42,917 bases of DNA from Candidatus Tayloriibacteriota bacterium (lineage in GTDB: Bacteria > Patescibacteriota > Minisyncoccia > Phycocordibacterales > PALSA-1337). Under the pieces are notes generated by a model, which saw only the letters and a program-made list of their open reading frames with translations, did no database searches and was not told the DNA's origin. The stretch spans positions 125,124-168,040 of the forward strand of contig PLXZ01000004.1 of NCBI GenBank assembly GCA_003151615.1, in the 5' to 3' direction. How positions within the stretch are numbered: the first letter of the stretch is position 1; every line of letters starts with the position of its first letter. Below are positions 1-42,917 of the stretch, in pieces. A program made the position numbers and the translations under genes.

Positions 1-531
1 GTCATGACCATCATCGGCGTGCCGCCGGTCGAATACGAGAAGAAATACATCATTTCGTTCGACCGGAAGGACTTGCCGGATCATTGCCAGCGAATTGACA
101 TCGAACAATTTTATCCGATGTCGAAGGATCCGAACGTGATTCCTCGTTTCCGCAAAAGGGGACAGCACGGATTCTACAGTTTCTATCGCACGACGAAGGA
201 GCTGATCGGCGAGGGCAAGAACATCGAAATCGAGGACTTCACGACAGAAGCGAGATACGAAGCTTCGCGCGAATTCATCCGGCCCGACACCGAGCTCGTC
301 CGCAAGATCCGGACCTGTTTCGAATATGCCGGGCAGTATTTCGAACTCGACGAGTTCGAGGATCCGCGCGTCAAGGAAATTATCGGCGGCGCCGCCCAGC
401 TCGAGCTGGAAATCACCGACTCCGAAAAGAAAATCACCTTGCCTTCATGGGTCAAGGGCGCGAAGGAAGTCACCGGCCAGCCAGCGTTCACGAACTTCCG
501 GATCGCACAGGCTCTGGCGAGAAAGTCCTAA
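1..531 (+). CDS. CYTH-like domain protein, probably 5'-truncated by the window edge
   Basis: Frame open from base 1; VEYEKKYIISF (ExExK-like), RFRKRG, KIRTCFEY and AQLELEITD strands resemble a CYTH tunnel fold. Confidence 0.5.
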   Translation, partial: VMTIIGVPPVEYEKKYIISFDRKDLPDHCQRIDIEQFYPMSKDPNVIPRFRKRGQHGFYSFYRTTKELIGEGKNIEIEDFTTEARYEASREFIRPDTELVRKIRTCFEYAGQYFELDEFEDPRVKEIIGGAAQLELEITDSEKKITLPSWVKGAKEVTGQPAFTNFRIAQALARKS

Positions 532-572
532 CCAAAAAATTAAGGACGACCACAGCGTAATTGAAAAGTGCG

Positions 573-605
573 AGCGCCTCCGGTTTTACCGCGAGGCGCT
601 TTTTT
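573..605 (+). terminator. Rho-independent terminator
   Basis: AGCGCCTC-N12-GAGGCGCT followed by TTTTT. Confidence 0.85.
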
Positions 606-671
606 ATTGCCGGTTTTTTGCCAAAAAAGCCATTTCGTGGTTGTATTGGTCCTGGAAGGAATTCACAAATT

Positions 672-1382
672 ATGAAGACAAAACCGTCGGTTTTCTCCTG
701 CAAAACGTCTATCGTCGCGGTCATTGCGTCGCGCAAAGATTTACTGATTGCGCTCCGTTATCCCAATATGGCCGATATCTATGAATGGCGCGTTGACTGC
801 ATTCACGGAAAACGCATCTTCGAAGGTATCGAACGGTTGAAACGACTCGACAAAGCAATCATTCTCACCGTTCGCGCTCCCGACGAAGGCGGCAAACGTC
901 CGTCATGGGATAGGGAAAAACGCGAGCGTCTCATCCGCAAGTATCTCCATCTCGCGTCAGTCGTTGATATTGAAGCAAATTCCGCGGTCAATTTCCGCAA
1001 ACTCATCGCGGATATTCAGCACCGGGGCATCACCGTGAACTTTTCATTTCACGTTTTGGAGCCGACGGCTTTCAAAATCATGAAGGTGCCGCTCGATTGG
1101 TTCGTGAAAGTTTTCGAACTTCTGCGCGCGCGACGCGACATATTCAAAGTTGCGGTCAAAATCGAGGACACGGAAACGATGCGGCTGTTCAGCAGGCATG
1201 TTTACTCCCTGATGAAAAAATTCCCGGGGCGGGTCGCACCGATGCCCATCGGCGAAAAATACGGCAAACGTTTGCGGCTCGAATATGCCCGCCGAGGCGC
1301 GGCTCTCGTGTATTGCTGTCTCGACGATGCCGTCGTTCCCGGTCAGTGGCAGGTGTCGGAGCTTCGTCGAAAACTTGCCTGA
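672..1382 (+). CDS. aroD: Type I 3-dehydroquinate dehydratase
   Basis: EWRVD, SFH, KVAVKIEDTE and C-terminal PGQWQVSEL match type I DHQase motifs; start chosen at MKTKPSVFS, ORF track start is upstream. Confidence 0.8.
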   Translation: MKTKPSVFSCKTSIVAVIASRKDLLIALRYPNMADIYEWRVDCIHGKRIFEGIERLKRLDKAIILTVRAPDEGGKRPSWDREKRERLIRKYLHLASVVDIEANSAVNFRKLIADIQHRGITVNFSFHVLEPTAFKIMKVPLDWFVKVFELLRARRDIFKVAVKIEDTETMRLFSRHVYSLMKKFPGRVAPMPIGEKYGKRLRLEYARRGAALVYCCLDDAVVPGQWQVSELRRKLA

Positions 1383-1418
1383 GTTCATTTTTACTTGAAC
1401 TTGTTTAGAAAAAAATCA

Positions 1419-1450
1419 CCCCGCAATTTTGGTAAGTTGCGGGGTTTTTT
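1419..1450 (+). terminator. Rho-independent terminator
   Basis: CCCCGCAA-loop-TTGCGGGG-TTTTTT. Confidence 0.9.
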
Positions 1451-1557
1451 GTTTTAATTTTTTCAAGAAGTCAAATTAAGGCAAAAACGGTCTTTTTATC
1501 CCCAGTTTCGCATCATTTTAAGCCGTTTTTGCCAAAAAAGTGATATAATTTTGGCAT

Positions 1558-1716
1558 ATGAAAGAGTTCAGGGCTCATTTCGCTTTTGCAGTAGTTACAT
1601 GGCTTTTGATTGCTGGACTTTTTTTGGTTCCGAGTGGGGCATTTGCGGCGACAAAAACGATCTTGGAACCGTCCGCGTCGGGGGCATTTGGCGTGGCAAA
1701 CGCAGGGCCGGCATGA
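1558..1716 (+). CDS. Small secreted or membrane peptide, 52 aa
   Basis: MKEFRAHFAFAVVTWLLIAGLFLVPSGAFAATKTILEPSASGAFGVANAGPA; signal-peptide-like N-terminus with AFA-A cleavage-like site; TATAAT 8 nt upstream. Below the ORF-track size cutoff. Confidence 0.5.
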   Translation: MKEFRAHFAFAVVTWLLIAGLFLVPSGAFAATKTILEPSASGAFGVANAGPA

Positions 1717-1729
1717 TACTATTACGCGT

Positions 1730-2158
1730 ATGAAATCAATTAAAAAAATGTATCAGAATCACAATGCCTCCGCCGCAGCGTTGATTTTGAGAATCGCTAT
1801 CGCCCTCATTTTTGTCACCGAGGGCTGGGCAAAAATTACGGACATTGCCGGTACCGCGCATTTTTTCACCATGATCGGCTTGACGTCGACTTTTTGGGTT
1901 TACCTCGTCGGCTACACTGAATTTATTGGCGGACTGCTTCTCGCCGTTGGATTTCTGACAAAGCCCGTCTGTGTCGCTCTCGCCATCGACATGGCCGTCA
2001 TCATTTGGGGTTTGCCTGCGCCGCACGGAGGTTTGTTCTGGGGACATTCATATGAATTTTTCCTTCTCTTGACCCTTATGTCGATGTACGCAATCGGTGC
2101 CGGGCATCATTCCTTGTCGTATTTGCTTACGAAAGGGAGGGTGAAGACGGCGGTTTAA
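1730..2158 (+). CDS. DoxX family membrane protein
   Basis: ALILRIAIALIFVTEGWAKI and VGYTEFIGGLLLAVGFLTKPVCVAL are DoxX-like. Confidence 0.8.
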   Translation: MKSIKKMYQNHNASAAALILRIAIALIFVTEGWAKITDIAGTAHFFTMIGLTSTFWVYLVGYTEFIGGLLLAVGFLTKPVCVALAIDMAVIIWGLPAPHGGLFWGHSYEFFLLLTLMSMYAIGAGHHSLSYLLTKGRVKTAV

Positions 2159-2198
2159 ATATACGAAATAAGGCTATTCTCAAGCTTTTATAGAGTAC

Positions 2199-2227
2199 TT
2201 GACATTACTATTTTATAGTGCTATGAT
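2199..2227 (+). promoter_or_regulatory. Sigma-70-type promoter
   Basis: TTGACA-N17-TATGAT. Confidence 0.8.
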
Positions 2228-2262
2228 TTAATTTGGGACAACAATCAACCAGAATCATATTT

Positions 2263-2634
2263 ATGAAGCACATTATTGAATCAAATGAGAGCAAGGAAAC
2301 GTCCGGCAATGCGGGCTTGACCATGGTGAGTTTTTGCGGACAGCAATTCTGCGCTGACTCGATCATGGAATTGCCGCCCGGACTCGAACTGCAGGCCGAA
2401 ATCGCCGACTTTACTGGCATCGTCCAGAAGTTGGATGTCGCTGCACACGCCGCATGCGACCAGAACGCAAAGACGTCCGAGCCGGTTTTGGTATCGGCGC
2501 CGATGTCGAAATCGTCCTTTTTGGTGAAGGGTTTGCGCAAGCTCGCCCAATACACCGCGTGGCAGATTAATATACTGCCGAACGACAAAGGGCTCGACCA
2601 CGGTCTCAAGCTTGTTGCAGTTCTGCCGGCCTGA
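2263..2634 (+). CDS. Hypothetical protein, 123 aa
   Basis: ORF directly downstream of a consensus promoter and followed by a terminator. Confidence 0.6.
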   Translation: MKHIIESNESKETSGNAGLTMVSFCGQQFCADSIMELPPGLELQAEIADFTGIVQKLDVAAHAACDQNAKTSEPVLVSAPMSKSSFLVKGLRKLAQYTAWQINILPNDKGLDHGLKLVAVLPA

Positions 2635-2657
2635 ACAACGGAAGCTAAAAACTTCCA

Positions 2658-2687
2658 AATCGCGCTTCGAATGAGGCGCGATTTTTT
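2658..2687 (+). terminator. Rho-independent terminator
   Basis: AATCGCGC-loop-GCGCGATT-TTTT. Confidence 0.8.
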
Positions 2688-2705
2688 GTTGCCTATTTTT
2701 GCCGT

Positions 2706-3716
2706 CTACCCCTCGCTACTATTTTTTTTGAGAAAATTTTTGACGGTTTTTTCGATATGTGAAGTTTGTGCCGGATCAAACCACCTTATCCGCTTGTCCC
2801 GACGGAACCACGCCATTTGCCGTCGGGCATACTGCCAATTTTCGGCGGCAATTTTTTCAGTCAACATTTTTCGGTCTGCTGGTGATTGCCGACTTTGCAG
2901 ATAACGCGCAAGGTAGCGGTATTCGAGGCCAAGTTCGTTCATCCGTTTCAATGACAGTCCGGTACCGCCTTTTGCCGGCGATTTATGCAGATTCCGCGCT
3001 TCGGCTATCATTCCGATTGTGATGCGTTTTTTCAGGCGGATCGCAATTTTCTTTTTCAATTCTTTGGGCGGGAGAGTGAGGCCGATGAAAATCGGCGCAT
3101 AGGGTGATTTTGATTGCGATGTTTTTGATATGGCTGGAACTTTGCCGAGCGCTGTCGCGATTTCTATCGCACGCATGAGTCGGTGCGGATTTTGGGAATC
3201 TCCATTTTTACCAGCGAGCATTTTCTGGGCGCGTTTCGGATCCAGCTTTTTAAGCATTTTGAAAAGTTCGGCAACCGGTTTTTTTGATAGTTTTGCGCGC
3301 AAAATTTTATTCGGCGGGACTTCGGGCAGGATGACGCCGTCGACAAGAGCTTCGATATAAAAGCCGGTGCCGCCACATATGATCGGCACATGGCCGCGCG
3401 CGTTGATTTCGGTGATTGCTTTCGCAGCCGCTTTTCGCCACGTTTCAACGCTAAATCTCCGCGGGGAATTTGCAGGGATGCGGGGATCCGCAACGTCAAG
3501 CAGGTGGTGCGGAACTCCTTTCATTTCGCGTTTCGTGATTTTACCCGTTCCGATGTCGAGTCCTTTGTACACCTGCCGCGAATCGGCGGAAATAACTTCG
3601 CCGCGCGGTTTCCCGCGCGGGTCTTTCATGCTTCGCGCGATGCGCACGGCTAAATCGCTTTTTCCGGTCGCCGTCGGACCGACAATCACGATGAGGGGGA
3701 TTTTGGGGAGTTTCAT
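2706..3716 (-). CDS. miaA: tRNA dimethylallyltransferase
   Basis: VGPTATGKSDLA P-loop, SADSRQVYKGLDIGTGK, GVPHHLLDV, ICGGTGFYIEAL. Confidence 0.95.
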   Translation of the reverse strand: MKLPKIPLIVIVGPTATGKSDLAVRIARSMKDPRGKPRGEVISADSRQVYKGLDIGTGKITKREMKGVPHHLLDVADPRIPANSPRRFSVETWRKAAAKAITEINARGHVPIICGGTGFYIEALVDGVILPEVPPNKILRAKLSKKPVAELFKMLKKLDPKRAQKMLAGKNGDSQNPHRLMRAIEIATALGKVPAISKTSQSKSPYAPIFIGLTLPPKELKKKIAIRLKKRITIGMIAEARNLHKSPAKGGTGLSLKRMNELGLEYRYLARYLQSRQSPADRKMLTEKIAAENWQYARRQMAWFRRDKRIRWFDPAQTSHIEKTVKNFLKKNSSEG

Positions 3717-3725
3717 AACTTTCTC

Positions 3726-3810
3726 TGGTGCCGAAGGAGAGACTTGAACTCTCATGGGTTACCCCGTACGATTTTGAGTCGTATGCGTATACCAATTCCG
3801 CCACTTCGGC
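3726..3810 (-). tRNA. tRNA-Leu (anticodon CAA), CCA encoded
   Basis: Reverse complement GCCGAAG...CTTCGGCACCA, long variable arm, anticodon loop CTCAAAA. Confidence 0.95.
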
Positions 3811-3913
3811 AAATATGCTTGCAAAATACAGTCTACTAGAATTGCGTGGAAAATCAATGATGTTGAAAACGACGCATGTGTTCGCGCGATAAATTTGGTA
3901 TAATCTCCGCACT

Positions 3914-4933
3914 ATGTCATCACAATTTTTCGGCGACTCGATTTTCTGGATTGACATTGAAAAGGTCAAGCCGAACCCGTATCAGCCGCGCCGCGAATTC
4001 GACGACGCGCGTTTGAAGGATTTGTCGGAATCGATCCGCATGTATGGAATTCTTCAACCCCTCGTTGTTACGCGCACCGAGGTCGTGAAGGATGACGGCT
4101 TGGTCACCGAATACGAATTGATTTCCGGAGAGCGGCGCTTGCGTGCCTCAAAATTAGCCGGCTTGTCGCAGGTTCCGGCTCTGATTCGCAGTGGGGAAGA
4201 GGATGCGCAGGTTAAACTGGAGCTGGCCATCATCGAAAACCTTCAGCGCGAAGATTTGAATGCCGTCGACCGCGCCCGTGCTTTCCAGCGCTTGTTTACC
4301 GAATTCGGCTTCAAACATGCCCAAATCGCCGAAAAAGTCGGGAAGAGCCGCGAATATGTCTCGAATACCTTGCGTATTCTGATGCTGCAGGAGGAAATTT
4401 TGCAGGCCGTTTCCGAAGGAAAAATCAGCGACGGACACACGCGGCCGCTTCTCATGTTGATCGATCGTCCTGCCGAGCAGATGACTTTGTTCAAGGAAAT
4501 CATGTTCAAGAAATTGACCGTCCGTGAAGCCGAAGCCATCGCCCGCAAAATCGCCCACGACAAAGTACGCAAGAAAGAGCGCGCTTTCGATCCGGAATTG
4601 GTTGCCCTCGAGGAAAAATTCAAGGAATCCCTGGGCACGCGCGTTCACATTGAACGCAAGGACACCGGCGGCAAACTGACCATCGATTTTTTCAGTGCGG
4701 ACGATTTGCGCGATATTTTGGAACGCGTGACCGCGAGCGGCGTGAGCATGGGTGCGCCGGCTGACAAAATGGAGAATCATATTGCAGGACAGAATCAGCC
4801 GCAGGTTGTTGTTGACGCGCCAGCCGAAGCCGAATCAACGGAGCCGCTCGACGACCGTTCAAAAGAAGAAGTTGTTGCAGATGAAAATACGGACGATGAC
4901 GAACTGTACTCGATGAAGAATTTTGTGGTCTAA
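3914..4933 (+). CDS. parB: ParB/RepB/Spo0J family partition protein
   Basis: IKPNPYQPRREFDDARLKDLSESI-type ParB motif, ELISGERRLRASKLAG, HTH AQIAEKVGKSREYVSNTLRIL. Confidence 0.92.
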   Translation: MSSQFFGDSIFWIDIEKVKPNPYQPRREFDDARLKDLSESIRMYGILQPLVVTRTEVVKDDGLVTEYELISGERRLRASKLAGLSQVPALIRSGEEDAQVKLELAIIENLQREDLNAVDRARAFQRLFTEFGFKHAQIAEKVGKSREYVSNTLRILMLQEEILQAVSEGKISDGHTRPLLMLIDRPAEQMTLFKEIMFKKLTVREAEAIARKIAHDKVRKKERAFDPELVALEEKFKESLGTRVHIERKDTGGKLTIDFFSADDLRDILERVTASGVSMGAPADKMENHIAGQNQPQVVVDAPAEAESTEPLDDRSKEEVVADENTDDDELYSMKNFVV

Positions 4934-4979
4934 ACTTTGTAAAGCCTTAACAACGCTTTCAAAAATTCGGTTTTTGTAT

Positions 4980-5013
4980 AAAAAAAGTCCCTGCCAAGCT
5001 TGCGCTCGACAGG
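4980..5013 (-). terminator. Rho-independent terminator of the candidate ncRNA
   Basis: Minus strand CCTGTCGAGC-GCAA-GCTTGGCAGG, then a T-rich tract. Confidence 0.85.
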
Positions 5014-5568
5014 AACAGATTGAAGAGTTTTACACCGAGAATCCATGAGTCGTCGCGATTTGAGTCGCGTTGGATTACAAGGTTTTGTTCCTGAATCTTA
5101 TTTCCCCAGTCCTTTCAGACCAGGGCTTTTGGTTTCAGTGGTGGATTTAACTCCACACCAGGATTTGCACGGGTTTGCTGTCCGTCTTTCCTGAACTTCG
5201 ATGTTTCATGCTTTGGGATTGTTTTTAGGCAATCCGTGAGCGGCATCTTTTGATAAGTCGTCTTGGACGTTCTTCATGCGATTTTACTCGCACGTTGAGC
5301 ATCTTCGTCGCTCGTCTTTGATGGGGCATCGCACCCTACGTTTTCCCGCAAGAGCTTGGGCATGGTGACTCGACTTTGTCGACGCTCCTTTCGGCTCGCC
5401 AATTTGGTCTGTCCATGCTTTCTTGTGGAATCCGTATTTTGTTTGGAGTTCACAATCTTCCGAGGTGTCTTTCGACGACCGTCAGTGAAATTGTCTCGTT
5501 CATTGAACCCCGCTGAAGTTTCAGTAGCACTGCTACTTCAGCTCATCACTTATTACTAAGGACTAACT
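4980..5568 (-). ncRNA. Candidate large structured noncoding RNA, about 590 nt, family not recognised
   Basis: No credible ORF on either strand. Minus-strand promoter TTGCGC-N17-TATACT (5575-5603). Several hairpins, including CCCUGGUCU-GAAA-GGACUGGGG and AAUCCA/UGGAUU enclosing CGCGA/UCGCG. Ends in an intrinsic terminator. Confidence 0.65.
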
Positions 5569-5574
5569 GGAGAG

Positions 5575-5603
5575 AGTATACAGATTAGAAAAAGTGCGCG
5601 CAA
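5575..5603 (-). promoter_or_regulatory. Sigma-70-type promoter for the candidate ncRNA
   Basis: Minus strand TTGCGC-N17-TATACT. Confidence 0.65.
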
Positions 5604-5676
5604 CTCAATGCGGGGAAAAACCTGTGGAAGGCATGTGGATAAAAAAGATGTTGAGATCGACCGTCAAAATATGGCT

Positions 5677-8253
5677 TTACCGAGCCGCTAAAAGAGCAGC
5701 TGCTTCTTCGATTGTCATCTTTTCCGGATCGATTTCGCGCGGAATTGAGATAATTTTGAAGCCTTTTTTGAGGAAAGGTCTGTCTGAACCGTTTGCGGAC
5801 GGGCTTGCTTTTTTATACAGCACGATGTCTTTGCCGGTCTTCGGGTGTGGTCCGACGACGCGGACTTTTACCGGAGCGCCTTTGCGGACGATTTTCGGCT
5901 GGGCGAGGATTTCGAGCGCGCGGGCGAGTGTGACAGTGTAAACATCATCGGGAGTTTTGAGCGATCTGAAGTCGCTGTCGTGCACAATATATGGACCGAA
6001 GCGTCCGGCTGAAGCCGTAATCGGTTTGCCGTCAGCGGGATGGTTGCCGAGAACGCGCGGGATGCTGAGGTAGCGGAGTGCGTCTTCAACAGTGATTTTT
6101 GAAAGGTCAACGCCGCGGGGAATCGACGACATTTTTGGTTTTGCGGCGACCGCTGGGACCGGAGCTACCGCGGGCACAGCCGGTTCAAGTGCCGGAGCAA
6201 CTTCAATTGCCGCGTCCGCTTTTGTTTTCTTTTTTGAGTCTTTGGCAACCTTTGGTTTTTTCGGAGCTTTCGCTTTTTTTACCTTTTTCTCCTTCGGCAC
6301 CTTCTCTCCAAGCTGGACATAGGGGCCGAAACGCCCGACGAGGACGTAAATGGGAAGGCCGGTCGTCGGATCCATGCCAATCGGCGTACCTTTTTTGATT
6401 TCAGTTTCGTCGATCATGAGCGCGCCGTTGCAGTCGGGATATCGCGAGCAGGAGAGGAATTTGCCGCCGCGACCGAGCTTGATGATCATCGATGAGCCAC
6501 AAATCGGACACTTATATTTCGCGTCCGCGTCGCCGAGCGTCGTGATTTTCGCGGTTTTTTCGCGGTTTTTTATTTCGCGGGCGAAGGGGATGTAGAACTC
6601 ACGGAGCGTTTTTTCGTATTCGCGCTTGCCGAGGGCAATGTCGTCGAGTTCGTCCTCCATTTCGGCAGTGAACGAGTCATTTATATAGTCCATAAAGTTT
6701 TCTTCAAGGAAAGTCGAGACGACATCGCCGGTGTCGGTTGGCTTGAGGGCTCGTGCTTCTTTTTCGACATAGCCGCGTTCTTCAATAGTGCGAATAATGG
6801 ATGCGTATGTTGAAGGACGGCCGATGCCGCGTTTTTCGAGCTCTTTCACCAGGCCGGCTTCGGTATATCGGGGTGGCGGTTGGGTCGCTTTTTCGATGCT
6901 TCGGGCTTCGATGAGGTTCAAATTGTCGTTTGCATTGATTTTTGGAAGTTCAACATCGTCGCCGCGCGCCTCCGGGTCAGCCGCCAACCAGCCATCGAAA
7001 ATGATGCGCGAGCCGTTTGCGACGAAGTCGGGGATGGTCGTGGATGTGCCGCCAGTTTTTTCGCTGATTTTCTCCTTGGCTTTCACATTTGCAATGATTC
7101 GAGTGCGCAATGTTTTTGCGTCGGCCATTTGCGAGGCAAGAGTGCGTTGCCAAATGAGGCGATACAGTTTTTTCTGTTCGTCATTTGCGCCCGCATTTGC
7201 GACGGTCAAATTTGTCGGACGGATGCCTTCGTGCGCTTCCTGAGCGTTCTTGCTTTTTGCGGAATAGGTGCGAAACTGATGATATTTTTTGCCGTAGTCG
7301 TTTTCAATCACGTTTGCAATCTGCGCGAGGGCGACTTTGCTCAAATTCGTGCTGTCGGTTCGCATGTAGGTGATGAGACCGGCTTCATAGAGGCGTTGTG
7401 CGACGGACATGGTTCGTGAAGGAGCAAAACCGAGACGCGAAGACGCCGTCTGCTGAAGGGTTGAAGTAATGAAGGGAGCTTTTGGCGCGCGAGCCACTTC
7501 GGTTTCGTCGACTGACACGACATGCCAGTCATTTTTTCGGCTGATTGCCAAAATTTCCTCGACTTTTGCGAAGTCGGTTGGTTCATCGGTGCAGGTGAAA
7601 GTTGTTTTTGCCGACGCTCCATTTTTCGTACCCGTTTTTCCATCCGCTGAAAGATCAGCTTCGATGACCCAGAATTTATGCGAAATAAAGGCGCGTATTT
7701 CGCGCTCGCGCTCCATGACGATGCGGAGGGCGGGGGATTGGACGCGGCCGGCGGACAAACCGTAGCGGACTTTTTTCCAAATGAGACCCGACAAATCATA
7801 GCCGACGAGACGGTCCAAAACGCGGCGGGCTTCCTGGGCGCGGCGCAAGTTTTCGTCGATTTCACGGGGGTGTTGAATCGCTTCCAAAATCGCATCTTTG
7901 GTAATTTCGTGGAAAACCACACGCTGTGGCGCGGGGAGACCATTTTTTTTGTCGTTCAAACCGACGGCTTCGGCAATGTGCCACGCAATAGCTTCACCTT
8001 CGCGGTCGGGGTCGGTTGCGAGAATGATTTCATCGGCCTGCGCGGCGAGCGTTCGGATTTCGTCGACGACACCCTCTTTGCCCGGGCTGATTTCGTAATG
8101 CGGCACGAAGCCCGCAGCGATGTCGATCGCCTTTTTGTTGCTTTTCGGAAGATCGCGGATATGGCCGACGGAAGCGACGACGCGATATTTTCCGTCAAGA
8201 TATTTTGAAATTGTTTTGGCTTTTGCCGGCGACTCGACGATGAGTAGTTTCAT
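5677..8253 (-). CDS. topA: DNA topoisomerase I
   Basis: LLIVESPAKAKTISKYL, ATDPDREGEAIAWH, YMRTDSTNLS, KCPICGSSM zinc motif, Lys/Ala-rich linker and C-terminal repeats. Confidence 0.97.
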   Translation of the reverse strand: MKLLIVESPAKAKTISKYLDGKYRVVASVGHIRDLPKSNKKAIDIAAGFVPHYEISPGKEGVVDEIRTLAAQADEIILATDPDREGEAIAWHIAEAVGLNDKKNGLPAPQRVVFHEITKDAILEAIQHPREIDENLRRAQEARRVLDRLVGYDLSGLIWKKVRYGLSAGRVQSPALRIVMEREREIRAFISHKFWVIEADLSADGKTGTKNGASAKTTFTCTDEPTDFAKVEEILAISRKNDWHVVSVDETEVARAPKAPFITSTLQQTASSRLGFAPSRTMSVAQRLYEAGLITYMRTDSTNLSKVALAQIANVIENDYGKKYHQFRTYSAKSKNAQEAHEGIRPTNLTVANAGANDEQKKLYRLIWQRTLASQMADAKTLRTRIIANVKAKEKISEKTGGTSTTIPDFVANGSRIIFDGWLAADPEARGDDVELPKINANDNLNLIEARSIEKATQPPPRYTEAGLVKELEKRGIGRPSTYASIIRTIEERGYVEKEARALKPTDTGDVVSTFLEENFMDYINDSFTAEMEDELDDIALGKREYEKTLREFYIPFAREIKNREKTAKITTLGDADAKYKCPICGSSMIIKLGRGGKFLSCSRYPDCNGALMIDETEIKKGTPIGMDPTTGLPIYVLVGRFGPYVQLGEKVPKEKKVKKAKAPKKPKVAKDSKKKTKADAAIEVAPALEPAVPAVAPVPAVAAKPKMSSIPRGVDLSKITVEDALRYLSIPRVLGNHPADGKPITASAGRFGPYIVHDSDFRSLKTPDDVYTVTLARALEILAQPKIVRKGAPVKVRVVGPHPKTGKDIVLYKKASPSANGSDRPFLKKGFKIISIPREIDPEKMTIEEAAALLAAR

Positions 8254-8346
8254 ATTTATGGTTTCGCTTTTTTGTGCGTTGCGCTAAGTATTACACGGAA
8301 TCAAAAAATTATGCAAATAATGCGGATAATTTTCGCCCATTTTTTG

Positions 8347-9291
8347 TCATCCACGCACAATTTTAATAATTCCGTTTTCCTCGGTGACGAGGCCGTTCAT
8401 TTCCATGATCGAAAGCGTCACCAAAATTTCCGAAACGTTTGACGGGCCGATTCTCGACCGTTCGCGTATCAGGCCGTCTTTATGAAGTTTGCCTCCGCTT
8501 TCGAGGATAATTTTATACAGTGTTTTTTCCTCTTCGGTTTCGCCGCGGATATTTTTGGTGTTTTCGAACAATCCGCCCTGATTTGCCGGATTTTCATCCC
8601 GTACTTTTATTCCCAATTGATGCAGTATATCCTTGCTGCTTCGGATAATTGCGGCGCCATCTTTGATGAGTTTATGCGGACCAGCGGACAACGGCGAGAA
8701 AATTTCTCCGGGCACTGCAAATGTGTCGCGGTTGTATTGATTTGCGTATTTTGAAGTGATGAGCGTGCCGGACGGTCGTTTTGCTTCGATCACCAATGTC
8801 GCATGGGAAATGCCCGCCATCAAACGGTTGCGCTGTTCGAAACACCACGGAGTGGCCTGCATGTCATTTTCAAATTCAGACAACAATGTACCGCCCGCAT
8901 CCAAAATGCGTTTCGCCAGGCGGACATTCCGCGGGGGATACAGAACTTCCGGATTTAGACCTGAACCCGGAAAGGCAATTGTAGGTATGCGCGCAGACAA
9001 AGCCGCTTCGTGAGCAACTGCATCAAGGCCGAGGGCAAGTCCCGATACGATACATATATTGTATCCCGCCAGTCCCGCGATGAGGGTCTCGCAGGCTTCG
9101 CGTCCATATACCGAATGCTTGCGTGCACCGACTACACAGAGGAATTTTGTTTCATTGTTCATAACCGTTCCGTCCGCGAATCGTGGAGGCCATGGGCCGC
9201 GGCGGAACAAACGTTTGGGCGGGTCATTGATATGCCGCAACAGCAGAGGCCAATCCGTGTCCTCCGGCGTCATTGTTTTAATTTCTTTCAT
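8347..9291 (-). CDS. dprA: DNA-processing protein DprA/Smf
   Basis: VVGARKHSVYGREAC, SGLALGLDAVAHEAAL, YPPRN, FEQRNRLMAGIS; start MKEIKTM. The longer ORF-track N-terminus is antisense to serS. Confidence 0.92.
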   Translation of the reverse strand: MKEIKTMTPEDTDWPLLLRHINDPPKRLFRRGPWPPRFADGTVMNNETKFLCVVGARKHSVYGREACETLIAGLAGYNICIVSGLALGLDAVAHEAALSARIPTIAFPGSGLNPEVLYPPRNVRLAKRILDAGGTLLSEFENDMQATPWCFEQRNRLMAGISHATLVIEAKRPSGTLITSKYANQYNRDTFAVPGEIFSPLSAGPHKLIKDGAAIIRSSKDILHQLGIKVRDENPANQGGLFENTKNIRGETEEEKTLYKIILESGGKLHKDGLIRERSRIGPSNVSEILVTLSIMEMNGLVTEENGIIKIVRG

Positions 9292-9343
9292 ACGTATACT
9301 ATACGGATTCGTTATGAAGGAACGATGAAGAAAGAATAAAGTT

Positions 9344-9372
9344 TTGATAAAAGTGGGGATAACTGATATGAT
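9344..9372 (+). promoter_or_regulatory. Promoter of serS
   Basis: TTGATA-N17-TATGAT, about 35 nt before the serS ATG. Confidence 0.7.
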
Positions 9373-9406
9373 AAAAGCCACAAAGACACGCGGACAAAAA
9401 ACATAA

Positions 9407-10690
9407 ATGCTCGACATCAAATTCATTCGGGAAAATAAAGACATTGTGGCGGCGGGCGCGAAGAAAAAGCACGTCGTTTTTGACGTTGAGGAACTTTTGA
9501 AAGTTGACGACGAACGCCGCACGGTTTTAGCTTCGATTGAAAAGAAGCGCGCCGACCAAAACGCCGCGAACGACAAAGTGGCTTCGGCGAAAACTCCGGA
9601 AGACCGCGCAAAAACAATTGCGGAAATGAAACTGCTGAAAGCTGAAGTCGAAAAAGAGGACACAGTCCTAAAGGAATTGATGAAAAAGTGGCAGGCGCTC
9701 ATGCTGCAGGTTCCGAATATTCCCGACATCTCTGTTCCGGACGGCGCAACTGATGCCGAAAATAAGGAAATAAAAGTCTGGGGCGAGAAGCCGAATTTTG
9801 CCGCGGCAAATCCCGCATTTGAAGCAAAAGACCATGTACAGCTCATGACCGCCCTCAAAATGGTGGATTTCGAACGCGGTTCAAAAGTCCACGGCTTCCG
9901 CGGATATTTTCTGACCGGCGACGGTGTGCGCCTTTGTTTTGCCGTCTGGAACTACGCCCTCGATTTTTTCTCGAAAAAAGGCTTCATGCCGATTATGCCG
10001 CCGACTATTGTGCGAAAGGCGAATCTCTATGGAACGGCCCATTTGCCCGGCGATGTCGAAGATTATTATATGACGCAGGACGGGGACGCTCTCGCGGGCA
10101 CCGCCGAAGTTCCGGTCATGGGTTTTCATTCGGAAGAAATTCTTGACGCCGCGTCTCTTCCGATAAAATATCTCGGTTTTTCTCCATGCTATCGACGTGA
10201 AGCGGGTGCGCACGGCAAGGACGTCCGCGGCCTCATCCGTGTGCATGAATTTTATAAATTCGAGCAGGTCATTTTGTCCGAAGCAAGCCACGAAACTTCG
10301 GTCAAGCTTCACGATGAATTGAATCGCAACACCGAAGAATTCATCGAATCTCTCGGAATTCCGTATCATACTGTCATTAATTGCGGAGGCGATCTCGGTC
10401 TCGGCCAGGTGAAAAAATACGACATCGAATTGTGGGTTCCGAAAGAGGGTAAGTACCGCGAAATTTCATCTGCTTCATATTTCCATGATTTCCAGACCCG
10501 CCGTTTCAATACTCGGTATAAGGACGCCGAAGGCAAGCTCCGTTATGCCCATTCTCTTAATTGTACGGCCATTCCGACGCCGCGAATCCTGGTTTCTCTC
10601 GTTGAAAATTTCCAGCAGGCCGACGGCTCAATAAAAATCCCCGAAGCTCTCCAGAAATACATGGGCAAGGATGTGATTAAAGCCGAGTAA
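9407..10690 (+). CDS. serS: Seryl-tRNA synthetase
   Basis: MLDIKFIRENKDIV, TAEVPVMGFHSEEIL, class II motifs PCYRREAGAHGKDVRGLIRVHEFYKFE and RYAHSLNCTAIPTPR. Confidence 0.97.
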   Translation: MLDIKFIRENKDIVAAGAKKKHVVFDVEELLKVDDERRTVLASIEKKRADQNAANDKVASAKTPEDRAKTIAEMKLLKAEVEKEDTVLKELMKKWQALMLQVPNIPDISVPDGATDAENKEIKVWGEKPNFAAANPAFEAKDHVQLMTALKMVDFERGSKVHGFRGYFLTGDGVRLCFAVWNYALDFFSKKGFMPIMPPTIVRKANLYGTAHLPGDVEDYYMTQDGDALAGTAEVPVMGFHSEEILDAASLPIKYLGFSPCYRREAGAHGKDVRGLIRVHEFYKFEQVILSEASHETSVKLHDELNRNTEEFIESLGIPYHTVINCGGDLGLGQVKKYDIELWVPKEGKYREISSASYFHDFQTRRFNTRYKDAEGKLRYAHSLNCTAIPTPRILVSLVENFQQADGSIKIPEALQKYMGKDVIKAE

Positions 10691-10714
10691 ATTTCGTGCT
10701 ACGATTGTAGTGAT

Positions 10715-12415
10715 ATGGAGACATTCGCTGAAAATGCTATTCAAGATGCAAAGATAAAAGCAGAAACAATTCCGCGACCTCCGGCTGATTATCTCGACCG
10801 CGATCCGCGTTTGGAAGAAATACGAAATGAACTCATCTCGAAATGGGAGGAAAAAAATGGCGAAGGAATTCTTTCTTTTCAAGGCCAAAATTATTTGATG
10901 GGGGATGTACGGAGCAGTAATCCGGTTAATATTGAGCAGCGTGCCGTAAAAAAATTTCAAGAAACGTTTCCGGAGGAAGCAAAGATATATGCAGAACGGG
11001 AGAAAACGAGAGTTTATGAGAAACCGACCGACGATCCGGCGTACAAAGAAGCAGAAAAGGAAATTACGCGACGTGCAAATACTGACAGTCAGCTTATTGG
11101 TGGTTCAAAATTGCCCGCGGCTGAGTATCGCGACTTGAGTGACAGAATCAGAAATCGCGAGACGCGCCGCGGATGGTCAAGCTTCGCCTTTCAGTATCCG
11201 GAAAAAGCGGCCGTATACGCCGCACAGAATGAATTTTTGGCCCGCGATTTAGCGTTGCGTGAAGAGCAGAAAGAAAAAAAGAAGCAAGAGACGGAAAGGC
11301 AAACTGAAAAACCCGAACAACGGCTAGACGAAGAAACTGCTGGACAAAATCCCGGAATCCGGCAAAAGAGCGACGAAGAACGTCTCCGTGAGGTTCGAAA
11401 TCATTTGGCTTTACACAGTGAAGGAGAACCAAAAAAACAGGAATCGGCGAATGATACGGTAGACTGGAAATCTTTTGGCGGCCGGCAGATTGTTATGTTT
11501 AACAACGAGTCGATTCATCGTTACCCGGAACGGGACAAAGACGTAACTTCTGTTCGTGAAGCAGTCACCGAAGAAACTCTTCGCCGCGTCGCAGAAGATA
11601 AAACTCCGGGAAGGGATTTGGCTGATAAGTTTCGAGATACATATCGAGCCGTCAACGCGGAAAAATGGCAAGCGTTTGTTGACAAGTATCCGCAAAAAGC
11701 GAAGGAGTATCAGGGCTATTATAAGGAAATTCGCGATATATTAAATCCTTCGCAAGAACGAGAAACTGAGCAACAAACTGTTCCTGAACAATCGGAAACC
11801 GTTGCGACGCCCGAAGAAATTAAACCGGAGATCGAAGACGAACTATTGTCCAAAGAAGACGTCATTTCGGAATATCTCGCGTATCAAGACGCGCCTGAAT
11901 CGGATGAAATGACGGCAGATGAGAAAAAGACCATGCTGGGATGGTCGATGAAAAATGAGAGCGCGGGCCGTTATGCGGAATCACTTCAGGAAGTATTCGA
12001 AGAATATCCGCGAAAATCGGTGGAAGGTTTAGCGTATCGCATGGTTTCCGAAGCGAAGGATATTTTGAAAAGACTTGGTGTTTCGCAGAGCAAATACATC
12101 GACAGCACGACGTGGGCAATGTGGGATATCGGCAAGCAATTTTATTATGTCGGTCATCCGAAGGAATCAAACGAAAAATATGACATTGCCGATCCGTTCC
12201 AGTCTCCGGAAAAAATTACGGAAATGATTAATCGTCAGGTTGGATGGGAGGTATATCGCGCGAAGGAAACGGGTTTCGCCGAGAAATTTAAAAAACATCC
12301 GCTCTACAAAAAGCTGGAGGAATATTTAAATATGGCCGCGAAAAACAAAGGCACATTGAGTTCAAAGGATTTGACCGATTTAGGAGGGCTTACCCGAGAA
12401 ATTTTGAAAGAATAA
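10715..12415 (+). CDS. Hypothetical charged protein with internal repeats, 566 aa
   Basis: Long Lys/Glu-rich ORF; recurring motif F-x3-(F/Y)P-x-(K/E)(A/S)-x-x-Y. Confidence 0.75.
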   Translation: METFAENAIQDAKIKAETIPRPPADYLDRDPRLEEIRNELISKWEEKNGEGILSFQGQNYLMGDVRSSNPVNIEQRAVKKFQETFPEEAKIYAEREKTRVYEKPTDDPAYKEAEKEITRRANTDSQLIGGSKLPAAEYRDLSDRIRNRETRRGWSSFAFQYPEKAAVYAAQNEFLARDLALREEQKEKKKQETERQTEKPEQRLDEETAGQNPGIRQKSDEERLREVRNHLALHSEGEPKKQESANDTVDWKSFGGRQIVMFNNESIHRYPERDKDVTSVREAVTEETLRRVAEDKTPGRDLADKFRDTYRAVNAEKWQAFVDKYPQKAKEYQGYYKEIRDILNPSQERETEQQTVPEQSETVATPEEIKPEIEDELLSKEDVISEYLAYQDAPESDEMTADEKKTMLGWSMKNESAGRYAESLQEVFEEYPRKSVEGLAYRMVSEAKDILKRLGVSQSKYIDSTTWAMWDIGKQFYYVGHPKESNEKYDIADPFQSPEKITEMINRQVGWEVYRAKETGFAEKFKKHPLYKKLEEYLNMAAKNKGTLSSKDLTDLGGLTREILKE

Positions 12416-12437
12416 AGTCATGATAGAATAGTGTCAA

Positions 12438-13379
12438 ATGGCATTAGTGCGGCGCAGAGGAACAATACAGTCCGAAACATTTGCAAGGAAGCGGCGGAAG
12501 AAATTGATTTTCGCCGGAATTTTGTTTTTGGTTGCGATCGCTTCGGTTTGCACGACGGTGTATTTTTTTTTCAACACCCAATTCGTTCAGATTAAATTGG
12601 TCGAAGTTTCCGGACCGGTCGGCATAAACGGGGGAGTTTTGTCATTGGTTCCGGCGGATGCCGTGCAAGCGGATATTGAAAAAGACCTCGCCGGCAACTG
12701 GCTGCTCCATCTCGTTTCAAAAAATACCCTCTTTTTCTATCCGAAAAATAAGATTCGCGCCGAGTTGATGAAAAAATATCCGGCGATTGCCGCGATTGAT
12801 TTCGGTTCAAGCGGCGGTTTTCTGGGTTTCGGCAATAATATTGTTTTGCGCCTCCTCATAACCGAACGATCGCCGTTTGCGCTGGCATGCGCCAAAGATT
12901 CGATCAGTAATTTTCTGCAATCGTGTTTTTACATTGACAGTTCCGGCTTCGTTTATGCCCCGGCCGCGCAATTTTCGCCCGGCGTGTATGTCGATTATGA
13001 AATATCACCACAATCCGCATCGAGTTCGTCCGCGGCAACTCCTGGAAAGTTTATTGCCGACGAAACTTCCTTTAATGCCGCGAAGCAAATTGTCGGTTTT
13101 GTTTCCGGTATGGGTCTGGATGTGTCCGCCGACAGCATTGGTTCTGACGCTCTTGGTCCGACGAATACTGTCATCATAAATGTCGCGTCTTCGACAGCCT
13201 CCGCCGCTTCAACCACGCTTCTGACAGAAATTTATTTCAATCAGAACGAGCCGCTCGATACGGAACTGCGGTATTTTTCCGAATTCTGGCGCAATCAGCA
13301 GGCGACAACCACGCCACCCAAATTTCAGTACGTCGACATGCGCTACGGAAAGGACATCGTGTATAAAGTATATAAATAA
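12438..13379 (+). CDS. FtsQ-like cell division/POTRA membrane protein
   Basis: Basic N-terminus, one TM helix, then VQIKLVEVSGP...KNKIRAELMKKYPAIAAIDF, FtsQ/DivIB-like layout. Confidence 0.55.
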   Translation: MALVRRRGTIQSETFARKRRKKLIFAGILFLVAIASVCTTVYFFFNTQFVQIKLVEVSGPVGINGGVLSLVPADAVQADIEKDLAGNWLLHLVSKNTLFFYPKNKIRAELMKKYPAIAAIDFGSSGGFLGFGNNIVLRLLITERSPFALACAKDSISNFLQSCFYIDSSGFVYAPAAQFSPGVYVDYEISPQSASSSSAATPGKFIADETSFNAAKQIVGFVSGMGLDVSADSIGSDALGPTNTVIINVASSTASAASTTLLTEIYFNQNEPLDTELRYFSEFWRNQQATTTPPKFQYVDMRYGKDIVYKVYK

Positions 13380-13391
13380 TAAACGACGCTC

Positions 13392-14471
13392 ATGAAAAAT
13401 ATCCGCAGACAATTATTTTACGCAGTATCCGCAATCCTCGTCGGCATCGCGTGCGCGGCTTTTCTCATATTTCTGGCGAAATCAATTTCGCAGCATCTTT
13501 TTCATCACGCTTCAGCGCAAGCAGTCATCGGAACTGCGGAAAATCCGGCTCTGGCAAAGCCTCTTTCTCCGGCCCAGGAACAGGCTCTGGAAAATCTTGA
13601 CGAGGACGCGGCTTCGTCGACGTCTGTTGTTTCGGCCCACTCAAAACCGCACGTTGTTACCGCAAGCCAGTATCTCGTCATTGATTTGACAGTCGCCACA
13701 ACGACGATATCAACCGTTTCAACTATGCCAAACGGCATCGCGACGACAACGATAACATTTGTTCCGTCGCCATTTGTGCTGGCTGACCGCGCAATCGTTC
13801 AAAAAGACGACAGCAGGGCGGTTCCGATCGCGTCGCTGACAAAATTGGTGACGGCGGTTGTCGCGCAAAATATTCTCGACCAAAATGCGCCGATTGAAAT
13901 TACCAAAAATATTTTAAACACGGACGGCAATACCGCCGGCTTCCAGACGGGTGAAAAATTCAGCGTGCCGGAGATTCTGTATCCGCTTCTCATGGTTTCT
14001 TCAAATGATGCGGCTGAAGCATTGGCGCAAAATGATCCAAAAGGCCGCCCCGACTTCATCCGCCAGATGAATGAATGGGTGCAGTCGATCGGCGCGTACC
14101 ACACGTATTTCGCCGACCCGACCGGCCTGTCGCCGGAAAATGTTTCCGATGCCGGAGATCTTGCCATCATCATGCGCTGGGTATACTTGAACCGTCCCGA
14201 TCTGATTGCGATAACCGACACGAAAGTAAAGGAGTTCCGCATCCACACCTGGACAAATCCGACGCAATTGCTTAACTTGAGCTCATACCTTGGGGGCAAG
14301 AACGGCTACATTCCGCAATCGGGCGAGACAGCCGTGTCATTGTTTCAAGTCGGTCCGAAGCTGTTTGCTGTCGTTGTGTTGGGAAGCACCAACCGCGACC
14401 AGGATATTTTGGAACTGATGCGCGAGGCAACAGGCGTGGCATATATTACATATGAAGACGCAAACAATTAA
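13392..14471 (+). CDS. D-alanyl-D-alanine carboxypeptidase-like serine peptidase (S11)
   Basis: N-terminal TM; SLTK (SxxK), SSNDAAEAL (SxN), GGKNGYIPQSG third motif. Confidence 0.8.
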   Translation: MKNIRRQLFYAVSAILVGIACAAFLIFLAKSISQHLFHHASAQAVIGTAENPALAKPLSPAQEQALENLDEDAASSTSVVSAHSKPHVVTASQYLVIDLTVATTTISTVSTMPNGIATTTITFVPSPFVLADRAIVQKDDSRAVPIASLTKLVTAVVAQNILDQNAPIEITKNILNTDGNTAGFQTGEKFSVPEILYPLLMVSSNDAAEALAQNDPKGRPDFIRQMNEWVQSIGAYHTYFADPTGLSPENVSDAGDLAIIMRWVYLNRPDLIAITDTKVKEFRIHTWTNPTQLLNLSSYLGGKNGYIPQSGETAVSLFQVGPKLFAVVVLGSTNRDQDILELMREATGVAYITYEDANN

Positions 14472-15555
14472 TTTTGGCTTTTGGAAAAAAATTCGGGAGA
14501 AAGCGGCTGGACTAAAACGGCCGATTTTTGTATTGGCGCCCCTCGCGAATGTCACCGACGCCGCATTCCGCCAAATCATCGCAAAATACAGCCGGATGGG
14601 GGAGCCCGACGGCGGCCCCGACGTCATCTGGACTGAATTTGTTTCCGCTGACGGATTATGTTCGCCGGGTCGCGAGGTATTGCTTCGTGATTTGGCATAT
14701 TCGAAAGGCGAGCATCCGATTGTGGCCCAGCTTTTTACTGCACATCCCGAAAAAATGCGCGAGGCCGCGGCATTGTGCGCGCAACTTGGCTTTGATGGAG
14801 TAGACATTAATATGGGCTGTCCTGATCGTTCGGTTGAAAAACAGTGCGCGGGCGCGGCCATGATCAAGGATCCTAAAACTGCGCGAAAAATTATCGAGGC
14901 GGCACGCGAAGGTGCCGGCACCGTGCCAGTCTCCGTCAAAACTCGCATCGGCTACAATAAAAATGAAATTAATACATGGATTCGTTTTTTGCTCGGCTTG
15001 CAACTGCCGGTTTTGACCGTGCATTTGCGAACGCGCAAGGAAATGTCCGAAGTTCCCGCGCATTGGGGCCTGATGCCCGAAATTATCCGTCTGCGTGATG
15101 AAGTTCAAGCCGCAATTCCTGTGAATGAACGCACTATTATTATCGGCAACGGCGACGTCATGAATTTGGAAGATGCCCGGGCGAAAATTTCCACGAACGC
15201 TGGCTTGGACGGCAGCCTCGCGGCCGACGGTGTCATGTTCGGCCGCGCCATTTTCGGAAACCCCTGGCTTTTTGATGAAAGACGAAATAAAATCGGCACA
15301 GGTGCAAACATTAGCATACCGACAATTTCCGAACGCCTCAACGCTTGTCTCGAACACACCGAACTTTTTGAAAAACTGCTCGGCGACGTCAAAAGTTTCG
15401 CCATTATGAAAAAACACTACAAAGCCTACGTTTCCGGCTGGGACGGAGCGAAGGAATTGCGCATCAAACTTATGGAAACAGAAAATGCGGCTCAGGTTGG
15501 GGCTATAATAGAAAATGTATTACTCGAGCTTGACCGCCCAAGGGAGCGGGTATAG
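14452..15555 (+). CDS. dus: tRNA-dihydrouridine synthase
   Basis: LAPLANVTDAAFRQI, VDINMGCPDRSVEKQCAGAAMIKDP, GNGDVMNLEDA. Overlaps the previous CDS by about 20 nt. Confidence 0.88.
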   Translation: MKTQTINFGFWKKIREKAAGLKRPIFVLAPLANVTDAAFRQIIAKYSRMGEPDGGPDVIWTEFVSADGLCSPGREVLLRDLAYSKGEHPIVAQLFTAHPEKMREAAALCAQLGFDGVDINMGCPDRSVEKQCAGAAMIKDPKTARKIIEAAREGAGTVPVSVKTRIGYNKNEINTWIRFLLGLQLPVLTVHLRTRKEMSEVPAHWGLMPEIIRLRDEVQAAIPVNERTIIIGNGDVMNLEDARAKISTNAGLDGSLAADGVMFGRAIFGNPWLFDERRNKIGTGANISIPTISERLNACLEHTELFEKLLGDVKSFAIMKKHYKAYVSGWDGAKELRIKLMETENAAQVGAIIENVLLELDRPRERV

Positions 15556-15640
15556 CATTGCTACACCGAGGCTGCTTCCTTGGTTCCGGGTGTAGGCAGA
15601 ATCCTAAAATAGGTCTAGTGCCCAATTGCCACGACGTGTA
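15540..15640 (-). ncRNA. ffs: Probable small SRP (4.5S-like) RNA, ends approximate
   Basis: Minus strand CUACACC-CGGAACCAAGGAAGCAGCCUC-GGUGUAG; contains CCGGAA and GGAAGCAGCC as in SRP domain IV. Confidence 0.5.
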
Positions 15641-15698
15641 GCTCACATTTTCTATACACTGTTGCGGTCAAGTGGTAGTATGCCCCACCTTATCTTTG

Positions 15699-15729
15699 CG
15701 CGCTGTCACAGTGACAGCGCGTTTTCTTT
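15699..15729 (+). terminator. Rho-independent terminator
   Basis: CGCGCTGTCAC-A-GTGACAGCGCG followed by TTTTCTTTT. Confidence 0.8.
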
Positions 15730-15782
15730 TGCGCGGACGGTTTCTCATTTCTATTTTTCGACCGTTGCGATATACTTAATCC

Positions 15783-16838
15783 ATGTCAAAATCTGATGGG
15801 ACAAAATCAGGCGCAACAAAAACCGCCCTCTATCGCGAATACCGGCCTCATTCGTTCAAGGACGTCATCGGACAGGATCATATTGTAAAAGTTCTCGAAG
15901 GCTCAATACAGTCCGAGAAAGTTTCCCACGCATATTTGTTTGCCGGCTCGCGCGGAACGGGGAAGACTTCGGTCGCGCGCATTTTCGCGCACGCCCTCGA
16001 TACCACCGACAATGACATTTACGAAATTGATGCGGCTTCGAATCGCGGCATCGACGATATCCGCGCGGTCCGTGACGGCGTTGCAGTTCTGCCACTCGAA
16101 TCCCGTTATAAAGTTTACATTATCGACGAAGCCCACATGCTTACGAAAGAAGCCTGGAACGCACTCTTAAAAACACTCGAGGAACCGCCGGCTCACGCCA
16201 TTTTCATTTTGGCCACGACTGAAATCGACAAAGTTCCGGAAACGATCGTTTCTCGCTGCCAGTCATTTTCGTTCAAGCGCCCGTCGCGCGAAATTCTGCG
16301 TGAAGTCGCAACGAACGTCGCCAAAAAAGAAGGCTTCGTGTTGGAAGCCGGCGTCGCCGATCTCATCGCCATGATGGGGGACGGATCGTTCCGCGACATG
16401 CTCGGCACTCTGCAAAAAGTCATCGGCGCGGGTGCGAAATCTAAAATTACTTTGGCCGAAGCCGAGCTTGTCACTGGCGCGCCGAAAAATAGCATCGTCA
16501 ATGATTTCGTTTCGGCTTTTGCTTCCAAAAATTCCGACAAAGCCCTTGCCGCAATTTCCGCCGCGGACGGCGCAGGCATCGACATGAAAATGTTCATCGC
16601 GTTGGCTCTGGAAAAAATGCGTTTTGCACTGTTGTACAAAAATTCAAAAGACTCGGCAAAGCAAATGGCCGAACATATGTCGCCCGAGGATGCTGCATTG
16701 CTCGGCGGTCTCACTGTCACATCAGGCATGCTTGCCGCGCTTCTGCGTGCATACGACGAAACCGGCAAGGCTTACATCCAAACATTGCCGCTGGAGCTGG
16801 CGGCGCTCGGTCTTGTCGGAGCTGAAAATGCAGGGTAG
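15783..16838 (+). CDS. dnaX: DNA polymerase III gamma/tau subunit, short form lacking the zinc module
   Basis: YREYRPHSFKDVIGQ, FAGSRGTGKTSVARIFA, YIIDEAHMLTKEAWNALLKTLEEPP, ATTEIDKVPETIVSRCQ. Confidence 0.93.
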   Translation: MSKSDGTKSGATKTALYREYRPHSFKDVIGQDHIVKVLEGSIQSEKVSHAYLFAGSRGTGKTSVARIFAHALDTTDNDIYEIDAASNRGIDDIRAVRDGVAVLPLESRYKVYIIDEAHMLTKEAWNALLKTLEEPPAHAIFILATTEIDKVPETIVSRCQSFSFKRPSREILREVATNVAKKEGFVLEAGVADLIAMMGDGSFRDMLGTLQKVIGAGAKSKITLAEAELVTGAPKNSIVNDFVSAFASKNSDKALAAISAADGAGIDMKMFIALALEKMRFALLYKNSKDSAKQMAEHMSPEDAALLGGLTVTSGMLAALLRAYDETGKAYIQTLPLELAALGLVGAENAG

Positions 16839-16867
16839 TATGTGCCTTGTGAGTTAAAACACATAAT

Positions 16868-16938
16868 TGCCGGATCGTCTAATGGTAGGACAGGAGCCTT
16901 TGAAGCTTCTAATTTTGGTTCGATTCCAAGTCCGGCAG
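16868..16938 (+). tRNA. tRNA-Gln (anticodon UUG), CCA not encoded
   Basis: TGCCGGA/TCCGGCA acceptor, GGAGC-CTTTGAA-GCTTC anticodon arm, TTTGG-TTCGATT-CCAAG T arm. Confidence 0.93.
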
Positions 16939-17105
16939 CAGTCTCGGTAAATCGGCATTTTTAGGGGCATTTGCAAGTATCGCAAATGGGTTTTTGAATA
17001 TGTATTGAGCCACGGATTTGTTTTTGAACGTCGCGTTCGAGAGTAACTTTTCGAGCATTTTTCTCTTTTCATATTCGTCGAGCGTCAAATACTTTTCCGA
17101 GGCTC
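16909..17105 (-). pseudogene. C-terminal remnant of a site-specific recombinase overlapping tRNA-Gln
   Basis: Minus-strand ASEKYLTLDEYEKRKMLEKLLSNATFKNKSVAQYIFKNPFAILANAPKNADLPRLLPDLESNQN* resembles C-termini of large serine recombinases; reads into the 3' half of the tRNA. Confidence 0.55.
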
Positions 17106-17758
17106 TACTGCCGGCAGACCTTGCGTCCAATGCGTTTATTACTGAATCCATCAAACGAGAATTTCCCAATGACGGGATAATCTCGGAGGAAACGGGAGAA
17201 TCAAATGTGGAGGCTGAGTATATTTGGATAATTGATCCGCTCGACGGAACATTAAATTTTGCTAAAGGCATTCCTGCTTATACCGTCTTGATTGCAAGAG
17301 CAAGGGCAGGAATTGTTGAATTGGCTGTGATATACGATCCTATTCATGACGAACTTTGCTTCGCTAAAAAAGGCGAAGGCGCGTATTTGAATGGCACAAA
17401 AATCAAATGTTCGGTTATGAAGTCTCTCGAAGATACCGTCGGATGTTCCAGCGGTAATCTACGGCTTAAAGATCTTGCCAGACTTGAAAAGATGATCAAT
17501 GCTAGCCCAACCGGCAAAGTATCCAGTACAAGCTTTTATGGCATAGGGACCAACGCACTGTATGTTGCTACGGGGAGAAGGGATTGGTATATGGTCACCG
17601 GAGGGGCACTGTGGGACCATGCAGCCCCGTCCCTTATTCTTGAAGAATCCGGATGTAAGATAACGACTATTGAAGGCAAGCCGTGGACGTTTGCAGACAA
17701 GACCATGCTTGCGGCAAATCCTGAATTGCACGGATTTATTTCCGGGGTTATAATCTAA
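17018..17758 (+). CDS. Inositol monophosphatase family protein with aberrant N-terminus
   Basis: FPNDGIISEETG, IIDPLDGTLNFAKGIP, WDHAAPSLILEESG. N-terminal ~28 residues are antisense to the recombinase remnant. Confidence 0.8.
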   Translation: MFLNVAFESNFSSIFLFSYSSSVKYFSEALLPADLASNAFITESIKREFPNDGIISEETGESNVEAEYIWIIDPLDGTLNFAKGIPAYTVLIARARAGIVELAVIYDPIHDELCFAKKGEGAYLNGTKIKCSVMKSLEDTVGCSSGNLRLKDLARLEKMINASPTGKVSSTSFYGIGTNALYVATGRRDWYMVTGGALWDHAAPSLILEESGCKITTIEGKPWTFADKTMLAANPELHGFISGVII

Positions 17759-17760
17759 TT

Positions 17761-18189
17761 ATGTTACCAATCAATTATTTGGCAGTCATTGTGGCGGCAA
17801 TTGCAGCTTTCATCATAGGGTTTTTATTTCACGGACCTTTCTTCGGAAAATTGTGGATGCGTTTGGCAAAGGTGCAAATGACGGGAAATGAAAAGTTGTC
17901 CGACATGTACGGAAAAATGATCTGGAATTTCGTGGCAAACCTGGCGACAGCCTATGGGTTGGCCGTTGTGTATTTATTGGGCTCAAGCTCTCCATATATG
18001 ACGGGTTCAGCTCTTTGGAACGGGATCATAATTGCGTTTGTGGTTTGGTTGGGATTTTTAGTCACATCCACGTCGATAGAAGTCATTTGGATGGGAAAAT
18101 CTTTCAAGCTTTGGTTGTTTGAAGCTTGCAGCAGCCTCGTAGTCATGCTGGCGATGGGCGCCATTATCGCTGTCGGGATATTTAAATAA
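17761..18189 (+). CDS. DUF1761-like small membrane protein
   Basis: NYLAVIVAAIAAFIIGFLFHGPFFGKLWM and several TM helices. Confidence 0.7.
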   Translation: MLPINYLAVIVAAIAAFIIGFLFHGPFFGKLWMRLAKVQMTGNEKLSDMYGKMIWNFVANLATAYGLAVVYLLGSSSPYMTGSALWNGIIIAFVVWLGFLVTSTSIEVIWMGKSFKLWLFEACSSLVVMLAMGAIIAVGIFK

Positions 18190-18292
18190 TTTTTTAGTGC
18201 CTTCTCTTGATACTTTTCAAAATTATGGTATCCTCTGCCCAGCTTTGAACATTTCCAAAACCACCTAGAATCAACCCTACAATAAGGAATAT

Positions 18293-19546
18293 ATGGCAAA
18301 AACACTCCTGACACCCAAGCGGATGCGGGAGTGTGGCTTGCGTCCAGACTCCCTTTCCGTTCTGGTTGAAGCCCAAAAACTGGGCACTCTGCACATATCC
18401 GCCGTTCGCGGAATCACACTTCCAGAACTTCTCAAAGATCCCGAACGGCTCCAGCCGATGATGGCCACATTTTTGAGGACGCTCGACAAGCTCGGCATTG
18501 AACTTGACCAAAATGGTTTCGCGGCATCGAACGGAGAATCGGAGCTTTCGCATAAAAAGCAGCCGGCGCCGACTGTCGACGATGAAATTGCGGAAGGTCC
18601 GAGCAAGGACGAACTCACTTCCACGGAACGGTTTTTCAAAGGGATGGGTAAAATTAAAGTCCCGACCCATGGAGAAATGCCGGATTATTTCAAGCGCATC
18701 AAGGAGGGTGACGAAAAAGCCCGGGAAGATTTCATTGTCTCGAATATACCTTTTGTGGTATTTATCGCGAAGAAATACGCCCACGGCGATTCGGACAAAC
18801 TTCTGGATTACGTTCAGGAAGGCTCGATCGGACTGATGAAAGCGATCGAGAAATTTGAGCCTGAACGGGGGAACACCTTCGCCACCTATGCGGTGTGGTG
18901 GATAAAGCAATTCATATTGAAGTCTCTCTCCCAAAAATCGCGGACCGTGCGTCTGCCTGACTATCTGGTTGACATCATGGTGAAAGTTCAAAAAACCAAG
19001 AACATCCTGATGCAGGAACTCGACCGGATGCCGACACCGGAAGAACTTGCCGATGAAATCGGCATTTCGGTTGAAAAAGTCAAGCGTGCCCTTAGCGTTG
19101 TGAATCAGACCGTCTCGCTCGACGCGGAAATGGACTTTCACACCAGCACGTCCGACGGGAGCGCCAACCGCTACGACATGATATCGGATCGGAATGCGGT
19201 TTCTCTGGCGAACTATGTCGAAGCAAAAGACGAGCTCAAACATCTCGTTGCCCAGGTAAACGAAATGTTTGAACGGCTCAAGCAGTTCCCGAGCTACAGC
19301 GGCAGATTCAAGGAAATGATCTTTCTGCACGCCGGTCTCGACGGTTTGCGGCAGTTCAGAACCCTCGATGAGGTCGGCGATATGTTCAGCGTCACTCGCG
19401 AACGCATCAGGCAAATCGAGGCGATGTGGATCATGCGACTCGATAAATTAGGATACGGGATTGGGGGTTCTGAAGGATGGCGTCGTTTTGTCCGGCGCAT
19501 CTACGAGTTGGAAGAATTGCTTGGAATTCAGGTATCTTTTGAGTAA
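18293..19546 (+). CDS. Sigma-70 family RNA polymerase sigma factor (RpoD-like)
   Basis: LLDYVQEGSIGLMKAIEKFEPERGNTFATYAVWWIKQFI (region 2), RTVRLPDYL, PTPEELADEIGIS (region 3), FSVTRERIRQIEA (region 4). Confidence 0.92.
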   Translation: MAKTLLTPKRMRECGLRPDSLSVLVEAQKLGTLHISAVRGITLPELLKDPERLQPMMATFLRTLDKLGIELDQNGFAASNGESELSHKKQPAPTVDDEIAEGPSKDELTSTERFFKGMGKIKVPTHGEMPDYFKRIKEGDEKAREDFIVSNIPFVVFIAKKYAHGDSDKLLDYVQEGSIGLMKAIEKFEPERGNTFATYAVWWIKQFILKSLSQKSRTVRLPDYLVDIMVKVQKTKNILMQELDRMPTPEELADEIGISVEKVKRALSVVNQTVSLDAEMDFHTSTSDGSANRYDMISDRNAVSLANYVEAKDELKHLVAQVNEMFERLKQFPSYSGRFKEMIFLHAGLDGLRQFRTLDEVGDMFSVTRERIRQIEAMWIMRLDKLGYGIGGSEGWRRFVRRIYELEELLGIQVSFE

Positions 19547-19548
19547 CA

Positions 19549-19579
19549 CCCCCGCATGACAGCATGCGGGGGTTTTTTT
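19549..19579 (+). terminator. Rho-independent terminator
   Basis: CCCCCGCATG-ACAG-CATGCGGGGG-TTTTTTT. Confidence 0.95.
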
Positions 19580-19599
19580 GCTCGTGCTACAATAATGGC

Positions 19600-22119
19600 A
19601 TGACATATCGCGGCCTTTCTTCGGCAGAAGCCGAGGCGAGTTTTGAAAAGTGGGGACCGAATGAAATCGTCCACATCCGGAAACTTTCGGCTGTCGAGGA
19701 TTTTTTCTCGCGTTTCACCAATCCGCTCATTCTGATCCTTTTTGTCGCGGCAATTCTGTCCGGATTTTTGGGTGACAAAATTAGCGCGATTACGATCATC
19801 GCCATTGTTTTTTTGAGCATCATCCTCGACTTCGTCAATACGCATAAATCGCAAAAGGCCGCCGAGGCACTCAAAAATCAAGTGACCACCATGGTTACGG
19901 TCACGCGCGACGGAAAATCGCAATCGATTCCGCTGTCGCATATCGTGCCGGGGGATATTGTCACACTCGCTCCCGGAAATATCGTTCCGGCCGACGGGGT
20001 CGTTTTGGAAGCGAAGGACTTTTTCATAAACGAATCGTCATTGACCGGCGAAAGCTTTCCGGTTGAAAAAGTGTTTGGCGACAAGGTCATCATGGGCAGC
20101 GGCGTCACGACCGGAAACGCGACTATTCGCGCGGAAGTGACCGGAACCAATACGAAATTCAGCCACATCGCGGCGGCATTGTCGGCGCGCCAGGCTCCGA
20201 CCGAATTCGACCGGTCGATAAAAAGTTTCAGCGCGCTCATCATAAAAGTAACCTTTATTCTGGTCACTTTTATTTTCCTGGTCAACGCATTGTTCCGCCA
20301 TGATTTTCTCCAATCATTTTTGTTCTCGATCGCACTCGCAATTGGCCTGACGCCGGAACTTTTACCCGTCATCATTTCGCTTAATTTGTCGAAGGGATCA
20401 CTGGCAATGGCCAAGCACGGAGTCATCGTCAAAAAACTTTCCGCCATCCAAAATTTCGGCAGCATGGACGTGCTTTGTACGGACAAAACCGGAACATTGA
20501 CCGAGGACCATATCAGTCTCTTTAAATACATAGGCGCGGACGGGGAAGTTTCCGAGGAAGTCTTCGACTGGGCATATGTGAGCAGTTCATATTCGAGCGG
20601 TTCGGCCAATCCTCTCGACTCTGCGGTCATTGATTTTCATAAGGCCGCACGGGCCGGAATGAGCGCGCAGGCGGCCGACCGAACCGAGAAAAAAATCGAG
20701 CGCGAATTGTTGTCTGAATACAAAAAAGTGGACGAGATTCCATTTGACTATGACCGGAAGAGAACGGCAATTGTCGTTGAAAAAGTTTTGAAAAATGGCA
20801 AAGCGGGCGCGCGAACGCTCATTTCAAAAGGCGCAGCCGAAGAATTGGTAAAGGTTTGTTCGTTCGGCGCCGGACAGAAAGGCAAAAAACGCGAGGCTGA
20901 AGTCATGGATTTGTACCGAAAACTCAGTCAGGACGGTTTTCGCGTTCTGGCTCTTGCCATAAAACCTATCAAAATCAAAAAAGCCGACAGGGAAGCTGAA
21001 ACGCGCAAAGAGGTCTACAACAAGAACGACGAAACAGCCATGAAATTCCTGGGCTTTTTGGCGTTTTTGGATCCCGCAAAAAAATCGGTGACGGAAACAC
21101 TAGCCCTTTTGGAAAAATACGGAATTGAAATCAAAATTCTGACCGGCGACAACGAATTGGTCACGAAAAAAATTGCCGGCGACATACAGTTGCCGGTGAA
21201 GGGCGTTTTGACCGGAGCCCAGCTTGATGCATTGCATGACGGAGCCCTCGATGCCGCCATAAAAAACACGACCATTTTCGCGCGAGTTTCGCCCGAACAA
21301 AAGGAAAAAATCATAAAGGCATTGCAACGCGCCGGACGCGTCGTGGGCTACATGGGGGACGGCATTAATGATGCGCCTTCATTGAAAGCCGCCGACGTCG
21401 GCATCTCCGTTGAAAATGCCGTCGACATTTCGCGCGAATCGGCCGATATTGTTCTGCTCAAAAAAAGTTTGGAGACGTTGACGCGCGGCGTCGTTGAGGG
21501 CCGAAAAACATTCGCGAATACCCTCAAATATCTGATGATGGATTTGAGTTCGAATTTCGGCAACATGTTTTCGATGGCGGGCGCGTCGCTCATTTTGCCG
21601 TTTTTGCCGATGTTGCCGAGCCAGATTCTCTTTAACAACATGCTCTATGATTCGTCGCAATTTGCCATTCCGCTCGACAATGTCGACGAGGATTATATCG
21701 AGCGTCCGACCCGCTTCAGTATTCGATTCATTAAAAAGTTCATGGTCATATTCGGCGTTCTGAGTTCGCTCTTCGACTTCGTCACATTCTTCACCTTTTA
21801 TTTCTTGTTTCATTTTGGTGCCGGTCCCTTTCAGACCGCATGGTTTCTCGAGTCAATCACCACGCAAACGTTCGTCGTTTATGTCATCCGCACGCGCAAG
21901 ATTCCGTTTTTGCAGAGCTCGCCGTCGCGCCCCCTCATCATCAGCACCGTTGGCGTTGTTGTCGTCGCGTGGCTCATGGTCTTCGCTCCGATCGGGAAAT
22001 TCCTCGAATTCACGCCGTTGTCGTTTGTTTCAATTATTGCGATTATTCTCATCACAGGAGCGTATCTTGTCTTGTCGCAGGCGGTGAAGGAGTGGTTTTA
22101 TAAAAAAATTATCAAGTAG
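19600..22119 (+). CDS. mgtA: P-type ATPase, Mg2+-importing (MgtA/MgtB-like)
   Basis: DKTGTLTEDHI, TGES, GDGINDAPSLKAADVGISV, C-terminal FLESITTQTFVVYVIRTRKIPFLQS as in MgtA. Start chosen at MTYRGLS, 6 nt after TACAAT. Confidence 0.88.
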   Translation: MTYRGLSSAEAEASFEKWGPNEIVHIRKLSAVEDFFSRFTNPLILILFVAAILSGFLGDKISAITIIAIVFLSIILDFVNTHKSQKAAEALKNQVTTMVTVTRDGKSQSIPLSHIVPGDIVTLAPGNIVPADGVVLEAKDFFINESSLTGESFPVEKVFGDKVIMGSGVTTGNATIRAEVTGTNTKFSHIAAALSARQAPTEFDRSIKSFSALIIKVTFILVTFIFLVNALFRHDFLQSFLFSIALAIGLTPELLPVIISLNLSKGSLAMAKHGVIVKKLSAIQNFGSMDVLCTDKTGTLTEDHISLFKYIGADGEVSEEVFDWAYVSSSYSSGSANPLDSAVIDFHKAARAGMSAQAADRTEKKIERELLSEYKKVDEIPFDYDRKRTAIVVEKVLKNGKAGARTLISKGAAEELVKVCSFGAGQKGKKREAEVMDLYRKLSQDGFRVLALAIKPIKIKKADREAETRKEVYNKNDETAMKFLGFLAFLDPAKKSVTETLALLEKYGIEIKILTGDNELVTKKIAGDIQLPVKGVLTGAQLDALHDGALDAAIKNTTIFARVSPEQKEKIIKALQRAGRVVGYMGDGINDAPSLKAADVGISVENAVDISRESADIVLLKKSLETLTRGVVEGRKTFANTLKYLMMDLSSNFGNMFSMAGASLILPFLPMLPSQILFNNMLYDSSQFAIPLDNVDEDYIERPTRFSIRFIKKFMVIFGVLSSLFDFVTFFTFYFLFHFGAGPFQTAWFLESITTQTFVVYVIRTRKIPFLQSSPSRPLIISTVGVVVVAWLMVFAPIGKFLEFTPLSFVSIIAIILITGAYLVLSQAVKEWFYKKIIK

Positions 22120-22158
22120 GCCGGAATCGGCAGGTAGGTCTTCGCTGTCCTAAAATAT

Positions 22159-22322
22159 CATCATCATGCAAATGCGAAAAATGTTATTTTGACCCCGAAA
22201 ATATGGCTCAAAACCTCGACCCGAAATTTCCGATTCGCAAATGCGAATTTAACATTGTTTTACTAGAAAATATGGCTCAAAATCTTGATGCGAATTTTCG
22301 GATTCGCATTTGCATGATGATG
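22159..22322. repeat. Repeat island: 20-bp perfect inverted ends plus 69-bp-period direct repeats
   Basis: CATCATCATGCAAATGCGAA (22159-22178) is the exact reverse complement of TTCGCATTTGCATGATGATG (22303-22322). GAAAATATGGCTCAAAA occurs at 22197 and 22266. Confidence 0.9.
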
Positions 22323-22407
22323 AAGAAAAAAAGACATATCTGTCGCCCCGAAGTTGTATGATACAATGGCTCTATAAATTCGATTAAAAAACACATAAAC
22401 AAACGAA

Positions 22408-23457
22408 ATGGAAAACAAAAAAATCAAAGTGGCAATCAACGGTTTCGGACGCATTGGCAGGAATTTTTTCAAAATTGCTCAGGAATATCCGGATGTCATT
22501 GAAATCGTGGCAGTCAATGATATTGCGTCGATTGACAATGCGGTGTATTTGCTGAAATACGATTCAGTTTATGGAAACAGCAAATTTCCGGTTGTAAAAA
22601 AATCCGACACATTGTTTTCAATCGGTGGCCGCGATGTCGCGTACGTCAGCGAAAAGGATCCGGCGAATTTGCCATGGGGAAAAATGGGCGTGGATGTTGT
22701 CGTTGAGTCGACTGGACTTTTCATTTCCGCGGACAAAGCCTCGGGCCATTTGAAAGCCGGCGCAAAACGCGTCGTTATTTCCGCTCCTTCAAAGGACGAA
22801 GCGGGTGCGGCAATGACAAGCGCAACCATTTTGATGGGAATCAATGAACAGGAATTTGCTTCTTCACCCGTCACTTCAAATGCTTCATGCACGACAAACG
22901 GCGCATCGCCGGTCATCGTCATTTTGGACGAAGCCCTCGGAATTGAGAAGGCGATTTTGAACACAACACATGCGTATACCGCGAGTCAGGCTCTCGTTGA
23001 CGCGCCTGCCCGAAAGGACATTCGCGAAGGTCGCGCCGCCGCTATCAATATCGTTCCGGCTTCAACTGGCGCCGCGATTGCCGTGACAAAAGCTTATACG
23101 AAACTTGCCGGAAAATTCGACGGCATTTCACTGCGTGTTCCTGTTCCCGCGGGCTCAATTGCCGATGTCACCTTCATTTCAAAACGACCGACGACAGCCG
23201 CCGAGGTCAACGATATTCTGCGCAAAGCTGCTCTCGACCCGCGCTGGCAGGGCATATTCGCCGTTACCGAAGACCCTTTGGTTTCATCAGACATCGTCGG
23301 CAATCCGAATCCGTCGATCGCCGAGCTTTCCATGACGCGCGTCGTCGACGGAAACTTGGTCAAAGTTTTGGCTTGGTATGACAATGAAGGCGGGTATTCT
23401 CACGCGCTTGTAAAGCATGTGATAAAGGCGGGAAGCGTTGCAGTTGCGGTAAAATAA
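22408..23457 (+). CDS. gapA: Type I glyceraldehyde-3-phosphate dehydrogenase
   Basis: [48 protein letters not shown]. Confidence 0.97.
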
Positions 23458-23467
23458 ATTTGCAAAT

Positions 23468-23974
23468 ATGAAGAAAACCGGTAAAAATGAAAAGCAAAAA
23501 ATCGTCCTCATTGGCGCCGACCATGCCGGTTTTGAGCTGAAGAAAAAGCTCGTTGATTTTTTGCGCGCGGAAGGTCGCACGGTTGAAGACATGGGCGCTG
23601 AAAAACTGATGCCCGAGGATGATTATCCCGAAATCTTAGCTCCATTGGCCATGCGCGTCGCCACTGACCCTGAAAAATACGCTGGCATTGTCATCGGTGG
23701 AAGCGGCACCGGCGAAGCTATCGTCTGCAACCGTTTTCCGGGCGTCCGCGCGGCGGTTTATTACGGCGGCGGATATATTGATGAACGAAGTTGGAGCAGT
23801 CTCGATATTGTAAAGGTTGCGCGTGAACATAACGATGCAAATGTTCTGTCGCTCGGGGCGCGTTTTGTGACCGATGAGGAAGCAATGGCCGCGGCCAAGT
23901 TGTTTCTCTCAACCCCATTTTCAGGCGAGCCTCGTCACGAACGCCGCATCGCCGAAATCGACGAGATTGAATGA
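23468..23974 (+). CDS. rpiB: Ribose-5-phosphate isomerase B / RpiB-LacA-LacB family
   Basis: [46 protein letters not shown]. Confidence 0.92.
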
Positions 23975-23975
23975 T

Positions 23976-24665
23976 ATGGAAATAATCCCCGCAATATTGC
24001 CGAAAGACTTTGCCGAGCTCGAGGAAAAAATCGATCTTGTTGCTGGCGTGTTGATTGAGCGAAACACGAGCGTCTCTGGTCCGACAATCCAAATCGACAT
24101 TTGTGACGGAAAATTAACGCCGAAACCGGCATGGCCCTACAAAAAACACGACAATAATTTCGAGGCTATTCTCGCCGAGGAACGAGGTCTTCCGCACTGG
24201 GAGGATGTCGATTTCGAAATGGATCTCATGATTGCCGACCCGGAGTTGGAACTGGAAAAATGGATTGCTTCCGGCGCGAAACGTCTTGTCATCCACTTTA
24301 AATCAACAAAAAATATGGACCGGATTATTGGCGAACTGCAGGGTCTCGTCGAGATCGGAATTGCCATCGATCTTGATACGCCGGTCGACGACATCGCACT
24401 TTTTATAAACGACATCGATTTCGTCCAGTGCATGGGAATTGCAAAGCCCGGTTTTCAGGGCCAGCCGTTCGACGACCGCGTCATCGCCAAAGTCCGCGAA
24501 CTGAAGGAACGCTTTCCTGAGCGCATAGTTTCTGTTGACGGGGGAGTGAATATGGAGACCGCGCCTTTGTTGCGCGACGCCGGCGCAGACCGTCTCATCA
24601 TCGGTTCTGCCATTTTCGACAGCGAAAATATCGCGGAGACGATTGAGGAGTTTGAGAGTTTGTAA
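23976..24665 (+). CDS. rpe: Ribulose-phosphate 3-epimerase-like protein
   Basis: MEIIPAILPKDFAELEEKI, IQIDICDGKLTP, MGIAKPGFQGQPFD, VSVDGGVNMETAPLLRDAGADRLIIGSAIF. Confidence 0.85.
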   Translation: MEIIPAILPKDFAELEEKIDLVAGVLIERNTSVSGPTIQIDICDGKLTPKPAWPYKKHDNNFEAILAEERGLPHWEDVDFEMDLMIADPELELEKWIASGAKRLVIHFKSTKNMDRIIGELQGLVEIGIAIDLDTPVDDIALFINDIDFVQCMGIAKPGFQGQPFDDRVIAKVRELKERFPERIVSVDGGVNMETAPLLRDAGADRLIIGSAIFDSENIAETIEEFESL

Positions 24666-24686
24666 AATTTTTAATAAAATCAAAAA

Positions 24687-25146
24687 ATGGATAATCCAAA
24701 AGTAACAGTTCGGGGGGGGGCAGAAATTCGGTAAGGCGATTTTTGCGAATGCCGATATAAAAGCCGGAGAAATTATTTCGGAATTCGACGGAAAAATCTG
24801 GAATTGGGATGATCCGGATTGGACTCAGGAAATGATGGACCATGTTATTCAATTTGAAGAAAAAAAGTGGCGCGACTCAAAAGGAATTGCCCGTTGGATC
24901 AACCATTCATGCGAACCAAATTGCGGAGTTAAAGATTTATTCAAAATTGTCGCGATGAGGGATATAAAATCAGGTGAAGAAATCACCTGGGATTATGAAA
25001 TGACAGAGAAACATCCATGGTGGAGAATGAAATGCGAGTGCGGCTCAAATGATTGCCGAAAAATTATCGGAAATTATGACAACATGCCGCAGGCGATTCG
25101 GGACAAATACAAGGGTTATATTTCAGAGTGGCTTACAAATAAATAA
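24687..25146 (+). pseudogene. SET-domain protein, frame interrupted at a G9 homopolymer (possible phase-variable gene)
   Basis: ATG at 24687 leads to G9 (24712-24720), then TAA after CGG. Deleting one G gives MDNPKVTVRGGQKFGKAIFANADIKAGEIISEFDG...ARWINHSCEPNCGV...SGEEITWDYE...CECGSNDCRKIIG. Confidence 0.85.
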
Positions 25147-25180
25147 ACCGTTTGTTTGTGTTTTGGTGTATAATATCCCC

Positions 25181-26023
25181 ATGTCTCTCACTGATGAGCA
25201 GGTTAAAAAACTGGAGAAGAAGGCCCATGACATCCGGGTTTCCATCATTGAAATGCTGATTGAAGCGAAGTCGGGGCACACCGCCGGTCCTCTTGATATG
25301 GCGGATATCTTTACCTATTTATATTGTCCGGCCGGAATGAAATATGATGCGAAAAAGCCGGATTGGCCGGAACGCGACCGATTGGTTTTGTCGAACGGCC
25401 ACATTTGTCCGGTTTTGTACGCGACGATGGCGCATTCGGGATATTTTCCGATGGAGCGTTTGAAGACTTTGCGGAAACTCGGTTCGCCGCTCCAAGGTCA
25501 TCCTCACCGCGAATGGTTGCCGGCTCTTGAAACGAGTTCGGGTCCGCTCGGTTGCGGATTGTCGCAGGCTGTGGGAATGGTTTTGGCTGATCGCATCGAC
25601 AACGGACGCACGGCATCGCGCCGGATTTTCGCATTGCTCGGCGACGGGGAATTGGACGAGGGCAACAATTGGGAGGCGGCCATGCTCGCGGGCAAGGAAA
25701 AGCTCGGCCCATTGATCGCCATCGTCGACCGCAACAACATTCAGATTGACGGCTTTACCGAGGATATCATGCCGCTCGAGCCTCTCGCCGACAAATGGCG
25801 CGCGTTCGGCTGGCACGTCACGGAATGCGACGGCCATAATTTCCGCGACATCGACCGCGCGGTGGGCGAAGCTCGCGCTGTTTTCGATAAGCCGTCGGTC
25901 ATTTTGGCCCGTACCATCGCCTCAAAAGGCGTTCCCGAATTCGAGCGTCACTTCGAATGGCACGGCAAACCGCCGACCACGCCGGAAGAAATTGCGGTTG
26001 CCAGAAAGGCTTTGCATAATTGA
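25181..26023 (+). CDS. Transketolase, N-terminal subunit
   Basis: EAKSGHTAGPLDMADI, SNGHICPVLYA, LGDGELDEGNNWEAAM (TPP site); start 6 nt after TATAAT. Confidence 0.93.
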   Translation: MSLTDEQVKKLEKKAHDIRVSIIEMLIEAKSGHTAGPLDMADIFTYLYCPAGMKYDAKKPDWPERDRLVLSNGHICPVLYATMAHSGYFPMERLKTLRKLGSPLQGHPHREWLPALETSSGPLGCGLSQAVGMVLADRIDNGRTASRRIFALLGDGELDEGNNWEAAMLAGKEKLGPLIAIVDRNNIQIDGFTEDIMPLEPLADKWRAFGWHVTECDGHNFRDIDRAVGEARAVFDKPSVILARTIASKGVPEFERHFEWHGKPPTTPEEIAVARKALHN

Positions 26024-26031
26024 TTTATATG

Positions 26032-26352
26032 AACACTAATAAAAAATATTGGTTAAAGGGGGGAATAATAGGAGCCATAATTTATGGAGTAGTAATGGTA
26101 TTACTTTCGCATGTACTGCAAATAATATCGTGGATTATACCGATACCATCTTGGATTGATATTATTTCTGCCCCATTTATTTATCTGACAACATTAATCA
26201 TTTTTCCTTCATATCTATTGGGTGCACCCATTAATCTTCAGAGTCCGATAGGTATTACTATCTTCTATGTGTCTATGTTTTTGGCTGGCTTTTTTATGGG
26301 AATAATAATTGGTTGGTTGTACGGAAAAGTAAAGAATAGGAATAAAGTATAA
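26032..26352 (+). CDS. Small integral membrane protein
   Basis: AT-rich ORF with about three to four TM segments lying between the two transketolase subunit genes. Confidence 0.6.
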   Translation, partial: NTNKKYWLKGGIIGAIIYGVVMVLLSHVLQIISWIIPIPSWIDIISAPFIYLTTLIIFPSYLLGAPINLQSPIGITIFYVSMFLAGFFMGIIIGWLYGKVKNRNKV

Positions 26353-26361
26353 TATTGTCAC

Positions 26362-27438
26362 ATGCTTAACCCCGCCGCAAAACTCAATCCAAAAATATTC
26401 GACAAGGATGTCGAATTGGGTGAAATTCGCACGGGTTTTGGCGATGGTCTCATTGCGGCAGCCGACGCGGATGCCAAAGTTGTTGCGCTCTGCGCCGATC
26501 TCACCGACTCGACGCGCATGGAAAAATTCAAACAGAGATTTCCGACTCGCTTCATTGAAATGGGAGTTGCAGAACAAAATTTGGCCGCGGTTGCGTCCGG
26601 AATGGCGGCGATGGGAAAAATTCCCTTCATCACTTCATATGCAATGTTTTCGCCCGGCCGAAATTGGGAACAGATTCGCACGACGATTGCGTACAACAAC
26701 CGTCCTGTGAAAATTGCGGGCAGTCATGCGGGCGTTTCTGTCGGTCCCGACGGCGGCACGCATCAGGCGATCGAGGACATCGCCATTACCCGCGTCATGC
26801 CGCGCATGGTCGTTATTTCGCCATGCGATGCGATCGAAGCTCGCAAAGCCACAATTGCCGCCGCAAAAACCAATACGCCTGTCTACATCCGTCTTGCCCG
26901 CGAAAAAACGCCGATTATCACGACTGAATTGACTCCGTTTGAAATAGGGAAAGCACAAATATATTTTCAGCCCGCAATTCCGAAATATGCCGCGGAACGC
27001 GCCGTCGCGCACAGCCGAAAATTCAGAGGAATCATAAAAGAAGAAAAACCAAAAGCCCCGAAAGCCGTCGTCGGTATCGTTGCGACTGGAGCCTTGGTTC
27101 ACAAGGCAATCATGGCCGCACAGTCTCTTGAAAAAGAGGGCATTCCGGTGAAAGTCATGAATCTCGCCACCGTAAAACCCCTCGATGAAGAGGCCCTGTG
27201 GACTTTAGCGAACGAAACCGGCGCGATTGTAACGGTCGAAGAGCATCAGGTTCATGGCGGCATGGGGTCGGCGGTCGCTGAATGTCTGGCGAAGCATGCT
27301 CCTGTTCCGATTGAATTTATCGGCGTGCAGGACCAATTTGGCCAGTCGGGGACGCCGGCGGAATTGATTGAACTGTACGGCATGGGAGTCGACCATATAA
27401 TCGCCGCGGCCAAAAAGGCAATCTTGCGCAAAAAATAA
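26362..27438 (+). CDS. Transketolase, C-terminal subunit
   Basis: RFIEMGVAEQNLAAVASGMAAMGKIPFI, GVSVGPDGGTHQAIEDIAI, VTVEEHQVHGGMGSAVAE. Confidence 0.93.
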   Translation: MLNPAAKLNPKIFDKDVELGEIRTGFGDGLIAAADADAKVVALCADLTDSTRMEKFKQRFPTRFIEMGVAEQNLAAVASGMAAMGKIPFITSYAMFSPGRNWEQIRTTIAYNNRPVKIAGSHAGVSVGPDGGTHQAIEDIAITRVMPRMVVISPCDAIEARKATIAAAKTNTPVYIRLAREKTPIITTELTPFEIGKAQIYFQPAIPKYAAERAVAHSRKFRGIIKEEKPKAPKAVVGIVATGALVHKAIMAAQSLEKEGIPVKVMNLATVKPLDEEALWTLANETGAIVTVEEHQVHGGMGSAVAECLAKHAPVPIEFIGVQDQFGQSGTPAELIELYGMGVDHIIAAAKKAILRKK

Positions 27439-27462
27439 CAGAATAAATTATTCCCAAAAATC

Positions 27463-29076
27463 ATGTCGAACTCGATACTTCTTTTAATACACAACATAGG
27501 GTACATATTCGATTCGCTTTTGGTCGTTTTTTTCATCGGTTTCGTTTATATAAAGGACCATAAGACTCCCGTCAATCGGATGTTCATGATGGCTTTGGTC
27601 GTCATACTTATTTTCCTCGTTTCGCATCTCATCGGAGTCAACATTGCCGACCCGAACCTTTCGAGGACCGTGCTCATGTTCAATACGTTCATCCTGTTTC
27701 TGTCATGTTTTGTCGCACATTTCGTTTTCATCGTCATTGGGCAGGAGAAACGGCAAAAACCGGCGCTTATTGCCTTTTATGTCGTGGCGTCCGCGCTGTT
27801 TCTTTTTTATTGGCTTTTTCCAAATACATTCCTTCTCAACTCGATTCCGAAATTATATTTTCCCGATTATTATGTTGCCGGCAATCTTGACTGGATCATG
27901 AGACTTTTTGCAAACGTTCTTGTTCCGATTTATTTTCTCGTCGTCATGTTTTTTGCATATCACAAGGCCGATCCGGTCCTCAAAAATAAGATGCGTTATC
28001 TGTTTCTCGGCCTTTTTCTCGGATACTCGTTCGGCGCGGCGCCATTGCCTCTCGTGTTTTCGTCGAGTCCGATCTTTTTCGGCATTTATTTCGATCCCGT
28101 GTATTCGATATTGTTCGTGCCTTTTTTCGTCATTCCTTTCGGGTATGCCATATTGAAGTATGAGCTTTTCGACATCCGTGTCGTTGCGAAGAGGGCTTTC
28201 GTCTACGCCTTGTTCGTGGCCGTCGTCGGTTTTTCCGTGGCAATGCTCAATTATGCCAACGAGGTGCTTCTTCGCAGCCATCCCGGCTTTCCGCAATGGA
28301 TTCTGCCGATCATTTCTTCGGTAATAGCGGTGTCGATTGGTTTCCTCGTCTGGAACAAGCTGCGCGAATCCGACGCCCTGAAATCCGAATTCATAACGGT
28401 GGTGACGCATAAATTCCGGACGCCTCTGACGCAAATCCGCTGGGCCACCGAAAGCCTCTCGCCCTCCTTGTCGGAAGACGACAAGAACAACGTCGTCGAG
28501 ATAGAGCGTGCTTCCAGCCAGCTCGTCGATCTGACGAATCTTCTCGTCCAGCTTTCCGCCACCGACGCCGTCGATTATAACTATCAGATGCGTCCGATGC
28601 GTCTCGACGCGCTCGTCCAGGACATGAAGCCCGAATATGAGCGGCGCGCCGGCCTGAAGGGAATCGCGATCAGTTTTTCCGGAGTTTCCGGGAAAAATGT
28701 CGTCGTGGACGAAGCCCAGACGCGCTTCGTCATCCAGACACTTCTCGACAACGCCATCAGTTATACTCCGAAAGACGGGACCATTGCCGTCGGAATAAGG
28801 GAAGAGGGCAGCGCACGGAAAAAAGGCATGCTTGTCTTTTCCGTCACCGACAGCGGCATCGGATTGTCAAAGGAAGAAGCCGGCCGTATATTCGAAAAAT
28901 TTTGGCGTAGCTCCGAGGCCCGCAAAGCCGACACCGAGGGCATGGGTATCGGGCTTTTCATGGCCCGTCATATTGCGGAACGCCAGGGTGGATCCCTCAA
29001 AACGCAATCGGAAGGTTTGGGCAAGGGCACCACATTCTTCTTGAGACTGCCGATGGAATCGCCGAAGGTTTCATAA
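27463..29076 (+). CDS. Membrane sensor histidine kinase
   Basis: Multi-TM N-terminus; H-box EFITVVTHKFRTPLTQIRWATE; N-box LLDNAISYTPKDG; VTDSGIGLSKEEAGRIFEKFWR; GMGIGLFMARHIAERQGG. Confidence 0.93.
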   Translation: MSNSILLLIHNIGYIFDSLLVVFFIGFVYIKDHKTPVNRMFMMALVVILIFLVSHLIGVNIADPNLSRTVLMFNTFILFLSCFVAHFVFIVIGQEKRQKPALIAFYVVASALFLFYWLFPNTFLLNSIPKLYFPDYYVAGNLDWIMRLFANVLVPIYFLVVMFFAYHKADPVLKNKMRYLFLGLFLGYSFGAAPLPLVFSSSPIFFGIYFDPVYSILFVPFFVIPFGYAILKYELFDIRVVAKRAFVYALFVAVVGFSVAMLNYANEVLLRSHPGFPQWILPIISSVIAVSIGFLVWNKLRESDALKSEFITVVTHKFRTPLTQIRWATESLSPSLSEDDKNNVVEIERASSQLVDLTNLLVQLSATDAVDYNYQMRPMRLDALVQDMKPEYERRAGLKGIAISFSGVSGKNVVVDEAQTRFVIQTLLDNAISYTPKDGTIAVGIREEGSARKKGMLVFSVTDSGIGLSKEEAGRIFEKFWRSSEARKADTEGMGIGLFMARHIAERQGGSLKTQSEGLGKGTTFFLRLPMESPKVS

Positions 29077-29085
29077 TTGAAAATA

Positions 29086-29112
29086 AAAAACACCGTCATG
29101 TTGACGGTGCCG
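29086..29112 (-). terminator. Rho-independent terminator
   Basis: Minus strand CACCGTCA-ACA-TGACGGTG-TTTTTT; overlaps the stop of the upstream minus-strand gene. Confidence 0.8.
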
Positions 29113-29692
29113 CGGTTAGGTGAAACCACGCTAAAAAAATGCAGATTACGCTGACTCCGAACATGAACTGTCCGACCGATATTGTTTCAAAACGGTCCTT
29201 GATTTGATCGCATGCGCAATGTCCGCATGCGTCTTGCCGGGTTTTTTTCGCCGCGATGGCTTCGGCTGTCGGGTGTTCGGGAGACCCCCGTGCCAGCGTC
29301 AGCCGCGACCACTTGAACGGCCACAGCCAATACATTCCTTGCGGTTGAACGCTGTCGTGGACAAAATGCGCCATAACGATGACTATCAAAAGTGTGGCGA
29401 GGTAGCTTTGTCCGGACGGAAATCCTTTGACGGCGATATAGCCGCCGACCGTTAGGATGAATGCGACGGGATGATGCCCGATTACCCAATGGCTTCGTAA
29501 TCCGAATCTTTTTTGAAGAAGCAGATAGGGAATCATGTCGAGGTCGGGCAGTCTTGAGAAGGCGAGTGCAAGGGCGAAATATTTCCATTGCGGTGCCGTG
29601 CCGTAAAAACTTGTGATTGCCATGAAGGCGATTATTGCCGCGATTGTATCGACGGCAAACACTATCTGGGCAAGAATGTGAATGAGTTTCAT
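29096..29692 (-). CDS. Membrane-bound hydrolase-like protein (YdjM/DUF457-like)
   Basis: FSRLPDLDMIP, SHWVIGHHPVAFI, AHFVHDSVQPQGMYWLWPF; AGAGGA SD-like motif before ATG. Confidence 0.55.
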   Translation of the reverse strand: MKLIHILAQIVFAVDTIAAIIAFMAITSFYGTAPQWKYFALALAFSRLPDLDMIPYLLLQKRFGLRSHWVIGHHPVAFILTVGGYIAVKGFPSGQSYLATLLIVIVMAHFVHDSVQPQGMYWLWPFKWSRLTLARGSPEHPTAEAIAAKKTRQDACGHCACDQIKDRFETISVGQFMFGVSVICIFLAWFHLTAAPST

Positions 29693-29808
29693 TAGTTCCT
29701 CTTTCCCGGTTTGTTGTTGACGGTTGAAATGAACAATCGTGTTCAGAAAACAAACTATCATCAATATTTATATTTGTCAAATAGCCTCCGTCGCGCTATA
29801 GTAGGCTC

Positions 29809-32004
29809 ATGCCGCTTTTCAAACTCACTTCACAATTCAAACCCGCGGGCGACCAGCCAAAAGCCATTGAAGCCCTGCGCGAAGGCCTCAAAAAAGGCAT
29901 GCGCCACCAGACGCTTTTGGGCGTTACCGGTTCGGGAAAAACATTTACTGCTGCGAATATAATTGCTTCGTATGGAAAGCCGACGCTGGTTATCGCGCAC
30001 AATAAAACGCTCGCGGCGCAGCTGGCGCAGGAATACCGCGAATTTTTTCCGGACAATGCCGTGCATTATTTCGTCTCCTATTACGACTATTATCAGCCGG
30101 AAGCGTACATGCCGGTGACTGATACCTATATCGAAAAAGAGGCGATGATTAATGAGGAAATCGACCGTTTGCGTCACGCTTCGACTCAGGCATTGCTGAC
30201 GCGTCGCGACGTTATTATCGTTGCGTCTGTTTCGTGTATTTACGGTTTGGGCTCGCCCGAAGAATACGAAAAAGTGAATATGAAAATCGCGCGTGGGATG
30301 GAATTGTCGCGCGCGGAATTGATTCGCAAATTAATCGACATTCATTTTTCACGCACGAACGCGGACATTACGCCGGGAACGTTTCGAGCGCTCGGCAATG
30401 CCGTCGAGATCATGCCGGTCAACGAGCGTATTATTTATCGCATTGAATATGACGGTTCTGGCGAAGGTGGAACTTCGGCCGTCGGTTCTATCAGCGAAAT
30501 CGACTCGATCACGCGGGCATTGCGCCGCACGGTTGACTCCATCTTTATTTTCCCCGCAAAACATTTCGTCAGCAATGACGAACAGTCGAAGCGCGCCTTC
30601 AAAACAATCGCCGCTGAACTGGAATCGCGATTGAAGGAATTGGAAAAAGCGGGGAAGCCTCTCGAAGCCGAGCGTTTGAAACGCCGCGTGAAATATGATC
30701 TCGCCCTCATCCGCGAAGTCGGCTATTGCAACGGCATTGAAAATTATTCGCGCCATTTTTCGGGTAAAATGCCGGGCGAGGCGCCGGACAGCCTGCTTGC
30801 GTATTTTCCGCATACAAAGGATCCGAAAACGGGTGAGAAGGTTGCCGACTTTTTGACCATCATCGACGAATCGCACGTGACCGTTCCGCAATTGGGCGGC
30901 ATGTACGCCGGTGACGCGTCGCGAAAAAACACCCTCATTGAATACGGTTTTCGTCTGCCGTCCGCGCGCGACAACCGTCCGATGAAATTTGACGAATTTG
31001 AAAAATCCGTCGGTCAGGTCATTTATACCTCCGCGACTCCGGGAGAATATGAGCGTACTCATTCCACTCCAACATCAAAACCGCCCGGCCAGACCGTCGA
31101 ACAGGTCATTCGTCCGACGGGGCTTGTCGATCCGGTTATCGACATCAAGCCCGTGACCGGCACGGCAAAAAATGAAAAAGAAAAAAGTGGATATCCCGGC
31201 CAAATTTTTGATTTCATTTCCGAAGCGGAAAAAGTAATCAAAAAAGGCGAGCGCGCAATCGCCACAACCTTGACTAAAAAAATGGCCGAGGACCTCTCTG
31301 AATATCTGAAGGAAAAGGGAATTAAGGCCGAATACCTGCACAGCGACATAAAAACCATAGACCGCATCACTATTTTGACGGAATTCCGCCGCGGGAAATT
31401 CGATTGTCTAGTCGGCGTGAACTTGCTTCGTGAAGGTCTTGATCTTCCCGAAGTTTCGCTCATCGGCATTTTGGACGCAGATAAGGAAGGTTTTCTGCGT
31501 TCCGAAACGTCGCTCATCCAGACCATTGGCCGCGCCGCACGTAATGCAGCAGGTCGCGTTATTCTGTATGCCGACCATATGACCGGATCGCTTGACCGGG
31601 CCATCCGCGAAACCGAACGCCGCCGTACGATTCAAACTGCGTATAACAAAGAGCACGGCATTACTCCGCAAACGATCATCAAAAAAATCCACGACATCAC
31701 CGACCAGTTGCGTAGCGACCATGACAAGGCAGTTGTTGAACTCATGAAAATCGACGAATCGGCATACGCCAAAAATCCGAAAAAAGTCATCGCCGAAAAA
31801 GAACGCCAAATGAATTCGGCCGTCAAACTGCTTGATTTTGAAACGGCTGCAATTTTGCGCGATGAAATTGAGGCTTTGAAGAAGCGGACTATTCGTGAAG
31901 AAAAAACAGCCAAAAAAGAAGAAAACTCGGCGAAACGAAGCGTATTCACGCGAACGCCAAAGCGGGCGCAAGCGCTGCAACTACCGAAAAAACCATCGAA
32001 ATAG
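29809..32004 (+). CDS. uvrB: Excinuclease ABC subunit B
   Basis: GVTGSGKTFTAANII, YYDYYQPEAYMP, VGVNLLREGLDLPEVSLIGILDADKEGFLRS, C-terminal UVR motif. Confidence 0.97.
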   Translation: MPLFKLTSQFKPAGDQPKAIEALREGLKKGMRHQTLLGVTGSGKTFTAANIIASYGKPTLVIAHNKTLAAQLAQEYREFFPDNAVHYFVSYYDYYQPEAYMPVTDTYIEKEAMINEEIDRLRHASTQALLTRRDVIIVASVSCIYGLGSPEEYEKVNMKIARGMELSRAELIRKLIDIHFSRTNADITPGTFRALGNAVEIMPVNERIIYRIEYDGSGEGGTSAVGSISEIDSITRALRRTVDSIFIFPAKHFVSNDEQSKRAFKTIAAELESRLKELEKAGKPLEAERLKRRVKYDLALIREVGYCNGIENYSRHFSGKMPGEAPDSLLAYFPHTKDPKTGEKVADFLTIIDESHVTVPQLGGMYAGDASRKNTLIEYGFRLPSARDNRPMKFDEFEKSVGQVIYTSATPGEYERTHSTPTSKPPGQTVEQVIRPTGLVDPVIDIKPVTGTAKNEKEKSGYPGQIFDFISEAEKVIKKGERAIATTLTKKMAEDLSEYLKEKGIKAEYLHSDIKTIDRITILTEFRRGKFDCLVGVNLLREGLDLPEVSLIGILDADKEGFLRSETSLIQTIGRAARNAAGRVILYADHMTGSLDRAIRETERRRTIQTAYNKEHGITPQTIIKKIHDITDQLRSDHDKAVVELMKIDESAYAKNPKKVIAEKERQMNSAVKLLDFETAAILRDEIEALKKRTIREEKTAKKEENSAKRSVFTRTPKRAQALQLPKKPSK

Positions 32005-32008
32005 GCGG

Positions 32009-32037
32009 TTTACACCCTTGCATTTGCCCTGTATAAT
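32009..32037 (+). promoter_or_regulatory. Promoter of the response regulator
   Basis: TTTACA-N17-TATAAT. Confidence 0.7.
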
Positions 32038-32061
32038 TAACGCGTAATACACAATAAAAAT

Positions 32062-32505
32062 ATGCCTCCACAGAATCCAGTTCCACCCGAACAGAAAGAC
32101 GTCAAAAAAGACGAACACGCGGCTCTGGCGGGCAAGCGCATTCTCTGGGTCGAGGACGATAAATTTCTCGGCAACATCGTTTCGAAACGGATGAGCGAAT
32201 ACAAATGCGAAATGTATATGGCCAAAAACGGCGACGAAGCTTTCGCGTATTTGAAACAGCAGAAACAGCCTCCGCATGTCATCATTCTCGATCTCGTCCT
32301 TCCGGGAATGTCCGGTTTTGACATTTTGAAGAACATCAGAAACGACGCCGCGTTTGCCGAAGTGCCGATCATGATACTTTCAAACCTCAATCAGTCGGCG
32401 GACATCGAACGCGCAAAAATTCTCGGCGCGCAGAAGTTCATGGTCAAGGCTTCCGCGTCTCTCGACGAAATTATCAAAAACATCGAGGTTTTGACGACGC
32501 GATAG
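32062..32505 (+). CDS. Single-domain response regulator (receiver domain)
   Basis: ILWVEDDKFLG, VIILDLVLPGMSGFDIL, IMILSNL, KFMVKAS. Confidence 0.93.
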   Translation: MPPQNPVPPEQKDVKKDEHAALAGKRILWVEDDKFLGNIVSKRMSEYKCEMYMAKNGDEAFAYLKQQKQPPHVIILDLVLPGMSGFDILKNIRNDAAFAEVPIMILSNLNQSADIERAKILGAQKFMVKASASLDEIIKNIEVLTTR

Positions 32506-32582
32506 CCGAAACTATTCGCTGATACTTACTTCAGCGTCGGCATATTGCCAAATTTCCGGCGACTGGTATAGTTAATGGTCAA

Positions 32583-35324
32583 ATGGCCACAGGAAAACAC
32601 ATTCATCATGGCCATCCGGCGCCGAAAGGCCATTCGTCCGACAAGGGAACCGCAGTCCGCGCCATACATGAGAGCGATGAAATCATCGTGCGGGGAGCGC
32701 GCACCCATAACTTGAAAAATATCACGGTTCATATGCCCAGAAACCGCATGATTGCCATAACCGGACTATCCGGCTCGGGCAAATCGTCGCTCGCGTTCGA
32801 CACCATTTTCGCGGAGGGCCAGCGCCGATACGTCGAGTCTTTGTCGTCGTACGCCCGCCAGTTTCTCCATCAGTTTCAAAAGCCCGACGTTGATGAAATT
32901 GTTGGATTGTCGCCGGCAATTTCGATTGACCAGAAATCGCGCTCGAACAACCCGCGCTCGACGGTTGCCACTATTACCGAAATTTACGACTATATGCGCG
33001 TTTTGTACGCGCGTGTCGGGCGGCCGCATTGTCTGGTCTGCGACCGGCCGATTCATCGCGTGACGAAAGAGGAAATTTTGGAGAGCGTCCTGCGCGACGT
33101 TTCCGGCAAAAACAAAAAAGCCCGCGAGGTTTTCGGCGTCGCCATCAAAGACGCTAAAATCGGCATTTACGCTCCGGTTATCGTCGGTCGCAAAGGCGAA
33201 TACTATCAGTTGCTCTACGATTTATTGGGCAAAGGCTATGACCGCGTCAAAATCGACGGTAAAGTCCTGCGTTTACGCGAGCAGATTATCTTGGACAAAA
33301 ATAAAAAGCACGACATCGACGTTTTGGTCGACGAAATTTTTCTGAGCGAGTTTGCGCCGGCTGAGAAGAGCGATAAATCGGAAAAAGGGGACAAGGTTGT
33401 CGGCAAAAATCAGGCCTTTGAAAACGCCAAAGAACGGCTCTCCGAAGCCCTCGAAAAGGCGATTGAAGAGGCGGCGGGACTTATTAAAATCGAATTGCCT
33501 TCGTCCGGCGACTCAAAAAAAGGCACAGCGACCGAAGACCGCCTTTTGTCCGTCAAATTCATGTGCCCGTACGATGGTTTTTCATATCCGGAAATCGAGC
33601 CGCGGCTGTTTTCCTTCAACTCGCCGTACGGGGCGTGTCCGGAGTGCAACGGTCTCGGCACCGAGGATTTTTTCACGGATAATCCGTGTCCGAAATGCAA
33701 GGGCGCGCGTCTGCGCGACGAGGCTCTCGGCGTGCGGATCGACGGAAAAAATATCGTCGAGACAACGGCGATGTCGATCGATGCTGCTCAGAAATTTTTT
33801 GACACTCTGACGCTGACGCCGACCGAGCGCGAAATCGCCAAAGTCGTTCTGCGCGAAATCGAGGCGCGCCTGCAGTTTATGGTCAACGTCGGCATCGAAT
33901 ATTTGACGCTCGACCGGCGCGCCAACACGCTCTCGGGCGGGGAGGCTCAGCGTATTCGTCTGGCTTCGCAATTGGGCTCCGGTCTCGTCGGCGCACTCTA
34001 TGTTTTGGACGAGCCGACAATCGGTCTGCATCAGCGCGACAATGACCGCTTGATTAAAACGTTGATTCATCTGCGCGACCTTGGCAACACCATTATCGTC
34101 GTCGAGCATGACGAGGACACGATGTACGCGTCGGATTATATTGTCGATATTGGTCCGAAAGCCGGCGTTCACGGCGGCGAAGTTGTGGTGCAGGGCTGGC
34201 TCGAACCTCTTCTCACCGCAAAAACATTACAGCCCGGAAAAGGCAAGGAGTCGTCGACTCTCGCATATTTGCGCGGCGAAAAAAGCATTCCAATTCCGGA
34301 AAAGCGCCGCGAACCAAAAGGTAAAATTCAGATCCGCGGCGGAAACATTTTTAATATTAAAGACATGAACGTCGATGTGCCGATCGGTTGTTTCAACGTC
34401 ATCACCGGCGTATCGGGTTCCGGAAAATCTTCGTTAATGTATGAAATTTTGCATAAAAATCTGCAGGCGCGTTTGGAATTCCGCCATCGAACCGCGCAGT
34501 TATACAATGTCGAAAGTATTGCGGGTACCGAATATCTCGGCCGTACCATCTTGATCGACCAGTCGGCAATAGGTCGCACGCCGCGTTCGAATCCGGCGAC
34601 ATATACGGGTTCATGGACACATATTCGCGATTTGTTCGCGGCATCATCCGAAGCTCGTGCGCGAGGCTGGGGTCCGGGCCGTTTCTCGTTTAATGTGAAG
34701 GGCGGCCGTTGTGAAGCTTGCCAAGGAAACGGTGAAATTGCCGTTGAAATGCACTTTTTGCCGACGGTGTATGTGCCGTGCGAAGTCTGCGGCGGCAAGC
34801 GCTTTACCAAGGAAACTCTCGAAATTCGCTATAAAAAGAAGAATATTTACGAGGTTTTGAAAATGACCGTCGACGAAGCACTGACATTTTTTGAAGATAT
34901 CCCTTCAATCTACGACCGTTTGAATACGTTGCAAGAAGTGGGTCTGGGCTATCTGGAACTTGGACAATCCGCGACGACATTGTCCGGCGGCGAAGCCCAG
35001 CGCGTTAAAATTTCCGCCGAACTGTATCGTGCACATCTGCAGAAAACAATTTATCTTCTCGACGAACCGACGGTCGGTTTGCATTATGACGACGTGGCGA
35101 AATTGATTGAAATTCTCCAGCGTCTTGTCAATAAAGGCAACACTGTGGTCGTCATCGAGCACAATCTTGATTTAATTTGCGCAGCCGATTACGTCATCGA
35201 CATCGGCCCCGACGGCGGTTCAAAGGGAGGCAAGCTCGTCGCGAAGGGAACACCTGAAGATGTCGCAAAAAATAAAAATTCGTATACCGGTACGTATCTG
35301 GCGCGGCATCTCAAAAAGAAATAG
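32583..35324 (+). CDS. uvrA: Excinuclease ABC subunit A
   Basis: TGLSGSGKSSLAFDTIFAEGQRRYVESLS, two ABC signatures (LSGGEAQR), CxxC zinc motifs. Confidence 0.97.
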   Translation: MATGKHIHHGHPAPKGHSSDKGTAVRAIHESDEIIVRGARTHNLKNITVHMPRNRMIAITGLSGSGKSSLAFDTIFAEGQRRYVESLSSYARQFLHQFQKPDVDEIVGLSPAISIDQKSRSNNPRSTVATITEIYDYMRVLYARVGRPHCLVCDRPIHRVTKEEILESVLRDVSGKNKKAREVFGVAIKDAKIGIYAPVIVGRKGEYYQLLYDLLGKGYDRVKIDGKVLRLREQIILDKNKKHDIDVLVDEIFLSEFAPAEKSDKSEKGDKVVGKNQAFENAKERLSEALEKAIEEAAGLIKIELPSSGDSKKGTATEDRLLSVKFMCPYDGFSYPEIEPRLFSFNSPYGACPECNGLGTEDFFTDNPCPKCKGARLRDEALGVRIDGKNIVETTAMSIDAAQKFFDTLTLTPTEREIAKVVLREIEARLQFMVNVGIEYLTLDRRANTLSGGEAQRIRLASQLGSGLVGALYVLDEPTIGLHQRDNDRLIKTLIHLRDLGNTIIVVEHDEDTMYASDYIVDIGPKAGVHGGEVVVQGWLEPLLTAKTLQPGKGKESSTLAYLRGEKSIPIPEKRREPKGKIQIRGGNIFNIKDMNVDVPIGCFNVITGVSGSGKSSLMYEILHKNLQARLEFRHRTAQLYNVESIAGTEYLGRTILIDQSAIGRTPRSNPATYTGSWTHIRDLFAASSEARARGWGPGRFSFNVKGGRCEACQGNGEIAVEMHFLPTVYVPCEVCGGKRFTKETLEIRYKKKNIYEVLKMTVDEALTFFEDIPSIYDRLNTLQEVGLGYLELGQSATTLSGGEAQRVKISAELYRAHLQKTIYLLDEPTVGLHYDDVAKLIEILQRLVNKGNTVVVIEHNLDLICAADYVIDIGPDGGSKGGKLVAKGTPEDVAKNKNSYTGTYLARHLKKK

Positions 35325-35351
35325 GCCAAGCCCGACTTTGCTAAGTCGAAT

Positions 35352-35382
35352 AAAAAAACGGGACGATTTCTCGCCCCGTTTG
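35352..35382. terminator. Convergent bidirectional terminator
   Basis: AAAACGGGACGA-TTTC-TCGCCCCGTTT; T-rich on the minus strand, serving uvrA and the asparaginase-like gene. Confidence 0.75.
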
Positions 35383-35406
35383 TGTTTGCAAAATTTCAGT
35401 TCGCAG

Positions 35407-35913
35407 TTATTTTCGTTCTTCAAAAATGTTTTTCGCGCGGTTTTTTCTGACGTTGTTCCATTTGAAGATTCTGCCGTTCATGGCAATGTATGTTCCGAAA
35501 GGCAACAATTGAACTGCCGCGATCGCACAGCCCAAGTTAAAGAGCGCGTCTGACCCCTTCTGGTTATACGGAATCATTGACCCCGTGAGGACGATGGTCT
35601 TGCCCCTGACTCCGCGTCCCAGCATTTCGGCGGTTTCCGTCATGCTGTCGGTGCCGTGGGTGATGACAATTTTTTGTCCCCGGCATTTCCGGCACTTGTT
35701 GAGAATGATGCGGCGTTCGAAATCAACCATGAGGGCCGAGTCCTTGAGCATCAAAATTTCGCGCCGAATTTTTGCTTCGTTGCGCGCCTGTTCAAGCATT
35801 TCGCGGATGTGGGTATTGCCGAAACGGTATGTGCCGTCCCGGTCAATGCTCTGTGAGTCAATCGTGCCGCCCGTAATAAACAGGCGGATTTTGCCGTTGG
35901 TTGGAAAGATCAT
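35407..35913 (-). CDS. Asparaginase-like N-terminal domain protein
   Basis: LFITGGTIDSQ and VITHGTDSMTETAEML, GKTIVLTGSMIPYNQKGSDALFNLG; only 168 aa. Confidence 0.85.
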   Translation of the reverse strand: MIFPTNGKIRLFITGGTIDSQSIDRDGTYRFGNTHIREMLEQARNEAKIRREILMLKDSALMVDFERRIILNKCRKCRGQKIVITHGTDSMTETAEMLGRGVRGKTIVLTGSMIPYNQKGSDALFNLGCAIAAVQLLPFGTYIAMNGRIFKWNNVRKNRAKNIFEERK

Positions 35914-35981
35914 AATTCGCTTAACATTACATCAAAAATGTAGCATGTCAAGTTTCGGTCTCGCTTTAAGGAGTCAAGAAA

Positions 35982-36596
35982 CTAAAACGGCAGCGTAAAC
36001 GTCATCGAGTGTTCGTTTTTCTTTTCCCAATGTTTCGTGTCGAGCTTGATGTCGCGCAGGGCGCCGCGTTCACCGTTTGGTCCCGTCGCGGTAAAATCCT
36101 TGTATTTAAGATGGCCGTTTTTGAGGGCGTAATCGTAAATATCTTTTGTAATTTTCACGTCGTCGATGCAGTATTTGATGATCTTGTCGATTTCGCCGCT
36201 ATTCCACCAGGTAATCGCGTCGAGGCCGTGTCCGGATTTTTTCACGCCAAGCGTCGCTTCGGCAATGCTGTCCAATTTGATGCGTCGGCCCAGGACATTG
36301 CGTACCTCGACGAGCAGGTCGAGGCTTTTGATTTTGCTCAAATCGCCGGAGTAATATTTGTTGAGAAGGGGAATGTCGAAGTGGTCGCCGTTGAAGGTAA
36401 TGAGCATGTCCGCCTGCTCCAAAATCGGCCAGAGCTTCGGAAAATCGGCTTCAAGAAAACTCGAATACGCCTCCGGCCCGTCGCCTTTCGCAGAATCATG
36501 GATGCACACGACGGAAATATCCAAATCAACCGGATCATTCGAACCGGCATCCTGAAAAGTGTTTTTCGTCTCGACGTCAAAGGTTATTTTTCGCAT
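35982..36596 (-). CDS. RNase H-like 3'-5' exonuclease domain protein
   Basis: ITFDVETKNTF (DxE), ITFNGDHFDIPLL, KYCIDDVKITKDIYDY (YxxxD-like). Confidence 0.75.
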   Translation of the reverse strand: MRKITFDVETKNTFQDAGSNDPVDLDISVVCIHDSAKGDGPEAYSSFLEADFPKLWPILEQADMLITFNGDHFDIPLLNKYYSGDLSKIKSLDLLVEVRNVLGRRIKLDSIAEATLGVKKSGHGLDAITWWNSGEIDKIIKYCIDDVKITKDIYDYALKNGHLKYKDFTATGPNGERGALRDIKLDTKHWEKKNEHSMTFTLPF

Positions 36597-36607
36597 TTCT
36601 GTTTTCC

Positions 36608-37861
36608 TTATTCCGGATTTCGTTCCTCGCCCGTCTTTAAATTTTTAATTTTGTAGATGCCGTTTTTTGCTTCGTCCTCACCGATGACGATGATTTCAGG
36701 AATACCGCGTTTGTCGGCATTTTTTATCTGGTCGCCAATTTTTTTGTAGGAGAAGTCAACGGCGACGCGCGAGCCTTTTGCGCGCAATTTCTCGGCAATT
36801 TTTGTCGCGGCGTCTGCTTCGGCAGGCGAGACCACGCAGATATAATAGTCGGCGGAAGTTGGAATTTGCAGGTTTTTCAAAAGGTCGTGGGTTTCAAGAA
36901 AATCGCGCATTGTAACGTCTCCCATGCCGAAACCGACAGCTGGGATTTTGTCGCCGCCAAAAAGAGAAGTCAAGTTGTCGTATCGTCCGCCGCCGAATAA
37001 TGCGCGACGGTTTTCTTGGTTAGTATCGAATATTTCGAAAATAATATCTGTGTAGTAATCAAATCCACGCATGAGAAATGGGTAAAACATTACATTTTTT
37101 ATCCCTAGCAATGTAAGTTTTCCTTGAAGTTCGTTTGTTCTTTCACGAGCCATTACTCCATTAATAACGAATGGTTTTTTTGATATTTTACTCCATTCGT
37201 TCTGAAATTCTTCAGACGACATTTTTTCTTTTTTATCAAGCAGTCGTGCGGCTTTCGGGTATGATGTTTTATCATCCAAAAGATTCTCGATTTCTTTCTG
37301 TATCATGTGACGGCTATTGATTCGTATACAAAAATCCTCATCCTTCGCGCCGAAGGCTTTCATGATGTTGTATGCAACAGAAATGATTTCTACATCCGCC
37401 TCAATCCCTTCAACCCCGAAAATGTCGACGTTTAACTGCCAATGCTCGCGCAATCTGCCGCGCTGGGGATTTTCGTAGCGGAACAGGTTGGGAATCGAAT
37501 ACCAACGCAGAGGGAAAGTCAGTTCGCGACGGCGCGCCGCGACCATGCGGGCGACGGTCGGAGTCATTTCGGGACGGAGGGTGACTTCACGTTCCCCACG
37601 GTCGATAAAAGTGTATGTTTGTTCGTTGACGATTTCTTCGCCCGATTTCGCGCGGTACAATTCGGCCGGTTCCAAAACCGATGCGCCGTATTCCTCGTAG
37701 CCGTATTTTTCGCAGACGCCGCGCCAAATGTCAAAAATCTTCTTCTCTATGGCCATGTCGGCAGGGAAGAAGTCGCGCACGCCCTTGTATGATTCGGTCG
37801 AAAGTTTTTTGGGAATGCCGCCTTGTTTGTCGCCCAGTGTTTTGCTCGGTGTATTCTTCAT
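36608..37861 (-). CDS. hisS: Histidyl-tRNA synthetase
   Basis: KGVRDFFPADM, TLRPEMTPTVARMVA, WYSIPNLFRYENPQRGRLREHWQLNVDIFG, GGGRYDNL. Confidence 0.96.
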   Translation of the reverse strand: MKNTPSKTLGDKQGGIPKKLSTESYKGVRDFFPADMAIEKKIFDIWRGVCEKYGYEEYGASVLEPAELYRAKSGEEIVNEQTYTFIDRGEREVTLRPEMTPTVARMVAARRRELTFPLRWYSIPNLFRYENPQRGRLREHWQLNVDIFGVEGIEADVEIISVAYNIMKAFGAKDEDFCIRINSRHMIQKEIENLLDDKTSYPKAARLLDKKEKMSSEEFQNEWSKISKKPFVINGVMARERTNELQGKLTLLGIKNVMFYPFLMRGFDYYTDIIFEIFDTNQENRRALFGGGRYDNLTSLFGGDKIPAVGFGMGDVTMRDFLETHDLLKNLQIPTSADYYICVVSPAEADAATKIAEKLRAKGSRVAVDFSYKKIGDQIKNADKRGIPEIIVIGEDEAKNGIYKIKNLKTGEERNPE

Positions 37862-37892
37862 GCGGCATATTGTAGCAAAAACTGGCCAAATA

Positions 37893-37932
37893 AAAAAGCG
37901 CTTCAATGTATCCGATCGGACAATTGAAGCGC
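37893..37932 (-). terminator. Rho-independent terminator
   Basis: Minus strand GCGCTTCAAT-loop-ATTGAAGCGC-TTTTTT. Confidence 0.85.
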
Positions 37933-37963
37933 CGCGAGTTGAATGCGTTATTTGTCAAAAAAG

Positions 37964-38260
37964 TCACGTTTTGTCCTGTTTTGAACTTGACATAAATTCG
38001 TAACCTGCAAGGCCAAGCCCTAAAAACGTTCCCAATGCGAACCATAATATAAATGGCCACGTAAAGCTGATGACAATGATTTTCGATATTCCGACTCCAG
38101 AGATGTATTCAATGAAGCCGCCGATGCTGGAGAGGATAACCCAGACCCACGACATTGGAAATGGCTGTTTCCATCCAATGATATAAGTGCCGAGAATTCC
38201 CGCCCCCGTTACTTTCAAAGAGATTTCGAGAAACCGATAGAGAAACAAGAGAACTTTCAT
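37964..38260 (-). CDS. Small hypothetical membrane protein
   Basis: MKVLLFLYRFLEISLKVTGAGILGTYIIGW..., hydrophobic segments. Confidence 0.55.
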   Translation of the reverse strand: MKVLLFLYRFLEISLKVTGAGILGTYIIGWKQPFPMSWVWVILSSIGGFIEYISGVGISKIIVISFTWPFILWFALGTFLGLGLAGYEFMSSSKQDKT

Positions 38261-38312
38261 ACTAACAAAAACTTTACAACAAAACACAAAAATGTGCAAT
38301 AATGGCGGCATC

Positions 38313-39071
38313 GTGAAAATTCAATCTACAGTCCTGCTCGAGAAGCAGATTGCCGAAACACCGCTGGAATGTTTAGGGCGTTTTCGGGCTGAGAAAATTG
38401 CCGCAGGGGAAGCTGATTATGCCTCAATTCCCATGACCTATGCAGGGCGTCTTGATCCGATGGCTTCGGGTGTGCTCCTCGTTTTGCTCGGCGAAGAATG
38501 TAAAAAAAAGGAAAAATACCTCGGCTTCGAAAAGGAATATGAAGTCGAGATTTTATTTGGCGTTGAAACTGACACGCAGGATGTTTTAGGCGCTATTACT
38601 AGCATATACAACGGGGTCGATATCGTGGAAAAAATCACGCACATCGATTTACAAAAATATGTCGGGAAATTCACCCAAAAATATCCGGCGTACTCTTCAA
38701 AAACAGTCAATGGAGAACAGCTCCATAATTTGGCACGCGCAGGTGGACTGCCTGACGAAATGCCTACAAAACAGGTTGAAATTTATTCGATTGAAAGAAC
38801 AGGCGAGAAGAAGATGAATGGCGCAGAAATTGCAAAAAGTGCCGTTGAAAATATTTCAAAAGTGCATGGCGATTTCAGACAGCAGGAGATTGTCAACGGA
38901 TGGCATGCGTTTTCTGAAAAATATGGCAAAAATACTTTTCAAATTTTGAAAATTCGAGTTTCATGCAGTAGCGGCACTTATATGCGCTCGCTTGCCGAAA
39001 AAATCGGCGCAGATGTCCAAGTCGGCTCATTGGCTTTTTCGATTCACCGGACGAAAATTAAGGGGTTTTAA
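38313..39071 (+). CDS. truB: tRNA pseudouridine synthase B
   Basis: YAGRLDPMASGVLLVLLGEECKK, EKEYEVEILFGVETDTQDVLG, SCSSGTYMRSLAEKIG. Start GTG (38313) or ATG (38292). Confidence 0.9.
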   Translation: MKIQSTVLLEKQIAETPLECLGRFRAEKIAAGEADYASIPMTYAGRLDPMASGVLLVLLGEECKKKEKYLGFEKEYEVEILFGVETDTQDVLGAITSIYNGVDIVEKITHIDLQKYVGKFTQKYPAYSSKTVNGEQLHNLARAGGLPDEMPTKQVEIYSIERTGEKKMNGAEIAKSAVENISKVHGDFRQQEIVNGWHAFSEKYGKNTFQILKIRVSCSSGTYMRSLAEKIGADVQVGSLAFSIHRTKIKGF

Positions 39072-39109
39072 TTTTATTTTTTTTAGATAAACTTTTCCAC
39101 AGATATTGC

Positions 39110-39137
39110 TTGCAAAAAATTTTTCGCACGATATAAT
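39110..39137 (+). promoter_or_regulatory. Promoter upstream of structured noncoding region
   Basis: TTGCAA-N16-TATAAT. Confidence 0.6.
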
Positions 39138-39143
39138 TTATTC

Positions 39144-39620
39144 ACACTATCTTACTTTAATGTCCGTGCGGTGTAGAAATGTTCGCGATATCTTCTCAAT
39201 CTAGCGATATCGCTCGCGTAAAAAAGCGTCGAGAGTACTCGGCATAAGTATACCCTTAAACAATTCGCCGATTGATTTGGGAAGTGGCTGAATAACTTCT
39301 TGGACAAGTGGTAAGGCAAACCCAAACAGCAAAGGGCTTATTAGGGTTGTATCGAGGCAATTACAACGATGTATTGTCCGCAAGCGGGTGCAAATGAACT
39401 GAATCACCCCATATCTATAAACCGGAGAACGCTAACTCTCGAGGCTGGTTTTCTCCGAGGATATGTAGAGCAAGTGGCGTCGGTTGGTCGCCAGCTCACG
39501 TTTATTCGGGTAGGCCCGGATAGCGTCAAAACAAAAAGCTGAAGCAACCCCTCGATGTGCGAGTGAATCATATTCTCGCCTTCCCGAATGAGTCGGTGAA
39601 TTACATTAATAGTTAATTAT
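39144..39620 (+). ncRNA. Candidate structured RNA or very long 5' leader of the RhuM-like gene
   Basis: About 480 nt without a convincing ORF; hairpins GCGATATC/GATATCGC, CGGAGAA/TTCTCCG, GGGTG/CACCC, ATTCGGG with proximal CCCGGAT or distal CCCGAAT. Confidence 0.45.
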
Positions 39621-39630
39621 TTTAAAGCAT

Positions 39631-40149
39631 ATGAAAGAAAAAGAAAACATTGTTATTTATCAGGGCGAGAATGGAGATATCGAATTGAGAGCTGATACCA
39701 GAAAAGACACTATTTGGGCTACAAGAACGCAGATATCGCAATTATTTGAAACAACTCCTCAAAACATTTCTATACATCTGGGAAATCTCTACAAAGAAGG
39801 AGAGTTGGAAGAAAAAGCAACTAGTAAGAAATCCTTACTAGTTCAAAAAGAAGGTGGTAAGTCAAAGGAACGCGATGTAGATCTATATAATTTGGATGCC
39901 ATCATTGCCGTCGGCTATCGTGTTAGCTCGAAAAAAGCGACGCAGTTTCGCATCTGGGCGACAAAGACGTTGCGAGAGTATCTTGTCCGCGGCCATGCCT
40001 TCAATCATTATAAACTGGATAAAGAACCAGAAGCGATGATTGGTTTGTACAAGGCAGTCACCTTACTAGAAGCAAAAGACATTCCGGGTAAAGTAAGGGC
40101 AAAGATTTCGATTAAAATCGAAAAGGATCTCGAACCCGCAAATAATTAA
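39631..40149 (+). CDS. RhuM-like protein, short form
   Basis: IVIYQGENGDIELRADTRKDTIWATRTQISQLFETTPQNISIHLGNLYKEGEL, YNLDAIIAVGYRVSSKKATQFRIWATKTLREYLVRG. Confidence 0.85.
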   Translation: MKEKENIVIYQGENGDIELRADTRKDTIWATRTQISQLFETTPQNISIHLGNLYKEGELEEKATSKKSLLVQKEGGKSKERDVDLYNLDAIIAVGYRVSSKKATQFRIWATKTLREYLVRGHAFNHYKLDKEPEAMIGLYKAVTLLEAKDIPGKVRAKISIKIEKDLEPANN

Positions 40150-40161
40150 TCAATATAATTT

Positions 40162-40338
40162 ATGACAAAGCAAATATGCGACTCGTGTAGAAAGCAGATT
40201 ACAGGACATTGTGTTAGCATTTCATATGATTTCTTTCTTAATCGTAAGGAATTTTGCCTAAAATGTTCAAAACAAGCGGGGGAATACTTAAAAAATTTAT
40301 TTGATGGCATTCGCTCTGATAGCGTATCAAAAATTTAA
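40162..40338 (+). CDS. Small CxxC...CxxC zinc-ribbon-like protein, 58 aa
   Basis: MTKQICDSCRKQITGHCVSISYDFFLNRKEFCLKCSKQAGEYLKNLFDGIRSDSVSKI; below the ORF-track cutoff. Confidence 0.6.
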   Translation: MTKQICDSCRKQITGHCVSISYDFFLNRKEFCLKCSKQAGEYLKNLFDGIRSDSVSKI

Positions 40339-40432
40339 TGCCAGCCCGAAATTTTTGGAGCAAAATTCCATTTTGGAGAATGAGGAATGCGATGCTAAGT
40401 AGATTGTTCTACGACGGCTTACCCAAAGAAGA

Positions 40433-40466
40433 TTAAAAAATACCACCGCAGGGGTGGTATTTTTTA
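40433..40466. terminator. Bidirectional terminator
   Basis: AAAAAATACCACC-GCAG-GGGTGGTATTTTTT. Confidence 0.85.
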
Positions 40467-40686
40467 ATGGCGCCTGGGCCTCAGCATATCAGCTGTGAGA
40501 GGGCGAACCCTACCAAGCGTCAGTAAACATGATAATTGATTTTATTTTTCCGGTCAAACAAAATTGTGGAAAAAGGCCTAAAAATCGGCCACCTTGACAA
40601 GATACTCAACCCATGCTAATTTGCAAATAGCTAGCAAACAATAAACAAAGCCCTTTGAAAAGGCGATTCCAACGAAACTTGAAATT

Positions 40687-41097
40687 ATGAAAAATGAGCA
40701 ATTAGCGAAGTTTGTTCAGATCATCAAACAAACTCTTGAATCTTACGGAAAGAGTGTCGAGAGAGGAAAGCGAGTTACCATTGTTTCCAGTGATGGAAAA
40801 TATTACTATCATTCCCTTTGGCTCTCTGTTAAGAAGAGGTCCTTAACTCTCGGTATTTCGGATCACAGTCTTGAAGGCGAAAGTCCGGGGTGGGATAATG
40901 ATTTCTCAACTAAAGGCCAATGGCAAAATAACAATGATCGTCACTCGATTTCAGTGCCTGTCAACCTCGATTCCGATGATCCCATTTCCAGGGCCGACGC
41001 AAAGCAAAAGATTAAAAAATTTATGAGCTCAAAAGTTCCGCTTTTAATCTTCTGGAAAATGGAAGACACGTTCAATATGAAAGGTGTATTCACTTGA
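40687..41097 (+). CDS. Hypothetical protein, 136 aa
   Basis: ORF with TTGACA-like -35 upstream and terminator downstream; no family recognised. Confidence 0.6.
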   Translation: MKNEQLAKFVQIIKQTLESYGKSVERGKRVTIVSSDGKYYYHSLWLSVKKRSLTLGISDHSLEGESPGWDNDFSTKGQWQNNNDRHSISVPVNLDSDDPISRADAKQKIKKFMSSKVPLLIFWKMEDTFNMKGVFT

Positions 41098-41111
41098 TTG
41101 AGTAATTCAAA

Positions 41112-41143
41112 AAGCCCCTCGCTTACGCTTGGGGTTTTTTCTT
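41112..41143. terminator. Convergent terminator
   Basis: AAAAAGCCCC-loop-GGGGTTTTTT between the 136-aa ORF and typA. Confidence 0.75.
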
Positions 41144-41150
41144 TCACATA

Positions 41151-42917
41151 TTACAAATCCTTCCTTTTTGCCTTTGCCCGGTCGAGTTCGGTCAAAAATC
41201 TTTTGCGGAGGCGTACGGATTTCGGCGTGACTTCGAGATATTCGTCTTCGCGCATCAGTTCGAGTCCGCGCTCGATGGACAATTCATAGTGGGGAACGAG
41301 CATAAGAGCCTCGTCTTTGCCGGATGAGCGCATGTTCGAAAGAGCCTTGCCTTTGGTTGGATTGACGTCGAGATCGTCGCCTTTTGAAGTGTCGCCGATG
41401 ACCATGCCTTCATATACCTCGACGGCCGGGCCGATAAAGAGTCTGCCGCGTTCCTGCAGGTTCCAGAGGGAGAATCCGAGTGATTTGCCCGACGCCATCG
41501 ATGTCATTGATCCTGATTCGCGCTTTTCAATTTCGCCGGCATATGGTTTGAAATCGACGAAGCGGCTCGCCAAAATACCTTCGCCTTTGGTGTCGATGAC
41601 GAAAGCGTTGCGGTAGCCGAGCAATCCGCGCGTAGGAATTTCAAAAAGCATGCGGACCTGATTGTCTTTTTTTCTCATATCGGTCATCATCGCTTTTCGC
41701 TTGCCCAATTTTTCGATAATCGTCCCGGAATACTCTTCTGGAATATCAACAGTCACTTCTTCAAACGGTTCGCTCTTTACTCCGTCGATGTCTTTGACGA
41801 TGACTTGCGGCTGGGAAACCTGCAGTTCGTAGCCTTCGCGTCGCATATTTTCAAGGAGAATTGCAACATGGAGTTCGCCGCGACCGTAGACTTTGTATGC
41901 GTCGCTCTGTGAGAAGTCAACTTTCAGTCCGACGTTGATTTCCAATTCTTTTTCGAGTCGTTCGCGAATCTGTCGTCCTGTGACGAATTTTCCTTCGCGT
42001 CCGGCAAAAGGCGAGCTGTTAACGAGAAAGTTGAGGCTGATGGTCGGTTCGTCGATTTTAATTGCAGGCATTGCGGCAGTGTCGGCGCTCTCGACGATTG
42101 TTTCTCCGATGAAAATATCAGGAAGACCGGCAATCATGGCAATGTCTCCGGCGCGGGCGTCTTTTGTTTCAACGCGCTTCTTTCCTTCAAATGTGAAAAT
42201 TTTTGTGATTTTGCCTGGCACGGTCGTTCCGTCAATTTTTTTGACGAAAACAGACGCGCCGTCTTTCAAAACTCCGTCGTACACGCGGCAAATTGCGAGC
42301 CGACCAAGGAAATTGTCGTAGCCGAGATTGAAAACCTGAGCTTTCAACGGAAGGTTAGCCTGTTCAGGCGTGTTTGCCGCAGGAACATGCGACAAAATAG
42401 TATCCAAAAGGGGAGTCAAATCTTTTCCTTCATCCGTGAGCTTCATTTTTGCCCAGCCCTGACGGCCGACCGCGTAGACAGTAGGGAAGTCGATTTGCGA
42501 ATCATTCGCACCGAGTTCAAGAAACAGTTCCAAAACAGCCTCGTGCGTCGCATCAGCATTTGCAGCAGGCTTGTCGATTTTGTTGATAATGACGATTGGT
42601 TTCAGACCAAGTTCAAGAGATTTCTTCAAGACGAAACGGGTCTGAGGCATCGGGCCTTCCTGTGCGTCAACGACGAGAAGCACAGTATCAATGGAACGGA
42701 GAACGCGTTCTACTTCAGAACCGAAGTCGGCGTGGCCGGGCGTATCCACGATATTGATCTTCGTGCCTTTGTAATTGATTGAAGTATTTTTGGCATAAAT
42801 GGTAATGCCACGCTCCTGTTCAAGAGCGTTTGAGTCCATCGATCCCTCGTCGCCATGGCCGCACTGGGTCATGATGGCGTCGGTCAATGTGGTTTTGCCG
42901 TGGTCCACGTGGGCGAT
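41151..42917 (-). CDS. typA: GTP-binding protein TypA/BipA, N-terminus beyond the window
   Basis: [64 protein letters not shown]-terminal TypA domain. Confidence 0.96.

Follow-up and report, generated by a model that had tools for sequence, protein, structure and literature searches.

We propose that the run of nine Gs near the start of a SET-domain gene in this Patescibacterial genome is a poly-G contingency, or phase-variation, locus with a consensus state of OFF, a reading that concerns one allele in one genome and that we hold to be rather probable. In this model a gene for a SET-type protein lysine methyltransferase would have been horizontally acquired, and replication slippage on its G run would add or remove Gs, uncorrected because MutS is missing. 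A tract of 8 (or 11) Gs would let the ribosome make a 152-residue methyltransferase, and 9 or 10 Gs would lead it to an early stop or into the wrong frame. This model is the best supported because the same architecture recurs in the genome, the family and the order, because the tracts of relatives vary in length and because MutS is absent; as the SET tract follows a design that relatives use repeatedly, phase variation is raised to the most likely reading, at a confidence somewhat better than even. Variation of the SET tract within the population is inferred.

The interrupted SET gene and its neighbourhood

The features concerned lie in the window, which is the whole stretch of 42,917 nucleotides that was analysed:

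23976..24665, + strand: ribulose-phosphate 3-epimerase gene (rpe), the conserved upstream neighbour of SET
24687..25146, + strand: SET-domain gene (PF00856), frame-broken by G9, with its ATG at 24687 and its true stop at 25144-25146
24712..24720, + strand: G9 homopolymer, the proposed slippage tract, in-frame class 3n+2 (8, 11)
24721..25143, + strand: downstream SET coding frame of 141 codons, with NHSCEPNC, GEEITWDYE and the post-SET cysteines
24732..24734, + strand: premature TAA, reached by translation from ATG 24687 with nine Gs
25181..26023, + strand: transketolase N-terminal subunit gene (tkt), the conserved downstream neighbour of SET

Eight codons stand between the ATG and the G9, which is bordered by C in the window sequence and occupies codons 9-12. 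An earlier, sequence-only reading had described the run, the MDNPKVTVRGG that leads into it and a TAA five codons beyond it, and all three are present as described: translation with nine Gs proceeds from MDNPKVTVRGG through GCA GAA ATT CGG to the TAA at 24732-24734 and yields MDNPKVTVRGGAEIR, and the frame that opens at 24721 continues for 141 codons up to the TAA at 25144-25146. If one G is taken out, the gene encodes a full SET protein whose alignment to homologues, among them MDNPKVRVRRTNKYGKGVFA (L025), needs no gap, and in this alignment the MDNPKVTVR before the tract and the frame after it form one protein when the tract has eight Gs. Tract length sets the reading frame, coding is intact on both sides, and the run is a non-triplet repeat of the hypermutable type within the 5′ coding sequence.

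The same reading had proposed that eight Gs give a complete SET protein with NHSCEPNC, SGEEITWDYE and a post-SET CxCGSxxC, and this is borne out by the frame and by its motifs, the last of which reads CxCGSNDC. A search of this translation against Pfam matched PF00856 at 59.5 bits (cut-off 22.4; E 4.8e-16), and the nearest solved structures among the PDB matches are histone methyltransferases of the MLL1/KMT2A type. Catalytic and Zn-binding motifs are intact and the alignment with homologues reveals no second lesion. At the N-terminal GxG motif for SAM binding the window protein reads GKA; GKG or a similar triplet is usual among the homologues, with GRA in L027 and GKC in G042. The product is predicted to methylate lysine.

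The homologues aligned come from Parcubacteria, Planctomycetes, Bdellovibrionaceae, Doudnabacteria and Verrucomicrobia, and the G tract is absent from all of those examined, which spell the same residues with other codons (CGG CGG ACG at the tract site in L025). Homologues with a fixed frame and no tract had been named as evidence against a switch, and such homologues do exist, but they are at most 65% identical to the window protein and belong to other lineages, so that they only show the tract to be new in this lineage. The proposal of a phase-variable contingency locus is partly supported, by architecture, frame effect and recurrence in the genome, family and order, with the missing tract of the homologues counting against it.

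In the window the gene order is gapdh-rpiB-rpe-[SET]-tkt, and the string of gapdh, rpiB, rpe and transketolase N-subunit is kept across the family. SET stands between rpe and tkt in the window genome only; in G049, the only same-genus genome, about 41 bp separate rpe from tkt with nothing in between, and no SET gene was found. As the sugar-phosphate cluster is conserved elsewhere without SET, the gene is an insert and not a component of the cluster and, judged from gene order, is a recent lineage-specific insertion. The sequence-only reading had placed SET inside a sugar-phosphate cluster and called this unusual; the location is correct, but a SET gene is not unusual in this order, since 193 of the 397 genomes sampled have a match. 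No relative of SET was found among the viral contigs searched, and a phage origin is therefore not supported. A TATAAT seen by eye at 25169-25174, ahead of the transketolase gene, suggests that this gene has its own promoter, in which case the frame state of SET need not affect transketolase.

The window genome (G000) comprises 923 kb in five contigs and is about 92% complete. It belongs to a Patescibacterial (CPR) order that includes Candidatus Taylorbacteria bacterium RIFCSPLOWO2_01_FULL_45_34b, whose record matches a locus of G240, a member of another family of that order, with full identity along 3,405 bases. Counted on both strands, its G tracts comprise three of G9, four of G8 and nine of G7, with none longer than G9; within the window all other G runs are of six or fewer, and 17 window genes have no G or C run longer than five. 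GGG makes up 9.6% of glycine codons in the window and CGG 12.1% of arginine codons, from which the chance of Arg-Gly-Gly being written CGGGGGGGG (CGG GGG GGG) is about 0.001, a figure calculated post hoc. That a genome of this size should contain a G9 at some place is not unlikely, and it is position and frame effect that matter; with about three G9 tracts per 923 kb, one falling by chance at the start of a gene would be no great rarity, which speaks against a switch. Chance alone is not rejected by that density, and is rejected only when position and the family pattern are taken together. The third G9 of the genome, L008 (G000:C5:232163-232171), is intergenic, upstream of an MBL-fold protein gene (RNase-like by eye), and no part for it in a gene or promoter is evident.

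Loss of MutS leads to more homopolymer slippage. MutS (MutS_V, PF00488) was not found in the window genome, whereas the same search gave a match in 11 of 14 reference genomes; at about 92% completeness the absence of MutS is likely but not certain.

Repeats at avd 5′ ends and at other sites in the family and order

The second of the three G9 tracts breaks the avd gene of a diversity-generating retroelement (DGR) near its start, as the G9 of the window does SET. This DGR (L005, G000:C5:41960-44967) is verified by its reverse transcriptase (RVT_1, E 5.5e-24), by a TR/VR pair in which 15 of 15 mismatches fall at TR adenines, and by an Avd that matches bAvd PF22296 (46.0 bits, cut-off 40; 8.1e-12) and reaches 59.5 bits against NCBIfam NF033474, under the cut-off of 80. 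Its tract, a C9 in avd (G000:C5:43460-43468), lies eleven codons after an ATG, and the gene is out of frame. A second reverse transcriptase match in the genome, at G000:C5:74301-75327, is divided between two frames, with identities of 42% and 55%, and is possibly a broken DGR.

In the family we collected 97 distinct tracts, made up of runs of at least nine Gs from 53 genomes together with the G8 runs of the window genome. A third of these (33/97) belong to loci that encode a DGR-type reverse transcriptase and, on the opposite strand, Avd; the tract is at the avd 5′ end in all of these loci but L138, whose tract falls within the reverse transcriptase gene. Among the best-matching reverse transcriptase loci from other families of the order, 25 of 25 carry G6-G12 at 20-57 bp before the reverse transcriptase start, which is again the avd 5′ end. 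Order-wide, the DGR avd 5′ ends (L113-L204, L263-L317) carry C6-C13, (CA)n, (GA)n or a heptamer repeat. Starts without poly-G include (GA)12 in L266, (CA)5 in L265, a heptamer repeat in L274 and, in the same-genus genome G049 (L270), a (CA)16 that is out of frame. None of the CA, GA or heptamer units is a multiple of three.

With the start codon taken as an ATG at most 80 bases upstream of the repeat, 52 repeat-bearing avd genes could be assigned a start, and the frame is broken in 36 of these, kept in 11 and ambiguous in 5 (another gene lacks an ATG), in a catalogue of one genome per species from unknown sequencing platforms in which a consensus length hides mixtures. The avd genes without a repeat, one of which has only C4, are by our own reading of the sequences in frame in 7 of 7 cases, at least one locus (L138/L291) being counted twice. 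This difference gives a Fisher p of 1.8e-4, which like our other p-values is indicative since the family and order tract sets are non-random and related loci are not independent. The in-frame share of the repeat-bearing genes is statistically indistinguishable from one third (p = 0.17), as is expected if tract length drifts freely. Furthermore, the avd tract is 11 long in L123 and 9 in L133, two loci that match at 97% and 96% in the 300 bp on each side of it, so that the tract was altered while its flanks hardly were. Programmed frameshifting as an explanation for avd is disfavoured, since 13 out-of-frame genes would require a shift in one direction and 20 in the other. Taken from sequence comparison, avd is probably phase-variable through non-triplet repeats across the order. 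Contigs often stop within about 50-120 bp of a G tract (for example L183, L189, L191 and L194), perhaps through population heterogeneity or through assembly breaks at low complexity.

Further tracts lie outside avd. In L127 (G025:C4:329-337) and L160 (G046:C67:5405-5413) a G9 lies in the signal-peptide region of a predicted surface-protein gene, both genes are out of frame, and their in-frame lengths of 8/11 are of the same class as that of SET. Of 58 other family tracts, 11 have a -10-like hexamer within 3 bases after the tract against a background of 5.4% (p = 2.4e-4, under a loose -10 definition and for the -10-like hexamer only). In 9 of these 11 (L128, L135, L140, L146, L148, L150, L159, L183 and L188), which frequently precede genes for secreted or surface proteins, a TTGC of the TTGCNN type occurs at about -35, spaced by 17-19 bp, an arrangement like that of contingency tracts in promoter spacers. 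Where poly-G adjoins a -10 box in the family, it may be regarded as marking a candidate phase-variable promoter. Two G8 tracts of the window genome likewise precede predicted secreted protein genes: L004 (G000:C5:5252-5259) beside a TATAAT, and L082 (G000:C5:282752-282759) just 5′ of TTGACC-N17-TTAAAG.

Alternative explanations for the SET tract

As SET is a recent lineage-specific insertion, a one-off frameshift and a consensus error both have to be weighed. The first of these would make SET a young pseudogene, produced by a single +1 slip in a dispensable, recently inserted gene of a mismatch-repair-deficient genome, with no maintained switch. The restriction of the insert to the window genome, its absence from G049, the failure to find MutS and the single genome that carries the allele all fit this account, and the insert may well be dispensable and decaying. 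However, the gene retains all catalytic motifs and has no further lesion, a run of GGG codons that is rare for the genome and absent from homologues points to the tract itself having been built up, and like architecture is found in avd and in signal-peptide genes. We therefore regard decay of this kind as unlikely.

A true tract of eight Gs, misread in the consensus, would leave SET plainly ON. One-base homopolymer errors are the commonest errors of assembly, the homologous frame is the 8-G frame, and the platform of the window assembly is unknown. On the other hand, by inspection the window genes near A7/A8 and T7-T9 runs show no frame breaks, two other genes of the window genome (the helicase of L003, and L007) contain G8 tracts that are in frame, and frame-breaking tracts occur in many independently assembled genomes. 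We consider such an error distinctly improbable, and a true G8 would still be slippage-prone.

Constitutive, low-level recoding of the G9 into full-length SET, by transcriptional slippage or programmed ribosomal frameshifting, would suit the intact downstream frame and the slipperiness of homopolymers for polymerases and ribosomes, but we give it very little credence, as tract lengths differ between near-identical avd loci and, by analogy, no single programmed frameshift would serve avd genes that need both directions.

Relation to known switches and meaning for the Patescibacteria

Simple-repeat phase variation is known mostly from host-adapted Proteobacteria. Poly-G/poly-C phase-variable genes are described in Neisseria, Campylobacter and Helicobacter, for example hmbR/hpuA (PMC3786947) and in H. 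canadensis (PMC2823697), and the SET locus resembles them in its 5′ coding G/C tract, its length-set frame and its intact coding on both sides; in those genera, and perhaps in the window family too, further tracts lie in promoter spacers. It differs in its Patescibacterial host without MutS and in its target, a SET lysine methyltransferase known here from sequence alone, where the targets in those genera are surface-modifying enzymes or receptors. In Orsi et al. 2010 (PMC2831843) homopolymeric tracts at gene 5′ ends are treated as a general means of inactivation, with the poly-A of Listeria inlA as an example, and the tracts described there share with that of SET a position near the gene 5′ end and a frameshift, in SET presumably reversible, leading to a short peptide, although poly-A/T is over-represented in their survey and the SET tract is poly-G.

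The SET core, NHSCEPNC, GEEITWDYE and post-SET cysteines are shared with SET lysine methyltransferases such as MLL1/KMT2A, unlike which the window protein is a short, stand-alone bacterial protein with the tract inside its N-terminus. Phasevarions are built on phase-variable DNA methyltransferases. A repeat-switched SET methyltransferase could similarly alter many targets at once, but its fold is that of a protein methyltransferase and not of a DNA methyltransferase.

According to Roux et al. 2021 (PMC8144416), DGR clade 2 is restricted to Patescibacteria, and the DGR of the window genome is like the Patescibacterial DGRs reported there in having a reverse transcriptase, a bAvd and an adenine-mutated TR/VR pair; the main text makes no mention of Avd, frameshifts or simple-repeat tracts at the avd 5′ end. 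A paper on hypervariation in Gracilibacteria has a 9-mer tripeptide repeat as its subject. In the literature searched we found no report of simple-repeat phase variation in Patescibacteria/CPR, of a phase-variable SET protein or other phase-variable protein methyltransferase, or of a repeat-gated Avd, an Avd frameshift or a DGR with a homopolymer.

Taken together, we think it reasonably probable that an order-wide phasome made up of poly-G tracts and further short repeats, unstable without mismatch repair, switches avd, surface-protein genes and the window SET. A switch design of the Proteobacterial type would then operate in Patescibacteria, which are ultra-small and uncultured, and a protein methyltransferase would be among its candidate targets. 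The wider finding, weightier than the SET tract, is the probably repeat-gated Avd of Patescibacterial DGRs, for if the phasome reading is true, retroelement hypermutation would itself be gated by repeat slippage at avd. Slippage would in that case be nested above retroelement mutagenesis, one diversity generator over another, and this would bear on surface variation by episymbionts.
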